Assembly (NCBI RefSeq): GCF_037076455.1
Contig: NZ_AP028679.1
Span: 139,501 to 203,500 of the forward strand
Direction of reading: 5' to 3'
From: Desulfoferula mesophila
GTDB lineage: Bacteria > Desulfobacterota > Desulfarculia > Desulfarculales > Desulfarculaceae
DNA: 64,000 nt
Below the pieces are notes generated by a model. That model worked only from the letters and a program-made list of their open reading frames with translations, did no database searches and had not been told where the DNA came from. Below, one piece after another: positions 1 through 64,000 of this stretch; positions within the stretch are counted from its first letter, which is position 1; each line of letters begins with the position of its first letter. A program made the position numbers and the translations under genes.

Positions 1-805
1 GTTTCAGCGCGACAAGCAGGATGTGCTGGACAAGCTGCACATCACCGAAATCTACTATCCTCCAGACTTGGCCCGGCAGATAAAGAAGCTGCTCTACGAC
101 CAAGAGCACGGTGGCCGAGGCCGGGTGGACGAGGTGGAGGTGGAGGCCATCAACGCCGAGGGCCGCAAAATGCCCATCCGCCTGTCGGCCGCCCTGCTCA
201 CGGAAGGGGGCCGGGAGGTGGGCAGCGTGGGCTTTTTCCACGATATGAGCACCCGCAAGGCCCTGGAGCAGGAGCTCTTGCTGCGCTCCATCACCGACAG
301 CCTCACCGGCTTGGCCAACCGACGCCACTTCCAGGAGGTGTTGCACGTCGAGGCGCGGCGCGCTCAACGCTACCGGCGGCCCCTATCCCTGGCCATCCTG
401 GACATGGATGGCTTCAAGCGCATTAACGACACCTATGGCCACCAGCAGGGGGATGAACTACTCAAGCTCTTGGGCCAAAGCCTGCGCCAAAACCTGCGCC
501 AGGTGGACCGGGCGTTCCGCCTGGGCGGGGACGAATTCGCCCTGTTGCTGGCGGAGACCACCCGGGAGCAGGGCATGGTGGCCGTGGATCGCTTCCGGCA
601 ACACTTCAAGCAAGTCTGCCACCCGGCCATGGACCACCTGGAGGGAACACCGATCCCGGTGACTCTCAGCCTGGGCCTGGCCCAGCTGGAGGCGGGCGAA
701 GCGCCGGAAAAGCTGATCAAGCGGGCCGACATGGCCATGTACGAGGCCAAAAAACAAGGCGGAGACCGGGTGATACAGGCCCCGCCAACGGCCGAGGAAG
801 ATTAG
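1..805 (+). CDS. PAS-GGDEF diguanylate cyclase (5' end outside window)
   Basis: The reading frame is open from the window edge (codons begin at base 2), so the start is missing. The visible part begins inside a PAS-type sensor domain (through the FFHDMSTRK segment) and continues into a full GGDEF domain. The intact RLGGDEF signature lies near residue 168 counted from base 23. An R-Q-V-D sequence five residues upstream fits the product-inhibition I-site. By family, it makes cyclic di-GMP from two GTP in the cytoplasm in response to the upstream sensor. The signature and I-site imply an active, feedback-inhibited cyclase; the input signal cannot be read here. Confidence 0.93.
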   Translation, partial: FQRDKQDVLDKLHITEIYYPPDLARQIKKLLYDQEHGGRGRVDEVEVEAINAEGRKMPIRLSAALLTEGGREVGSVGFFHDMSTRKALEQELLLRSITDSLTGLANRRHFQEVLHVEARRAQRYRRPLSLAILDMDGFKRINDTYGHQQGDELLKLLGQSLRQNLRQVDRAFRLGGDEFALLLAETTREQGMVAVDRFRQHFKQVCHPAMDHLEGTPIPVTLSLGLAQLEAGEAPEKLIKRADMAMYEAKKQGGDRVIQAPPTAEED

Positions 806-835
806 GCGCCGCCCGGGCCCGCCGCTCTCACCCGT

Positions 836-3229
836 CTACCGGCCCAGGCTCCAGCCCCGGAACATGCCGCCGATATCGCGCTCCACCACCGCATCCACGC
901 ACTGATCCAGGGCTGGCGACATCCGGCAGCCCAGCTGCTTCCAGCGCCCTGCCATGGGATTGAACGCCGCGTTCAGGCTGTCCAAGGTGGCCCCGCCTCG
1001 GCGGCAGGCATTTAGCGCGATGTCGTTCATGCGCTGGCACTCCTGCTGGGGGGTCAGCCGCCGGGCCGGCTGGGGCGGCGGGGCCGGTTGCTGCCGGGGG
1101 GCCGGGGCCGGGCGGGTGGCCTGGGCGTAGATGCGCTCCCCGGCCTGGCGCCAGTAGCAGTTGTTTTGCCGGGCATAGGCCAGGGCCTTGCCCGCCTCCT
1201 GGGTTTGCTTGGCGGCGATGTTGCGGTCAAAGATCAGGCCCGCCCTGAGGCACAGGGCCTTGGAGCGCCCTTGGGCGTACCAGCCGCAGCCCTTGGCCTG
1301 GGTCAGGATGTTCTTGAGCCCGCTCAGGTCCTTGCTTTGTTGGGCCATGGCAAATGCGGCGTCGTAGTCTTGGACCAGGTCCTGGCAGCGCAGGAAACCT
1401 TGGGCCTTGGTCTGCCAGTCGCAGCCCTGGGCCTGGTTGGCCGCCTGAACGGCGGCCCGGCGGTCCTTGGTTTCCAAGGCCCGGTTATAGGCCTGGGCCA
1501 GGCGGGCGCAGCGCACCCAGGTCTGGGCCTTGGCCTGCCAGGCGCAACCCTGGGCCTCGTTGGCCACCTGACCGGCGGTGTTCAGGTCATGCTTTTCCAC
1601 GGCCTGATTGAAGATGCGGCCCAGCCGGTCGCAGCGCTCCGCCGGGGCGGCCTGGGCCTGGCTTGGCCGGGGTTGGTCGTACACGCTCAGGCCCACGATG
1701 TGCCCCTGTTGGGCCGCCGCGCCGGGGGCGGGGTTCTGCCCGGCCACCTGCCCGGCCTGCTGGGGACGGGGGGCCGGTCCGGCGGAGGAAATCTTATACT
1801 TGAGCCCCGCCCGGCCCAGGGCCTGGGCCGCCTGCTGGGCGCTCAAGCCCACCAGCCGGGGCACCGCGCGCTGGCCCGCCAACTGGGCCTGGTTGGGGCA
1901 CTTGTGCCGTCGCAGGGAGGCCAGGGTGCTGGCGGACTGCTCCCGGTTGCCCTCGTTCTGGAAACGCTGATACCCCTCCCACAGCCGGCGGCACACGGAC
2001 AGGGGCACGCAGTCGCTATGGTCGCTGTTCCACACCCAGCCCTTGGCCGCGTTGCAGGCGCAGGTGGCCCGGCCCTGGGCCGGGTCCCATTGGGCAAAGG
2101 CGTGCTCCGGGCAGCGCTGGGCCAACAAGGCCTTTTGCTTGGCCTCGGCCCGCGCATAGCAGGCCTGGGCTTTTTGCGCGGCGGCCTGGGCTGCGTCCCG
2201 CGCCTGGCGCGCCGCGCCGTGGGCCTGGGCCACCTGGGCGTATAGCTGGGGCGCGTCCCGGCACTTTTGCCAGGTGCCCAGCAGCTTGAACAACTTTTTC
2301 TGGCGCTCGTCGACCTCCCGCAGCCGCTGGTGCTCCTTGGGTGCGTCGGCTGGCAGCAAATGCTTGTCCGCCTGGAACAGCAGGCGCTCTTTTTGTAGGC
2401 GGGTGAAGACCGGGGCCAGGATGGCCACACTTTGGCGGGCGAAATCGAGCTGCACTGGGTCCAGGTTGGCGGGCAGGGGAATGCCCTGGCGGGCGCTGTT
2501 GTAGATATCAAATACCAGGCGCTGACCGGCGCCCACCCGTCGGGCGGTTTCCTGGAGCACCTGGTGCAGTTTGACGAACAGTTTATCCATCTTCTCGCGC
2601 TGGGCCTGGAAATAGTAGTAGGCCGAGCCGTGGGTGGCAAAAAACTTGTTGTCGATCTTGGTGGCCCTTTGGCTAAGTTCATAGGCCCGTTGGCCCTGGT
2701 CGGCCAGGGCCTTCAGCTGGGGCCACTGGCCCCGCAGCCAGTTGTGGGCCTGCTTGGTCCGAAAAGTGGCTGAGTTCAGCTCCTGCTGCAGGGGGGCCGC
2801 CTCATCCAGGGCCTTTTGCAGCTTGATCTGGGCGGCGGTGACCCCGGCCTTTTCCCCGGCGGCGCAGGCCGCCCGGCCCTGCTCTTGGGCCGAGGCGTAC
2901 AGGGCCCGCAGCAGCGCGGCCTTGGCCTCCGCCTGCTTGGCCCAGTAACGCAGGTTCTTGGCGTGCTCCAAGGCCTGCTGGAACAACTTGGCCTGGGCCA
3001 GGACCGGCGGGGTGAGGCGGGAGGCCTCCTGGCGGTCGGCCCGTATGCGCTCCAGGGCCCCCTTGTGCTCGGCCCAATCCCGGCCGCCGGCCAGGGCCAT
3101 CATCTGGTCGGTGATTTGGCGCACGCGATCCTCGGCCGCGGCTAGGGCCTCTGGCGCCAGCGCGGGGGCGATGTTGAGCAAAAGGCAAAGGCAGAACAGG
3201 GCCGGGTAACAAGGTATGCGAAGCGTCAT
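836..3229 (-). CDS. Exported PASTA-domain protein with Cys-containing repeats
   Basis: The start chosen at 3229 gives a clear signal peptide (MTLRIPCYPALFCLCLLLNI) with AGGGAG-like bases upstream; a start at 3301 would only add a non-conserved leader. About 797 aa. Long Ala/Gln/Lys-rich helical N-terminal half (coiled-coil-like), a Cys-rich patch, then a PASTA-like domain at about residues 453-518 (VPRLVGLSAQQAAQALGRAG). This is followed by about four repeats of roughly 45-50 aa, each carrying paired Cys and a QGCxW-type core, and a Cys-containing tail. PASTA domains usually bind peptidoglycan or beta-lactam-like ligands, so an envelope role is inferred. The repeats resemble no family I can name. 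It is convergent with the GGDEF gene. Confidence 0.75.
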   Translation of the reverse strand: MTLRIPCYPALFCLCLLLNIAPALAPEALAAAEDRVRQITDQMMALAGGRDWAEHKGALERIRADRQEASRLTPPVLAQAKLFQQALEHAKNLRYWAKQAEAKAALLRALYASAQEQGRAACAAGEKAGVTAAQIKLQKALDEAAPLQQELNSATFRTKQAHNWLRGQWPQLKALADQGQRAYELSQRATKIDNKFFATHGSAYYYFQAQREKMDKLFVKLHQVLQETARRVGAGQRLVFDIYNSARQGIPLPANLDPVQLDFARQSVAILAPVFTRLQKERLLFQADKHLLPADAPKEHQRLREVDERQKKLFKLLGTWQKCRDAPQLYAQVAQAHGAARQARDAAQAAAQKAQACYARAEAKQKALLAQRCPEHAFAQWDPAQGRATCACNAAKGWVWNSDHSDCVPLSVCRRLWEGYQRFQNEGNREQSASTLASLRRHKCPNQAQLAGQRAVPRLVGLSAQQAAQALGRAGLKYKISSAGPAPRPQQAGQVAGQNPAPGAAAQQGHIVGLSVYDQPRPSQAQAAPAERCDRLGRIFNQAVEKHDLNTAGQVANEAQGCAWQAKAQTWVRCARLAQAYNRALETKDRRAAVQAANQAQGCDWQTKAQGFLRCQDLVQDYDAAFAMAQQSKDLSGLKNILTQAKGCGWYAQGRSKALCLRAGLIFDRNIAAKQTQEAGKALAYARQNNCYWRQAGERIYAQATRPAPAPRQQPAPPPQPARRLTPQQECQRMNDIALNACRRGGATLDSLNAAFNPMAGRWKQLGCRMSPALDQCVDAVVERDIGGMFRGWSLGR

Positions 3230-3406
3230 GACCAGAAGCAACTCCCTTCGGCAGGGGAATGGAGGAGCTCCATTGTGCCCGCGACCAGGGGTCTTGGGCA
3301 AGGCCGGAAGCCGAAATACGAATAATTACGCTGTATATCGCGCCCTGGATGGCTTAGTCTGGAATGGAATCCGCCATATGAATTGGGAAGAATTGGGGGT
3401 TAGGTC

Positions 3407-4951
3407 ATGCGTCGCCGTTCGCGCCTGGTTGCCGCCGCCCTGTCCTGGCTGCTCTTGCTCTGTCTGCTTGGCCTGCCCCCCGCCGGGGCGGCGCCCGCAT
3501 CGCAAGCCGATCTGCAAAAGTTCCTGAGCCGCTTCGAGGCCTATGCCGAGAAAAACCGCCGGGCCTTCGGGGTGCCGGGCCTGTCCATGGCCGTGGTGGC
3601 CGGCGACAAGCTGGTGCTGCTCAAGGGCCTGGGCGTCACCGCCCTGGGCGGGGGCCGACCGGTGGACGGCGACACCATCTTTCAGATCGGCTCCACCTCC
3701 AAGGCCTTCACCGCGGCCATGGTGGCCATCGCCGCCGACGAGAAGAAGCTGGCCTGGGACGACCGGGTGATCGAGCACCTGCCCGGCTTCTTGATGCAAG
3801 ACCCCTGGGTGACCCGCGAGTTTCTGGTCAAGGACCTCATGGCCCAGCACACCGGCCTGGCCCCTCACGCCGGGGAGTTGCAGGCCCTGTTCGGCTTCGG
3901 CCCGGCCCACATGGTCGCCTCCCTGGCCCACCTCAGCCCGGTGACCAGCTTCCGCTCGGCCTTCGCCTACCAGAACATTCCCTTCCTGGCGGCGGCCCGG
4001 ATGGTCAGCCGCCTCAGCGGCCTGGACTACGCCCAATTCCTGGAGCGCAAGATTTGGCAGCCCCTGGGCATGAGCCGCACCAGCCTGCCCCGCTCCGGGC
4101 TGGCCCAGGGCGACAACGTCACCCGCCTGCACCGGCGCGAGAAGGGCAAGACGGTGCTGTTGCCCCGCGACTGGCCCTACCAGGATTGGATCTACCTCTT
4201 CGGCCCGGCCGGGGGCATAAACTCCACCGCCCGGGACATGGCCCAGTGGCTGCGCCTTAACATCAACCGGGGCGAGGTGGAGGGCAAGCGCCTGATCAGC
4301 GCGGCCAACGTGGAGTTCATGCACACCCCGGCCACCCCGGTGAAGGTGGATTTAGCCGATGGCGCTCTGGCCCAATACTGCCAGGCCTGGGTCTACGAGC
4401 GCCACGGCGCCTCGCCCACCATGGTCTGGCACAACGGCGACACCTCGGTCAACCACGCCATGATCGCCGTTTTGCCCGAGGCCAAGGCGGGCCTGGTGAT
4501 GCTCAGCAACCTGGGCGGGGTGGACATGCTGGACAACCTGGCCCGCTATTTCCGCGACCTGTGGGGCGGCCTGGAGCCCCCGGACTATTGCGCCGAGTAC
4601 CTGGCTAAGCTCAAGGAGGCCGACGGCAAGAGCGAGCTGCCCCCCCGGCCGAAAAGCCCCTTGCCCCCTCAACCCCTGGAGCGCTACGTGGGCCGTTATG
4701 CCAACCCGGTGTATGAGACGGCGAACGTGGCCCTCAAGGGCGCGGGCCTGGAGATGACCCTGGGCCCCCGCCGGGTGCGCATGGAGCTGGTCCCCTGGGA
4801 CCGGGATCGTTTCCTGGCCCGGGATCCGGCCGATCCCGAAATGCTCAACTTCCTGGTGTCCTTTGAAATCGGCGGAAAGGGCCTGGTGGAGCGCTTCCGG
4901 GCGTCGGGCCTGGAAAACGAAGGGGGCGGCCTCTTCCGCCGCCTGCCCTGA
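3407..4951 (+). CDS. Exported serine hydrolase, class C beta-lactamase / DD-peptidase fold
   Basis: 514 aa with an N-terminal hydrophobic signal segment (residues 7-29, ending PAGAAPA). Catalytic motifs of the class C beta-lactamase/AmpH family are visible: S96-x-x-K99 (STSK), Y188-x-N190 (YQN) and H342-N-G344 as the third box. The C-terminal hundred residues (ERYVGRYANPVYET onward) match the DUF3471-type lipocalin-like domain often appended to these hydrolases. By family it acts in the periplasm as a penicillin-binding-protein-like peptidase or esterase. The substrate is unknown and beta-lactamase activity is not implied. Confidence 0.88.
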   Translation: MRRRSRLVAAALSWLLLLCLLGLPPAGAAPASQADLQKFLSRFEAYAEKNRRAFGVPGLSMAVVAGDKLVLLKGLGVTALGGGRPVDGDTIFQIGSTSKAFTAAMVAIAADEKKLAWDDRVIEHLPGFLMQDPWVTREFLVKDLMAQHTGLAPHAGELQALFGFGPAHMVASLAHLSPVTSFRSAFAYQNIPFLAAARMVSRLSGLDYAQFLERKIWQPLGMSRTSLPRSGLAQGDNVTRLHRREKGKTVLLPRDWPYQDWIYLFGPAGGINSTARDMAQWLRLNINRGEVEGKRLISAANVEFMHTPATPVKVDLADGALAQYCQAWVYERHGASPTMVWHNGDTSVNHAMIAVLPEAKAGLVMLSNLGGVDMLDNLARYFRDLWGGLEPPDYCAEYLAKLKEADGKSELPPRPKSPLPPQPLERYVGRYANPVYETANVALKGAGLEMTLGPRRVRMELVPWDRDRFLARDPADPEMLNFLVSFEIGGKGLVERFRASGLENEGGGLFRRLP

Positions 4952-4981
4952 AAGACTCCCTCCCGGTTCGGGCTAGGCTCC

Positions 4982-5010
4982 TTGGAGGCCGGCGGCGGGG
5001 CTGATATGCT
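4982..5010 (+). promoter_or_regulatory. Candidate sigma-70 promoter for yjbQ
   Basis: TTGGAG at 4982-4987, 17-bp spacer, TATGCT at 5005-5010, then 30 bp to the yjbQ ATG. Matches 4 of 6 and 4 of 6 consensus bases; predicted by eye only. Confidence 0.4.
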
Positions 5011-5040
5011 GTAGCCGGAACCAACGGCGAGGAGCGAGGC

Positions 5041-5430
5041 ATGACCGGCATCGAAGTGCAAACCAGCGCCCACACTCAGGGCGTGGACATCACCCGCCAG
5101 GTGGCCGGGGTGGTTCAGGCCGCCGGGGTGCGGGAGGGCTGGTGCGAGGTGTTCGTGCCCCACACCACCGCGGCGGTGGCGGTGAACGAGGCGGCGGACC
5201 CGGACGTGATCGCCGACATCATCGACGCCTTGGACAAGCTGGTGCCCTGGCAGGGCGGATACCGCCACGCCGAGGGCAACTCGGCGGCCCACGTGAAAAG
5301 CGTGCTGGTGGGCTCCACGGTGCGCCTGCCGGTCCAGGGCGGCCGCCTGGCCCTGGGCACCTGGCAGGGCATCTTCTTCATGGAGTTCGACGGCCCGCGC
5401 CGCCGCAAGGCCTGGGTGGACGTGCGATGA
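5041..5430 (+). CDS. yjbQ: YjbQ/UPF0047 family protein
   Basis: 129 aa, the usual length of this compact family. Contains the signature HTTAAVAVNEAADPDV, the conserved HVK segment and a C-terminal GTWQGIFFMEFDGPRRRK. Some members complement thiamine-phosphate synthase mutants as a weak secondary activity, but the real function of the family is unsettled. The start has GAGGAGCGAGGC directly upstream. Its stop overlaps the next gene by ATGA, implying translational coupling with the small membrane protein. A second paralogue lies at 36280-36699. Confidence 0.88.
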   Translation: MTGIEVQTSAHTQGVDITRQVAGVVQAAGVREGWCEVFVPHTTAAVAVNEAADPDVIADIIDALDKLVPWQGGYRHAEGNSAAHVKSVLVGSTVRLPVQGGRLALGTWQGIFFMEFDGPRRRKAWVDVR

Positions 5431-5705
5431 ACCAAGCGACCCCGCCGCCGCCGCAGGGCCCGGAGCCGGAGCCCGAGTGGATCGACCCGGAGCTGGAGGA
5501 GAAGAAGGCCAACGAGGCCTGGCTGCAAAAGCACTGGAAGATCGTCACCCCGCTGCTCATCGCCCTGCTCTTGGCGGTGTTCATCCTGCCCCTGGTTTTC
5601 CTGTCCTTTCTAGAGGCCCTGGTCATCCAGATCGCCGGGGCGGGTGTGCTCTACATGCTGGGGCGCAAGTACACCACCGCCTTTGACAAACGGCGCATTT
5701 TTTAG
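5427..5705 (+). CDS. Small two-TM membrane protein
   Basis: 92 aa starting at the ATG of an ATGA overlap with yjbQ. Acidic, Pro-rich N-terminus (residues 1-30), then two closely spaced hydrophobic segments (about residues 41-62 and 64-80, IVTPLLIALLLAVFILPLVF and the next), and a basic tail ending FDKRRIF. No family recognised. The coupling suggests co-expression with yjbQ and perhaps the following regulator 15 bp downstream. Confidence 0.7.
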   Translation: MNQATPPPPQGPEPEPEWIDPELEEKKANEAWLQKHWKIVTPLLIALLLAVFILPLVFLSFLEALVIQIAGAGVLYMLGRKYTTAFDKRRIF

Positions 5706-5720
5706 CCTGGGAGATGCTCC

Positions 5721-6713
5721 GTGACCATTCCCCCCGACCCCAACTCCCCTGATCGCGGGCTGTCGCCCCAGGGGCAATATCAGCTGCTTTTGGCCCAGGC
5801 CCAACAGCAGGCCACGCCCGACGGCATCCTGGTGGTGGATCAGAACAACCGGGTCAAATCCTGGAACCAGCGCCTGTTGGAGCTGTGGGGCCTGGACCCC
5901 AAGGTCATGCTGGGGGCGGACACCCAAAGCCTGCTCAAGTTGACCACCCCCCTGCTGGCCGAGCCCGAGGAGTTCGTCCGCCGTCTGACCCATCTATACC
6001 GCCACCTGGAAGAGCCAGAAGACGCCTGGGAGTTCTCCCTGCTGGACGGCCGGATCATGGTGCGCTATTCCCGGGGCCTGCTGAGCGCCGACGGCCGTTA
6101 TTGGGGCCGGGTATGGTTTTACCGCGACATCACCCGCCGGGTGAAAATGGAACGGGAGCTCCGGCAACACCGCGACCACCTGGCCGAGGAGGTGGCCCGG
6201 GCCACCAAAGGGCTGCAAGAGGAGATCGCCCGCCGCCGGATGACCGAGCGGCAGCTCCGGGAAAAGGAAAAGAGCCTCAAGGCCCAGGCCCGCCACCTGG
6301 AGGAGACCAACATCGCCCTCAAGGTGCTGTTGAACCAGAGCGCCGCCGACCGGCGGAGCCTGACCAGCGGCTTCCGGGTGAACCTGGAGACGGTGGTGCT
6401 GCCCTACCTCAAGGAGCTGCTCTCCCTGGGGCTGAGCCGGGAGCAGGAGGCCCTGGCCCGAGTGATCCAGGACAATCTGGAGGCCCTGGTCAGCCCCTTT
6501 GTCGCCAAGCTCATGGAGGCCCATCCGGAGCTGACCACCCGGGAGGTGCAGGTGGCCGATCTGGTGCGCGCGGGCAAATCCAACAAGGAAATCGCGCCGC
6601 TGTTGGGCATCAGCGCCAGGGCGGTGGAGTTCCACCGCGAAAATATCCGCCGCAAGCTGGGCATCGCCGGACAAAGGGCCAATTTGCGGGCCCGCTTACT
6701 TTCACTTAAGTAA
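5721..6713 (+). CDS. PAS-domain transcriptional regulator with C-terminal LuxR HTH
   Basis: 330 aa, GTG start with GGGAG 8 bp upstream. An N-terminal PAS domain (residues about 20-145; GILVVDQNNRVKSWNQRLLELW, WFYRDITRR) is followed by a coiled coil (about 145-205). The C-terminus carries a GerE/LuxR-type helix-turn-helix (LTTREVQVADLVRAGKSNKE, about residues 272-325). It probably dimerises through the coiled coil and binds DNA in response to a small ligand or redox cue sensed by PAS. No receiver or kinase domain is present. Likely the last gene of the yjbQ operon. Confidence 0.85.
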   Translation: MTIPPDPNSPDRGLSPQGQYQLLLAQAQQQATPDGILVVDQNNRVKSWNQRLLELWGLDPKVMLGADTQSLLKLTTPLLAEPEEFVRRLTHLYRHLEEPEDAWEFSLLDGRIMVRYSRGLLSADGRYWGRVWFYRDITRRVKMERELRQHRDHLAEEVARATKGLQEEIARRRMTERQLREKEKSLKAQARHLEETNIALKVLLNQSAADRRSLTSGFRVNLETVVLPYLKELLSLGLSREQEALARVIQDNLEALVSPFVAKLMEAHPELTTREVQVADLVRAGKSNKEIAPLLGISARAVEFHRENIRRKLGIAGQRANLRARLLSLK

Positions 6714-6950
6714 CTATCTGCAAATAAAGTAAATTCAAGTAGGCGCTCCAAGACGGCCTTCCCGGCCGAAAACTTTAATACCAGTTAAATGCCAGTTAAA
6801 ACCTGGCAAAATAATGTGCGGAGATATTGTACCGGTTCGTTACAATTAAGATTGCAAACAACTATTAATAACGGCCGGGCGGTTCGATGGCGGCGATGTG
6901 CGCCCCAGGGGACCGGTCGAGGCCGGAAAACGTTTTGAGGAGCAATTATC

Positions 6951-7265
6951 GTGAAATACAAGAGCCTTGCCATAACCGCCGGCGTGGCGGCCGCCTTGAC
7001 CATGGGACTGTACCTGGGCGCCGGAGCCCAAGGGGCCAACTGCACCATCGGTGGCGAAACCGGGCCCGGCGTGCCGGTGTTGCTGGCCGCCCAGAGCGAT
7101 GCCAAGACCAAGCCGGCCCAACCGGCAGCGGAGCAGCCCAAAGACGCCAAACCGGCTCCCGCCGCGGCCCAGGCCCCGGACAAGGACAAAAAGGACGCAA
7201 AACCGGCCCAGCCCGCGGGCGCGGCACCCATCGTGCCCATCATCGCCCCCGATGAAGGCTGCTAG
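6951..7265 (+). CDS. Small exported Ala/Pro/Lys-rich protein
   Basis: 104 aa, GTG start preceded by GAGGAG. N-terminal signal peptide (MKYKSLAITAGVAAALTMGL), one Cys shortly after it (AQGANC), then a low-complexity A/P/K/D-rich stretch (residues 50-90) and a terminal Cys. No family recognised. It precedes another signal-peptide protein by 96 bp and may be co-transcribed. The 237-bp AT-rich leader upstream contains two ccagttaaa repeats at 6781 and 6792, an 11-bp period that could be a regulator site. Confidence 0.65.
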   Translation: MKYKSLAITAGVAAALTMGLYLGAGAQGANCTIGGETGPGVPVLLAAQSDAKTKPAQPAAEQPKDAKPAPAAAQAPDKDKKDAKPAQPAGAAPIVPIIAPDEGC

Positions 7266-7361
7266 CCAACACTTAGTTTCATTTGGTTTACAGGCGAGAG
7301 GGATTTTTTCCCCTTTGGCGGGGGAAAGGTATCAGCCAGGTAAGTCATATGGAGGCAACAA

Positions 7362-8516
7362 TTGTTTAAGAAAACACTAGCAGGTCTGAGCATGCTGGCC
7401 GTTATGGCGGCCGGTGGCTTGGGCGTGCAAGCCGCGGGAGCGGCCGCCGCGCAACCGGAGAGCGCCCTCATGGCCCCTCCGGCCAAGAACTGCGCGGTGG
7501 TGGCCGAGTTCCCGGGCTTACAAAACGTGACCACCCAGAGTTACATCCGAAAAATCACCCTCAACGAGGGCCTGGTGATCCGCAAGAGCCGCATAGAAAA
7601 CGGCAAGATCATCATCCCCCCCTCGGGCTTGTACTACACGACCCGTACCCCCAAGAGCGGCGTGCTGCAGGGAGACAAGGTTCTCATCCTGGGCAAGCTC
7701 TACGAGTTCGTGGATCAGGCCACCAAGTTGGACGTAATCACCAACGTGTGGGTGGATAAGAAAAAGGGCGTTCCCTTTGGCGACGGGACCAAACGCCTGG
7801 AGCTGAGCATCCTGGCCATGGGCGCCAACGGCTTCCCGGTGCCCAACGCCACCTTCAAGATCCTCAAGCAGTCGGGTAACTACTACGGCGTGGCCTTCCC
7901 CGTGGCCACCAGCAACCTGTTCACCGACATCACCAGCGGCAAGCTCAACAAGGGCACCGGGCGCAAGACCGGCACCTACCTGCCCACCGACAAGGGCCAG
8001 GACTTCGAGACCGAATACTACGCCAGCTCGGTGGCCGTCAGCGGCCAGACCTATCTGGTGGCCGACAAGGTGACCCCCAAGGGCGCCCAGGTCAAGGAGT
8101 TCGCCACCGGCGCCCTGCGCTACATGCTGCTGAGCCCCGATGCGCCCAAACAAGCCCTCATGGCTGCGGGCGACAAAATCGAATACGGCGGATTCACCCT
8201 GGAAATCACCAAGGTGGCCGCCAACTTCGCCGATGCGAAGCTGACCTGCAAAAAGAGCGGCAAGAGCTGGACCAAGCGTTTTGGCCCGCTGACCGCCGAG
8301 GTGCTCAAGTACATGCCCGTGGACGAGGAAAGGCGCGCCGCCTTCGTGCTGCGCGACCCCTCCGACCGGGTGCAGGCCCAGCTCAACATCTACAAGGCGG
8401 GTGGAGCCTTCCAAGACGGCAAGGTTCAGATCGCGTTGTACAAAGACCTGATCAAGCTGGGCAATCCCAGCCCCTGGACCCCGGACAAGCGCTTCCTTTA
8501 CCGTCCCGACACCTGA
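7362..8516 (+). CDS. Exported protein of unknown function; N-terminal part of a candidate selenoprotein
   Basis: 384 aa up to a UGA at 8514-8516. TTG start with GGAGG 6 bp upstream. Signal peptide (MFKKTLAGLSMLAVMAAGGL, cleavage near AQPESA), then a beta-rich, family-less sequence. The UGA is not followed by a frame change: the same frame continues for 105 more codons to 8834, and the next residues would be S-T-C, giving U385-S-T-C388. That is the spacing of selenocysteine redox motifs. Either UGA is read as Sec and the protein is 489 aa, or this is a nonsense mutation or sequence error. The stop-terminated 384-aa version is the conservative annotation. Confidence 0.7.
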   Translation: MFKKTLAGLSMLAVMAAGGLGVQAAGAAAAQPESALMAPPAKNCAVVAEFPGLQNVTTQSYIRKITLNEGLVIRKSRIENGKIIIPPSGLYYTTRTPKSGVLQGDKVLILGKLYEFVDQATKLDVITNVWVDKKKGVPFGDGTKRLELSILAMGANGFPVPNATFKILKQSGNYYGVAFPVATSNLFTDITSGKLNKGTGRKTGTYLPTDKGQDFETEYYASSVAVSGQTYLVADKVTPKGAQVKEFATGALRYMLLSPDAPKQALMAAGDKIEYGGFTLEITKVAANFADAKLTCKKSGKSWTKRFGPLTAEVLKYMPVDEERRAAFVLRDPSDRVQAQLNIYKAGGAFQDGKVQIALYKDLIKLGNPSPWTPDKRFLYRPDT

Positions 8517-8548
8517 AGCACCTGCTCCATGTTCATCGAGGGCATGCT
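8514..8548 (+). promoter_or_regulatory. In-frame UGA with possible SECIS-like hairpin
   Basis: The UGA at 8514-8516 is followed directly by bases that can pair as AGCA/TGCT (8517-8520 with 8545-8548) and TGCTC/GGGCA (8523-8527 with 8540-8544), with CC bulged. The 12-base loop contains GTT. Bacterial SECIS elements lie just downstream of UGA and present GU in an apical loop. The fit here is loose and was judged by hand. Confidence 0.35.
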
Positions 8549-8834
8549 TGAGAATGACAAGCAGATCGTCCTGGATGCAGCCAACAACGTGTTTGTTGGT
8601 CCGAACGGATACTTCAAGGTGGTCATCGACAAATTCGACGGTAAGACTATTCAGGCCTGGCACGTGGAAGACGCCAAAGGCAATTCCACCGGCAACCTGG
8701 CGGCGCGTAGCGGCGGCACCAACGTTGATCTTCTGATCAACAAAGACTGCCGCACCGTGTCTCACTTCATGAAGCGCATCGCTCTTCAAGTCCTAGCTGA
8801 ACAACAGAAGCAGATTAAAGAGCTCAGCAAGTAG
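8529..8834 (+). CDS. Continuation of the preceding exported protein, in the same frame
   Basis: 101 aa if started at the ATG 8529, 12 bp after the UGA of the preceding ORF and in the same frame. There is no Shine-Dalgarno sequence before this ATG and no signal peptide, so independent translation of a soluble partner is unlikely. It contains a VDLLINKDCRTVSHFMKRIA segment and a charged, helical C-terminus. The simplest reading is that it is the C-terminal quarter of a 489-aa exported protein joined by UGA read-through. A strong terminator follows immediately. Confidence 0.6.
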   Translation: MFIEGMLENDKQIVLDAANNVFVGPNGYFKVVIDKFDGKTIQAWHVEDAKGNSTGNLAARSGGTNVDLLINKDCRTVSHFMKRIALQVLAEQQKQIKELSK

Positions 8835-8861
8835 ACTGGCGCGCAACCCTCTCGCCGCCAT

Positions 8862-8896
8862 GGACCGCCGGGTTTTACCCGGCGGTCCTATTTTTT
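8862..8896 (+). terminator. Rho-independent terminator
   Basis: Perfect 11-bp stem (8862-8872 with 8878-8888), 5-base loop, then TATTTTTTG. It closes the exported-protein transcription unit. Confidence 0.9.
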
Positions 8897-8905
8897 GCTG
8901 CCGGC

Positions 8906-8935
8906 TTGGGCAAGCGGGGCGGCGGGCCTTATAAT
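8906..8935 (+). promoter_or_regulatory. Candidate sigma-70 promoter for the TPR gene
   Basis: TTGGGC (8906-8911), 18-bp spacer, consensus TATAAT (8930-8935), 42 bp before the ATG at 8978. Confidence 0.5.
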
Positions 8936-8977
8936 AGGAGGCTATGATCAACCCTCAGTCATCCCAGGAGGAGCTCC

Positions 8978-9424
8978 ATGCCCACCAAGGCCGCCCGCAG
9001 TTTCGCGATAGTTCTGTTGAGCGTTTTCACCATGGCCGCCGTGGCCCTGGCCGGGGGCAAGGAGGACATCGCCGCCGGTAACCAGGCCGCCCAGGCCGGG
9101 CAGTTCAAAAAGGCGATCACCTTCTACACCAAGGCCATCGCCTCCAAGCAGCTCACCCCGTCCAACAAGGCCGTGGCCTACAACAACCGGGGCAGCGCCC
9201 ACGACGACCTGAACCAGACCAAGGCCGCCCTGGCCGACTACGCCCAGGCCATCGCCATCGACCCCGAGTACGCCGAGGCCTACTACAACCGCAGCTATAC
9301 CTACGAAAAGCTCAAGCAATGGAACAAGGCCCTGGCCGACGCCAGCAAGGCCGCCCAGTTGCAGCCCGACGACGACACTTATTTGCAGCGGGAGCACTAT
9401 CTGCGCAGCAAGGTGAAAAAGTAA
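8978..9424 (+). CDS. Exported TPR protein
   Basis: 148 aa, ATG with GGAGGAG upstream. Signal peptide (residues 1-25, ending VALAGG), then about three TPR helices pairs (residues 28-135) with typical AYNNRGSAHDDLNQTKAALA and YAEAYYNRSYTYEKLKQWNK repeats. Periplasmic scaffold or chaperone-like role inferred from the fold only. Followed by a repeat-rich gene-free stretch. Confidence 0.82.
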   Translation: MPTKAARSFAIVLLSVFTMAAVALAGGKEDIAAGNQAAQAGQFKKAITFYTKAIASKQLTPSNKAVAYNNRGSAHDDLNQTKAALADYAQAIAIDPEYAEAYYNRSYTYEKLKQWNKALADASKAAQLQPDDDTYLQREHYLRSKVKK

Positions 9425-9427
9425 GCG

Positions 9428-9548
9428 GCGGCTTCGCCAGGCCCCGCATGGCGGCGTTGTCGGCGTCACGCGGTCCTCGGCGTAGGTAGACTACGCCTGC
9501 GTCCCTCGTTCGCCTGCCGCCTTGCCCTGAGGCCTCTGACTGTGCCGC
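9428..9548 (+). repeat. Dispersed 120-bp hairpin repeat, copy 1
   Basis: 121 bp starting gcggcttcgcc and ending ctgtgccgc, with a central dyad cctcggcgtag / ctacgcctgcg. It is directly followed by copy 2 in tandem, nearly identical. Confidence 0.9.
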
Positions 9549-9669
9549 GCGGCTTCGCCAGACCCCGCATGGCGGCGTTGTCGGCGTCACGCGGTCCTCG
9601 GCGTAGGTAGACTACGCCTGCGTCCCTCGTTCGCCTGCCGCCTTGCCCTGCGGCACCTGGCTGTGCCGC
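9549..9669 (+). repeat. Dispersed 120-bp hairpin repeat, copy 2
   Basis: 121 bp, head-to-tail with copy 1 and differing at only a few bases. Same central dyad and the same gcggcttcgcc...tgtgccgc ends. Confidence 0.9.
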
Positions 9670-9677
9670 TGGTTTCT

Positions 9678-9722
9678 GAGCGATAGCGTAGGTTAGGTTG
9701 AGCGAAGCGAAGCCTAACAATT
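9678..9722 (+). repeat. Short REP-like repeat (gatagcgtaggtt family), copy 1
   Basis: Contains gcgtaggttaggttgagcg and agcctaacaa, an imperfect inverted repeat around a gcgaagc centre. Related copies occur at 9801 and 44405. The intervening 9723-9800 holds only further degenerate repeat-like sequence. Confidence 0.75.
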
Positions 9723-9800
9723 CCATTGTCGTTGGGGGGAGCGCAGCGACGAAGCAATCTCCGCCCGAAGGAGAGCCTTTCGCGCTATTTCGAGCCTTGG

Positions 9801-9852
9801 AGCCATAGCGTAGGTTGGGTAGAGGGCTTCCCAGCCCGAAACCCAACAATCC
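9801..9852 (+). repeat. Short REP-like repeat, copy 2
   Basis: gccatagcgtaggttgggta ... cccaacaat; the inverted ends gttgggt/acccaac are kept while the centre differs from copy 1. Confidence 0.7.
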
Positions 9853-9857
9853 CTAAC

Positions 9858-9892
9858 CAAAAAGGCCTCGCCCCGTTTTGGGGGCGAGGCCT
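9858..9892 (-). terminator. Rho-independent terminator of the gamma-glutamyltransferase operon
   Basis: 12-bp stem aggcctcgcccc (9863-9874) with 9881-9892. Read on the minus strand it is followed by five T residues, 29 bp after the ggt stop. Confidence 0.85.
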
Positions 9893-9920
9893 CTCGCGTT
9901 GTCTCCGGTGATCCTCCGGG

Positions 9921-11540
9921 CTAGAAGCCCATGGCGCAGCCGTCCTTGCGGCGGTCGCTGGCTCCCAGCCACACCCCCTGCTCCTGGTCGCGCCACACCA
10001 CCTGGCCGCCGCCCACCTCGTTGACCGGGTAGGGGCCCCGGTCCACCTGGTGGCCCCAATCGGCCAGGATGCGAGCAGCCTCGGAGCTTATGCCGTCTTC
10101 CAGGTACATGGACTTGCCGCCCATGTAGCGCAGGCGCGGGGCGTCCATGGCCGCCTGGAGGTCCAGGCCGAAGTCCAGCAGGTTGACCAGGAACTGGGCG
10201 TGGCCCTGGGGCTGCATGTCCCCGCCCATCACCCCGAAGGCCGCTTCCAGCTTGCCGTCTTGCATGAGCATGCCGGGGATGATGGTGTGCATGGGCCGCT
10301 TGCCGGGCTCCAGGCAGTTGGCGTGCTCCGGGTCCAGGGAGAAGGAGCGCCCCCGGCAGTGCAGGATGACCCCGGTGCCCGGCACCACCAGGCCCGAGCC
10401 GAAGGCGGTGAAGATGCTGCTGATGAAGCTGGCCGCGTTGCCCTGGGCGTCGCCCACCGCCAGGTACACCGTCTCGCCGCCCAGCGGGGGAGCGGCGGCG
10501 GGTTCCAGCACCCGGCCGGGGCAGATCATCTCCCTACAGGCCGCGCCATAGGCGGGCGAGAGCAGGCGCTCCAGGGGGGCCGGCGAGAACACCGGGTCGG
10601 TAAAGTAGCGGGCCCGGTCGCCAAAGGCGATCTTGATGGCCTCGCCCAGGCGGTGCAGGTATTCGGCCCCGCCGGGCTCCAGGGAGGCCAGGTCGTAGCC
10701 CGAGAGGATGTTGAGAATCTCCAAAGCCACCGCGCCCTGGCCGTTGGGCGGCAGCTCCAAGACGGTGTGGCCCTGGTAGTCAAAAGCCAGAGGCTCCACC
10801 CACTGGTTCACGTGGGCGGCCAGGTCGTCGGGGGTCATGGCGCCCCCGCCCGAGCGCACGCAGGCGGCCACGGCCTCGGCCAGTTCGCCCTGGTAGAACA
10901 CCCCGGGCCCCTGATCGGCCACGCGGCGGAAGGTGCGGCCCAGGTCCGGGTTGGTGAACACCTGGCCGGGCCGGGGGGCCTGGCCGTCGATCAGGTAGGC
11001 GGCTTTGGCCGCCGGGTCGCGGCGCAACAGCTCGGTGGCCTGGGCCCATTCCCCGGCGATGACCTGGCTCACCGGGAAGCCCTTTTCGGCGTAGGTGATG
11101 GCCGGAGCCAGCAGGGTGTCCAGGCCCATGGTGCCGTAGCGCTCCACCGCCTCGGCCCAGCCGGCCAGGGCGCCGGGCACGGTGACGCTGAGCGCTCCGG
11201 TGAAAGGCACCGTCTCGTGGCCCAGGGCCCGGTAGGACTCCAGGCTGGCCGCCGCCGGGGCCCGGCCGCTGGCGTTGAGCCCCACCACCTTGTTGCCGCC
11301 CTCCACCGCCAGCAGGGCGAAGGCGTCGCCGCCGGGGGCCACGGAGTGGGGCTCCACCACGCTGAGCACCGCCACCATGGCCACCGCCGCGTCCACCGCG
11401 TTGCCCCCGTCCTCCAACACCCGCACCCCGGCCCGGGTGGCCAGGGGGTGGCTGGAGGCGGCCATGCCCTGGGGGGCCATGACCACCGAGCGCTGGGCCG
11501 GGGTGTCCCAGTGGCGCTTGCCGGGATAGGTGAAACCCAT
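9921..11540 (-). CDS. Gamma-glutamyltransferase family protein
   Basis: 539 aa from the ATG at 11540 (MGFTYPGKRHWDTPAQRSVV), two bases after the stop of the upstream dapA-like gene; the longer ORF upstream is the shadow of that gene. Family features: N-terminal GMAASSHPLATRAGVRVLED, the autoprocessing/nucleophile Thr in GETVYLAVGDAQGN, and the C-terminal GMLMQDGKLEAAFGVMGGDM. The family is an Ntn-hydrolase that self-cleaves into two chains and hydrolyses or transfers gamma-glutamyl groups, as from glutathione. No signal peptide is evident, so a cytoplasmic member (GgtA/acylase-like) is likely. Confidence 0.9.
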   Translation of the reverse strand: MGFTYPGKRHWDTPAQRSVVMAPQGMAASSHPLATRAGVRVLEDGGNAVDAAVAMVAVLSVVEPHSVAPGGDAFALLAVEGGNKVVGLNASGRAPAAASLESYRALGHETVPFTGALSVTVPGALAGWAEAVERYGTMGLDTLLAPAITYAEKGFPVSQVIAGEWAQATELLRRDPAAKAAYLIDGQAPRPGQVFTNPDLGRTFRRVADQGPGVFYQGELAEAVAACVRSGGGAMTPDDLAAHVNQWVEPLAFDYQGHTVLELPPNGQGAVALEILNILSGYDLASLEPGGAEYLHRLGEAIKIAFGDRARYFTDPVFSPAPLERLLSPAYGAACREMICPGRVLEPAAAPPLGGETVYLAVGDAQGNAASFISSIFTAFGSGLVVPGTGVILHCRGRSFSLDPEHANCLEPGKRPMHTIIPGMLMQDGKLEAAFGVMGGDMQPQGHAQFLVNLLDFGLDLQAAMDAPRLRYMGGKSMYLEDGISSEAARILADWGHQVDRGPYPVNEVGGGQVVWRDQEQGVWLGASDRRKDGCAMGF

Positions 11541-11542
11541 GG

Positions 11543-12439
11543 CTAGACTTGGCCCATGACTTTTTTGAGCTCGGCGGCCAGCACGTCGCGGGCGGCCTGG
11601 TCGGGCGCCAGCAGCGGCAGGCGCACCGGCCCGCCCAAATAGCCCACCATGTCCATGGTGGCCTTGAGCCCGCCCACCCCGTAGACGCCGGTGACCAAGG
11701 CGGCCAGGCGGCTCATGGCCCACTGCAGCGCCTTGCCCTGGGCCAAATCGCCGGCCAGCACCGCCTCGCGCAGGTCCACGCAAAGCTGGGGCAGCACGTT
11801 GGCCACCGCCAGGATGGCCCCGTCGGCCCCCAGTTGGGTGGCCGAGAACAGCACCTCGGCGTTGCCCACGAACACCGCGAAGTCATCGTCCTTGGTCAGG
11901 CGCAGTATCTCGCTGAGCTGGGCGATGTTGCCCGAGGAGTCCTTGACGCCCACGATGTTGGCGTGGGGGGCCAGGCGGGCCACCAGGTCCGGGGTCATGT
12001 TCACCCCCGTGGCCTGGGGCACGTTGTAGAGCAAGACCGGCAGGGTCGAGGCCTCGGCCACCCGGAGGTAGTGGGCCTCCAGGTTGGCGGGCTTCATCTG
12101 GCCCTTGAAGTAGCAGGGGGTGACGATGAGCACGCAATCGGCCCCCGCCCGCGCGGCGCGCCGGATGGCCCCGATGGTCTCGCGGCTGGACTCGCGCCCC
12201 GCCCCGGCCATGACGAACTTGTCCTCGCCGGCGGCCTCCACCGTGGCCGCGATCACCGCCTCCTGCTCGTCCTCGGACAGATACACCGACTCGCCGTTGC
12301 TGCCCACGGCCAGGTAGCCGGAAAGGCCGGTGGCGTTCCACTGGGCGATGTTGGCCTTCAGGGCGGCCAGGTCCACTTCCTCGTCAACGGTGAAGGGGGT
12401 GGCCATGGGGGGCAACACGCCTTTTAATTCGTGCTTCAT
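11543..12439 (-). CDS. DapA-family (DHDPS/N-acetylneuraminate lyase) aldolase
   Basis: 298 aa. The start at 12439 (MKHELKGVLPPMATPF) has GGGAG 8 bp upstream. TIM-barrel class I aldolase signatures: GSNGESVYLSEDEQEAVI, YNVPQATGVNM (Tyr of the triad) and the Schiff-base lysine in VGVKDSSGN. True DapA proteins usually have YNVPxRT, and here the Arg position is Ala, so the acceptor aldehyde may not be aspartate semialdehyde. Its pairing with a gamma-glutamyltransferase and class V aminotransferase suggests a catabolic lyase. The substrate is unresolved. Confidence 0.85.
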   Translation of the reverse strand: MKHELKGVLPPMATPFTVDEEVDLAALKANIAQWNATGLSGYLAVGSNGESVYLSEDEQEAVIAATVEAAGEDKFVMAGAGRESSRETIGAIRRAARAGADCVLIVTPCYFKGQMKPANLEAHYLRVAEASTLPVLLYNVPQATGVNMTPDLVARLAPHANIVGVKDSSGNIAQLSEILRLTKDDDFAVFVGNAEVLFSATQLGADGAILAVANVLPQLCVDLREAVLAGDLAQGKALQWAMSRLAALVTGVYGVGGLKATMDMVGYLGGPVRLPLLAPDQAARDVLAAELKKVMGQV

Positions 12440-12481
12440 GAATTCGACTCCCAGAGGGCGGGTTTGCGAAATTCCGGACGC

Positions 12482-12601
12482 CCGGCTTCGCCAGACCCCG
12501 CAGGGTTGTGCCCACGGCGTCACTCGGTCCTCGGCGTAGGTCTGCTACGCCTGCGTCCCTCGTTCGCCTGCCGCCTTGCCCCGCGGCGCCCGGCTGTGCC
12601 G
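12482..12601 (-). repeat. Dispersed 120-bp hairpin repeat, copy 3
   Basis: Begins cggcttcgccagaccccgca and ends cggctgtgccg, with the central cctcggcgtag/ctacgcctgcg dyad. It shares the downstream tccctcgttcgcctgccgc block with copies 1 and 2. Lies between the aminotransferase and dapA-like genes; orientation is not meaningful because the unit is nearly palindromic. Confidence 0.85.
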
Positions 12602-12617
12602 GTGCCAGGTACGAAAC

Positions 12618-12653
12618 GCTCCCCCTTCCAGCCAAGGCTTTTCCAGGGGGAGC
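12618..12653 (-). terminator. Hairpin after the aminotransferase gene, possible terminator
   Basis: 9-bp stem gctccccct (12618-12626) with agggggagc (12645-12653), enclosing a smaller stem. The T-run on the minus strand is short (GTTTCG), so termination would be weak. Confidence 0.4.
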
Positions 12654-12668
12654 GCGTCAATTATTATC

Positions 12669-13775
12669 CTAGGCGAAGTCCTGCAGGGCCCTGAGCAGCA
12701 CGGCCACCTTTTGCACGCAGGCGTTCTCGCCCATCAGGCCGATGCGCCAGATCTTGCCCGCCGCCGGGCCCAGGCCGCCGCCCACTTCGATGTCGTAGTC
12801 GGCCAGCAGCTTTTTGCGGATGCCTTCCACGTCCCAGCCCTGGGGCGGGATGGCGCAGGTCAACGGCGGCAGGCGGTAGCCCTCCGCGGCCCAGAAGCCG
12901 AAGCCCATCTCGCCCAGGCCCTTGGCCAGGTGCCCGGCCGCCGCGGCGTGACGCTCGAAGCGGTTTTCCAGGCCCTCTTCCAGCACGATGCGCAGGCCCT
13001 CGCGCAGGCCGTAGATCATGGTGATGGGCGCGGTGTGGTGATACAGCCGTTCGCTGCTGCTCCAATACTTGGAGAGCATGGTCAGGTCCAGATACCAGCT
13101 CTGCACCTTGGTCTTGCGGTTGTTGAGCACCTCCAGGGCCTTGGGCCCGAAGGTGACCGGGGCCAGGCCCGGAGGCACGGCCAGGCATTTCTGGGTGCCG
13201 CTGTAGCTGGCGTCGATACCCCAGGCGTCCACTTCCAGGTTCACCCCGCCCAGGGCGGTGACGGTGTCCACCAGGAACAGGGTGTCCTTGTCCTTCAAGT
13301 AGGCGCCGATCTCCTGGATGGGCTGGAGCACGCCGGTGGAGGTCTCGGCGTAGACGATGGCGCAGAGCTTGGCCTCGGGGTGGGCCTTCAGGGTGTCGAT
13401 GATCTTCTGCTGGTCCAGGGGCTGGCTCCACTCGGCCTCCACCTTGATCACCTTGGCCCCGCAGCGCTCGGCCACGTCGATCATGCGGGTGCCGAAAACG
13501 CCGTTTTGGCACACCACGGCGGTGTCGCCGGGCTCCAGCAGGTTGACGAAGGTGGCCTCCATGCCCGCGCTGCCGGTGCCGCTCACCGGGAAGGTCATCT
13601 GGTTTTCGGTCTTGAAGACCTGGCGCAGCATCGAGCAGACCTCGTCCATCATCTGCATGAACAGGGGGTCCAAATGGCCCACCAGGGGGGTGGACATGGC
13701 CCTGAGCACCCGGTAGGGCACGTTGCAGGGGCCGGGGCCCAAGAGCAGTCTTTGCGGTGGTTTCAATTCGTCCAT
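12669..13775 (-). CDS. Class V PLP aminotransferase (alanine-glyoxylate / serine-pyruvate type)
   Basis: 368 aa. The start at 13775 (MDELKPPQRLLLGPGPCNVP) has GGGAG 5 bp upstream. Family motifs: LLLGPGPCNVPYRVL, SGTGSAGMEATFVN, DTVTALGGVNLEVDAWGID, and the PLP-lysine segment YSGTQKCLAVPPGLAPV (SxTQKCL). The length is normal for AGXT/SGAT. By family it transfers an amino group between alanine or serine and glyoxylate/pyruvate in the cytoplasm. Nearby DapA-like and Ggt genes hint at an amino-acid catabolic set; a 2-aminoethylphosphonate transaminase is less likely. Confidence 0.9.
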   Translation of the reverse strand: MDELKPPQRLLLGPGPCNVPYRVLRAMSTPLVGHLDPLFMQMMDEVCSMLRQVFKTENQMTFPVSGTGSAGMEATFVNLLEPGDTAVVCQNGVFGTRMIDVAERCGAKVIKVEAEWSQPLDQQKIIDTLKAHPEAKLCAIVYAETSTGVLQPIQEIGAYLKDKDTLFLVDTVTALGGVNLEVDAWGIDASYSGTQKCLAVPPGLAPVTFGPKALEVLNNRKTKVQSWYLDLTMLSKYWSSSERLYHHTAPITMIYGLREGLRIVLEEGLENRFERHAAAAGHLAKGLGEMGFGFWAAEGYRLPPLTCAIPPQGWDVEGIRKKLLADYDIEVGGGLGPAAGKIWRIGLMGENACVQKVAVLLRALQDFA

Positions 13776-13926
13776 GTTTGCTCCCTTTTTTGCATGGCGG
13801 CCCCGCGTTTGGCCACGGAGCGCGAAATATCTCTTTTCCGGCCCTGCCGGTTGTCGGGAAAACCAAACTTTATCATAGATCAAGCGCCCCTACCCTTGAA
13901 AGGGCAAAGGGCGGGCGGCGGGCGGA

Positions 13927-16551
13927 TCAGGCGGAACGGGCGGCCTTTTGTCCCGGAGCCTCGCCCCGGCGCACCAGCTCCAGGTCGGCGCGGATCTTGT
14001 CCTGGTAGTGGGCCACGGCCCGGGGGTTGCCCATGATGATGTCCAGCTGGCGGGTGTGCATGAGCAGATAGCCCACCGCCTTGAGCGTCTCCAGGGTCAC
14101 CTCCTGCTCGTGGCGCTCCAGACGGGCGTTGAGGTTGTCCTCGGTGCTCTCCACCCGAAATCCCTGGTCTTCCATGATGCCGCCGATGAAGCGCACCCGG
14201 CCCAGGCGGCGGGCCGCGTCGGCCGCCCCGCCCTTGAAGGAGAAGCTGATGTAGTTCTCCCGGCGGCGCTCCCCGGCCAGCGCCTCCACCGCGCAGAAGT
14301 GGAAGCCGAAGCGCGACTGCAGGTTCATGAAGTGGTGGGCCACCATGAAATAGTTGCGGTGGGCGTAGCGGGTCTTGACCCCGGTGGTGAGCGAGGGGTT
14401 GGCCGTGGCCTCGAAGAGCACCGAGGCCAGGCCCCGGCCCCCGGCCGCCGGGGGGCCCTGCCAGGGCACGGCCACCATGCCCTCCCACACGGCCAGCATG
14501 GGCAGGCAGGCGATCTGATCCAGCTTGACGTACTTGCTCTTTATCTCCTGGGTGAAACCGTCGTCCAGGTTGAGCACCCACCACTGCATGGGCACCTGAT
14601 AATAGAGCTGCTTGGAGGAGCGCTGGGGGAAGTTGTGCTCCTTGCCGAAGGAGAACATCTCCTTGACGCTCTTTTCATGGCAAAAGCGGGTGATGTCGTG
14701 CAGGGTGCGCACGTTTTCCGCCTTGAATTCCGTGGAGTCGGGGTCCAGCAGGGTCAGGGGAGAGATCAGCTCCAGGGTGCGGCCCAAAAGCTGGTGCACC
14801 GGGCTGCCGCTCATGAAGCGGGGGCGCTGGACGGGCCGTTGCAAAAGCTCTTCCACCCGCCCCGCGTACACGGCCCGCGCCCCGGCGTCCACGGTGACCA
14901 GGGCCTCCTCCTCCAGGGCCTCCAGGGCCGGGCCCAGGCCGAACAGGGCCGGCACCCCGTACTCGCGGCACACCGTGGCCAAATGCCCCGCCGCGCCGCC
15001 CCGGGATGAAACCACCGCCGCCGCCTTGCCCACCAGGGCCGCCCAGCGCGGCGCCGGGCGGGGCAGGGCCAGCACCGCGCCCTCGGGAAAGGTGAGGGCG
15101 TCGGAATCGCGGCGCACCCAATGCACCGGCCCGGCTCCCGCGCCGGGTCCGGCGGTCACCCCGCCCTGGAGCAGGGCCCGGGTGCCGCCCTCTTGGGCAA
15201 GCGGGGCGGGCGCGGCGGCCTTGGCCTCGGCCGGGCGCAGGGGGCGGCATTGCAGCATCACCAGCTCGCCCCGGGGGCTGTAGGCCCATTCCACGTCCTG
15301 GGGCCCGCCGTAATACTCTTCCAGCTTGAGCGCGGCCTCGGCCACCGCCAACACTTGCTCGTCGCCCAGGCAGGGTTGGGTGGCCCGCTCGCCGGTGAGC
15401 TCCAGTTGACACACGCCGTCGTCGGCGTGGCACACCAGCTCGCTCTGCTTGTCCTCCACGCTGCGGGCCAGCACCCGGTGCGGCGTCTCGCGGCCCACCA
15501 CGAAGTGGTCCCCGACGGCCTCGCCGTCCACCACCACGCGGGGCAGGCCCCAGGCGGCGGTGATGTGCACCCGGCGGTCGGCCGGGTCCAGGGGGCTCAC
15601 GGTGTAGGCCACCCCGCCGCTCACCGCCCCCACCATGGCCAAACAGCCCACGGCCATGGCCAGCTGGTCGTCGCGCAGGCCCCGGACCAGGCGGTAGTGC
15701 ATGGCCTGGGGGCTGTAGAAGCTGGCCGCCACCTCCTTGTAGGTCTGCTCCAAAAACTCGGGGTGCACGTTGAGCTGGGTGGAGTATTGCCCGGCGAAGG
15801 AGGCCTCGGCGCTGTCCTCGCCCAGGGCGCTGGAGCGCAGCGACACCCTGACCTCCCCCCCGGCCTCGGCGGCCAGCTCGGCGTAGGCTTGCTCCAGGGC
15901 CCGGCCCAGCTCCGGGGGCAGGGGGACCTCCACGATGAGCTGGCGCAAACGGCTACTCAGGGTGAACAGTTCGGCGGCGTTCTCCAAATCGGCCGCCTGT
16001 TGCAGGCGGCTGATCTCCTGCACCAGGCCCTCCTGGCTGAGCAGCAGGCGCCAGGCGGCGGCGGTGATGACGAAACCGGCGGGCACCTTGAGGCCCAGGC
16101 GGTTTCTCATCTCCCCCAGGTTGGCCATCTTGGCCCCCGCCTCCTCGGCCCGCCTCTGGTCAATGTCCTTGAGGGCCAACACCAGCTCGCCGCCGCCGCC
16201 CGCCTCGGCCGGGGCGGCGATGGCCTCCAGTTGCGATTGGATGTTTTTTAGTCCGGGGGCCAGGGCGGGATACTTGCCGGGAGCCAGGCGGCCCAGGAGG
16301 TCCACCATCTGGAAGACGCTCACCCCCAGGGCGGTGACCCGCGAGCGCAGAAAGCTCATGCCGAAGACCCGCCCGCCCCCGGCGGCGGCCTCCAGCTCGC
16401 TCATCAGCTCCAGGGCCTTGTTGTTGGCCGCCAGAAGCTGGCGAAAGCTCAGATAGCGGGCCTTGAACTCCTCGGCCAGACCGGCCTGCACCGGCTCCGG
16501 CTCGGCCTGTCGGCCCAGCAGCCCGCGCAATTTGTCCAGCAGCCCGGCCAT
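13927..16551 (-). CDS. PEP-synthase-like protein: pyruvate/ATP-grasp and swivelling domains with unusual C-terminus
   Basis: 874 aa, start 9 bp after the stop of the response regulator, so probably coupled. A short helical N-terminal region (1-100) is followed by the PEP-synthase ATP-grasp domain (about 105-430; GAKMANLGEMRNRLGLKVPA, SLRSSALGEDSAEASFAGQY). Next comes the phosphohistidine swivelling domain with its His in SSRGGAAGHLATVCREYGVP (about 510-560). The canonical PEP-binding TIM barrel does not follow. Residues about 580-860 are a different sequence (RFMSGSPVHQLLGRTLEL, FGFHFCAVEALAGERRRENY). It may be a phosphotransfer or signalling protein rather than PEP synthase. Confidence 0.8.
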   Translation of the reverse strand: MAGLLDKLRGLLGRQAEPEPVQAGLAEEFKARYLSFRQLLAANNKALELMSELEAAAGGGRVFGMSFLRSRVTALGVSVFQMVDLLGRLAPGKYPALAPGLKNIQSQLEAIAAPAEAGGGGELVLALKDIDQRRAEEAGAKMANLGEMRNRLGLKVPAGFVITAAAWRLLLSQEGLVQEISRLQQAADLENAAELFTLSSRLRQLIVEVPLPPELGRALEQAYAELAAEAGGEVRVSLRSSALGEDSAEASFAGQYSTQLNVHPEFLEQTYKEVAASFYSPQAMHYRLVRGLRDDQLAMAVGCLAMVGAVSGGVAYTVSPLDPADRRVHITAAWGLPRVVVDGEAVGDHFVVGRETPHRVLARSVEDKQSELVCHADDGVCQLELTGERATQPCLGDEQVLAVAEAALKLEEYYGGPQDVEWAYSPRGELVMLQCRPLRPAEAKAAAPAPLAQEGGTRALLQGGVTAGPGAGAGPVHWVRRDSDALTFPEGAVLALPRPAPRWAALVGKAAAVVSSRGGAAGHLATVCREYGVPALFGLGPALEALEEEALVTVDAGARAVYAGRVEELLQRPVQRPRFMSGSPVHQLLGRTLELISPLTLLDPDSTEFKAENVRTLHDITRFCHEKSVKEMFSFGKEHNFPQRSSKQLYYQVPMQWWVLNLDDGFTQEIKSKYVKLDQIACLPMLAVWEGMVAVPWQGPPAAGGRGLASVLFEATANPSLTTGVKTRYAHRNYFMVAHHFMNLQSRFGFHFCAVEALAGERRRENYISFSFKGGAADAARRLGRVRFIGGIMEDQGFRVESTEDNLNARLERHEQEVTLETLKAVGYLLMHTRQLDIIMGNPRAVAHYQDKIRADLELVRRGEAPGQKAARSA

Positions 16552-16560
16552 GGTAGCGCC

Positions 16561-16989
16561 CTAGGGCTTGACCCCTTCGGCCCGCACCGCCCTTATCTTG
16601 CGCTCCTGCACCGACTTCTTCTCCCAGGCGTCGTGGATCTTCTCCACCAACTCCTCCAGGGGCACCGGCTTGAGCAGGTAGTCAAAGGCCCCCTGCTCCA
16701 GGCCGGTGATGGAGGTCTCCAGATGGGCGTGGCCGGTGAGCAGGATCACCTCGGTGAGGGGCCGCGCCTTTTTGATGCGCCTGAGCACCTCCAGGCCGTC
16801 CAGCCCCGGCATCTTCACGTCCAGCAGCACCACGTCCGGGGCCTGTTCGCCCAGGCGCGCCAGGGCGGCCTCGCCGTCGGCCTCCTGGGTCACCATGAGC
16901 CCCCGGCGACCCAGGCGCCGGGCCAGGGCCTCGCGGAAGTTTTCCTCGTCGTCCACCACCAGGACGCTGATCTGGTTGTTGTCGCTCAT
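16561..16989 (-). CDS. Single-domain response regulator
   Basis: 142 aa. Full receiver domain: acidic pair in VVDDEENFREAL, phospho-acceptor Asp in VVLLDVKMPGLDGLEVL, Thr in LLTGHAH and Lys in YLLKPVPLEE. There is no output domain, only about 20 extra residues. It immediately precedes the PEP-synthase-like gene and follows the terminator of the TauE unit. The likely kinase is the one at 20045-21772, which is the only kinase in the window. Confidence 0.9.
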   Translation of the reverse strand: MSDNNQISVLVVDDEENFREALARRLGRRGLMVTQEADGEAALARLGEQAPDVVLLDVKMPGLDGLEVLRRIKKARPLTEVILLTGHAHLETSITGLEQGAFDYLLKPVPLEELVEKIHDAWEKKSVQERKIRAVRAEGVKP

Positions 16990-17040
16990 GGGGGTAATTA
17001 TAACCGAGGCGGGCCCGAATGGGGCCGCCCCCGGCGATCG

Positions 17041-17067
17041 AAAAAGGGCCGCCCCGAAGGGCGGCCC
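17041..17067 (-). terminator. Rho-independent terminator of the TauE unit
   Basis: 9-bp GC stem (17046-17054 with 17059-17067), CGAA loop, five T residues on the minus strand, 20 bp after the stop of the gene at 17087. Confidence 0.8.
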
Positions 17068-17086
17068 CTTGACGCTGACCTTGCTG

Positions 17087-17788
17087 TTAGTGTTCCAGCT
17101 GATATCCGGCTCCTTCGAACATATACATCACCCCGAAGCCGTACCACAGGGTGTAGACCACGTAGAACAGTAGCGAGATGGCAACGATCAGCCAGCGTTC
17201 GCCGATGCTTTGCGGCTCTATGCCGTAGTAGTTGTAGGTCATCTCCACCGCCTTGGCCTGCACCACCGCGACGAACTTGGCCTGGGCGAAGTTCTTTTGC
17301 CGGTTCAGGGCCTTTTCCAGGGCGGCGTAGCTGCGCCACCAGGTGTAGAGCATCAGCCGGGCGTCCTTACCCTGGTAGCGGGCCGCGAGCTTGTCCCCCT
17401 GGTTGTGATACATGGACTCGGTGTCGGTCAGGGTGGAGGCGAACACCTTGCCCAGATCGCCGTTGATCTTGAGCTTGTCGCCCTCGGCCGCGGCCTGGGC
17501 CCCGGCTCCGGCGAACAACAGGGCCGCCTGGGCCGCCGTATCGGCGTCGGGCAGGGTCAGGGTGGCCTCCAGCTTGGTCCCGTCATACTTGGCCGCCTGC
17601 TTGTTGAGCTCGGGAATGTAGTAGGCGGAGTTCTTGGAGATGGAGTTGTATAGGCTGTCCAGATAGTCCAGCCCGTTGTGCCCGTTGAAGATGGGCGAGA
17701 AGAAGGCGATGAGCACGCCCACGAACACCAGCACCATTATCAACCCGGTGGTCATGTGGAACTTCTGGCTTTTGGCTTGCTTGCTCAT
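17087..17788 (-). CDS. Two-TM membrane protein coupled to TauE
   Basis: 233 aa from the ATG at 17788, which overlaps the tauE stop as ATGA. One TM near the N-terminus (TTGLIMVLVFVGVLIAFFSP, residues 12-32) and one near the C-terminus (LIVAISLLFYVVYTLWYGFG, about 203-223). They flank an extracytoplasmic domain of about 165 aa rich in Ala/Asp/Tyr. No family recognised; overlap and topology suggest an accessory subunit or sensor for the exporter. Confidence 0.75.
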   Translation of the reverse strand: MSKQAKSQKFHMTTGLIMVLVFVGVLIAFFSPIFNGHNGLDYLDSLYNSISKNSAYYIPELNKQAAKYDGTKLEATLTLPDADTAAQAALLFAGAGAQAAAEGDKLKINGDLGKVFASTLTDTESMYHNQGDKLAARYQGKDARLMLYTWWRSYAALEKALNRQKNFAQAKFVAVVQAKAVEMTYNYYGIEPQSIGERWLIVAISLLFYVVYTLWYGFGVMYMFEGAGYQLEH

Positions 17789-19101
17789 GAGGTCGCCTCC
17801 TCGCCCAGGGCCGCGCCGGCGGGATGGGCCGTGCGCAGGTTTTTGGTGTTCTTGAAGAAGGTGCCGATCACCCACACCGCGAAACCGCCGATCACCAGGA
17901 AGAACCCCCAGATGCCTATCTGGTCCAGCCAGAAGACCGTGGTCTTGCTCAGGTTGATGATCTCCATGTCGGCCAGCTTGCCCGGCAGGGCGAAGATGCG
18001 GTTCATGAACCCGGCCAGCACGGCCATGGCGTAGAAGCCGCGGATGGTGGTGCCCGGCACCACCTTGGTGACCATGGCCCCCACCTGGATGCCCAGCAGC
18101 GAGCCGATGAGCATGCCCATGGCCAGGGTGTAGAAGATGAAGCCGTAGATGGCGTACTGGCTGATGGCCGCGTAACCGGCGGTGAACACGATCTGGAAGA
18201 TGTCGGTGCCCACGGTGGTCATGGAGCTGACCCCCAGGGTGTAGACGAAGATGGGGAAGGTCAAGAATCCGCCGCCTACGCCCATGATGCCCGCGGCCAG
18301 GCCCACGATGAAGCCGGCGACGATCAAGAACCAGGCGCTGATGGCCCGTCCGCCGGGCACCAGGCTCTGGTCGAAGCGCACCATGGGGGGAAGCTTCATG
18401 CCCTGGAGCTTCTGGGGCAGGTTGCCCAACTCCGCGCCTTCCATCTTGCCCCCGTGGGGCAGCTCACAGGCCGCGGCGCTTTTGCGGCACTTTAGGAAGT
18501 CCATCAGGGCGTAGAAGCCCAGCCCGCCCAGCATCACCGCGTAGATGGTGGTGATGAAGGCGTCACTTAGCACCGGGTTGATCTCGTAGAGCACCCGGTT
18601 GATCACCCCGCCGCAGGTGGCGCCGCCGATGGCCCCTATGAGGAAGGTGACCGCCAGCGACACCGACACGTTGCCCAGCTTGCGGTGGATCACGCTGCCC
18701 ATGATGGCCTTGGCGAAGATGTGGAACAGGTCGGTGCCCACGGCCAGGATGCCCTTGATGCCCGCGCTCATCAGGGCCGGGGCGATGATGAAGCCGCCGC
18801 CCGCGCCGATGCAGCCGGTGATGAGCCCGGCGCACAGGCCGATGAGGATGGAGGCGATGAAGATGCCGGTGCTGTAAAAGGCGGGGCTGTAGGCCTTCTT
18901 GCCGCCCAAGACGTCGGGCAGGGCCGAGTGAATCTGGTCGGCGAAGGCGATGCCGCCCAGGATGGCGGGCACCAGCATCAGTCCCAAGATTATCAGGCGC
19001 TTTTTATCGCCCAGGATGGTGTTGGCCGTGGCGATCTCCCACCTGGCGTGGGCCTGGGCTCCGGCCACCATGCACTGTCCCAGTCCTTTAAAGAAATTCA
19101 T
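17785..19101 (-). CDS. TauE/SafE family sulfite/organosulfonate exporter
   Basis: 438 aa polytopic protein with two homologous halves, each carrying the family core: GAGGGFIIAPALMSAGIKGI and GVGGGFLTFPIFVYTLGVSS. The latter is followed by a matching TVGTDIFQIVF/VGTDLFHIF block. An extra hydrophilic loop (about residues 190-245, containing MDFLKCRKSAAACELPHGGK) separates the halves. The family exports sulfite, sulfoacetate or related anions across the cytoplasmic membrane. In a sulfite-reducing organism, export of excess sulfite or uptake/release of an organic acid is plausible. Encoded with a histidine kinase and response regulators, so expression is probably signal-controlled. Confidence 0.88.
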   Translation of the reverse strand: MNFFKGLGQCMVAGAQAHARWEIATANTILGDKKRLIILGLMLVPAILGGIAFADQIHSALPDVLGGKKAYSPAFYSTGIFIASILIGLCAGLITGCIGAGGGFIIAPALMSAGIKGILAVGTDLFHIFAKAIMGSVIHRKLGNVSVSLAVTFLIGAIGGATCGGVINRVLYEINPVLSDAFITTIYAVMLGGLGFYALMDFLKCRKSAAACELPHGGKMEGAELGNLPQKLQGMKLPPMVRFDQSLVPGGRAISAWFLIVAGFIVGLAAGIMGVGGGFLTFPIFVYTLGVSSMTTVGTDIFQIVFTAGYAAISQYAIYGFIFYTLAMGMLIGSLLGIQVGAMVTKVVPGTTIRGFYAMAVLAGFMNRIFALPGKLADMEIINLSKTTVFWLDQIGIWGFFLVIGGFAVWVIGTFFKNTKNLRTAHPAGAALGEEATS

Positions 19102-19137
19102 GGTTATATGCCTTCCGATGCTTCGGTTGGTTGAAAA

Positions 19138-19536
19138 TCAGCTTCCACTCGAATTCCGGCTTGCTTGCGAGGCTTGGATGCGGGCCAACAGGTCGCCCAG
19201 TTCGCAAGGCTTGGTCAGGTAGTCGAAGGCGCCCAGGGCCATGCCCTCGCGGGCCGCCTGCTCCGAGCCGTGGCCGGTGAGGATGATGACCGCCAGATCG
19301 GGGTCCATCATCTTGAGCACCTTGAGCACCTCGATGCCGTCCATGTCTTCCATCTTCAGATCCACCACCGCCACGTCGAAGCTCTGCTGCCGGGCCTGTT
19401 GCACGGCCTCGGTGCCCGAGCGGGCCGTGGTCACCTCCAGGTTGCGCTTGCTCATGCGCTTGTTGAGCACCTCCAGGTAGCCCGGCTCGTCATCGACCAA
19501 CAAGACCTTGAGCCGTTCGGCGCCTTGGTTGCTCAT
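19138..19536 (-). CDS. Single-domain response regulator
   Basis: 132 aa from the ATG at 19536 (GGGAG 6 bp upstream; an adjacent GTG would add one residue). Receiver with VLLVDDEPGYLEVL, phospho-Asp in VAVVDLKMEDMDGIEVL, ILTGHGS and YLTKPCELGDLL. No output domain. Lies between tauE and another stand-alone receiver. Confidence 0.9.
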   Translation of the reverse strand: MSNQGAERLKVLLVDDEPGYLEVLNKRMSKRNLEVTTARSGTEAVQQARQQSFDVAVVDLKMEDMDGIEVLKVLKMMDPDLAVIILTGHGSEQAAREGMALGAFDYLTKPCELGDLLARIQASQASRNSSGS

Positions 19537-19566
19537 CACCCGCTCCCTTCGCTCCCCAACTCCCGG

Positions 19567-20013
19567 CTACGACTCGCGCCGGAGGGCGTGCACCCTGACC
19601 CGCGCGTCCAAAATCTTGGCCTCGTGGGCCCGCTTTTTGGCCACGGCCTCGCCGACCTTGGCCATCAACAGGTCCATCTCGCAGGGCTTCATGAGGTAGT
19701 CGTAGGCCCCGCTCTTCATGCCTTCGATGGCGCTTTCCACCGTGGCGTGGCCGGTGAGCATGATCACCTCCACGTTGGGGTGCTTGCCCTTGATGGCGGC
19801 CAGGGTCTCCAGGCCGTCCATGCCCGGCATCTTCACGTCCAGGATCACCACGTCGATGCGGCTGGGCCCCCCGCCTTCCAGCTTTTCCAGGGCCTCCTTG
19901 CCGCTGAACGCGGTCTCCACGGCGAGTTCCCGCTTGGCCAGCCGCTTGGCCATGGTCTCCACAAAGGGGACTTCATCGTCCACCAGGAGCACCGAGGGGT
20001 TGATCACAACCAT
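19567..20013 (-). CDS. Single-domain response regulator
   Basis: 148 aa; GGAGG 6 bp before the ATG. Receiver with SVLLVDDEVPFVETM, phospho-Asp in VVILDVKMPGMDGLETL, MLTGHATVESAI and YLMKPCEMDLLM, followed by a short helical tail (EAKILDARVRVHALRRES). Directly downstream of the histidine kinase gene (31 bp), so the most likely first phosphate acceptor. Confidence 0.9.
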   Translation of the reverse strand: MVVINPSVLLVDDEVPFVETMAKRLAKRELAVETAFSGKEALEKLEGGGPSRIDVVILDVKMPGMDGLETLAAIKGKHPNVEVIMLTGHATVESAIEGMKSGAYDYLMKPCEMDLLMAKVGEAVAKKRAHEAKILDARVRVHALRRES

Positions 20014-20044
20014 TTGATTCCTCCAAAAATGACAGCCATTGGTC

Positions 20045-21772
<1,728 letters not shown>

Positions 21773-22274
21773 GGGCGTTCTTCCCGTTCAGGTTCCGCCC
21801 TGCATAGTGGCAATTGATGTGCCAATTTTCACCAGCGGTTCACATTTAAAAATTATAATTGAATTATCTAATAAAAACTGTCTGTTACTCTAATAAGCTT
21901 GAAGCTGCCCGCCAGGGCCGGGGCTCCCGGCGAAGGGTTTGTGGCCTTGCGCCTGTCGGATTTTTTTACAAGCTGTAAAGGTATACGACGGCAGGGGATT
22001 GGGCCCGGCCCCTATGAACCGTGAAGCCATTGGGTACGGACTCGGCCTTGTGCAAGGTCGTGCCGGGCAACAAAGGACCAAAATCGAGGCCGCGCGCGGC
22101 GGCCGCTGCATAGTCTGGGGTATTGGATACTTGGGAAGCCGGGGTTTGCTTGCCCCGTTATGTTTGTCGGAGTATTTTTAGGCGGTTTTTGTTTGGCGAG
22201 GGGCCGGCGATAAGGCGGGAAGGCGCCATCCTGTGGCCGAACCAGTCTAAACAACAAGTAAAAACAGGTGGGTT
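21773..22274. other. Gene-free intergenic stretch, AT-rich
   Basis: About 500 bp between divergent genes. Bases 21840-21900 are strikingly AT-rich and could hold the promoter of the histidine-kinase unit; I see no consensus pair, RNA gene or convincing ORF. From about 22140 the base composition drops toward that of the acyltransferase gene. Confidence 0.5.
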
Positions 22275-22901
22275 ATGGCCATCCAAGATGAAACAATATA
22301 TCCGCGGACCAATGACTTCGAGACGGTATACCTAAAAAGCATAATTACCAATCCCAACATAACGGTTGGCGATTACACCATGTACAACGACTTTGTTTCC
22401 GACCCCACGCAGTTCGAAAAAAATAATGTTTTGTATCATTACCCCGTCAACCATGACAAATTGATAATCGGCAAATTTTGTTCCATAGCCTGTGGGGCGA
22501 AATTCCTGTTCAACAGCGCGAATCACACGCTTAACTCCCTTTCAACGTATCCGTTTCCCATTTTTTTCGAGGAATGGGATCTGGACAAAAGGCAGGTTGC
22601 CTCCGCGTGGGACAATAGGGGCGACATTGTGGTCGGCAACGATGTATGGATAGGATATGAAGCGGTTATCCTGTCCGGCGTGCATATTGGGGACGGGGCG
22701 ATCATAGGGGCGAGGGCGGTGGTGACAAAGGATGTTGCGCCGTATGCGATCGTCGGCGGTATTCCAGCTAAGGAGATCAAGAAACGTTTCAGCCAGACGA
22801 CAATCGACAAGTTGCGGCAGATACAATGGTGGGATTGGGACGCTGACAAGATACGGCGATTTTTGCCCGCCATCATGAGCGGGGATATTGACAGACTGTA
22901 G
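22275..22901 (+). CDS. CatB-like hexapeptide-repeat acyltransferase (xenobiotic acetyltransferase family)
   Basis: 208 aa, ATG with AGGTGG upstream. Left-handed beta-helix hexapeptide repeats (GDIVVGNDVWIGYEAVILSG, GDGAIIGARAVVTKDVAPYA, IVGGIPAKEIKKRFSQ) and the family segment FCSIACGAKFLFNSANHTLN with the catalytic His. Length fits Vat/CatB-type acetyl-CoA-dependent O-acyltransferases. These modify streptogramin, chloramphenicol or sugar hydroxyls; the natural substrate here is unknown and drug resistance should not be assumed. Codon use is clearly more AT-rich than neighbours, suggesting transfer. Confidence 0.85.
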   Translation: MAIQDETIYPRTNDFETVYLKSIITNPNITVGDYTMYNDFVSDPTQFEKNNVLYHYPVNHDKLIIGKFCSIACGAKFLFNSANHTLNSLSTYPFPIFFEEWDLDKRQVASAWDNRGDIVVGNDVWIGYEAVILSGVHIGDGAIIGARAVVTKDVAPYAIVGGIPAKEIKKRFSQTTIDKLRQIQWWDWDADKIRRFLPAIMSGDIDRL

Positions 22902-22949
22902 TTTTAAATAACTTTTTGGCCCGGATTTTCCTATTCCGAGCCTTTCATT

Positions 22950-24362
<1,413 letters not shown>

Positions 24363-24560
24363 GATAGCCTCCCAGATTAGGTGCATCTTAACTATGGGCA
24401 ATCGGGCCGGCGATTTCCAGTGAAAAGATTCACATCTGTGACAAAAGAGTTGGAGGCGCTCCGCCTTTCTCCAGCCGGCGAGAACAGTTGGGCAAGCGGC
24501 TGGACAAGCTCGGCGGGCCGGTCTACCATGATGCCTATCCGTGAGGCACAAGGAGCGCCG

Positions 24561-25283
24561 GTGAAGATAGATTTGGGGCAAGCCCTGGACAATTTGCAGG
24601 AAATGAGGGCGGAAGGAAACCCGCAGGCGGTGGCCAACGCCCTTTTCGTGGTGGGCGTGGCCCAGATGCAGAAAAAACGGCCCCAACCCGCCAGGGCGGC
24701 TCTGGAAGAGGCCCTGGAGCTTTGCGCCCAGTTGGGCAATTTTTCGGGTCAGGGTCAGGTGCTCCTGCGCCTGGCCGAGCTGGCCCAACAGGCCGGCCAG
24801 CCGGAGGCGGCCCTGGGTCTGTTGAACCGGGGCCTGGAGTGCTTTGCCCAGGCCGGGGACGCGCCGGGCCGGGCCAGCGCCCTGGAGCGGCGGGCCGCCC
24901 TGCAGCGGGAGTCCGGCGACCTGGATGGCGCGGCGGCCTCCCTGGAAGAGGCCCTGGCCCTGGCTCTGGAGGCGGGCGACGAGCTCAGCCAGATGCTTCT
25001 GAGCCAATACCTGGGGGCGGTGTACCGCAGCCTGGGGCAAAACCGAAAGGCCCTGGACGCCTATCGCCGCCTGGGGGCCTTGAGCCAAAAGCACAACGAG
25101 CCCCAGCGCGAGGCCCTGGCCCTGTTGGGGGTAGGCACCCTGTTGGCCACGGAGGGCCGGGCCGAGGAGGCCGACGAGGCCGAGGAGGCCTTTAAAAGCG
25201 CCGAGGAGGCCTTCGGGCGCCTGGGGCAGCCCAAGCAGGCCGCTGCGGTGGCCGCCGAGCGCCGCCGTCTCCTTGGCCGTTAG
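24561..25283 (+). CDS. TPR protein
   Basis: 240 aa, GTG start with AAGGAG 6 bp upstream (upstream in-frame sequence is not TPR-like). About five TPR units from residue 10 to 225, with QARAALEEALELCAQLG-type and AASLEEALALALEAGDELSQ helices. No signal peptide, so a cytoplasmic scaffold. Divergent from the sigma-54 activator and in tandem with the SYLF gene. Confidence 0.8.
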   Translation: MKIDLGQALDNLQEMRAEGNPQAVANALFVVGVAQMQKKRPQPARAALEEALELCAQLGNFSGQGQVLLRLAELAQQAGQPEAALGLLNRGLECFAQAGDAPGRASALERRAALQRESGDLDGAAASLEEALALALEAGDELSQMLLSQYLGAVYRSLGQNRKALDAYRRLGALSQKHNEPQREALALLGVGTLLATEGRAEEADEAEEAFKSAEEAFGRLGQPKQAAAVAAERRRLLGR

Positions 25284-25334
25284 ATTTTTTCCTGTCCGAA
25301 CCATCGCCGCGACGCGGCTAATAAAGGTGTGATC

Positions 25335-26027
25335 ATGAATACCAAATTTAGATCGATTTGCATGTCGGCGGCGCTTTTCTTGTTCCTGGCCTGGGCCCTC
25401 CCGGCGGCGGCCATGAACAAGGCCGAGGCCGACCTGGAGGTGCAGCAGGCCCGCATCAGCCTGTTGCAGTTCACCAGCTCCCCGGACACCAGCACCCCCC
25501 GCTGGCTCTTGGCCCGCTGCAAGGGGGTGGCCCTGTTCCCGGGCATGATCAAGGCCGGTTTCATCGTGGGCGGCAACTACGGCACCGGGGTGATCATGAG
25601 CCGCCGCCCGGACGGCAAATGGTCCGGCCCGGCCTTCTTCCGCATGGGCGGGGCCTCCATCGGCTTCCAGATCGGGGCCCAGTCCTCTGATTTGTTCATG
25701 GTCATCATGACCAAGGTGGGTCTGGACGCGGTGCTCAAGAACCAGGCCAAGTTCGGGGTGGACGCCTCGGCGGTGGCCGGACCGGTGGGGCGCGACGCCC
25801 AGGCGGCCATAGCCGGGGGCAGCCTCAAGGCGGATCTGTACTCCTATTCGCGCAGCGCGGGGGCCTTTTTGGGGGCCTCGGTGAGCGGGGCGGGCATAGA
25901 GTTCGACCAGGCCAGCAGCACGGCCTACTATGGGCGGCCGGTCACCGTGAGCGATATCTTCGACGGCAAGGTGGATCTGCCCCCCAGCGCCCAGGCCCTG
26001 ACGGAAGCGTTGAACAAGTTCAAGTAA
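25335..26027 (+). CDS. SYLF-domain (Ysc84 family) lipid-binding exported protein
   Basis: 230 aa from ATG 25335 (AAAGGTG upstream). Signal peptide (SICMSAALFLFLAWALPAAA), then the Ysc84/DUF500 core: CKGVALFPGMIKAGFIVGGN, GTGVIMSRRPDGKWSGPAFF, SIGFQIGAQSSDLFMVIMT, and the C-terminal SAGAFLGASVSGAGIEFDQA. Eukaryotic homologues bind phosphoinositides; bacterial periplasmic members are thought to bind lipids or act in the envelope. Confidence 0.9.
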   Translation: MNTKFRSICMSAALFLFLAWALPAAAMNKAEADLEVQQARISLLQFTSSPDTSTPRWLLARCKGVALFPGMIKAGFIVGGNYGTGVIMSRRPDGKWSGPAFFRMGGASIGFQIGAQSSDLFMVIMTKVGLDAVLKNQAKFGVDASAVAGPVGRDAQAAIAGGSLKADLYSYSRSAGAFLGASVSGAGIEFDQASSTAYYGRPVTVSDIFDGKVDLPPSAQALTEALNKFK

Positions 26028-26037
26028 TTATTGTCGT

Positions 26038-26307
26038 TTAACAGGTGCCGCAGCCCTTGGCCCGGTGGTCGTCGTACCAGCTTTTGACCAGGGCCTTGAG
26101 CTCGCCGCGGTCCGCTTGCAATATTTCGCCGATTTGGGCCTTGGTCAGGATGCCGGTGAAAAAGGCGAATTTGCATAGGTAGATGAGGGAATCCACAGAA
26201 GGGGCGTCGGCTTTGTCCGAGAGCCAGCCCTCCACTCCCTGGGCCTTGACGGCCGAACGCAACCGCTGATGGCGGTTGATGATATCGGGGTGATTCGGAG
26301 GGAGCAT
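26038..26307 (-). CDS. Small protein of unknown function
   Basis: 89 aa from ATG 26307 (MLPPNHPDIINRHQRLRSAV). Mostly helical, with a middle segment SLIYLCKFAFFTGILTKAQI and a C-terminal CGTC. Not recognised. It is convergent with the SYLF gene and its upstream region abuts the dsr promoter. A longer start at 26394 would overlap that promoter and adds low-complexity residues, so I prefer the shorter form. Confidence 0.6.
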   Translation of the reverse strand: MLPPNHPDIINRHQRLRSAVKAQGVEGWLSDKADAPSVDSLIYLCKFAFFTGILTKAQIGEILQADRGELKALVKSWYDDHRAKGCGTC

Positions 26308-26387
26308 GCCTGGCGTTCCTGGTGTAAAGTGGTGACTTGAAATAATAACCGCCGGTCGCCCTGGGGGCAAGCGAGGTTGTTTTTTGG

Positions 26388-26416
26388 TTGACATGCCTGG
26401 TGGGCCTTCCTATAAT
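26388..26416 (+). promoter_or_regulatory. Consensus sigma-70 promoter of dsrAB
   Basis: TTGACA (26388-26393), exactly 17 bp, TATAAT (26411-26416): a full consensus match. Transcription would begin near 26423, leaving a leader of about 215 bases before dsrA. The leader contains a GC hairpin (ggggccgt...acggcccc around 26556-26577) with no U-run. The 26308-26638 interval holds nothing else I can identify. Confidence 0.85.
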
Positions 26417-26638
26417 CGCGCCATTGTGAATATAGGGACTTACGGTTCCGTCTTGGAAAAACGTAAAGTTAGCCAAGCTATTCTCGACGGCAGTATTCCG
26501 CCTCCCGGGTAAGGGCGTTTAACCCCCCCAGGAAGCGGGTTCAACATATATGGGGCGGGGCCGTTTTGACGGCCCTCCCCGAACAATGAACCAAGGCAAG
26601 TCCAAACTCTCAGCAAAGAATCACGGAGGTTTTTTCTC

Positions 26639-27910
26639 ATGGCTAAAATGCATGACACTCCGATGCTCGACGAGTTGACTAAGGGGCCTTGGCCTAGCTT
26701 CGTTACGGATATCAAAAAAGCGGCGGAAGCCGGTAATGAAGCCTGTGCCGACCTCTTGGGCCAACTCGAGCTCTCCTACAAAGACAAGGAGGGCCACTGG
26801 AAGCACGGCGGTATCGTGGGCGTTCTGGGATACGGCGGCGGCGTCATCGGCCGTTACTCCGACGTTCCCGACCTGTTCCCCGGCGTGGAGCACTTCCACA
26901 CCCTGCGCGTGAACCAGCCTGCGTCCAAGTTCTACAAGACCGAGCGCCTGCGCGAGGTCATGGAGATCTGGAACAACCGTGGTTCGGGCATGCTCAACAT
27001 GCACGGCTCCACCGGCGACATGGTGCTTCTGGGCGCCTTCACCGAGGAGCTGGAGCCCATCTTCGCCGAGCTGACCCAAAAGGGTTGGGACCTGGGCGGC
27101 TCCGGTTCCGCTCTGCGGACCCCGGCCTGCTGCGTGGGCAAGGCCCGCTGTGAGTTTGCTTGCATCGACACCCAGGACATCTGCTACTCCTTGACCCAGG
27201 AGTATCAGGACGAGATGCACCGTCCGGCTTGGCCTTACAAGTTCAAGTTCAAGATCGACGGTTGCCCCAACTGCTGCGTGGCCTCCCTGGCCCGCTCCGA
27301 CTGTGCCATCATCGGTACCTGGCGCGATGACATCCGCATCGACCAGGAAGCCGTGGCCGCCTACGTGGGCGGCGAGATCGCGGCCCACGGCGGCGCCAAC
27401 GGCGCCGACGCCAAGCTGGACATCAAGGCCGACGTCATCGACCTGTGCCCCACCGGCTGCATGTTCTACGAGGACGGCAAGCTGACCATCAACAACGCCG
27501 AGTGCACCCGCTGCATGCACTGCATCAACGTGATGCCTCGCGCCCTGCGCCCCGGTCTGGATACCGGCGCCAGCATCCTGGTCGGCGCCAAGGCTCCGAT
27601 CCTCGAAGGCGCCCAGATGGGTTCGCTGATCATCCCCTTCATCAAGATGGAAGAGCCCTACGACGAGTTCAAGGAGTTCGTCGAGAAGATGTGGGACTGG
27701 TGGGATGAGAACGGCAAGAACCGCGAGCGCATCGGCGAGCTGATCCAGCGCCTGGGCCTGTCCGCGTTCATCGAGGCCGTCGAGCTCAAGCCCATCCCGC
27801 AGATGGTCAAGGAGCCTCGTTCCAACCCCTACATCTTCTACAAAGAGGATGAGGTGCCTGGTGGCTTCGAGCGCGATATCGCTGATTACCGCAAGAAGCA
27901 CGCCCGCTAA
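26639..27910 (+). CDS. dsrA: Dissimilatory sulfite reductase alpha subunit
   Basis: 423 aa, CGGAGG before the ATG. Siroheme/[4Fe-4S] ligand cysteines in [19 protein letters not shown] (residues 162-180) and [15 protein letters not shown] (209-221), and an inserted ferredoxin domain ([18 protein letters not shown]). DsrAB reduces sulfite with six electrons to a DsrC-bound trisulfide in the cytoplasm, the last step of sulfate respiration. Sequence and the nearby dsrD indicate the reductive bacterial type. The gene is preceded by a consensus promoter and followed 23 bp later by dsrB. Confidence 0.98.
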
Positions 27911-27933
27911 AGGCTCAAAGGAGGTTTTATAAA

Positions 27934-29019
27934 ATGGCAGAATTCCAAGCCAACAAAATCACCGACATTGGGCCGCCTAAATACGACGAGATGTGGCCCC
28001 AGGTGATCAAGGACAACTACGGCAAGTGGCTGTATCACGACATCCTCGAGCCCGGCGTGCTGGTGCACGTGTCCGAGTCCGGCGCCAAGGTCTGGTCCCT
28101 GCGTTGCGGCGCCACCCGGCTCATGACCACCATGTTCCTGGAGCAGGTCTGCAAGCTGGCCGACGAGTACTGCGGCGGTTTCTTCCGCTTCACCACTCGT
28201 AACAACATCGAGTTCATCGTCAGCGACGAGTCCAAGCTGGAGCCCCTGAAGAAGGCCCTGGCCGACAACGGCGCGCTGCCCTTGGGCGGCACCGGCGCCG
28301 GCGTCACCAACATCGTCCACACCCAGGGGTGGGTCCACTGCCACACCCCGGCCATCGACGCCTCCGGCGTGGTCAAGGCCGTCATGGACGAGTTGTTCGA
28401 CTACTTCAACTCCCACAAGCTGCCGGCCCAGGTGCGCATCTCCCTGGCCTGCTGCCTGAACATGTGCGGCGCCGTGCACTGCTCGGATATCTCCATCCTG
28501 GGCGTGCACCGCAAGCCTCCCGTGATCGAGCACAGCCACCTGGACAAGATGTGCGAAATCCCCACCACCATCGCTGCTTGCCCCACCGCGGCCATCAAGC
28601 CCAACAAGGTGGACGAGTTCAAGTCGGTGGCGGTGAACGCCGACCGCTGCATGTTCTGCGGCAACTGCTACACCATGTGCCCCGCCATGCCCCTGGCCGA
28701 CGCCGCGGGCGACGGCATCGCCCTGTGGGTGGGCGGCAAGGTGTCCAACGCCAAGAGCATGCCCATGTTCTCCAAGCTGGCCGTGCCCTACATCCCCAAC
28801 GAGCCTCCTCGTTGGCCCACCACGGTCAACACCATCAAGAAGATCGTTGAGGTCTACGCCGGCGACGCCATGAAGTATGAGCGCGTGGGTGAATGGGCCC
28901 AGCGGATCGGGTGGGAGAAGTTCTTCGAGAAGACCGGTCTCGAGTTCAGCCACCACCACATCGACGACTACCGCTTCGCCGCCACCACCTGGCGGACCTC
29001 GACCCAGTTCAAGTGGTAG
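27934..29019 (+). CDS. dsrB: Dissimilatory sulfite reductase beta subunit
   Basis: 361 aa, AAAGGAGG before the ATG. Catalytic siroheme-side cysteines are found in [17 protein letters not shown], and the ferredoxin domain is [20 protein letters not shown]. Pairs with DsrA as an alpha2-beta2 enzyme. A strong terminator follows, so dsrAB is a two-gene unit here and dsrD is expressed separately about 3.4 kb away, unlike the common dsrABD order. Confidence 0.98.
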
Positions 29020-29024
29020 CCGCC

Positions 29025-29040
29025 TAGCGCCTAGGCGCTA
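29025..29040 (+). repeat. 16-bp perfect palindrome after dsrB
   Basis: TAGCGCCTAGGCGCTA, 5 bp after the dsrB stop region and just before the terminator. Could be a protein-binding site or simply extend the terminator structure. Confidence 0.5.
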
Positions 29041-29054
29041 AGCTCGAAAGCACG

Positions 29055-29086
29055 CCGCCCGGGGATTCGTCCCCGGGCGGTTTTTT
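29055..29086 (+). terminator. Rho-independent terminator of dsrAB
   Basis: Perfect 11-bp stem (29055-29065 with 29070-29080), TTCG tetraloop and six T residues. Confidence 0.93.
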
Positions 29087-29164
29087 GTGGGGCGCGCCCG
29101 GTCCGTGCTACCCTGGAGGAAAACGTAAATCCGCCTCGGGGCCGTTAACAACGGGAGGTTTTCC

Positions 29165-29542
29165 ATGGAGCTTAAAGATTATTTCGCCAACGCCAAGGGC
29201 CTGGGAGTGCTATCCACCGCCGACGGCCAGGGCCGGGTGGACGCGGCCGTGTACTCGCGGCCCCATTTCATCGATCAGGAAACCGTGGCCTTCATCATGC
29301 CCGACCGCCTGACCCACCAAAACCTGCTGGCCAACCCCCACGCGGCCTACCTGTTCGCCGAGGAGGGCTTCAACACCCGGGGCCGCCGCCTGTTCCTCAC
29401 CAAGCTGCGCGAGGAAAAGGATAGCGAGCTCTTGGCCCAGCTGCGCCGGGGCCACCATGGCCGCGAGGCCACCGAGCGCTACCTGGTGTTTTTTAAGATC
29501 GACCAGGTGCTGCCGCTCATCGGACCGGGGGAGGAGGACTAG
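29165..29542 (+). CDS. Pyridoxamine 5'-phosphate oxidase-like FMN-binding protein
   Basis: 125 aa, GGAGG before the ATG. The split-barrel flavin-binding fold is indicated by the start GLGVLSTADGQGRVDAAVYS, the MPDRLTHQNLLANPHAAYLF core and the C-terminal RYLVFFKIDQVLPL. By family it binds FMN or a related cofactor and may act as a small reductase. The substrate is unknown and it is too short for true PdxH. First gene after the dsrAB terminator. Confidence 0.82.
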   Translation: MELKDYFANAKGLGVLSTADGQGRVDAAVYSRPHFIDQETVAFIMPDRLTHQNLLANPHAAYLFAEEGFNTRGRRLFLTKLREEKDSELLAQLRRGHHGREATERYLVFFKIDQVLPLIGPGEED

Positions 29543-29607
29543 GGCACGCCCGGATCGCCCAGGACCTGGGACAAAGCAAGTGGCTGGGGGACGCCGGGAA
29601 TATAAAG

Positions 29608-30120
29608 GTGTCCGTACAGGGCGGCGTGGGCTTGGAGGCCGGGGGCGAATTAACCGTACAGGTTCCCAAGCTTCCTGAGGAGCAAAAAAGCACTTTTGAG
29701 CTGATATGGGAGGGGCTTAAACCACTGTCAGGAGCCATAGAAGAAAGTATGCGTAAGGATGGCTTTAAAATGTTGAATGGCCTTCTATTTGGACTTCATG
29801 GGTGGTGGATTATCAAAACAAAATCAGCATATCTGATAGTAGAGGATGTTGGTAACGCATTAACGTTGGCTGCGCCAGAATATGGTAAAATACGAGCTGT
29901 TAAATCACTAAAAACGCTAATAGGGGAGCGAAATGCAGAACACGCTGCAAGTATGTTGGATGTGATGACCTACGATAGCCCTCTAGCGACCATAGAAAAG
30001 GCAAAACAGCGAGTTAATGAGCTAGGAGGCTTAGCTTTAAAAATTGGCAGTCAAGTTGAGGCCGCTGAAAAGGAACTGGATGCCTCCAATTCTAAAGGAA
30101 AATTAGGCAACTTAAAATAG
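29608..30120 (+). CDS. Protein of unknown function, AT-rich
   Basis: 170 aa from a GTG with only a weak GGGAA upstream; the start is uncertain. Helical, charged C-terminal half (ATIEKAKQRVNELGGLALKI), no signal peptide, and one possible hydrophobic stretch around LNGLLFGLHGWWIIKTKSAY. The first 25 codons still have the GC-rich style of the flanks and the rest is AT-rich, as if a foreign segment was joined here. No family recognised. Confidence 0.55.
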   Translation: MSVQGGVGLEAGGELTVQVPKLPEEQKSTFELIWEGLKPLSGAIEESMRKDGFKMLNGLLFGLHGWWIIKTKSAYLIVEDVGNALTLAAPEYGKIRAVKSLKTLIGERNAEHAASMLDVMTYDSPLATIEKAKQRVNELGGLALKIGSQVEAAEKELDASNSKGKLGNLK

Positions 30121-30178
30121 CTGGCAAGTACCAAACAAAAACTCGTATTCAAATATTGGTTAATATGAGTTAGTCCGT

Positions 30179-30616
30179 TTGCCTGCTGAGGGGGGGAAAT
30201 TTGAATTGTTGCTATTTGGTGATGGTAATCTAAATTTCTTAAACATCAGCGCGGCATACAGCCAATTAAATAGCGCGTGGCTGTTTGTTTGGTTGATGCC
30301 GATCTGTTTAGTAGTAGAGAGTGCAATAACATACATATATTTTAGGCGGATAAAACGATACCCGTCTGCAGAAGATAAGTTGGCTGGGCTGCGGAAGTAT
30401 TGGAAAATAATGGTTGTTAAGATTTTGGTTGCTATTGGGTTATATTGGTATGCACTTGACTATATTGGGGCGCCGTATTCCCCTGTTCTTCTAAACAGAA
30501 TATACTATTATTATCTTTACACTTTTGTGGTATTTATTGCATTCTTTAGCTATTTAATGAATACTTTTTTTCTATTTTGTCTGGTAAAAAGAGTAATAGA
30601 TAATGTGCTATTTTAG
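30179..30616 (+). CDS. Small membrane protein of unknown function, AT-rich
   Basis: 145 aa, TTG start (weak, GAGGGGG upstream). Three hydrophobic segments: about residues 33-53 (SAWLFVWLMPICLVVESAIT), 75-95 (WKIMVVKILVAIGLYWYALD) and 110-138 (YYYLYTFVVFIAFFSYLMNT). Strongly AT-rich compared with the dsr genes around it, hence probably acquired. It may be a partner of the preceding ORF 58 bp upstream; function unknown. Confidence 0.55.
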   Translation: MPAEGGKFELLLFGDGNLNFLNISAAYSQLNSAWLFVWLMPICLVVESAITYIYFRRIKRYPSAEDKLAGLRKYWKIMVVKILVAIGLYWYALDYIGAPYSPVLLNRIYYYYLYTFVVFIAFFSYLMNTFFLFCLVKRVIDNVLF

Positions 30617-30935
30617 TGGTTAATCATCCGAAATAGCATAGTCGTTAAGTTTTAAATGGCGAAAGGATTGAATATGTTCAAGGTATTGATTTTCTACCGT
30701 CATTAACTTGTAAAGCAGATGGTTTTTTTCGACTTTTCCCTACTTACGCCCGGCCAGGTCATCAACCTCAAACACAGCAACGTATTCTATGTCTACCCCG
30801 CCCCGCGCCTGAGCCCGGCCGGGGGCCCGCAAAACTTGCGCCCGCCGCTTGCCAGGGAGGCGGCCAGGGGTTATGTATGCATAGTCAAGTTTTGCACAAA
30901 ACCCGTTGGCCCCTTACTCCCGGCGCGAGGCACGG
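30617..30935. other. Gene-free junction between AT-rich insert and cobB
   Basis: About 320 bp. Base composition changes abruptly back to GC-rich near 30750. An open frame from 30719 runs through here into an out-of-frame overlap with cobB (FSLLTPGQVINLKHSNVFYV); it may be the remnant of an interrupted gene but matches nothing I know. No cobalamin riboswitch elements seen. Confidence 0.4.
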
Positions 30936-32315
30936 ATGCCCCCGGTTCCCCCCCGCATAGTGGTGGCCGCCCTCAGGGGCGGCAGCGGCAAGACCACCCT
31001 CACCCTGGGCCTGATTCAGGCCCTGGCCGACCTGGGTCTGTCCGTGGCTCCCTTCAAGAAGGGCCCGGACTACATCGACCCCTTCTGGCTCTCCGAGGCC
31101 GCCGGAGCCCCCTGCCGCAACCTGGACCCCTATCTCATGGGCGGGCCGCAGATACGCCGCTCCTTCGCCCACTTCTCCCGGGGCTGCCAGACGGCGGTGA
31201 TCGAGGGCAACCGGGGCCTGTTCGACGGCATGGACACGGTGGGTTCCTATTCCACCGCCGAGCTGGCCAAGACGCTTGAGGCCCCGGTGGTGATGGCCCT
31301 GGATTGCACCATGACCAGCCGCAGCGTGGCCGCCGTGGCCCTGGGATGCCAGAAATACGACCCCGAGCTCGACCTGGCCGGTTTCATCCTCAACCCGGTG
31401 GGCACCGCCCGTCAGGAGGGGGTGGTGCGCCGGGCGGTGGAAGAGGCCACCGGCCTGCCGGTGCTGGGCGCGGTGCCCCGGCTCAAGCTGGACATGCCCC
31501 AGCGGCACATGGGCCTGGTGCCCCCCCAGGAGCACGCCCGGGTGGCCGAGGCTCTGCACCAGGCGGCGCGCAGCGTGGCCGCCCACGTGGATTTGGAGCG
31601 GCTCAGGGACATCATGGCCCAGGCCCCGGCCTGGAGCGAGGACGAGCCCCCCGAGGGGCTGCTGCCCGCCAGCCCGCCCAGCGGTCCCCGGCCCCGCATC
31701 GGGGTGGTGCGCGACGCGGCCTTCGGCTTCTACTACCCCGAGAACCTGGAGGCCCTGGCCAACCACGGGGCCGACCTGGTGTTCTGCTCGGCCCTCATGG
31801 ACCCGGCCCTGCCGGAGGTGGACGCCCTGTATTTGGGCGGGGGCTTTCCCGAGACCCACGCCCCGGCCCTGGCGGCCAACGCCGCCTTCCGGGCCTCGCT
31901 GGCTGCCGCCGCCGAGGCGGGCCTGCCCATCTACGCCGAGTGCGGCGGGCTGATGTACCTGGGCCGCCGTCTGGTGGTGGATGGCCAGGCCTGGGACATG
32001 GCCGGGGTGCTGCCGCTGGATTTCGTCATGAAACGCCGCCCCCAGGGCCACGGCTACACCCTGTGCCAGGTGGAAAAGCCCAATCCCTTTTGGCCGGTGG
32101 GTTACGAGTTCAAGGCCCATGAGTTCCACTACTCCGAGCCCCATCCCCTGCCCGGCGCCGAGCTGGAGCTGGCCTACCGGGTGCGGCGGGGCAAGGGGCT
32201 CATCGGCGACATGGGCGGGCTAATGCGCCGCAAGGTGCTCGGAACCTACCACCACGTGCATGTTTTGGGCTCGCCGGGGTGGGCCCCGGGGCTGCTGCAA
32301 GCGGCCAAGGGTTAG
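30936..32315 (+). CDS. cbiA: Cobyrinic acid (or hydrogenobyrinic acid) a,c-diamide synthase
   Basis: 459 aa from ATG 30936 (GAGG 5 bp upstream). N-terminal P-loop amidotransferase domain (RIVVAALRGGSGKTTLTLGL, FKKGPDYIDPFW) and C-terminal class I-like glutaminase domain with nucleophile Cys in IYAECGGLMYLG and terminal His in YHHVHV. CbiA/CobB amidates corrin or siroheme-type side chains using glutamine and ATP. Its linkage to dsr genes is common in sulfate reducers, where amidated siroheme is the DsrAB cofactor; that role is inferred for this copy. Confidence 0.93.
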   Translation: MPPVPPRIVVAALRGGSGKTTLTLGLIQALADLGLSVAPFKKGPDYIDPFWLSEAAGAPCRNLDPYLMGGPQIRRSFAHFSRGCQTAVIEGNRGLFDGMDTVGSYSTAELAKTLEAPVVMALDCTMTSRSVAAVALGCQKYDPELDLAGFILNPVGTARQEGVVRRAVEEATGLPVLGAVPRLKLDMPQRHMGLVPPQEHARVAEALHQAARSVAAHVDLERLRDIMAQAPAWSEDEPPEGLLPASPPSGPRPRIGVVRDAAFGFYYPENLEALANHGADLVFCSALMDPALPEVDALYLGGGFPETHAPALAANAAFRASLAAAAEAGLPIYAECGGLMYLGRRLVVDGQAWDMAGVLPLDFVMKRRPQGHGYTLCQVEKPNPFWPVGYEFKAHEFHYSEPHPLPGAELELAYRVRRGKGLIGDMGGLMRRKVLGTYHHVHVLGSPGWAPGLLQAAKG

Positions 32316-32322
32316 GAATAAC

Positions 32323-32351
32323 TTGACACCACGGCCATCCCTGGCTATGGT
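32323..32351 (+). promoter_or_regulatory. Sigma-70 promoter of dsrD
   Basis: TTGACA (32323-32328), 17-bp spacer, TATGGT (32346-32351), 46 bp before the dsrD ATG and 8 bp after the cbiA stop. Gives dsrD its own transcription start. Confidence 0.7.
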
Positions 32352-32396
32352 GTCCCGTGTTGTGAAAAAAGCTCCAATCCTGGGAGGAAATAGCTG

Positions 32397-32636
32397 ATGG
32401 CTACCGATCAAGAAATCCGCGACCTCGTCATCAAGGTCATGGAAAAGAAGCAAAAACGCATGATGATGAAGGACCTGCTCAAGGAGGTCCAGAAGCTGGA
32501 CGAAAGCGTGGAGAAGCGGCCCTTGAAGAAGGTGACCACCGCCATGATCCAGGACCAAACCCTGCAGTACTGGTCCAGCGGTTCCACCACTTACTTCGCT
32601 CTGCCCGGCGGCAAGCACGCCGAGGGCGAGGACTAA
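32397..32636 (+). CDS. dsrD: DsrD, sulfite-reductase-associated winged-helix protein
   Basis: 79 aa, GGGAGG before the ATG. A winged-helix fold is suggested by EIRDLVIKVMEKKQKRMMMK, VTTAMIQDQTLQYWSSGSTT and YFALPGG; the YWSSGSTT motif is the family hallmark. DsrD occurs with reductive DsrAB and has been shown to stimulate its sulfite reduction, despite resembling a DNA-binding domain. Here it is separated from dsrAB by four genes and has its own promoter and terminator. Confidence 0.95.
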   Translation: MATDQEIRDLVIKVMEKKQKRMMMKDLLKEVQKLDESVEKRPLKKVTTAMIQDQTLQYWSSGSTTYFALPGGKHAEGED

Positions 32637-32651
32637 ACCTTCGCCAGCTCC

Positions 32652-32673
32652 GGCCCCGGTAAGGGGCCTTTTT
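32652..32673 (+). terminator. Rho-independent terminator of dsrD
   Basis: 6-bp stem ggcccc/ggggcc (32652-32657 with 32663-32668), then five T residues. Confidence 0.7.
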
Positions 32674-32757
32674 CCTCCGCCATAGACCGGGCCGGCAGGT
32701 TCGTTCCCTGGCGGAGGGTTGTTTTTTTGGGGCGCGTCCCCTGATAGCCGAGGACCC

Positions 32758-33408
32758 ATGAGCAAGATAGAAAACCCCAGCGGAATCCCGGAAGACGACT
32801 TTTTGCGGGAGGGCCTGGTGGACCGGCTGACCCAGTATCTGGAAGCCGAGCCGGGCGCCTGGCACGTGCGCTACAACCTTGGGGTGGCCCTGATGCAGCA
32901 GGGCGACGTGGACGAGGCCCTGACCCAGTTCCGCCAGGTGATGGCCGAGTCTCCCAAGCACCTGGAGAGCATGGTCAACGTGGCGGCCATCCACCTGGGC
33001 AAGGGCCAGCCCGAGGAGGCGCTGCGGGTGCTCACCAACGCCCTCAAGGTTTGGGACATCCCCATGGTGCGGGCCAACCTGGGCGTGGCCTATCTGCAGA
33101 TGGACCGCCTGGAAGAGGCGGCCTATCATCTCAAGGAAGCGGTAAACGGCGCGCCCAACATGCCCGACGCCCTTACCAACCTGAGCACCGTTTTCTTGCG
33201 CACCGGAGAGACGGACAGGGCCGAGCAGGCCGCCCGCCAGGCCCTGGAGGTCAACGCCAACTTCGCAATGGCCCACAACAACCTGGCGGTTATCCTGAGC
33301 GAAAAGGGCGACACCGACCAGGCCCGCTTTCATGCGGTGCGGGCCCGGGAGCTGGGCTACGAGGTGCATCCCCAACTCGCCGAGCAGTTGGGCCTGCCCC
33401 AGGCCTGA
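32758..33408 (+). CDS. Cytoplasmic TPR protein
   Basis: 216 aa from ATG 32758 (GAGG upstream; the in-frame start at 32719 lies in leader sequence). Five TPR repeats between residues 37 and 205, with VRYNLGVALMQQGDVDEALT, VRANLGVAYLQMDRLEEAAY and AMAHNNLAVILSEKGDTDQA. No signal peptide or TM. Sits between dsrD and the ferredoxin, but nothing in the sequence ties it to sulfite reduction. Confidence 0.85.
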   Translation: MSKIENPSGIPEDDFLREGLVDRLTQYLEAEPGAWHVRYNLGVALMQQGDVDEALTQFRQVMAESPKHLESMVNVAAIHLGKGQPEEALRVLTNALKVWDIPMVRANLGVAYLQMDRLEEAAYHLKEAVNGAPNMPDALTNLSTVFLRTGETDRAEQAARQALEVNANFAMAHNNLAVILSEKGDTDQARFHAVRARELGYEVHPQLAEQLGLPQA

Positions 33409-33604
33409 GGCGGCGAAAAGGGGAGGAAATTATTCACTTGACCAAACGGCTTCTGACCGTTATTGACAAGAAGTGATTTTCATCCCCAGCGGCTCCAGGC
33501 GGTTGGGCTAGTGCCGCGATGCCGCCCCTTGGGGGCGGGGGCATAATAGTTTTACTAGAGAATTCGGGGGATCCCGAACAACTTCGCCAAGCAAGGAGGA
33601 CATT

Positions 33605-33790
33605 ATGTTCGAGGTGGTGGTTGATACCGACAAGTGCATCGGCGACGAGGAATGCGTAGAGGTTTGCCCGGTCGACGTGTATGAGATGCAGGACGGCAAG
33701 GCCGTGCCGGTCAACGCCGAGGAGTGCCTGGGCTGCGAGAGCTGTATCGAGGTGTGCGAGCAGGACGCCATTACCGTGACCGAGGTCTAA
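33605..33790 (+). CDS. FdIII-type ferredoxin with Asp ligand in cluster I
   Basis: 61 aa, AGGAGG before the ATG. Two cluster motifs: C11-x2-D14-x2-C17-x3-C21-P and C41-x2-C44-x2-C47-x3-C51. The second Cys of the first motif is Asp, as in D. africanus FdIII and Pyrococcus ferredoxin. In those proteins this cluster can interconvert between [3Fe-4S] and [4Fe-4S] or bind other metals. The overall sequence (DTDKCIGDEECVEVCPVDVY) closely resembles the FdIII type. Cytoplasmic low-potential electron carrier, possibly for sulfite reduction or pyruvate oxidation. Confidence 0.95.
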   Translation: MFEVVVDTDKCIGDEECVEVCPVDVYEMQDGKAVPVNAEECLGCESCIEVCEQDAITVTEV

Positions 33791-33817
33791 GCGCCCTCCG
33801 CCAGCGAAAGCTTTACG

Positions 33818-33855
33818 CCGCGCTCCGGTCCTGGTGACCGGGGCGCGGTTTTTTT
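33818..33855 (+). terminator. Rho-independent terminator of the ferredoxin gene
   Basis: 13-bp stem with one G-T wobble (33818-33830 with 33836-33848), 5-base loop, seven T residues. Confidence 0.9.
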
Positions 33856-33860
33856 ATGCC

Positions 33861-33982
33861 CCGGCGCTCTCAGGCGACGGCATACTGCGTTGCCGGCTGC
33901 TCTCGGACCTCGGCGTAGTTCTGCCTACGCCTGCGGTCCTCGCTGGCCGGGCGCCTTGTCTGCCGTCGCCTGAGAGCGCCGG
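33861..33982. repeat. Dispersed 120-bp hairpin repeat, copy 4 (perfect 22-bp terminal inverted repeats)
   Basis: Ends 33861-33882 and 33961-33982 are exact inverted complements (ccggcgctctcaggcgacgg...). The centre carries the family dyad cctcggcgtag / ctacgcctgcg and the block ctcgctggccgggcgccttg. The remaining interval to 34067 has no gene. Confidence 0.9.
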
Positions 33983-34067
33983 ACTCAACCGGGCTACCGG
34001 CATAGCGCGTTGCTTGGTGGGGCTTCCAGGTCGGTGGTGGGGCCGCCGGTGACTGACGAAGCCGGAC

Positions 34068-34103
34068 AAAATAAAAGAGGGCCGGTCCCAAGGACCGGCC
34101 CTC
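34068..34103 (-). terminator. Rho-independent terminator of the cytochrome gene
   Basis: Perfect 12-bp stem (34077-34088 with 34092-34103), 3-base loop; on the minus strand followed by TTTTATTTT. Ends transcription of the cytochrome gene 35 bp after its stop. Confidence 0.88.
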
Positions 34104-34138
34104 CTTACCCTCTCTAAATCGCGTCTAGCGAACGAGGC

Positions 34139-34549
34139 CTACTTGGGATGGCACTCGTTACACTTGGTGGGGCCCTTCTTGGCCTCCTTGTGGCAAGACT
34201 TGCAGTTGTCGTGGAAGGCGTTGTTCAGGCTGAGCATCTTGCCTTGGTTCTTCTTGGGGCTGGTGTGGCAAGTGTCGCACTTGGCCACCTTGTCGCCGTC
34301 CTTGAAGACGTTCTTGCCATCTTTGTAAGTGTGGTGACACTCGGTGCAGGCCAGCTTGTAGTCCACGGAGTGCTTCTTGTGGGTGAACTCCACCGCACTC
34401 TTCTTGGGCTTCTTGAATAGCGAATCCTGGATCTTGAAGCTGTCGGGCACCTTGCCAGACTTAGTGTCCTGGGCAATGGCCGCCGTGCTCATGAGCGCCG
34501 CCACGGCAAAAGCCAACGCCACCAATACGGCGATGCTGCTTTTCTTCAT
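34139..34549 (-). CDS. Periplasmic four-heme cytochrome c (class III, c3 family)
   Basis: 136 aa from ATG 34549. Signal peptide (residues 1-26, ending AAIAQ). Four CxxCH heme sites at residues 68-72, 91-95, 116-120 and 130-134, with axial His candidates H57, H60, H73 and H113 in the c3-type FTHKKH and CHH contexts. By family it shuttles electrons from periplasmic hydrogenases or formate dehydrogenases to membrane complexes during sulfate respiration. Single-gene unit with its own promoter and terminator. Lys-rich as in type I c3. Confidence 0.95.
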   Translation of the reverse strand: MKKSSIAVLVALAFAVAALMSTAAIAQDTKSGKVPDSFKIQDSLFKKPKKSAVEFTHKKHSVDYKLACTECHHTYKDGKNVFKDGDKVAKCDTCHTSPKKNQGKMLSLNNAFHDNCKSCHKEAKKGPTKCNECHPK

Positions 34550-34614
34550 ATCCCTGTAACCTCCCCGGTTGCTACGAGCTTTATAAAAAGCGAAAACCTT
34601 CACTAGTTGCGCAA

Positions 34615-34644
34615 TATATAGGACACGGAGCGGGGGCTTGTCAA
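34615..34644 (-). promoter_or_regulatory. Sigma-70 promoter of the cytochrome gene
   Basis: On the minus strand TTGACA (34644-34639), 18-bp spacer, TATATA (34620-34615), 66 bp before the ATG. Confidence 0.65.
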
Positions 34645-34696
34645 GGGTTTTCCCCAGAAAGCCATTCACCTAACCCCTTGATAAATAATACTGCCT

Positions 34697-35503
34697 TTAC
34701 TCTGAATCTTCCAGGGGATTCTCCTGGGCCTTGGCCGCGGCCCATAGCTCTTCCCGCTCCTCGTGGCTCATTTGATCCAGGGCGCGGCCCTGCCGGGCGG
34801 CCAGGGCCTCCATGGCCCTGAAGCGCCGGGTGAAGCGCCGGTTGGCCGTGCGCAGGGCGGCCTCGGCCCCCAGGCCCCGGTGGCGGGCCCACTGGGCCCA
34901 GGAAAAGAGCACGTCGCCCAGCTCGGCCGTCTCCCCTTGCGGCCCGGCCGAGGCCAACTCCTCGGTTTCCTCCTCGATTTTTTCCCACACCCCGGCCGCG
35001 TCGTCCCAGTCGAAGCCCACCTTGGCCGCCTTGGAGCCCAGGCGCTGGGCCCGGAGCAGGGCGGGGGCCCCCAGGGGCACGCTGTCCAGCAGGCCCCGGC
35101 CGGTGCCCCGGCGCTCCTCGCGCTTTATCTCGCTCCAACGTTGGCGCACCTCCCCGGCGTCCCTGGCCCGGGCCTCGCCGAACACATGGGGATGGCGGCG
35201 CACCATCTTGGTCCGCACCTCATCGATCACCTCGGCCAGGTCGAAGTGCCCGGCCTCGGCGAAAAGCTGGGCCTGGAACACCACCTGGAACAACAGGTCG
35301 CCCAACTCGCCGCGCACCTCCTCGATGGTGCCTGACTCGATGGCCTCGGTGGCCTCGTAGGCCTCTTCCAATAGATAGGCCGCCGCGCTGGCCGGGGTCT
35401 GTTCCCGGTCCCAGGGGCAGCCGTCCGGGGCGCGCAAACGCGCCGCCAACTCGGCCAGGGCCTCCAGGGCCCGGCCCGCGCTTTCCCGGCCTTGCTGGCT
35501 CAT
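34697..35503 (-). CDS. mazG: Nucleoside triphosphate pyrophosphohydrolase MazG
   Basis: 268 aa from ATG 35503, which overlaps the cvpA stop as ATGA. Two MazG repeats: AYEATEAIESGTIEEVRGEL-GDLLFQVVFQAQ in the first and EEETEELASAGPQGETAELG-DVLFSWAQWAR in the second, with the ExxE/ExxD metal-binding helices. Start segment LRAPDGCPWDREQTP is typical. Hydrolyses (d)NTPs to monophosphates, sanitising the nucleotide pool and lowering alarmone levels. Confidence 0.93.
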   Translation of the reverse strand: MSQQGRESAGRALEALAELAARLRAPDGCPWDREQTPASAAAYLLEEAYEATEAIESGTIEEVRGELGDLLFQVVFQAQLFAEAGHFDLAEVIDEVRTKMVRRHPHVFGEARARDAGEVRQRWSEIKREERRGTGRGLLDSVPLGAPALLRAQRLGSKAAKVGFDWDDAAGVWEKIEEETEELASAGPQGETAELGDVLFSWAQWARHRGLGAEAALRTANRRFTRRFRAMEALAARQGRALDQMSHEEREELWAAAKAQENPLEDSE

Positions 35504-36051
35504 GGCTTTTGTTTCTGGGCGGGTTCCGGCTTGATGAGGCCGGCCTTCTTTTGCAGGTTGCCGAGCAGGTTTTCGGGGATCATGTCCTTGATGAAGTTGC
35601 CCGCCCGCACCACGTAGGGCGAGACCATGGATTTTTGCAGGGGCTCCAGGGTCTTGAAGGGATTGACCAACAGCAGCAGGTTGATGAGCAGGTAGCAGAT
35701 CAAAAGGCCCTTCACCAGCCCCACCCCGGCGCCCAATAGGCGGTCCAGGCCCGAAAGGGGGCCGGACAGGATGAGGCGATGCAGCATGCTGCCGATATAC
35801 AGGAATATGGAAAACACCACCAAAAGGATTATCGCGAAGGCCACGGCGGGCCACCAGGCGGCCTTGACGGCGGAGAGGTCGGCCAGCATCCGGCCCAGGG
35901 GCTCGTAGAACATCACGCTGGCCACGATGGCGGCCACCGCGCCCACCAGGCCGATGACTTCGCGCACGAAGCCGCGCATCAGGGCCTTCACCAAAAAGAA
36001 GACCATGATGATCAACAGAGCCAAGTCGAGCAAGTTGGGTGTCTGCTGCAT
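35500..36051 (-). CDS. CvpA family membrane protein
   Basis: 183 aa. Four hydrophobic segments (NLLDLALLIIMVFFLVKALM; EVIGLVGAVAAIVASVMFYE; WWPAVAFAIILLVVFSIFLY; GVGLVKGLLICYLLINLLLL) with the conserved RG(F/L)xxE turn (MRGFVREVIG). The hydrophilic tail runs to residue 183. Homologues are needed for colicin V production and for envelope or stress tolerance; the molecular role is unknown. Coupled to mazG. Confidence 0.85.
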   Translation of the reverse strand: MQQTPNLLDLALLIIMVFFLVKALMRGFVREVIGLVGAVAAIVASVMFYEPLGRMLADLSAVKAAWWPAVAFAIILLVVFSIFLYIGSMLHRLILSGPLSGLDRLLGAGVGLVKGLLICYLLINLLLLVNPFKTLEPLQKSMVSPYVVRAGNFIKDMIPENLLGNLQKKAGLIKPEPAQKQKP

Positions 36052-36061
36052 AATGAGACCA

Positions 36062-36091
36062 CCTGTAGCACGGCGAAGGCTGAAAAGTCAA
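36062..36091 (-). promoter_or_regulatory. Candidate promoter of cvpA-mazG
   Basis: Minus strand TTGACT (36091-36086), 18-bp spacer, TACAGG (36067-36062), 10 bp before the cvpA ATG; such a short leader lowers confidence. Confidence 0.35.
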
Positions 36092-36279
36092 GAAGTTAGC
36101 AACGGGTCCCATTTTGATAGGCCAGTAAAAACAGTTGGTTGTGCGCCTTGTCCCTTGCGATGCCTCTCGCCGGGCTTGTTGCTAGGGCGGGTGGGTGCAT
36201 GGTAAAGGTTGTTTAGCCCGCATATATCATGAGGGCCGGGTGTCCGGCTGCGCCATGAAATATGCGGTCTGGAGATATC

Positions 36280-36699
36280 ATGGCAATTTTTCGTCGGATT
36301 CTTGAGTTGGACGGCACGGCGGGCACCGACATTCACGAGGTGACCGGCCAGGTGGCCGAGGTGGCGGCCGCGAGCGGCCTGGCCCAGGGCCTGGTGTCGG
36401 TGTTCACCCCCGGCTCCACCGCGGCGGTGACCACCATCGAACATGAATCCGGCGCCCTGAGCGACCTGCGCCGCCTGTTGGAGGATCTGGCCCCGGCGGC
36501 GGGCGAGTATGCCCACAACCTGCGCTGGGGCGACGGCAACGGCTACAGCCACCTGCGCGCCGCCCTGCTGGGCCCCTCGCTCACCGTGCCCCTGGAGGGG
36601 GGCCGCCCGCTGTCGGGCACCTGGCAGCAGATCGTGGTGTTGGATTTCGACAACCGGCCCCGCCGCCGCCAGGTGGTGGTGAGCGTCGTGGGCGAGTAG
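36280..36699 (+). CDS. yjbQ: YjbQ/UPF0047 family protein, second copy
   Basis: 139 aa from ATG 36280 (GGAG 6 bp upstream). Family features: TGTDIHEVTGQVAEV-like first strand, PGSTAAVTTIEHESGALSDL, and the C-terminal SGTWQQIVVLDFDNRPRRRQ. Only loosely similar to the paralogue at 5041, sharing the last 25 residues best. Six bp upstream of phoH, so co-transcribed with phoH-ybeY, where a stress or RNA-related role would be equally plausible. Confidence 0.87.
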   Translation: MAIFRRILELDGTAGTDIHEVTGQVAEVAAASGLAQGLVSVFTPGSTAAVTTIEHESGALSDLRRLLEDLAPAAGEYAHNLRWGDGNGYSHLRAALLGPSLTVPLEGGRPLSGTWQQIVVLDFDNRPRRRQVVVSVVGE

Positions 36700-36705
36700 G
36701 GGAAT

Positions 36706-37670
<965 letters not shown>

Positions 37671-37674
<4 letters not shown>

Positions 37675-38105
37675 GCGTATTGCTGGATAATTCCTGGGAG
37701 GGCGGCGAGCTGCCCGCCGGGCTGATTGAGCGGGTACAGCGGGTGCTGGCCCTGGCCGGCCAGCCGCCGGAGGCCGAGCTGTCGCTGGTGATCTGCGGCG
37801 ACGAGGAGATCGCGGCCATCAACCAAGAGTGGCTGAACCGCCAGGGCCCCACCAACGTCATCTCCTTTGCCCAGCACGAGGGCGAGGGCCCGGCGCTCAA
37901 CCCGGAGATTCTGGGCGACGTGGTGGTGAGCGCCGACACCGCCCGCCGCGAGGCCGCCCAGCACGGCCTGGAGCCGGACGAACACTTGATGCGCCTGATA
38001 ATTCACGGCATATTGCATATATTGGGACATGAGCACGAGCAGGGCGGCGAGCCCGCCCGCCTGATGGAAGCCAAGACCGAGGAACTGCTGGCGGCCAGCG
38101 CCTAG
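37671..38105 (+). CDS. ybeY: Endoribonuclease YbeY (rRNA maturation factor)
   Basis: 144 aa, overlapping phoH by 4 bp. Zinc-binding signature [13 protein letters not shown] near residue 111. Strand [20 protein letters not shown] and the TNVISF motif are also present. Single-strand-specific metallo-RNase acting in 16S rRNA 3' maturation and late 70S quality control. Confidence 0.94.
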
Positions 38106-38174
38106 CAGGCGGCTCCGCAGACCGCGCGGCCCCGGCGAGCGGCCGGGCCGGATAGCAAGAAAGGAGGGTCGCCT

Positions 38175-38933
38175 GTGGCCCGTCTTAGCGTAAACGTCGA
38201 TCACGTGGCAACCCTGCGCCAGGCCAGGGGCATAGACGAGCCCGACCCGGTGTGGGCGGCGGTGCTGGCCGAAAAGGCCGGGGCCGACGGCATCATCGTG
38301 CACCTTCGGGAAGACCGCCGGCACATCCAGGACCGCGACCTGTGGGTGCTCAAGCAGGTGGTCAAGGGCCAGCTCAACATGGAGATGGCCGCCACCGAGG
38401 AGATGGTCGGCATCGCCGGGGAGGTGCGCCCGGACATCTGCACCCTGGTGCCCGAAAAGCGCCAGGAGCTGACCACCGAGGGCGGCCTGGAGGTGGCGGG
38501 CAACCTGGAGAAGATGCGCGCGGTGGTGGGCTCGCTGCACGAGGCGGGCATCGCGGTGAGCCTGTTCATCGACCCCACCAGCGAGCAGATCAAGGCGGCC
38601 CACCAGTGCGAGGCCGAGGTGGTGGAGCTGCACACCGGGGCCTATTGCAACGCCCCGGACGAGCCCACCCGCCAAAAGCTCCTGAGCGCCCTGGAAGACT
38701 CGGCCCGCCTGGCCGCCCGCCTGGGGCTCAAGGTGGCCGCCGGCCACGGGCTCAACCTGCGCAACATTCATCCCCTGCTGGCCTTCCCCGACATCGAGGA
38801 ATACTCCATCGGCCACTCCATCATCGCCCGGGCGGTGTTCGTGGGCCTGGAGCAAGCGGTGGGCGAGATGCTGGCCCTGGCCCGCAGCGCGGCCAGCCAC
38901 GCCGCCGCCGAGGCGCCCCAGCGACGGCTGTAG
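38175..38933 (+). CDS. pdxJ: Pyridoxine 5'-phosphate synthase
   Basis: 252 aa, GTG start with AAAGGAGG upstream. TIM barrel with LSVNVDHVATLRQARGIDEP, HLREDRRHIQDRDLW, the conserved Glu in LVPEKRQELTTEGGLEV, HTGAYCNA and GHGLNLRNIHPL. Condenses 3-amino-acetone phosphate with 1-deoxyxylulose 5-phosphate to pyridoxine phosphate. Followed by acpS, the same order as in E. coli and many proteobacteria. Confidence 0.96.
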   Translation: MARLSVNVDHVATLRQARGIDEPDPVWAAVLAEKAGADGIIVHLREDRRHIQDRDLWVLKQVVKGQLNMEMAATEEMVGIAGEVRPDICTLVPEKRQELTTEGGLEVAGNLEKMRAVVGSLHEAGIAVSLFIDPTSEQIKAAHQCEAEVVELHTGAYCNAPDEPTRQKLLSALEDSARLAARLGLKVAAGHGLNLRNIHPLLAFPDIEEYSIGHSIIARAVFVGLEQAVGEMLALARSAASHAAAEAPQRRL

Positions 38934-38954
38934 GTCACGGGCGGAGTGAGCGGC

Positions 38955-39332
38955 ATGATCGTGGGCATCGGCCTGGACCTGGCGGAAGTGGGGCGCATCG
39001 AGGCCTCGCTGGAGCGCTTTGGCCGGCGCTTTCTGGAGCGCTGCTTCACCCCGGAGGAGCGACAGACCTGCCTGGCCCGGCCCCGCCCCGCCTCGGCCCT
39101 GGCCATGCGCTTCGCGGCCAAGGAGGCCTTTTCCAAGGCCGCCGGACTGGGCATGCGCGGCCTGGGATGGCGGGAGATCGAGGTGGTGCACGACCCCAAG
39201 GGCAAGCCCTCCCTCAGGCTGCACGGGCGGGCTCTGGCCTGGATGGAGGCCAACGGGGTGCAGGCCTCCCATATCAGCCTCACCGACGAGGGCGGTTTCG
39301 CCGCGGCGGTGGTGGTATTGGAGAAAGCATGA
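38955..39332 (+). CDS. acpS: Holo-[acyl-carrier-protein] synthase
   Basis: 125 aa from ATG 38955 (GGAG 8 bp upstream; a GTG at 38946 is possible). Mg-binding Asp in MIVGIGLDLAEVGRIEASL and Glu in RFAAKEAFSKAAGLGMRG. Transfers 4'-phosphopantetheine from CoA to apo-ACP. Stop overlaps the start of nnrD (ATGA). Confidence 0.94.
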   Translation: MIVGIGLDLAEVGRIEASLERFGRRFLERCFTPEERQTCLARPRPASALAMRFAAKEAFSKAAGLGMRGLGWREIEVVHDPKGKPSLRLHGRALAWMEANGVQASHISLTDEGGFAAAVVVLEKA

Positions 39333-40912
39333 TTTTGGTTACCGCCGAACAGATGCGTTCTTGCGACCGCCGGACCATCGAGGAGATCGGCCTGCCGGGC
39401 CTGGTGCTCATGGAAAACGCGGCCCAGGGCGCGGTCCGGGTGCTGGTGGACCAGGTGGGCGAGCTGGAAGGGGTTCCGGTGGCGGTGTTGGCCGGCCGGG
39501 GCAACAACGGCGGCGACGGCCTGGCCATGGCCCGCATCCTGGCCAACCAGGGCGCGCTGTGCGACGTGTACCTCCTGGCCGAGACCGGCGCCCTAAAAGG
39601 CGACGCGGCCACCAACCTCCGGGTGGCCCAGGCCTGCGGGGTGCGGGTGGTGGAGGCCCCGGACGAGGCCGGCCTGGAGGCCCTGAGCGGCGAGATCGCC
39701 CGCCACGAGCTGTTCATCGACGCCTTGCTGGGCACCGGCCTGAGCAAGCCGGTGAGCGGGCGCTACCGGGCGGCCATCGAACTCTTGAATCAATTGGAAG
39801 CCCCGGTGCTGGCCGTGGACATCCCCAGCGGCCTGTGCGCCGACACCGGGGCGGTCTTGGGCGCGGCGGTGGTGGCCGATTTCACCGTGACCTTCGGCCT
39901 GGTCAAGCAGGGCCTGATCCTGGACGGGGCGGGGCACAGCGGCGAGCTGTTCTTGGTGGACATCTCCATACCCCCGGCGGTGGAAGACGATCTGGAGGTG
40001 GAGTGCCACCTGCTGGAGGCCGATTTGGCGGCGGCCCTAGTCAATCCCCGCCCGGCCGGGGCCCACAAGGGCTCCTTCGGCCATCTGCTGGTGCTGGGCG
40101 GCAGCCCCGGCAAAAGCGGGGCTCCCTGCCTGGCTGCCATGGGCGGCCTGCGCGCCGGGGCGGGCCTGGTCACCGCCTGCCTGCCCGAGGAATTGAACCT
40201 GGCGGCCGAGATCAAGCTGACCGCGGCCATGACCCGGCCCCTGGCCCAGAGCTCCCAGGGCGGCCTGGCCCTGGAGGTATTGCCCACCGTGCTGGAGCTG
40301 ATGGCCGATTGCCAGGCCCTGGTGCTGGGCCCCGGTCTGGGCCGGGAGGGCGACTGCTTGGAACTGGCCCGGCGGCTGTGGGCCCAGTGCCCCGGCTCGC
40401 TGGTGGTAGACGCCGACGGCCTGTTCGCCCTGGCCGACGGCTGGGGCAAGGTGGCCTGCGGCGCGGCCCAGGCGGTGATAACCCCCCACCCCGGCGAGGC
40501 GGCCCGTTTGCTGGGTCTCACCACCGCCCAGGTGCAGGCCGACCGTTTGGGCGCGGCCCGCGCCCTGGCCTCCGTTGGCGGGGTGGTGGCGGTGCTCAAG
40601 GGGGCCCACACGATAATCGCCGAGCCCGGCGGGGCGGCCTGGATCAACCCCACCGGCGGCCCCTTGCTGGCCAGCGGCGGCAGCGGCGACGTGTTGGCCG
40701 GGGTCATCGGCGGGCTCATGGCCCAGGGCCTGGGCAGCCTGGAGGCGGCCCTGGTGGGCTGCTTTGTCCACGGCCTGGCCGCCGATCTGGCCGCCGAGGA
40801 ATACGGCGAGCGGGGCCTGGCCGCCGAGGAACTGGCCGACTGGCTGCCCCGGGCCTTCGCCGCCCTGGAAGAGGCCGAGGTGGAGTTCTCTGAAGAGGGG
40901 GCCCCTTGCTAG
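39329..40912 (+). CDS. nnrD: Bifunctional NAD(P)H-hydrate epimerase / ADP-dependent dehydratase
   Basis: 527 aa from the ATG overlapping the acpS stop. N-terminal YjeF_N epimerase domain (1-215; LAGRGNNGGDGLAMARILAN, AVDIPSGLCADTGAVLG). C-terminal ribokinase-like dehydratase domain (about 225-520; [67 protein letters not shown]). Repairs hydrated NADH and NADPH. The full fused length matches the E. coli protein. Confidence 0.96.
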   Translation: MILVTAEQMRSCDRRTIEEIGLPGLVLMENAAQGAVRVLVDQVGELEGVPVAVLAGRGNNGGDGLAMARILANQGALCDVYLLAETGALKGDAATNLRVAQACGVRVVEAPDEAGLEALSGEIARHELFIDALLGTGLSKPVSGRYRAAIELLNQLEAPVLAVDIPSGLCADTGAVLGAAVVADFTVTFGLVKQGLILDGAGHSGELFLVDISIPPAVEDDLEVECHLLEADLAAALVNPRPAGAHKGSFGHLLVLGGSPGKSGAPCLAAMGGLRAGAGLVTACLPEELNLAAEIKLTAAMTRPLAQSSQGGLALEVLPTVLELMADCQALVLGPGLGREGDCLELARRLWAQCPGSLVVDADGLFALADGWGKVACGAAQAVITPHPGEAARLLGLTTAQVQADRLGAARALASVGGVVAVLKGAHTIIAEPGGAAWINPTGGPLLASGGSGDVLAGVIGGLMAQGLGSLEAALVGCFVHGLAADLAAEEYGERGLAAEELADWLPRAFAALEEAEVEFSEEGAPC

Positions 40913-40946
40913 GCGGCCAAGCCCATGGTAAATCGGAATCTATAGC

Positions 40947-41429
40947 ATGAGTCCGCGACGCGCCCGCCTGACCAGGCAGTTGCGTGGCCCCGAGGCCACC
41001 CTGGCCTTGGGAGCCGCCCTGGGGCGTCTCTTGGCCCCCGGCGCGGTGGTGCTGTTGACCGGGCGCCTGGGCGCGGGCAAAACGGTCTTGGCCCGGGGCT
41101 TGGCCGCGGGCTTGGGGGTGAGCGCAGACTATGCCATAGTCTCGCCCACCTTCACTTTACTCAACCAGTATCCGGGCCGGGTGGCCTTTTTCCACGCCGA
41201 CCTCTATCGCCTGGCCGGCGGCGAGGCGGCGGACCTGGAGCTTCTGGAAGAGGCCGCGGAAGGGGTGCTGGCCGTGGAGTGGGCCGAGCGGGCCCCGGAG
41301 CTGTGGCCTCCCCAGGCGATAAGCGTGGAGCTGATCGACCAGGGCGAGGGAGCCCGGCGGGCCGAGATTAGCGGACCCGAGGAAATAATCGGCAACCTGG
41401 ATGAAGCGCTGGGGCGCGAGGAAATTTGA
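40947..41429 (+). CDS. tsaE: tRNA threonylcarbamoyladenosine biosynthesis ATPase TsaE
   Basis: 160 aa. Walker A in [20 protein letters not shown], then [13 protein letters not shown] and [31 protein letters not shown]. Forms the t6A-synthesising complex with TsaB and TsaD. tsaD is also in this window (45586) but not adjacent. Usual follow-on of nnrD in proteobacteria. Confidence 0.94.
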
Positions 41430-41430
41430 G

Positions 41431-42678
41431 ATGGCCCTGATCGTGCAAAAATACGGCGGAACCTCGGTGGGCAGCATTGAGCGCATCAAGAACGTCGTGG
41501 CCAAGGTGAAGGACCGGGCCGAGGCGGGCAACCGGATGGTGGTGGTGCTCTCGGCCATGGCCGGGGTCACCGACAGCCTCATCAAGCTGGCCAAACAGAT
41601 GAGCCCCAACCCGGCCGAGCGCGAGCTGGACGTGTTGATGGCCACCGGCGAGCAGCAGTCCGTGGCCCTGTTCAGCATGGCCGCCGCCGACATGGGCCTG
41701 CCCGCCGCCTCCCTGTTGGGCTTCCAGGCGGCCATCCTCACCGACCGCATGTTCGGCAAGGCCCGCATCACCGACGTGGAGACCGGGCGCATCCAGGAGC
41801 TTCTGGACGAGGGCAAGGTGGTGGTGGTGGCCGGTTTCCAGGGCCTGGACTGGGACAGCGGCGACGTGACCACCCTGGGCCGGGGCGGCTCCGACACCTC
41901 GGCCGTGGCCCTGGCCGCCGCCCTCAAGGCCGACGTCTGCGAGATCTTCACCGACGTGGAAGGTGTCTACACCACCGATCCCAACATGGTGCCCAGCGCC
42001 CGCAAGCTATCGGTCATCTCCTACGAGGAGATGCTGGAGATGGCCTCGCTGGGGGCCAAGGTTCTGGACATCCGCTCCGTGGAGTTCGCGGCCAAATTCG
42101 GCGTCAAGATTCACGTACGTTCCACCTTTACCGACCGGGAGGGCACCATGGTGGTTCCCGAAGACCAGATCACCGAAAAGCTGATTATCTCCGGCGTGGC
42201 CTACAACAAGAACGAGGCCAAGCTCACCGTCAAGGATGTTCCCGACCATCCGGGCATCGCCAGCCGGATTTTCACTCCCATAAGCCAGGCCGGCATCGTG
42301 GTGGACGTGATCATTCAAAACACCAGCGACGAAGGCAAGACCGACCTCACCTTCACCGTGCCCAAGACCGACTATGACAAGGCCAGGGGCATCCTGAGTC
42401 AGACCGCCCAGGAGATCGGCGCGGGCCAGGTGACCGGCAACACCGCCATCGCCAAGGTTAGCATCATCGGCATCGGCATGCGCAACCATTCCGGGGTGGC
42501 CACCAAGATGTTCACCACCCTGGCCAACGAGGGCATCAACATCATCACCATCAACACCAGCGAAATAAAGATCTCCTGCGTCATCGAGGAGAAATACACC
42601 GAGTTGGCGGTACGCGCCCTGCACGACGCCTTCGGTCTGGCCGAAGAGGCCGCGCCGGTGGCCGAGGATTTGGTATAA
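41431..42678 (+). CDS. lysC: Aspartate kinase
   Basis: 415 aa from ATG 41431, immediately after the tsaE stop. Kinase signature [38 protein letters not shown] and [14 protein letters not shown]. Two C-terminal ACT domains (about 265-410; [40 protein letters not shown]) imply feedback control by lysine and/or threonine. Monofunctional alpha-type length. Starts the pathway to Lys, Thr and Met. Confidence 0.97.
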
Positions 42679-42681
42679 GTC

Positions 42682-44271
42682 ATGCCTAGCGACAAATTGG
42701 CCGTCGAGCTTTACGACACCACCCTGCGCGACGGCACCCAAGCCGAAGGATTCATCCTTTCCCCCGAGGACAAGCTCAAGGTGGCCCGTTTTCTGGACCG
42801 CCTGGGCGTGGCCTACATCGAGGGCGGCTGGCCCGGCTCCAACCCCCGCGACCAGGAGTTTTTCTCCCGGGCCGGCGAACTGGCGCTCAAAAATTCCCAG
42901 CTGGTGGCCTTTGGCAGCACCCACCATGCCTCGCGCACCCCGGAAAACGATCCCAACCTGGCCGCGCTCATCGCCGCGCCGGTTGATATCTGCGCCCTGG
43001 TGGGCAAGAGCTGGGGCCGCCACGTGAGTGCCCAGCTCAAGATTCCCTTGGAGCAAAACCTGGAGATCGCCCGCAACAGCGTGGCCCATATGAGAGCCAA
43101 CGGCCGCCGGGTGTTCTTTGACGCCGAGCACTTTTTCGACGGCTTGGCCGAAGATCCCGACTACACCATGGCGGTGCTCGGGGCCGCGGTGGAGGGCGGG
43201 GCCGAGGCCCTGGTACTCTGCGACACCAACGGCGGCTCCTTGCCCGCCTGGATCACCGAGGGCGTGGCCAAGGTGAAGGCCGCCTTCCCCGAGGTGACCA
43301 TCGGCATCCATTGCCACAACGACGGCGATTTGGCCACGGCCAACACCCTGGCCGCCGTGGCCGCCGGGGCCCGCCAGGTGCAGGGCACCACCGGGGGCAT
43401 GGGCGAGCGCTGCGGCAACGCCGACCTCACCGCCATCGCCCCGGCCCTGGAGCTCAAGATGGGCTACGCCTGCCTGCCCCCGGACCACCTGCGGCGGCTC
43501 ACCGAGACCGCCCGCTACATCCGCGAGCAGGCCAACCAGCCCCCCCTGTCCTTCGCCCCCTACGTGGGCATCAGCGCCTTCAGCCACAAGGGCGGCCTGC
43601 ACATCAGCGCGGTGGAAAAAGACCCCAGCCTCTACGAGCACGTGAACCCCGAGGCGGTGGGCAACGCCCGGCGCTATCTGCTCTCCGACCTGGCCGGGCG
43701 CGCCGCCCTGCTCAAGAAGATGGCCGACTGGGGCTACGAGCTGGCCCCGGACGATCCCCGGCTCAAGGAGCTGTTGGACGAGCTCAAGGAGCGCGAGAAC
43801 GAGGGCTTCGCTTACGAGGCCGCCGAGGCCTCCCTGGAGCTTTTGGTCAACCGCCGCCTGAGCGGGCGGCCCAGCCGCTTCTTCGATCTGCTGGGTTTCC
43901 GCGTGGCCGACTACAAGCAGGCCGAGCACACCCCGCCCCAGGCCGAGGCCACGGTGCGGGTTAGGGTGGAGGGCGTGGAAGAGCACACCGCCGCCCTGGG
44001 CGACGGCCCGGTCAACGCCCTGGACCGCGCCATCCGCAAGGCCCTGTGCCGCTTCTACCCCACGCTAAACACCGTGCGCCTGGAAGACTACAAGGTCCGG
44101 GTGCTGGCCGGCAGCGCGGGCACCGAGGCCCGGGTGCGGGTGCTGGTGGAGTCCGGCGACGGCGAAAACCGCTGGGGCACCGTGGGCGTGAGCTTCGACG
44201 TGCTGGAGGCCTCCTGGCAGGCCTTGGGCGACGGCATCCGCTATAAGCTCTTCAAGATGATGCAAGGCTAG
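42682..44271 (+). CDS. cimA: (R)-citramalate synthase
   Basis: 529 aa, 3 bp after lysC. DRE-TIM fold: LYDTTLRDGTQAEGFILSPE, GGWPGSNPRDQEFF, metal-binding HxH in IGIHCHNDGDLATANTLAAV, TTGGMGERCGNADL. A C-terminal LeuA-dimer regulatory domain (about 410-525) follows. The GWPGSNPRD and SFAPYVGISAFSHKGGLHIS motifs fit the Geobacter-type CimA, which makes citramalate from pyruvate and acetyl-CoA for isoleucine, rather than 2-isopropylmalate synthase. Paired with lysC it suggests branched-chain and aspartate-family synthesis under joint control. Confidence 0.93.
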   Translation: MPSDKLAVELYDTTLRDGTQAEGFILSPEDKLKVARFLDRLGVAYIEGGWPGSNPRDQEFFSRAGELALKNSQLVAFGSTHHASRTPENDPNLAALIAAPVDICALVGKSWGRHVSAQLKIPLEQNLEIARNSVAHMRANGRRVFFDAEHFFDGLAEDPDYTMAVLGAAVEGGAEALVLCDTNGGSLPAWITEGVAKVKAAFPEVTIGIHCHNDGDLATANTLAAVAAGARQVQGTTGGMGERCGNADLTAIAPALELKMGYACLPPDHLRRLTETARYIREQANQPPLSFAPYVGISAFSHKGGLHISAVEKDPSLYEHVNPEAVGNARRYLLSDLAGRAALLKKMADWGYELAPDDPRLKELLDELKERENEGFAYEAAEASLELLVNRRLSGRPSRFFDLLGFRVADYKQAEHTPPQAEATVRVRVEGVEEHTAALGDGPVNALDRAIRKALCRFYPTLNTVRLEDYKVRVLAGSAGTEARVRVLVESGDGENRWGTVGVSFDVLEASWQALGDGIRYKLFKMMQG

Positions 44272-44273
44272 GC

Positions 44274-44396
44274 GCGGCTTCGCCAGGAAGCGCCAGGCTG
44301 CGTTGCAGGCGGCGCTCGCCTCCTCGGCGTATTGATATATACGCCTGCGGGTCTCGCTGGCCCGGCGCCTTGCCTGGCCCTCCCTGGCTGTGCCGC
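44274..44396. repeat. Dispersed 120-bp hairpin repeat, copy 5
   Basis: gcggcttcgccaggaagcgc ... ctggctgtgccgc; imperfect inverted ends and the central cctcggcgta / tacgcctgcg dyad split by ttgatata. Directly after the cimA stop. Confidence 0.88.
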
Positions 44397-44404
44397 CAGA
44401 TTAA

Positions 44405-44448
44405 AAGCGATAGCGTAGGTTGGGTTGAGCGCAGCGAAGCCCAACAAT
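44405..44448 (+). repeat. Short REP-like repeat, copy 3
   Basis: gcgatagcgtaggttgggtt ... gcgaagcccaacaat; inverted ends gttgggt/cccaac. As at 9670-9722, it follows directly on a 120-bp repeat. Confidence 0.75.
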
Positions 44449-44594
44449 ACCTCTGAGCAACGGGGGCGGGGCTAGACCCCGCTCCCCCCGTCCCGTCTTT
44501 CCCCCGCCCCGCCTCGGCCAACACGACGGTTTTGTGATAAATTAAGCGAAAATAAACCACCGCCGCCCACGGGCGGGGACAAGGAGGAGGGGTC

Positions 44595-45617
44595 ATGAAT
44601 CCCAGCGGCACCGGCATCACCATCACCAACCACATCCTGGAACAGCAGTACGCCAGCGCGGGAGCCACCGGGGCCTTCACCCACCTGCTCAACGAAATCG
44701 TCATGGCCGCCAAAATCATCAACAGCGAGACCACCAAGGCGGGCCTGGTGGACATCCTGGGCAGCACCGGGCGACGCAACGTGCAGGGCGAAACGGTGAA
44801 AAAGCTCGACGAGTTCGCCCACGGCCTCATGGTGGACCGTCTGTACCGCAGCGGCCACGTGGCCATGCTGGCCAGCGAAGAGGACGCCGATCCCATCGAT
44901 CCTCCCCGCGACACCAAGGTCGGCGAATACATCGTGATGTTCGACCCCCTGGACGGCAGCTCCAACATCGACGCCAACGTGTCCATCGGCACCATCTTCT
45001 CCATCCTCAAGCGGGTGAGCACCGGCCCCGAGTGCACCATGGCCGATTTCCTGCAACCGGGCTTCAAGCAGGTGGCCGCGGGTTACGTGCTCTACGGCTC
45101 CTCCACCATGCTGGTCTACTCCACCGGCAACGGGGTGTCGGGCTTCACCCTGGACCCCTCGGTGGGCGAGTTCCTCCTGAGCCACCCCAATATCACCGTG
45201 CCCCAGCGGGGCAAGATCGTCTCGGCCAACATGGGCTATTGGGACTATTGGGACGACAACCTCAAGAACTACCTGCGCTACCTACGCGCCAAGACCGACA
45301 CCAAGCCGGTGTACTCCCTGCGCTACATCGGCTCCATGGTGGCCGACATCCACCGCACCCTGCTCTACGGGGGCATCTTCCTCTACCCCAACGACACCAA
45401 GGACCCCAAGAAGCCCTGGGGCAAGCTGCGCCTACTCTACGAGTGCAACCCCATGGGCTATCTGATCGAGCAGGCCGGGGGCCTGGCCGACACCGGCAAA
45501 GGCCGGGTGTTGGAGGTGGAGCCCACCGAACTGCACCAGCGGGTGCCCTTCATCGCCGGCAGCCGCGAGGACGTCGAGGAAGCGATTGCCTTCATCAGTG
45601 GCCAACGCTGCGAATAA
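44595..45617 (+). CDS. fbp: Fructose-1,6-bisphosphatase class I
   Basis: 340 aa, AAGGAGGAGG before the ATG. Metal site in IVMFDPLDGSSNIDANVSIG, E-E pair in MLASEEDADPI, substrate segment YIGSMVADIHRTLLYGGIFL and the C-terminal KLRLLYECNPMGYLIEQAGG. Gluconeogenic enzyme expected in a sulfate reducer growing on acids or by CO2 fixation. The regulatory AMP site was not assessed. Confidence 0.97.
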   Translation: MNPSGTGITITNHILEQQYASAGATGAFTHLLNEIVMAAKIINSETTKAGLVDILGSTGRRNVQGETVKKLDEFAHGLMVDRLYRSGHVAMLASEEDADPIDPPRDTKVGEYIVMFDPLDGSSNIDANVSIGTIFSILKRVSTGPECTMADFLQPGFKQVAAGYVLYGSSTMLVYSTGNGVSGFTLDPSVGEFLLSHPNITVPQRGKIVSANMGYWDYWDDNLKNYLRYLRAKTDTKPVYSLRYIGSMVADIHRTLLYGGIFLYPNDTKDPKKPWGKLRLLYECNPMGYLIEQAGGLADTGKGRVLEVEPTELHQRVPFIAGSREDVEEAIAFISGQRCE

Positions 45618-46656
45618 TACCGATCCGGGCCGCCTGGTCCTGGGCATCGAAAGCTCCTGCGACGAGTCCGCCGCCGCCGTGGTGGCCGATGGCCGCCGGG
45701 TGCTCTCCTCGGTGATCGCCAGCCAGATCAAGGACCACGCCCCCTTTGGCGGGGTGGTGCCCGAGCTGGCCAGCCGCCGCCACCTGGAGAACCTGGCCCC
45801 CACGGTCATGGCCGCCCTGAGCGAGGCGGGGGTCACCCTGGACGACATCACCGGGGTGGCGGTCACCCAGGGGCCGGGGCTCATCGGGGCTCTTTTGATC
45901 GGCCTGAACCTGGCCAAGGCCCTGGCCTGGTCCCGGGAGCTGCCCCTGGTGGGGGTCAGCCATCTGGAGGGCCACCTGGCCGCCCTGAGCCTGGCCCAAG
46001 AGCCGCCGCCCTATCCCTTCATGGCCCTGTTGGTCAGCGGAGGGCACACCTCCATCTTCCTGGTGCGCGCTCCGGGAGAGCAACAGGAGTTGGGCTCCAC
46101 CGTGGACGACGCGGCGGGCGAGGCCTTTGACAAGGTGGCCAAGCTCTACGGCCTGGGCTATCCCGGCGGGATCATCATCGACCGCATGGCCGCGGCGGGC
46201 GATCCCTCGGTTATCCAGCTGCCCCGCCCCCGTATGCACGACGGCACCCTGGACTTCAGCTTCTCGGGCCTCAAGAGCGCGGTGGTGCGCTTCCGCGAGG
46301 CCAACCAGGGCGAGGACTACCGCATGGAAGACCTCTGCGCCGGGTTCCAGGAAGCGGTGGTGGAGGTGCTGGTCAAAAAAACCCTGGCCGCCGCCCAGGA
46401 GCGCGGGGTGGGCCACCTGGCCCTGGCCGGGGGGGTGGCGGCCAACCAGCGGCTGCGCGCGGCCATGGCCGAGGCCGCGGCCCGGGAGGGCCTGGGCGTG
46501 ACCCTGCCGCCCCTGGCCCTGTGCACCGACAACGCGGCCATGATCGCCGCCGCCGGTTGCCACCATCTGCGCGCCGGCCGCCGCATGCCCCTGGAGGCCG
46601 ACGCCATCAGCCGCCTGCCCAAGGGCGGGGCCCTGCCCGCCGAGGCCCTGGCATGA
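45586..46656 (+). CDS. tsaD: tRNA threonylcarbamoyltransferase TsaD
   Basis: 356 aa if started at TTG 45586, which has GAGG 6 bp upstream and overlaps the end of fbp; GTG 45598 is the alternative. ASKHA fold: LVLGIESSCDESAAAVVADG, Fe-binding HLEGHLAAL, LLVSGGHTSIFLV, AVTQGPGLIGALLIGL, DNAAMIAAAG. Transfers threonylcarbamoyl to A37 of ANN-reading tRNAs with TsaB/E. Essential. Confidence 0.95.
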   Translation: MPSSVANAANNTDPGRLVLGIESSCDESAAAVVADGRRVLSSVIASQIKDHAPFGGVVPELASRRHLENLAPTVMAALSEAGVTLDDITGVAVTQGPGLIGALLIGLNLAKALAWSRELPLVGVSHLEGHLAALSLAQEPPPYPFMALLVSGGHTSIFLVRAPGEQQELGSTVDDAAGEAFDKVAKLYGLGYPGGIIIDRMAAAGDPSVIQLPRPRMHDGTLDFSFSGLKSAVVRFREANQGEDYRMEDLCAGFQEAVVEVLVKKTLAAAQERGVGHLALAGGVAANQRLRAAMAEAAAREGLGVTLPPLALCTDNAAMIAAAGCHHLRAGRRMPLEADAISRLPKGGALPAEALA

Positions 46657-47501
46657 CCCACCCGGCTGCCCTGCTCAAGGCCCACGGCCTGCGCGCGGGC
46701 AAGAAGCGGGGCCAGAACTATCTGATCCAACCGGCCACCGCCGGGGCCATCGCCGCCAGCGCGGGGGCCGGACCCGGCGACTCGGTGGTGGAGATCGGGG
46801 CGGGCCTGGGGGCCCTTACCCTGCCGCTGGCCCAAAGCGCCGCCAAGGTCTGGGCCGTGGAGGTGGACCGGGGCATCCACGCCGCCCTGCTGGAGGTGTT
46901 GGCCGAGGCCGGGGCGGACAACGTGGAGCCGCTTTTGGCCGACGCCCTGAACCTGGACTGGCCCGACTTGGCCGCCCGGGCCGGCGGGCCGGTGGTGGTG
47001 GCGGGCAACCTGCCCTACGCCATCAGCAGCCCCCTGCTGTTCACTCTGCTGGACAACCTGGCCTGCTGGAAGCGGGCCACCCTGATGGTGCAAAAGGAGC
47101 TGGCCGAGCGCCTGCTGAGCGCGCCGGGGGTCAAGGACTGGGGCCGCATGTCGGTCTTGGTGCAGACCTGGTGCGCGGTGCGCCGGGGCATGGAGGTGGG
47201 GCCGGGGCAGTTTTTCCCCCGCCCGGCCGTGGCCAGCCAAGTGGTGCACCTGGAGCCTCTGGAGCGCCCCGCCGCCGATCTGGACAGCCCCCAGGCGCGG
47301 GAGAACTACGCCAAGGTGGTCAAGGCCGCCTTCAGCCAGCGCCGCAAGATGATGGGCAACAGCCTGGCCGGGGGCCTGCGTCGGGAGCGCGGGCCGGTGG
47401 TCGAGGCCCTGGAGCGGGCCGGGGTGGAGCCCACCCGCCGGGCCGAGACCCTGTCCGTCGCCGAGTTCGCCGCCGTGACCAAGGAGTTGGAGCCGCTGTA
47501 G
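46653..47501 (+). CDS. rsmA: 16S rRNA dimethyladenosine transferase
   Basis: 282 aa from the ATG overlapping the tsaD stop. GQNYLIQPATAGAIAASAGA, SAM motif VVEIGAGLGALTLPLA, catalytic NLPYAISSPLLFTLL, and FFPRPAVASQVVHLEPLE. Dimethylates A1518/A1519 of 16S rRNA. The usual KKSLGQNFL start reads KKRGQNYLI here. Confidence 0.94.
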   Translation: MTHPAALLKAHGLRAGKKRGQNYLIQPATAGAIAASAGAGPGDSVVEIGAGLGALTLPLAQSAAKVWAVEVDRGIHAALLEVLAEAGADNVEPLLADALNLDWPDLAARAGGPVVVAGNLPYAISSPLLFTLLDNLACWKRATLMVQKELAERLLSAPGVKDWGRMSVLVQTWCAVRRGMEVGPGQFFPRPAVASQVVHLEPLERPAADLDSPQARENYAKVVKAAFSQRRKMMGNSLAGGLRRERGPVVEALERAGVEPTRRAETLSVAEFAAVTKELEPL

Positions 47502-47539
47502 GCTTGCGCTATCCAGCTCGAAACTTGGGCGTTGCGAAA

Positions 47540-47559
47540 TTATATCAATAATGATATAA
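47540..47559. promoter_or_regulatory. Candidate operator of the toxin-antitoxin pair
   Basis: Perfect 8-bp inverted repeat TTATATCA / TGATATAA around a 4-base centre, 6 bp before the toxin ATG; AT-rich in a GC-rich context. Expected for autoregulation by the HTH antitoxin. Confidence 0.6.
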
Positions 47560-47565
47560 ATCATC

Positions 47566-47904
47566 ATGTCGGACAAGCCTTCTAAAAAATGGCAAGCCGA
47601 ATTTTTAAACCAAGAGGCCTTGGACGAGTTCGAGGCGTTTGGTCCTGAAATTCAGGCCAAGTTCTTTCGCATTTGGAAGCTGGTTGAGGAATTCGGTCTG
47701 CCCGCGGTGCGGGAACCTTATATCAGGCAGGTGGAAGGCAAGATTTACGAATTCAGAATGACGGGGAAGGACGGTATCGGCCGCAGTTTGTTCACGACCA
47801 AAGAACCCCGGCGAGTGGTCGTCTTGCGGTCGTTCATGAAAAAGACCCGGAAAACCCCTCAGCGCGAAATCAAGTTGGCCCAAAAACGAGCCAAGGAGGC
47901 GTAG
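47566..47904 (+). CDS. RelE/HigB-type (phage Gp49-like) toxin
   Basis: 112 aa. The RelE-superfamily fold of the Gp49-like group shows as KFFRIWKLVEEFGLPAVREP, KIYEFRMTGKDGIGRSLFTT, RVVVLRSFMKKTRKTPQREI. Probably a ribosome-dependent mRNA endonuclease neutralised by the following gene. Toxin-first order with a 12-bp gap is typical of higBA loci. An AT-rich inverted repeat lies just upstream. Confidence 0.85.
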   Translation: MSDKPSKKWQAEFLNQEALDEFEAFGPEIQAKFFRIWKLVEEFGLPAVREPYIRQVEGKIYEFRMTGKDGIGRSLFTTKEPRRVVVLRSFMKKTRKTPQREIKLAQKRAKEA

Positions 47905-47915
47905 CGAGGCGAGCC

Positions 47916-48194
47916 ATGGCCATATCGGTGGACAAAGTTTTCAAGGAAAAAATGAAGGATGCCTCCTTTCGGGAGGAATACGAGGCCCTGGAGGAGGAGT
48001 TCGCCATTGCCCGTGAGTTGGTGAAGGCGCGGGTCGAGGCCAAGCTGACCCAGGCTCAGGTGGCCCGCAAAATGGGCACCTCCCAATCGGCCGTGGCCCG
48101 CCTGGAGAGCGGAAAGGTGGGGAGCATCAGCTCCATAAAAAAATACGCCCGCGCCACCGGCAAAAGGATTCAGTTGAAGTTGGTGGCCGGGTAA
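47916..48194 (+). CDS. HigA-type XRE-family antitoxin
   Basis: 92 aa. Short helical N-terminus, then an XRE helix-turn-helix (ARVEAKLTQAQVARKMGTSQ, SAVARLESGKVGSISSIKKY). Would bind the upstream operator and the toxin. Length and order match HigA partners of Gp49-like toxins. Confidence 0.87.
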   Translation: MAISVDKVFKEKMKDASFREEYEALEEEFAIARELVKARVEAKLTQAQVARKMGTSQSAVARLESGKVGSISSIKKYARATGKRIQLKLVAG

Positions 48195-48267
48195 CCCGCC
48201 CCGTCGCCTTATTATTCCGTGCGTCTTTTGCCTTGTTTCCCAGCAGGCCAGTAGCGAATTCCGTCGC

Positions 48268-48296
48268 TTGACAGCCCCCCCGCCCTGTGCTACCCC
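48268..48296 (+). promoter_or_regulatory. Candidate promoter of panCD
   Basis: TTGACA (48268-48273), 17-bp spacer, TACCCC (48291-48296). The -35 is consensus but the -10 is poor. Confidence 0.3.
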
Positions 48297-48433
48297 TTAC
48301 TTGGTTTTCCCCGGCCGGTTTCGGCCGCGCGGCCGCTCGAGAGCTCCCAGGCTACGGGCAGGTCAATAACGCGGCGCGAGGCGGGCCTCAACCGCAACCG
48401 CTTGGATCGCTAGAGGCGACCGGGACGGAGAGC

Positions 48434-49291
48434 GTGGCCACACAACCGCAAGTCATACGTACGCCCCAGGATATGCAGGCCTTGAGCGCCCAGGTGCGCT
48501 CCCAGGGCAAGCGCGTCGCCTTGGTGCCCACCATGGGGGCCCTGCACGCCGGGCACCTGGCCCTGGTGGAGTACGCCCGCTCCCAGGCCGATTTCCTGGT
48601 GGTCAGCATCTTCGTCAATCCCCTGCAGTTCGACCGTGACGCCGACCTGGACGCCTATCCCCGCACCTGGGAGGCCGACCATGCCCTGTGCGCCGAGCAC
48701 GGGGTGGACGCGATCTATGCCCCCACCCCCCCGGCCATGTACCCCGAAGGCTTCGCCACCAAGGTGATGGTCTCCGGCCTGGGCCAGGGCCTGTGCGGCG
48801 CCCACCGGCCGGGGCACTTCGACGGGGTGACCACGGTGGTGGCCAAGCTCTTCGGCGCGGTTTTGCCCCATGTCGCGGTGTTCGGGCAAAAGGACTATCA
48901 GCAGCTCAAGATCGTGCAACGCATGGCCGCGGACCTTAACTTTGAAGTAGAGGTGGTGGGGCGGCCCACCGTGCGCGAGGCCGACGGCCTGGCCCTGAGC
49001 AGCCGCAACGTGCACCTGGACCCGGAACAGCGCGAGCAGGCCCTGTGCCTGCGACGGGCCCTGGACCGGGCCCAAGAGCTGGCCCAGTCCGGCGAGCGCG
49101 ACGTTCAGACGATCAAAGCCGCCGCCGCCAAGGTGGTGGAAGGGGCCTCTCTGGCCCGCATGGAATACATGGAAGTGGTGGACGCCGAAAACTTGGCGCC
49201 CCTGATCCGCCTGGAAGGCCCGGCCCGCATGGCCCTGGCCGTATGGCTGGGCACCACCCGCTTGATAGATAACGACGCCCTGATGGGTTAA
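48434..49291 (+). CDS. panC: Pantothenate synthetase
   Basis: 285 aa from GTG 48434 (GGAG 5 bp upstream); the longer frame back to 48287 is non-conserved. ATP-binding VALVPTMGALHAGHLALVEY, SIFVNPLQFDRDADLDAYPR, AVFGQKDYQQLKIVQRMAAD and ADGLALSSRNVHL. Joins pantoate and beta-alanine. panD, which supplies the beta-alanine, follows 12 bp downstream. Confidence 0.96.
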   Translation: MATQPQVIRTPQDMQALSAQVRSQGKRVALVPTMGALHAGHLALVEYARSQADFLVVSIFVNPLQFDRDADLDAYPRTWEADHALCAEHGVDAIYAPTPPAMYPEGFATKVMVSGLGQGLCGAHRPGHFDGVTTVVAKLFGAVLPHVAVFGQKDYQQLKIVQRMAADLNFEVEVVGRPTVREADGLALSSRNVHLDPEQREQALCLRRALDRAQELAQSGERDVQTIKAAAAKVVEGASLARMEYMEVVDAENLAPLIRLEGPARMALAVWLGTTRLIDNDALMG

Positions 49292-49303
49292 CCGAGGACG
49301 ATC

Positions 49304-49693
49304 ATGCAACGGCATATGTTTAAATCCAAGCTGCACCGCGCCACGGTGACCGAGGCGGAACTGCATTACGAGGGCAGCCTGTCGGTGGACCAGGATCTCA
49401 TGGACGCGGCCGAGATGATTCCCAACGAGATGATCCAGGTCTACAACATCAACAACGGCGAGCGCTTCGAGACCTACATCATTCCCGGCCCCCGGGGCAG
49501 CGGAGTGATCTGCCTCAACGGGGCGGCGGCTCGCAAGGGCGAGGTGGGAGACAAGGTCATCATCGTGACCACCGCCTGGATGGACGAGGCCGAGCTGGCC
49601 GCCCATAAGCCCCTGTCGGTGCTGGTGGGCGAGGACAACAAGATCGTCAAGATCACCCGCCAGGAGCAGCACGGGCTCAAAGTGGCCCTTTAG
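49304..49693 (+). CDS. panD: Aspartate 1-decarboxylase proenzyme
   Basis: 129 aa, GAGG before the ATG. The self-cleavage site Gly24-Ser25 ([18 protein letters not shown]) falls exactly where expected from this start. [20 protein letters not shown] and [17 protein letters not shown] are conserved. Pyruvoyl enzyme making beta-alanine for pantothenate. Confidence 0.96.
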
Positions 49694-49710
49694 ACCCCTT
49701 CGCGATTCGG

Positions 49711-49741
49711 CCGCCGTCCCGCCAACGGGGCGGCGGTTTGT
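49711..49741 (+). terminator. Rho-independent terminator of panCD
   Basis: 11-bp stem with one mismatch (49711-49721 with 49726-49736), then TTTGTCTTTG, a moderate U-tract. Confidence 0.65.
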
Positions 49742-49821
49742 CTTTGGGCGGGCGGCTTGGCCCGCCCGGCGGCTTGGCCTACAATTAGAGATGAAGCGCT
49801 TCTTTTACGGCAGGTGTGGCC

Positions 49822-50172
49822 ATGCGACGCGTCATCCTTTTTCTGTTGTTGGCCGGTTTTCTGGCCGCCCCGGCCTGGGCCGGGCAGTGCAACATCCCCG
49901 CCGGCGGCCAGTGCAGCCTGGTCATGGACCCCGCCCCCGCCCCGGTGGAGGTGGTTAACCTGGGCCAGGACAAGGAGGCCTCTGTGCTGGGGTGGTGGCT
50001 CTACTCGGTGCAGGGCGAGCCTCGGCGGGTGGCGACCGTGCTCAAGCCCGGCGAGGCGGTGATTTTCTCCCCCCCCAAGTCCAAGGACGGCCAAGGCGAT
50101 TCCTTTGCCGCCCGGACCCTGGTTATTTTTAACCTAGGAACCACCGAACTAAGCGCCCGCACCGTTAAGTAA
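49822..50172 (+). CDS. Small exported protein of unknown function
   Basis: 116 aa from ATG 49822 (CAGGTG upstream; in-frame GTG 49816 possible). Signal peptide ([20 protein letters not shown]), two Cys soon after ([12 protein letters not shown]), then a beta-rich domain ([34 protein letters not shown]). Not recognised. Ends 47 bp before the metK promoter. Confidence 0.7.
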
Positions 50173-50219
50173 AAAAACCTTCTTTGCCGCCTGCTTGGCC
50201 GCCTCGGCGCCGCGGTTTA

Positions 50220-50248
50220 TTGACAAGCCCCCGGCTGGGTGGTTTAAT
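50220..50248 (+). promoter_or_regulatory. Sigma-70 promoter of metK-ahcY
   Basis: TTGACA (50220-50225), exactly 17 bp, TTTAAT (50243-50248), 43 bp before the metK ATG. No SAM-riboswitch leader fits in this short interval. Confidence 0.75.
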
Positions 50249-50291
50249 TCATAGCCTGTTAAAATTACGAGGCAAAAAGGAGACACACGGG

Positions 50292-51473
50292 ATGGGTTAC
50301 GACTACCTGTTCTCCAGCGAATCGGTGACCGAGGGGCACCCCGACAAGGTGGCGGACCAAATATCCGACGCCATCCTCGACGCCATGCTAAAAGACGACC
50401 CCGAGTCCCGGGTAGCCTGCGAAACCCTGGTGACCACCGGCCTGGCCATGGTGGCCGGCGAGATAACCACCGAGACCTACGTGGACATCCCCGAGATCGT
50501 GCGCAACACCATCAAGGGTATCGGCTACACCAACTCCTCCATGGGCTTTGACTGGGAAACCTGCGCGGTGCTGACCACCATCGACAAGCAGTCGGTAGAC
50601 ATCTCCCAGGGGGTCACCGCCGAGACCAGCCTTTTCGGCGAGCAGGGGGCCGGCGACCAGGGCATCATGTTCGGCTACGCCTGCACCGAGACCCCGGAGC
50701 TGATGCCCGCGCCCATTCATTACGCCCATCGCCTGGCCCGCCGCCTGGCCCAGGTGCGCAAGAACGGCTCCCTGGGCTTTTTGCGCCCCGACGGCAAAAC
50801 CCAGGTGACCATCCAGTACGAGAACAACATGCCCAAGCGGGTGGAGGCGGTGGTGGTGGCTTCCCAGCACAGCCCGGACGTGAAATACACCACCCTAAAG
50901 GAAGCCATCATCGACGAGGTGATAAAAAAGGTGCTGCCCGCCGAGATGTTCGACGGCGACACCAAGATTTTCATCAACACCACCGGCCGCTTCGTGGTGG
51001 GCGGCCCCCACGGCGACTGCGGGCTCACCGGCCGCAAGATCATCGTGGACACCTACGGCGGCCAGGGCAGTCACGGCGGCGGTTGCTTCAGCGGCAAGGA
51101 CCCCTCCAAGGTGGACCGCTCGGGCAGCTACTACGCCCGCTACGTGGCCAAGAACCTGGTGGCCGCCGGTCTGGCCGAGCGCTGCGAGGTGCAGGTGGCC
51201 TACGCCATCGGGGTGGCCGAGCCGGTGTCCATTTTGGTCAACACCTTCGGCACCGGCAAGATCGCCGAGGAAAAGATCGCCGAGGGCCTGGTCAAGCTGT
51301 TCGACTTCCGCCCCGCCCAGATGATCTCTCAGCTGGACCTCAAACGTCCGGTGTACAAACGCACCGCCGCCTACGGCCACTTCGGCCGCGAGGAGGAGGG
51401 CTTCACCTGGGAGCTGAGCGACCGGGTGGACAAGATTCGCCAATACTTTGGCCTCAAGGGCCAGTGCTCTTGA
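50292..51473 (+). CDS. metK: S-adenosylmethionine synthetase
   Basis: 393 aa from ATG 50292 (AAGGAG upstream). ATP/metal motif [35 protein letters not shown], and phosphate loop [17 protein letters not shown]. The residue after GG is Cys where Ala is usual (GGGAFSGKD). Makes AdoMet from Met and ATP. Directly upstream of ahcY, forming an activated-methyl-cycle operon. Confidence 0.97.
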
Positions 51474-51486
51474 GTGGAGTTGATAG

Positions 51487-52743
<1,257 letters not shown>

Positions 52744-52790
52744 GCATTTAAGATTAGCCCGCTCAGGCGGGTCCGCCCGACTAGATAAAA

Positions 52791-52865
52791 GCCGGCGTAG
52801 CTCAGGGGTAGAGCAGCTGATTCGTAATCAGCAGGTCGTTGGTTCAATTCCTACCGCCGGCTCCA
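52791..52865 (+). tRNA. tRNA-Thr (anticodon CGT)
   Basis: 75 bases with encoded CCA. Acceptor GCCGGCG/CGCCGGC, D-stem GCTC/GAGC, anticodon stem GCTGA/TCAGC with loop TTCGTAA (anticodon CGT, reads ACG), and T-loop TTCAATT with one T-T mismatch in the T-stem. Its 3' half is the probable attachment site of the element that follows. Confidence 0.97.
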
Positions 52866-52874
52866 GTAATATCA

Positions 52875-52908
52875 AGCGGTTACGGCTTATGGCCGTGGCC
52901 GCTTTTTC
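52875..52908 (+). terminator. Rho-independent terminator after tRNA-Thr
   Basis: 12-bp stem including two G-T pairs (52875-52886 with 52892-52903), then TTTTTC. Ten bases after the CCA. Confidence 0.75.
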
Positions 52909-52924
52909 TTTGAAAAGGTGCTTG

Positions 52925-52952
52925 GACGTAAATTAGACGTAAAGAGATGTAA
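52925..52952. promoter_or_regulatory. Three helically phased repeats, candidate integrase arm sites
   Basis: gacgtaaa at 52925 and 52936 and gatgtaa at 52946, spaced 11 and 10 bp, between the tRNA and the integrase stop. Position and phasing fit arm-type recombinase sites. Confidence 0.5.
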
Positions 52953-52959
52953 GGACCTG

Positions 52960-54063
52960 TCATGCCGCCTTGGTCCTTTTACTCAGGCCTCCATCCAAGA
53001 CATCAAGGTAAGGTTTGGTGGTGGGGACGCCTCTGATGTAGTCCTCAGTCACCTGAAGGCTACGGTGCCTCAGGTGCTGCTGGATCACCACCATGGGCGT
53101 GTTCTCTCGGGCCAAAGAGGTGGCGGTCAAAGCCCTGATCCCATGGAAGCCAAAAGGCTTGACTCCTGCTTCTTCGCAGAGCCTGCCCAGGAACTTCGAA
53201 AGAGACCTGAAGGGCTTGCCGTAGCGATTTAGGAAAACCCATTCGCTGCGTCCTGTCCTTTCATGCTGTTCCCTGAGGACACCGATCAGGGCTTCGGTCA
53301 TACCAACCCAGTCTGCCTCTTTCAGGCCTCCACGTCTCTTCCTGGTGTAGAGCCTCAGCCGACCTCTTTCAAGGTCGATGTCCTCCCATATCAGGTTGAA
53401 TAGTTCCTTCCTCCTGGCTCCAGTGTAGTAGTAGGTCCAAAGGAGAGCTTTGTCCTGTCCCTCGGACAGGTCGACCACTTTCAGAAAGTCCTCCATAGGT
53501 GGCATGTAGTGGTGCGACTTCTCGTGGGAGAACTTATCGACTACCTGGAAGGGGTTTGGGGCTGGGCACATTTGGTACTTCATTGCCCAGTTCCAGGCAG
53601 CGCCTAGATGCGTCCTGTAGACGTTGGCCGTATTGTGGGATTTAGAACGGGCGTAACTCATAAGGAATCTATGGGCCGTTGCGGTGCTAAGGCCCTGAAC
53701 AGGTTGACCAGGTTTGCCGTGCCAGTTTAGGAACCGCCTAAGGATTCTCAGTTTGTCTTTATAGGTTTTCGCAGAAACGTTTTCGCGGACATGGTCCAGA
53801 TAGGCCGTCGCCCACTCATGTAAGGAGACCGTGGGGGTCTGCTCCCGCTCCCATACATCTGATACGGCCTTGGGCGATAACCCCTCGTCCAGCAGGCGCT
53901 TGATGTCCTCCTCTGGGATGCTTCCCCGCAGGAGTGTCTTCACCTCGCTTTCCCACTGTGTCGCTTCCGTTTTGGTCTTGAAGAGTTTCTCCCTGCGAAA
54001 ATTTCTCCTGCTCACCTGGCCGACCCAATGGGTCTTGCCTTTGCGTACTCGTTTGCTGGGCAT
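52960..54063 (-). CDS. Tyrosine recombinase / integrase
   Basis: 367 aa from ATG 54063, which has GAGG 7 bp upstream; the ATG at 54069 is too close to that site. Arm-binding-like N-terminus rich in K/R (KRVRKGKTHWVGQVSRRNFR), SAM-like core-binding domain (about 75-175), then the catalytic domain. Counting from 54069, catalytic residues are R219 (YYTGARRKEL), H309-x-x-R312 (FHGIRALTATSLA), H335 and Tyr344 (VTEDYIRG). Integrates the element at the adjacent tRNA-Thr. Confidence 0.94.
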   Translation of the reverse strand: MPSKRVRKGKTHWVGQVSRRNFRREKLFKTKTEATQWESEVKTLLRGSIPEEDIKRLLDEGLSPKAVSDVWEREQTPTVSLHEWATAYLDHVRENVSAKTYKDKLRILRRFLNWHGKPGQPVQGLSTATAHRFLMSYARSKSHNTANVYRTHLGAAWNWAMKYQMCPAPNPFQVVDKFSHEKSHHYMPPMEDFLKVVDLSEGQDKALLWTYYYTGARRKELFNLIWEDIDLERGRLRLYTRKRRGGLKEADWVGMTEALIGVLREQHERTGRSEWVFLNRYGKPFRSLSKFLGRLCEEAGVKPFGFHGIRALTATSLARENTPMVVIQQHLRHRSLQVTEDYIRGVPTTKPYLDVLDGGLSKRTKAA

Positions 54064-54259
54064 ACGCATTCCTCACTGCTTGCTCTATAAGGTTGTCAAA
54101 GAACAGCCAGCGGTTTCGAATGCGCACCCCGCCATAGTCGGAAGGGTAGCGCCTGACCGTACTGGCTTCAACCTCGAAAAGGTCGGCAACGGCCTCCGGG
54201 GTCCATTTACGGCCAAGGCCTTGAACAATACGGGGCTGGGTTTCAGGCTTTCTGACCAT
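53816..54259 (-). CDS. HTH DNA-binding protein overlapping the integrase start
   Basis: 147 aa. Residues 19-66 form a clear helix-turn-helix (WTPEAVADLFEVEASTVRRY, then NRWLFFDNLIEQAVRNAYAQ), like excisionase/AlpA-type directors. From about residue 64 the ORF overlaps the integrase in another frame and becomes low-complexity (Gly/Gln/Arg-rich), so only the first half looks selected. Either the protein has a junk tail, or a +1 shift fuses the HTH to the integrase. Overlaps the preceding small ORF by 17 bp. Confidence 0.55.
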   Translation of the reverse strand: MVRKPETQPRIVQGLGRKWTPEAVADLFEVEASTVRRYPSDYGGVRIRNRWLFFDNLIEQAVRNAYAQQTSTQRQDPLGRPGEQEKFSQGETLQDQNGSDTVGKRGEDTPAGKHPRGGHQAPAGRGVIAQGRIRCMGAGADPHGLLT

Positions 54260-54449
54260 GCTGTTCCCACGTCACCAGTGCTCGCACTGGGCAGTGTAGC
54301 GGCGTCAAGGCCTCCAGAATCGACGATCTTTTGCTCCGAAGGGTAGGGCCCCGGACCGGCAAAAAAAGAACCTTCGTCGCCGAAAATTTGCTCCAGCCAG
54401 GGGTTGGGGTTGGCTGAGAAAACTCCTTGCCTGAACCATGCTCTTTCAT
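54243..54449 (-). CDS. Possible small coupled ORF
   Basis: 68 aa. Its ATG overlaps the stop of the preceding ORF as ATGA and its stop overlaps the start of the HTH ORF. The composition (MKEHGSGKEFSQPTPTPGWS) is unremarkable and no domain is recognised. Position in a chain of overlapping genes is the only support. Confidence 0.35.
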   Translation of the reverse strand: MKEHGSGKEFSQPTPTPGWSKFSATKVLFLPVRGPTLRSKRSSILEALTPLHCPVRALVTWEQHGQKA

Positions 54450-55075
54450 TTGTGGGTCCCATCTGGTTGGGTCCCATCCTCCTTTGGGGCCCCCTCAGAG
54501 GTTCCAGCCGGTTTTTCTTGGTCGTAGTATCCCAACTTGACTCCTGGACCAAACAACTCGGATAGCATAGCCGTCGGTTCAACTAGTTCGTCAGGCAACA
54601 GCCCCACCGGACCGCCGTCAATACTCCCAAGTACCTTGATCGTGTCGTAGGCCAAAGTTTCGGCTTCGGTAGTTACGCGGCCTCTTTTTTCGAAGCGATC
54701 CAGCAGCGCTTTGAATAGGCGCTGGATTGCTGGCCGCCAGGATTTCGTCTCCATGACCTCACGGTGATTAAGACGACAGAGAGGATTTGTAACCGTTGTA
54801 ACCGGAGTTTCCCGGCTAGGGTTACAAGAATTATTCAATGATTTAGGGGGGGTAACCGCAGTTACCGGCGTAACCGCGTTTTGTGCACCATCTCGACCAC
54901 TTTCCACCGTTTGCAGATTTTCGTCTTCTTCGCCAGGACTTAGATTTTTGGCGGTTTCACTGGTTACGTTGGTTACAGAACGGTTTTTGCTGGGGTTTTC
55001 TTGTAACCGGTCTGCTTGGTCATCGGTTACACGGTTACGCTTTTTAGGGGCCCACTCGGCAAAAAGCTCAATCAT
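54446..55075 (-). CDS. Element-encoded protein of unknown function
   Basis: 209 aa from ATG 55075, overlapping the stop of the DUF927 gene and preceded by GTGGAG. N-terminal half is low-complexity, with many Asn/Thr/Val (NVTSETAK, TPVTAVTPPK). The C-terminal half is folded-looking (SWRPAIQRLFKALLDRFEKR, AYDTIKVLGSIDGGPVGLLP). No family recognised; co-translated with the replication protein. Confidence 0.6.
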   Translation of the reverse strand: MIELFAEWAPKKRNRVTDDQADRLQENPSKNRSVTNVTSETAKNLSPGEEDENLQTVESGRDGAQNAVTPVTAVTPPKSLNNSCNPSRETPVTTVTNPLCRLNHREVMETKSWRPAIQRLFKALLDRFEKRGRVTTEAETLAYDTIKVLGSIDGGPVGLLPDELVEPTAMLSELFGPGVKLGYYDQEKPAGTSEGAPKEDGTQPDGTHK

Positions 55076-57422
55076 CTCCACTTTCCCCCAAGATCTCATT
55101 CTTTAGAACGTACATCCTTATGGGGTCATCAAAGCTGGGAAGGCGGACTACGCGGGCGGGACGGCCAGTGCTATCAGGTATCAGCAGCCCACGATCCTTG
55201 AGGTGATCCAGAACCCGCTTGCTGTCCATCCCCTTACATATCTCATTCCGGAACGTCTCCGGAAAAATCAGGTATTCTCGCCCTTGTTGGCCATCACGCA
55301 CAAAACCCGCTCGGTTAATGATGGGTCTATCGTAGTCACCGTTACACGACTGAAAACGACTCTTGCCGTGTGCCTGGATGAATCGACGTACAGCTTCAAT
55401 GCCTGCCTGTTCCTCTAGCGATCCGAAACCTCCACGCTGGTTGAGCCATGCCGTGAAACAGGTTCCAGCAGATTTCAGCGCCTCATCTCCGCCCCACGGG
55501 AGGATACCCATCGCCGTAGCCAAGCATCCAGCAGCGGCAACCAAGGCGAACCGATTAGCCACCCGCGTAACCTGCCCATCTGCGGTCCGGGGGCAGTGTT
55601 TGTCTAGGAATTCTTGCCTGGCCCTACGCAACTGCTCAGTTAAGTGCTCTGGGTTGGTTGTAATCCTTTCAAGGAATTTACGGGCGGGTGAGCCGTAATT
55701 TTGGATGGAATTAAGGCGAAGATGGTCGGCTAGGGCGGCGGGACTATCGAAATCGTGGAGATCTTCAAAGATGCCCAGACTAGCCCCGGCATCAGCCGGG
55801 ATATCGACCATGCGAACCTCTTGACCGGCACTAGCCCTTCCGCCACTTTCATTCACTTTGTCCGCCAGAGACAGTTCGCCGGTGCTTAGAAAGAGAAGCC
55901 TCCATTGCGCGGGGGGCCTTCCAGTCCCATCCTTGCGGGCGCGACTTTTGCCTTGGCCGTTGGAAAGCATGTAGGCGGTCTGGCCAGCATCTTGCCCATT
56001 AATCTGGCTCATTTCGTCCAGACACAAGAGGGTATCGCAGTGGGCGACTCCAACCGCTTCGAGTCCATTGCTGGTGGCACGCCAGCTTTGGCAATAGCCG
56101 TTTACGCCACCGCCTCCCCAAACACTACCTGCTACCTGAAGAGCAGTGGTTTTGCCAATCGATGAACCACCACGGAGATGGAAACCGCCGCCCTCTAGAC
56201 TAGCGGGATGGAGCAGCGGAGCTGCGAAAGCCGCACTTACCGCGAATGCAAGGCGACTATTACCTGCGCATAACTTGGCGATCTGCTCTTTCCACTCCTC
56301 CAGTTCGCCCTTTACCCGAAAAAGGTCATCGCTTACCCTGTCGACCTGGAAAAGGACGCGCTCGTCTTGACCGTTGCCATAGGTCTGGTTCGGCAAAACG
56401 AAGACCTGGCCGTGCCAGCCTAGTCGATCAACGCAGCGGGCCCACTCCTGCGGGCTGGCGTCGTTTATGTATTCATGAAGAGCATAGCGCGCCCTGGTCT
56501 CGGGGCTGATCTCCAAGCCAAGCTTCAAGAGCTCCGCACGATAGGCTGTCCCGTCCCCGGCCAAAAGTTCCATGGGCATAGCCCACTCGTTGGTTTGCCC
56601 TTCCCTGGTGGTCACGGCTAGCAACCTGCCCCAACTCTTGCCTCCGGAATCCCTGGTGCGGGCAACTACATCCAGCCGGGAACATACTTTAATCCATTCG
56701 ACCTTCGTTTCTCCGGGGGCTTTAGTCGTTTCTACCTTTTTAAAAACTCCTTGCTCATCAACCCTAAAAGGCCAGTCGGGCGGCGATACTGGAGGCAAAT
56801 CTTTTTTGGTTTGATCCTTCGAAAACGGATGAGCCTCCTTCACAAGTTGGAAGATTCGGCTCCCAGTAACACCAACGGGCAATTCGTCAGCCAGGTCCCA
56901 TTTTTCTGGGAACTCGTCTGGAACCTCCACGATGCGGACAGAGTTAGCACCAGCTGCCAGGGCAATCTCTGCAACCGCATCGGCATATTCCCTTCCAGGC
57001 TGATCATGATCCGGCCAGATAAACACATCCCGACCCTTAAAAGGGTCCCAGATGGCCTTTTCGGCTGCATCGCTACCACAGGGAGAGGTAACCACCACCA
57101 TTTCAGGGAAAAGCTGCTGAGCGGCGTCAGCTGTCTTCTCTCCCTCCACAACAAGCACGGGGGCGTATGGATTCCAGGCAAGGCTGTACAAGCCATAAAG
57201 AGGGCGGGGGGCCGGTAGGTGCTTCCACTCCCATTGGTGCTTTCCCGTTTTATCTTGCCAGCAACTCAGAGGTCGGATGTTTTTGCCACCGTTTTCCGAA
57301 ACGAAACGACAGACGTAGAAAAAAGGCTTGCCATGCTTATCTCGGTAGCACCAAATCTGGTCCGGCTCACCCAAGTGAGGGTGGCGGAATGAGTCGGGCG
57401 CTGTGTCAGGTGCAAGAATCAT
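55068..57422 (-). CDS. Toprim plus DUF927 helicase/primase of the element
   Basis: 784 aa. N-terminal Toprim-like region with the catalytic Glu in VLVVEGEKTADAAQQLFPEM (about residue 95) and the D-x-D of FIWPDHDQPGREYADA (about 136). Central DUF927 ATPase: Walker A in RGGSSIGKTTALQVAGSVWG (about 420) and Walker B LLCLDEMSQI. C-terminal helical and winged-helix-like region. Such proteins replicate satellites and ICEs like the P4 alpha protein. The zinc-finger/N-terminal primase part is on the separate 113-aa gene upstream, 3 bp away. Confidence 0.88.
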   Translation of the reverse strand: MILAPDTAPDSFRHPHLGEPDQIWCYRDKHGKPFFYVCRFVSENGGKNIRPLSCWQDKTGKHQWEWKHLPAPRPLYGLYSLAWNPYAPVLVVEGEKTADAAQQLFPEMVVVTSPCGSDAAEKAIWDPFKGRDVFIWPDHDQPGREYADAVAEIALAAGANSVRIVEVPDEFPEKWDLADELPVGVTGSRIFQLVKEAHPFSKDQTKKDLPPVSPPDWPFRVDEQGVFKKVETTKAPGETKVEWIKVCSRLDVVARTRDSGGKSWGRLLAVTTREGQTNEWAMPMELLAGDGTAYRAELLKLGLEISPETRARYALHEYINDASPQEWARCVDRLGWHGQVFVLPNQTYGNGQDERVLFQVDRVSDDLFRVKGELEEWKEQIAKLCAGNSRLAFAVSAAFAAPLLHPASLEGGGFHLRGGSSIGKTTALQVAGSVWGGGGVNGYCQSWRATSNGLEAVGVAHCDTLLCLDEMSQINGQDAGQTAYMLSNGQGKSRARKDGTGRPPAQWRLLFLSTGELSLADKVNESGGRASAGQEVRMVDIPADAGASLGIFEDLHDFDSPAALADHLRLNSIQNYGSPARKFLERITTNPEHLTEQLRRARQEFLDKHCPRTADGQVTRVANRFALVAAAGCLATAMGILPWGGDEALKSAGTCFTAWLNQRGGFGSLEEQAGIEAVRRFIQAHGKSRFQSCNGDYDRPIINRAGFVRDGQQGREYLIFPETFRNEICKGMDSKRVLDHLKDRGLLIPDSTGRPARVVRLPSFDDPIRMYVLKNEILGESGDD

Positions 57423-57425
57423 AGG

Positions 57426-57767
57426 CTAGTCCTTTTTCCTCCGCTGATTACGACGTGCATTAGCTGCCGATGGGCTAGAAATGCTAAGTTCAGCAGCGAT
57501 ACGTTGGGCTGCTTCCATCTGCCCAACCCCATCCAAGTAGGCTCGTAGACTGATCAGGTCCCCGCCTCCTTGGTTAATGGCAAAATCGCCCCACTTGCCG
57601 GTTGAGGTGTTGATTTTGAACGAGCCAGGTTGTCGATCTAGCCGCTTGGGATTTCGAACCACATATTCCTTGCCGTGCAGCTTGCCACCTGGTAGCCATC
57701 GATTTAATAGGGCCACTGCCTGATGCAAGGCGGCTCGTTTTATGCTTTTGAAATCGACTTGAGTCAT
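57426..57767 (-). CDS. Primase N-terminal-like protein
   Basis: 113 aa. The core EYVVRNPKRLDRQPGSFKIN followed by TGKWGDFAINQGGGDLISL is the conserved N-terminal module of many Toprim/DUF927 or VapE-type primases. The canonical Cys ligands of the CHC2 zinc finger are absent. Basic C-terminus (ANARRNQRRKKD). Three bp upstream of the Toprim-DUF927 gene; together they equal one full primase-helicase. Confidence 0.75.
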   Translation of the reverse strand: MTQVDFKSIKRAALHQAVALLNRWLPGGKLHGKEYVVRNPKRLDRQPGSFKINTSTGKWGDFAINQGGGDLISLRAYLDGVGQMEAAQRIAAELSISSPSAANARRNQRRKKD

Positions 57768-57801
57768 GTTCGGGACATTTTCAACTGTGTCCTTGCTTCA
57801 T

Positions 57802-58107
57802 TCAGAGGCCCATTTCCGCAAGTACTTCCTTGGCCAAAGCATCCATGTCTCGCTCGAGATGGTGGCGCCTAAGCCAGGCGTCGGCATCTGAGTCCTTGAT
57901 CAGCACCTTGCCGCGAGGCTCGACTTGGGAGCAGGGGAGCGGGTCAACCGGTCTTTGAATCCAATGGCGGATGACTCTGACACTAACCCCCATGCGTTTC
58001 GCCGCCTCATCGATGGACCGCCAGCGAGCCTGAACGATCTCTGAACAGGCTTTGCGTACGGCCTCACCTATAAGAGAGGTACAAGCTTCTGGACCCAGCC
58101 CACGCAT
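57802..58107 (-). CDS. HTH DNA-binding protein (excisionase-like)
   Basis: 101 aa. Helix-turn-helix at about residues 30-75 (RWRSIDEAAKRMGVSVRVIR, HWIQRPVDPL, VLIKDSDADAWLRRHHLERD), the pattern of MerR/Xis-like winged helices. Seven bp after the MerR-like ORF; probably a regulator of replication or excision. Confidence 0.7.
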   Translation of the reverse strand: MRGLGPEACTSLIGEAVRKACSEIVQARWRSIDEAAKRMGVSVRVIRHWIQRPVDPLPCSQVEPRGKVLIKDSDADAWLRRHHLERDMDALAKEVLAEMGL

Positions 58108-58114
58108 GTTGGCT

Positions 58115-58312
58115 CTAATTTTCTCCCTGCTCCGTAGTGACTCTCATCTCAAGCAGTTCCTTTAGTCGCTCGACCTGGTCTCGGGAAAAGCGACGGTAGC
58201 CGTTGATGTCTCTCATTGCCTCAATCAGCCCTCTCTGCTCATAACGACGGACAGTATTGGGGTGGCAGTTGGCCTCTCTGGCGACATCTTGGACGGTGAG
58301 ATCGTGTTCCAC
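58115..58312 (-). CDS. Small MerR-type HTH regulator
   Basis: 65 aa, GTG start. MerR DNA-binding domain only: TVQDVAREANCHPNTVRRYE, QRGLIEAMRDINGYRRFSRD. No effector domain. First gene of the minus-strand replication unit, with an inverted repeat 31 bp upstream that may be its operator. Confidence 0.78.
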   Translation of the reverse strand: MEHDLTVQDVAREANCHPNTVRRYEQRGLIEAMRDINGYRRFSRDQVERLKELLEMRVTTEQGEN

Positions 58313-58342
58313 GGGGTACTCCTCGGTAGGGGTTATGACCTT

Positions 58343-58357
58343 GAGGCGATATGCCTC
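58343..58357. promoter_or_regulatory. Inverted repeat upstream of the MerR-type gene
   Basis: GAGGC-gatat-GCCTC, perfect 5-bp arms. On the minus strand it lies just after a TTGACC -35-like hexamer (58372-58367), the typical placement for MerR operators. Confidence 0.45.
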
Positions 58358-59155
58358 GTATCACCAGGTCAAAGCAGGTTTCTTACCGATAGTGAAAATA
58401 TAAGGGCCTCCCGGGAAACCCCGTAAATCCGATGAGATGTCAGGAGGAGGCTCTTGTAGTTTCCTGCCGCGAGAGTGCAGACGGGTGGTGTCCAACTTTC
58501 CCCTCAGGCCCAACTAGGCTTAGAAAAAGTAGCTTCTTTTAAGTAGGTTCTTGCTTTGGGAGGGTCGCTGGGATAAGCTTTAACTAACCACGTGGCCTAT
58601 CGGTCACAACGAGCCTCCGGGGCAAGATCTCCGGAACTCAAACACCCTGGAGCGTTGCCTCGTTTCGGGGTGTTGCCTTTTTGGGCAATAGGCTCTACAT
58701 CTCGCCTCCTGCTCATCTGCTCGAGACTGACAAATCCAACTGGTGGATAACCACCAAGCTCTGCGATGGGTAAGTCTTACAGAAGATCATGTTCCCGTCA
58801 AGATTTTTGGATTTAATAACAACAAGTTACAACTTTCAAGGAGAAGTGTGTGAGAGTTCGGCTGAAGAGCCTATCTGTGCAACCACTTGAAATTTAAGCG
58901 CAATTTACGATAAAACTCTCCAGGAGAACTTGTACAATTATTTTGGGGCTTTATCTTCTTGTGGCTCTGTAATTTTTCTTCTACCGAGCCACCTTTTTTG
59001 AATGCAAACCGTGTTTGAAGTGCCCCGCGAAGGCGGTTACGGGAGTACCAGCACCTCTCCAGGGAACAGGAGCACTAGCCCTATCTTTTCGTGGATTACT
59101 ACGACCACCACCCTTTCAACGTACACGACAACACCGGGTGGTGCGGCTGACTGCC
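58358..59155. other. Gene-free region of the element, about 800 bp
   Basis: Separates the replication unit from the nuclease pair. Several short ORFs exist but none has a Shine-Dalgarno sequence or recognisable motif. A terminator-like hairpin lies at 58641-58683. An origin of replication or small RNA is possible; I see no iterons. Confidence 0.4.
58641..58683 (+). terminator. Terminator-like hairpin without an assigned gene
   Basis: aacaccc (58641-58647) pairs with gggtgtt (58668-58674) around a 20-base loop, followed by gcctttttt. It could end a small RNA transcribed from the upstream 200 bp on the plus strand. Confidence 0.45.
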
Positions 59156-59656
59156 TTATCGCGCCTTGCGCCACTCCCAGGGGGGGACGGGGTTGGGCTC
59201 AGACCACAGCCCCCGCTTGGCCTTTCGGGCTTCAGCTTCCAAGGCTGCCAGTTTCGCGCTCTTTGAGTACCTCTTGTACTGCCAGGCCAGACCCGCTCTG
59301 ACCAATTCCTCGTTGAGGTTGCGGCCATCCGGGATCCTTACATGGGCTACCACCCGGCCATAGCGGTCCGTGGTGGGAGGCTTGACCGTAACCACCATTC
59401 CAAAACACAGGTCAGAAGTGAAGCGCTTGGGCGCCTGACCGTAGGGCTGGCGTTTTTCGGGGCTATCGATTTCGGCAAGGCGAACCTTGACTCCCCGGCC
59501 GTCTCTCATAACCGTGATGGTGTCGCCATCGGAGACGCCCACCAACTTGCCGGTCCATGCTGGGGGAGAGGCCCAGGCCAGCCCAGAGATCACGAAGAGT
59601 AGGACAGCCAGATATGTGGTTGTGTCGAATTTGATGGCCTTGGTGCCGCGAATCAA
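59156..59656 (-). CDS. Thermonuclease (SNase) family exported nuclease
   Basis: 166 aa, TTG start one base after the upstream gene's stop. Signal peptide or anchor (residues 12-30, TTYLAVLLFVISGLAWASPP). SNase catalytic set is intact: D43/D45 (VSDGDT), R59, D64 and E67 (VRLAEIDSPE) and R101 (DRYGR). The C-terminal ELVRAGLAWQYKRYSKSAKL and EARKAKRGLWS are conserved. Cuts DNA and RNA in the periplasm or outside the cell with Ca2+. Such genes are frequent on plasmids and ICEs. Confidence 0.9.
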   Translation of the reverse strand: MIRGTKAIKFDTTTYLAVLLFVISGLAWASPPAWTGKLVGVSDGDTITVMRDGRGVKVRLAEIDSPEKRQPYGQAPKRFTSDLCFGMVVTVKPPTTDRYGRVVAHVRIPDGRNLNEELVRAGLAWQYKRYSKSAKLAALEAEARKAKRGLWSEPNPVPPWEWRKAR

Positions 59657-59657
59657 C

Positions 59658-61376
59658 TTAAATCCATTCGGGTATCTGCTGGTCTTGCTTGAGACGAAGC
59701 CTTTGCCAGGAGACCCCCCTGAAAACCTCCTCCAAAGGCGGTGGAACTTCGCTGGCAGGCAAACTGGGGAGTGTTGCCTTGGCCTCCTTATAGAATTGTT
59801 CAGAGATGATTTTGTTGCCGTGGATGATGTAGGCCGAATGCCACCAGTTCTGGATCAGTTCTTGAGCCTTCTCGAGTTTTGCGGCTGAGGGCAACTTGTC
59901 TCGTTTTTGGACTTGGTTTATCGTTCGACGGGCTGGCAGCAAGTTCCAGAGGTCCCCGCATGGCCAGGCAGACCACGGCAGGCAATGGTCTATATCCCAG
60001 CCGTCTTTTCTTAACCGAGAGCCAGACCACACACAATAAACTGGTGTACCGCTTGCTATCAGGTCACTGGCCCTTCTGCTGGCATCGGCTACGCTGCGAG
60101 CGGGATCTGCCCAACTCATGGCGTACGCAATTGCAGCATCGTCAAGATTACGACCTTGGCCCCTGGCATACCCCTTCATGAGGCGGACCCATTCGGCTGT
60201 CAGCGCCGGCTCGACCCAAACGTTAAAACGGCCAAGTGCCCGCCAGATGTTTCTTGGGATCCTCAGTTTTCCGAAACTCTCCAGATATGGCTGGTCGATC
60301 GTGACAACTGTGGAGGCAGGAATTCTACCGGCCCGGGTGGCCTTCATTATCTGGCCCCCATTGGGATATGTCATGAAGTGGGCAGGCATTCTGGTTATGG
60401 TATCTGCGGCTTCCCTCAGGGCCTGGTGAAGCGCATAGGCCGTCCGTCCGGAAAAGCTCACGCCTATGCGTAGATCCAGGTGGGAAACGGGCTGGAGGGC
60501 GGCAAAGCCTTTGCGGGCAAAACCAAGCCCCTGAGCGCCTCTGTTTTTAGGGGTCTGGGGCAAGTCGGCTTCTATGAGGGGTTTGAACGCTCGGACCCAA
60601 AATAGAGCCGCCAGCCCGAGAGGGATGGCTACGTGGTCATCTTCATCTTCCCAAGCCATGCCGGAAACACTGTCGGCAATGCGGGCCACAACCCTCAAAA
60701 GAGCAAGTTTATAGGTGGACGACTTGGCGTCATTCAGGATGATATGCCGCAGTAGTGGCAACGCCCCGGTACCGTCATCAGGCAGGCGGACCACCATCTG
60801 AGACCATTGAACCTCCCGGCGTCCCAGCCTGTCCTCGGCGTTAACAATTCTCTCAATAATGGCGCCATGGGAACGGGCCAGTTTTTCTACTTCATCCAAG
60901 GCTACCGGATGAATTCCACGCTCAGGCTCAGCCGGCCCATGGCGGAGCGTGATGGCCATAAAGCCGCCAGGCTTCAGCAGGCCGATCAACTTTCGGAAGG
61001 CCCTGGGGCGATCAGCAGGCGCGAGATGCATCCAGACCGCGCTCAACAAGATGAAGTCGAAGGACAGGTTTAATTTGAGGATATTTTGAAGGTCAGGCAA
61101 CCTATCCGATTCCCATCGGATACGAGGATGGAAATGCAGGCGTTTTCCTATGGTTGACATGGCAGCCGACGGCTCCACGGCCACGACTTCGTTGCCTTTG
61201 GATGCAAGCCAAGCAGCATCGCGGCCTGTCCCGGCGCCTATATCCAAACAGAGGGATGGCTGCTCAGGGATGATATCGACGAACCAATCGTGAAGGCCCG
61301 TCAGGGAAGGGTCTTCGTAGCGGGATTCCAATTCATTGGCGTGGGCTTCATACCAATCTACGACTGAATTGGTCAT
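59658..61376 (-). CDS. SAM methyltransferase fused to HNH endonuclease
   Basis: 572 aa. Residues 1-200 are a class I methyltransferase (motif I LCLDIGAGTGRDAAWLASKG, LLSAVWMHLAPADRPRAFRK, LLKPGGFMAITLRHG). Residues about 205-430 form an uncharacterised helical/mixed middle region (NDAKSSTYKLALLRVVARIA). Residues about 435-515 are an HNH nuclease (VYCVWSGSRLRKDGWDIDHC, LPWSAWPCGDLWNLLPARRT, INQVQKRDKLPS). The fusion suggests a self-protecting nuclease, such as a restriction-like or nucleic-acid-repair enzyme. Methylation substrate unknown. Its position in a mobile element favours a defence role, but that is inference. Confidence 0.82.
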   Translation of the reverse strand: MTNSVVDWYEAHANELESRYEDPSLTGLHDWFVDIIPEQPSLCLDIGAGTGRDAAWLASKGNEVVAVEPSAAMSTIGKRLHFHPRIRWESDRLPDLQNILKLNLSFDFILLSAVWMHLAPADRPRAFRKLIGLLKPGGFMAITLRHGPAEPERGIHPVALDEVEKLARSHGAIIERIVNAEDRLGRREVQWSQMVVRLPDDGTGALPLLRHIILNDAKSSTYKLALLRVVARIADSVSGMAWEDEDDHVAIPLGLAALFWVRAFKPLIEADLPQTPKNRGAQGLGFARKGFAALQPVSHLDLRIGVSFSGRTAYALHQALREAADTITRMPAHFMTYPNGGQIMKATRAGRIPASTVVTIDQPYLESFGKLRIPRNIWRALGRFNVWVEPALTAEWVRLMKGYARGQGRNLDDAAIAYAMSWADPARSVADASRRASDLIASGTPVYCVWSGSRLRKDGWDIDHCLPWSAWPCGDLWNLLPARRTINQVQKRDKLPSAAKLEKAQELIQNWWHSAYIIHGNKIISEQFYKEAKATLPSLPASEVPPPLEEVFRGVSWQRLRLKQDQQIPEWI

Positions 61377-61680
61377 GAGCCGTTTCCGTAATTAGATAGA
61401 AAATTCATTTTGTTATCGTTAAGTAAACTGGGATCCCAAAAATGTTTTATATTTGCTGGCCAAGACTCCGTGATCATATCACATAGTCACCACGGCAAGG
61501 CCAGAGAGATCATCACGGCCAGAAACCAGGTCAAGGAGCAGACCATGCGGCACAGGTGGCGCCAAAACATAGGCCTGAGACCTCTAAGCGAAGAGGTGAT
61601 TAAACAAAACGTCTACAGGGAATGTGTCCATTAGCAAAAACAAATTCTTGTCCCAAACGCTCTGACGACGTACAACCATT

Positions 61681-61917
61681 GACAAGGCACTAATCATGTC
61701 ATTTAACGGATGTCTTCGAGAAATGCGCTTAAACGAAAACTGGTTTGTGTCTGTGGAGCACGCCTAGGACAAGGTGGGTACTTGGAGGCTTGATTACAAC
61801 AGCCATCGTCCGCACAACTCTTTGGGTAGTTTGACCACAGAGGACTATGCCAAGCAGGCGGTAACTACTTCCTGCGTGGCGCCCCTAAAGCTACGACTCC
61901 AAGGAAGCAAACCTTGA
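61681..61917 (+). pseudogene. IS3-family transposase (OrfB) C-terminal remnant
   Basis: Translated in one frame the segment reads SFNGCLREMRLNENWFVS, then an in-frame TAG at 61765-61767, then DKVGTWRLDYNSHRPHNSLG and SLTTEDYAK, ending at TGA 61915-61917. This is the unmistakable C-terminus of IS3/IS911-group OrfB (the SFNG...NxxRPHSSLG block with the last catalytic Glu region). The N-terminal two thirds, OrfA and terminal inverted repeats are missing. Inactive relic. Confidence 0.85.
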
Positions 61918-61939
61918 AAACACTCATCCCAACTGGACC

Positions 61940-62185
61940 CTAAATGGTCAGTAGTTTAACGTCGAGGTTTGAGCCATCACAATTTGGACCGAGTGTAGAC
62001 GGGAAGTCATATTGAATTGTATACCCCAAAAAGTTACAATCTTGGAACGAAACATCCAACCAATCGCTAATTATTACATTTGGAAGCGAGGATGATGCTT
62101 CCAGCGAAAAAATTGTTTGGGTAAGCTTTATTAGGTTACAATGGCATATGAGATCTGGCGGTTTAGTTGCATTCCGATCCTCCAC
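61940..62185 (-). CDS. Uncertain small ORF
   Basis: 81 aa. Protein-like composition (LTQTIFSLEASSSLPNVIIS, DWLDVSFQDCNFLGYTIQYD) but no ribosome site or family match. Might be a fragment of an interrupted gene next to the transposase relic. Confidence 0.3.
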   Translation of the reverse strand: MEDRNATKPPDLICHCNLIKLTQTIFSLEASSSLPNVIISDWLDVSFQDCNFLGYTIQYDFPSTLGPNCDGSNLDVKLLTI

Positions 62186-62310
62186 CTGATGGGCAGATTA
62201 TGAGTAGTACAAGCCATGAATAATCTTCCAAAATATAATGAATATAATTACCATTCTACCTCTAATTCCCGCTTGGGTTGTCGAGCGACATTACCTTTGG
62301 AGAATTGTTA

Positions 62311-64000
62311 ATGCCGGAAATCGAAGTCAGGGTTTTAAGTAATGGACGTGAAATTAAAAAAATACTTAGACCATTGCGAATGCTAAATGGAAAGCCAGCA
62401 GTTAAATATAAAAAAAATCTTTGGCCTTTGATCAACGAAAACGAAATTCATATAGACACTAAAACAGGTAATTCCAAGCCCATTAAACAAGGTGCTACTG
62501 ATAGAATCAAGGCTAAGTTTAAGATAATAGAAGTCAAGGTATTCAATAATGGTCGTGAGATTGACAGGATTCATCGTCCCGTTAAAGAACATGATGGTAA
62601 GTTTTCTGTAAAGTACAAAGGAAATTTTTATATATTACAAGAAGGCAACAAGATCTATTTACCAATTTCCGATAACAACCCAAATCATGCAGGCGTCAAT
62701 AACCAAAAAGAAGCTTCACTTGATACAAATGTTATCTCTCAAATAGGCATGCCAAGAGAAGCAGGCTTGGACGAATGTCAGAAGGATGTAGTTCAGGCGC
62801 CGCCACATGCACGTCTACTAGTAAGCGCTGGGCCTGGAACTGGAAAGACCGAGGTTGCATGTGCACGATTGGCCAATTTGATTGACAATTATCAAATTGC
62901 GCCATCGAGCATATGGTTTATTAGTTTTACGCGCACAGCAGTTGGTGAAATTAGGGAAAGAATATCATCACACTTGCACGATCCGGGAGATGTCTTTTTA
63001 GTCAAAATTGCAACACTCGATTCACATGCTTGGATGATCCAATCCGGTTTCGATGAAAATGCGAAAATCTTAGGATCGTATGATGAAAACATAAAAAATG
63101 TTTTGGAGTTGATTAGTAACAACGAAATGGCGATTGAATATCTACAAAGTGTAAGACATCTGATCGTTGACGAGGCCCAAGATTTTGTAGGTATACGCTC
63201 TAATCTTGTCCTTACCTTCATTGAGAAACTTTCTGCCGAATGCGGCGTGACCATCTTCGCTGACGAGGCTCAGGCAATATATGGTTTTTCCGAAATCGAC
63301 GAGGGAGACAGTTGTTTTACTAGACGAAAATCTCTTCCAGCATTATTAAGAGATGATAGGCGGCTGGGTTTTGTGGAAAAGGGGTTGGAAAGAGTACATC
63401 GAACCGAATCCTCAAGACTTCTGACACTTTTCACCAAAACTCGGCTCAAGGTGTTGACTTGTAAGGACACTGAACAAAAGGATCTAGATGAAGTCATAGA
63501 AGAGGTCAAGAAGTTAGCACACGAGACCGTTCCATCAGTTCAAAGACAGGATTTTAATGGTCTTGAGGATCTATTCATTCTATATCGCAGACGCGCCGAT
63601 GTTCTTCTCGCCTCCAGTTTTCTTGGGTGCGAACCCCATAGAATTCGTATGTCGGGTTTGCCATTAAGCGTTGCTCCATGGGTCGGTTGCGTTTTGTCAG
63701 AGTACACAGAGGCAACTCTAGACCAAAATACCTTCGTGGCTCTTTGGTCGTCAAGCAACGTGGAATGCCTGCCTAACTCTCCCGAAATGGAAGACGCGTG
63801 GAAAGATCTTTTGCGTTTGGCTGGGCGAACCAGCAAGGCCATAGACATGGCGCAGCTTCGAACGAAGCTTGGCAGAAAACAGCCTCCACCTGAAATGTGC
63901 AGTACTGAAATCGGACAAACGGGACCAATTATCGGAACCATTCACGCTGTCAAGGGTAGAGAGGCAAAAGTCGTACACCTTATGCTCCCAAGCTATACAA
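62311..64000 (+). CDS. UvrD/Rep-like superfamily 1 helicase with duplicated N-terminal module (3' end outside window)
   Basis: 563 codons visible, no stop before the edge. ATG 62311 (GGAG upstream). Two tandem copies of a roughly 45-residue module (4-48 and 73-117; IEVRVLSNGREIKKILRP and IEVKVFNNGREIDRIHRP) precede the helicase. The helicase has motif I SAGPGTGKTEVA (172-183), motif Ia-like FISFTRTAVGEIRERI, motif II D287-E-A-Q290 and a motif V-like IIGTIHAVKGREAKVVHLML near the end. AT-rich, unlike the host. UvrD-type helicases are common partners in defence systems such as Gabija. No nuclease partner is visible, so the system type cannot be named. Confidence 0.87.
   Translation, partial: MPEIEVRVLSNGREIKKILRPLRMLNGKPAVKYKKNLWPLINENEIHIDTKTGNSKPIKQGATDRIKAKFKIIEVKVFNNGREIDRIHRPVKEHDGKFSVKYKGNFYILQEGNKIYLPISDNNPNHAGVNNQKEASLDTNVISQIGMPREAGLDECQKDVVQAPPHARLLVSAGPGTGKTEVACARLANLIDNYQIAPSSIWFISFTRTAVGEIRERISSHLHDPGDVFLVKIATLDSHAWMIQSGFDENAKILGSYDENIKNVLELISNNEMAIEYLQSVRHLIVDEAQDFVGIRSNLVLTFIEKLSAECGVTIFADEAQAIYGFSEIDEGDSCFTRRKSLPALLRDDRRLGFVEKGLERVHRTESSRLLTLFTKTRLKVLTCKDTEQKDLDEVIEEVKKLAHETVPSVQRQDFNGLEDLFILYRRRADVLLASSFLGCEPHRIRMSGLPLSVAPWVGCVLSEYTEATLDQNTFVALWSSSNVECLPNSPEMEDAWKDLLRLAGRTSKAIDMAQLRTKLGRKQPPPEMCSTEIGQTGPIIGTIHAVKGREAKVVHLMLPSYT

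Follow-up and report, generated by a model that had tools for sequence, protein, structure and literature searches.

Among the described systems closest to the locus analyzed here are the bacterial selenoproteins with a U-x-x-C or C-x-x-C motif (Sec-thioredoxin, Prx-like and CYCXC proteins), and the locus resembles them in its in-frame UGA, in the exchange of selenocysteine (Sec) and Cys, in the redox-type spacing of the motif and in the accompanying Sec machinery. It lies at 7362–8834 of a 64,000-nucleotide stretch of Desulfoferula mesophila DNA (the window). Searches of Pfam and NCBIfam returned no family match above the curated cut-off, which agrees with the original prediction of an unrecognized family. 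Likewise, nothing comparable appears among the 119 selenoprotein families of a 2026 review (PMC13188914), and we found no literature report on the selenoprotein family of 7362–8834. Since Pfam, NCBIfam and the review list all lack a match, the product is a new exported selenoprotein family, as far as those libraries go.

The plus-strand frame 7362–8834 is open except for a single stop, the UGA at 8514–8516, so that the original prediction was correct in frame, coordinates and residues when it described two ORFs of one frame split by this codon. From the TTG at 7362, 384 codons lead to the UGA, which is followed directly by AGC ACC TGC TCC ATG, and the distal stop is the TAG at 8832–8834. Sec insertion would indeed create the proposed U385-S-T-C388; in the ortholog of Desulfocarbo indianensis (strain SCBM), the residues spanning the site would read ...RPDT-U-STCSMFIEGMLENDK. 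A GGAGG lies shortly 5′ of the TTG, and in two orthologs (L006 and L007) it is equally placed, there 5′ of an ATG. The notion of one periplasmic selenoprotein is borne out by comparison insofar as a single exported protein is concerned, and export fits the signal-peptide-like N terminus; the length needs amending from 489 to 490 residues. Table 1 lists the features of the locus.

Table 1 Features of the predicted selenoprotein locus and its upstream neighbors (window coordinates)
Feature	Position	Strand	Remarks
PAS-LuxR regulator	5721..6713	+	may regulate the locus; found upstream in Desulfocarbo (G002) too
Small exported-looking protein, 104 aa, GTG start, ends ...IAPDEGC	6951..7265	+	upstream in all 5 species
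Shine-Dalgarno region (GGAGG), 5′ of the TTG start	7350..7355	+	from sequence and orthologs
Predicted selenoprotein gene, 490 aa	7362..8834	+	starts with TTG, ends with TAG; codon 385 is the UGA (predicted Sec)
Signal-peptide-like N terminus: basic, hydrophobic core, Ala-rich cleavage region	7362..7455	+	by inspection of the sequence
UGA, predicted Sec385	8514..8516	+	every site-covering homolog has Sec or Cys
Cys388 (TGC), second residue of the U-S-T-C pair	8523..8525	+	9/10 aligned homologs
Proposed intervening hairpin, 44 nt	8534..8577	+	8-bp outer stem perfect in 4/5 orthologs; one mismatch in window
Candidate displaced SECIS, GCCAACAA-CGUGU-UUGUUGGU	8580..8600	+	8-bp stem, invariant in 5 species
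Intrinsic terminator 3′ of the distal stop, 12 bp and T-run	8862..8888	+	terminator scan

Orthologs were found in four further Desulfarculaceae genomes, at 84% (G007), 81% (G008), 74% (G002, Desulfocarbo indianensis) and 67% (G014) identity. Each has exactly one internal stop, a TGA at the same codon, and the identical UGA with a continuing protein is present in five species of three genera, the window's own included; in a further relative, G006, a contig end cuts the gene 5′ of the site. When 395 Desulfobacterota genomes were searched with a profile, nine had matches, the window's own genome among them. Among the distant homologs, L038, from another Desulfobacterota family (G143), has a TGA at the aligned column (HYL-U-PQCYMM). 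The homologs in G087, G344 and G108 have Cys there (TGC; RPDV-C-GHC) in proteins of ~950–980 aa made of two copies, the first copy lacking the pair. A G007 paralog has C-PQG at the site (C-x-x-G), and megaplasmid proteins of Paracoccus versutus and P. ferrooxidans have C-PTG. The Cys codon at the column is TGC in L015, L035, L036 and L037, and L062 and L063 also have Cys. Counted together, Sec occupies residue 385 in six homologs and Cys in five, and none was seen to end at residue 384, an outcome that favors the original prediction. In an alignment of ten sequences (A2), 25 columns are invariant, residue 385 among them, and residue 388 is Cys in nine. The two Sec lineages stand apart in the tree, and Sec may have had a single origin in both. 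We found no homologs among viral contigs and phages.

The 100 codons 3′ of the UGA are under purifying selection (dN 0.03–0.25 against dS 0.23–1.0). Recurrence in four further species, this selection and a distant in-frame UGA at the same column together place the arrangement far beyond chance. The window's genome also has Sec machinery: selA is matched at 612 bits and selB, in full length, at 393 bits, and there is a tRNA-Sec with anticodon UCA. Nine of ten relatives tested have selA (G002, G004, G007, G008, G009, G087, G108, G143 and G344), the one miss being G014, a 70% complete genome. Judged by these comparisons, the locus very probably encodes one continuous protein with Sec at the UGA of 8514–8516. 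SelB and tRNA-Sec would decode this codon to yield a 490-residue exported selenoprotein, with U385-S-T-C388 as the predicted active-site motif.

We then considered the signal for Sec insertion. The accepted range of a bacterial SECIS (bSECIS) is 16–37 nt after the UGA (PMC13188914); our canonical criteria combined this distance with a G in the first two loop positions and an MFE of −7.5 or lower. The distant homolog L038 has a textbook element within these limits (GAUGGCC-GGUCU-GGCCAUC; 7-bp stem, 21 nt after the UGA, −12.9 kcal/mol). The window's genome also contains formate-dehydrogenase-like (FdhA-like) genes with an in-frame UGA, and in both of those that we inspected the element is GUCGCC-GGUCU-GGCGAC, its loop lying 18 nt past the UGA. 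As a separate observation, two formate-dehydrogenase-like loci with an in-frame UGA, L050 and L051 (G000 C1:886475 and C1:1834024), have an identical 110-nt SECIS region, which suggests a recent duplication.

Within the window's own clade, the candidate SECIS hairpins of normal spacing, at 24 and 33 nt, do not hold up throughout the five orthologs. Hairpins do form right after the UGA, as the original prediction had noted, but they are weak, and an equivalent bSECIS-like filter lets through 64% of 300 TGA triplets drawn at random from the window. In one of the five orthologs, L007, the near-UGA hairpin reaches −7.1 and so misses the energy cut-off. As the recoding element, the hairpin originally put forward may give way to one 71 nt downstream, whose loop (8588–8592) falls outside the range of 16–37 nt. 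The CGUGU loop of this hairpin has GU at positions 2–3 and U at position 5, as do the GGUCU loops of FdhA and L038, and of the window's 1580 TGA triplets, only 21 have a strict hairpin of that kind within 90 nt.

Conservation of the region is high, with 96% identity across three genera over the 90 nt from the UGA. The 29 nt at 8574–8602 do not vary at all; they contain the rare codons GCA, TTT, GTT and GGT, and an invariant GAT lies at the edge of this block. At sites where the residue is invariant, rare codons are kept in all five species at six of eight positions in the hairpin region as against five of 49 elsewhere (Fisher p 0.0003, for a region picked after inspection). An RNA-model search of 20 family genomes gave strong matches solely behind the selenoprotein gene, the remaining matches being weak (E 0.004 or more). 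The element at +71 has no counterpart in the Cys homologs or in L038, where the SECIS is normal, and an Rfam search around the gene gave nothing above threshold. In alifold stability the region ranks 13 among 411 windows, which is better than average without setting it apart. The intervening helix shows one compensatory change, the window copy has a mismatch in it, and its score is attained by 209 of 500 control shuffles. Because the sequences are 96% identical in this region, the covariation test is uninformative, and since the helix 8580–8600 never varies, covariation cannot support it.

From this pattern we tentatively propose, with a confidence that is at best evenly balanced, that the insertion signal in Desulfarculaceae is the displaced SECIS hairpin at 8580–8600. 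A two-hairpin architecture is conceivable, and we hold it as a possibility short of probable: the invariant hairpin would bind SelB, and the intervening hairpin would loop out 44 nt, bringing it from 71 nt to a working distance of ~27 nt. A competing reading is that Sec is inserted through a hairpin at the conventional position, either one with the loop GGNAUG ~24 nt after the UGA or one with the 9-nt loop GARAAYGAC at 33 nt, the +71 hairpin then being an accessory or unrelated RNA element. We regard this as a serious contender, though somewhat under an even chance. Both hairpins form in several orthologs and lie within 16–37 nt (PMC13188914), but mismatches weaken them in L007 and L009; comparable hairpins follow most random UGA triplets, and codon-level conservation is strongest around the +66 to +86 stem.

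What the protein does was approached through its predicted structure and its neighbors. AlphaFold2 modeled the full 490 residues with confidence as a mainly beta fold that runs through residue 385 (pLDDT 81, pTM 0.78), and well-predicted blocks flank this residue on either side (pLDDT 86–95). Neither PDB sequence searches nor Foldseek against the PDB gave a significant match. Orthologs adjoin TonB receptors in G007 and G008 and a FecCD transporter in G002, and a PF03601 transporter adjoins the Cys form of G344. The neighboring genes suggest a chemistry outside the cytoplasm that involves sulfur, selenium or a metal, and we infer an exported product, rich in beta structure, with a redox or soft-metal-binding role. 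Its location would be periplasmic or at the surface, and its Sec-Cys pair would form a selenenylsulfide/thiol redox center or else a soft-metal site, perhaps together with the small exported protein that is inherited alongside it and has a conserved cysteine as its last residue. On the basis of motif and neighborhood, we favor a Sec-Cys redox role at roughly even confidence, with soft-metal binding as its main rival.

The specific form of that rival, in which U-S-T-C-S-M is a NosL-like soft-metal (Cu) site and not a thiol-redox center, is unlikely in our estimate. Pfam NosL (PF05573) matches residues 383–439 in two orthologs with E 0.02–0.04, and the TonB receptors of two species and the FecCD/periplasmic-binding-protein set of a third also speak for it. 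However, the matches score 14.9–15.5 bits against a cut-off of 24, the distant homologs tested give no NosL match, and the TonB and FecCD neighbors are not kept in the window's species.

Several further features of the neighborhoods were observed. The small protein at 6951–7265 is Ala/Pro/Lys-rich, its C-terminal ...APDEGC is invariant, and five species have inherited it together with the selenoprotein. Cys tandem forms, or a C-terminal fragment, stand immediately 5′ of a gene for a YeiH-like (PF03601) transporter in L035, L036, L037 and L039, an assignment for which a Pfam match was confirmed only in L036. On the Paracoccus ferrooxidans plasmid pFER4 (L063 5166–13380), the Cys homologue lies among genes for cysteine desulfurase, TusA, DsrE, a MetE-like protein, selA and trxB, a cluster that looks like an uncharacterized sulfur or selenium trafficking island. 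The window also contains a 121-nt direct repeat, with tandem copies at 9428–9548 and 9549–9669 (96% alike) and a third copy 2.9 kb off at 12482–12602 (83%); diverged repeat-like sequence is found nearby at 9678–9824.

Two other readings of the UGA itself are both highly improbable. One is readthrough, regulated or otherwise, with a non-Sec residue such as near-cognate Trp or Cys. Downstream RNA structure can promote readthrough, and the window copy has no convincing canonical bSECIS at 16–37 nt. Against this, the genome has the Sec machinery, Sec and Cys exchange at exactly the residue 385 column with U-x-x-C spacing, and the distant homolog L038 has its textbook SECIS. The other is that the UGA is a true stop, followed by a separate 101-aa protein or a decaying fragment. 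Standard annotation would give this reading, and an in-frame ATG exists at 8529. Yet this ATG lacks a Shine-Dalgarno sequence, as the original prediction had remarked, and the codons 5′ of it are also invariant; homologs run through as continuous proteins with Cys replacing the UGA, and selection purifies the sequence past it. A plus-strand terminator scan found nothing after the UGA and a strong terminator only 3′ of the distal stop. The C-terminal 146 residues fold poorly when modeled alone (pLDDT 62.7), which makes the second ORF an unlikely candidate for an independent domain. A sequencing error or frameshift is ruled out by the identical UGA in independent assemblies.

Given one continuous selenoprotein, comparison with known systems places it as follows. 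It shares with NosL a C-x-x-C-x-M-like segment, here residues 385–390, but the score is sub-threshold and the remainder of the protein is unmatched. The best VIA-align match of the model, a lead only, is the DUF1608 domain of a Methanosarcina S-layer protein (PDB 3u2g; Z 9.3, 221 residues aligned). Methanosarcina S-layer proteins carry this domain in tandem (PMC3361143), and tandem copies also occur in the Cys relatives described here, but the rmsd is 6.2, identity is 14% and a sequence match is absent. With the canonical bSECIS of the genome's FdhA-like genes, the candidate signal has in common a 5-nt loop, GU at positions 2–3, U at position 5 and a stem of 6–8 bp; it differs in the distance of its loop from the UGA. 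Should the hairpin at +71 prove to be the SECIS, the bacterial distance rule would need revising, and further selenoproteins may be hidden. The gene is an example of one that standard annotation splits and that would escape SECIS-distance filters. Unlike the U-x-x-C/C-x-x-C families known so far, this protein is mainly beta, 490 aa long, exported and free of Pfam or NCBIfam matches; with it, the selenoproteins gain an exported family whose scaffold is mainly beta, and its natural Sec/Cys pairs are available for testing what Sec contributes.
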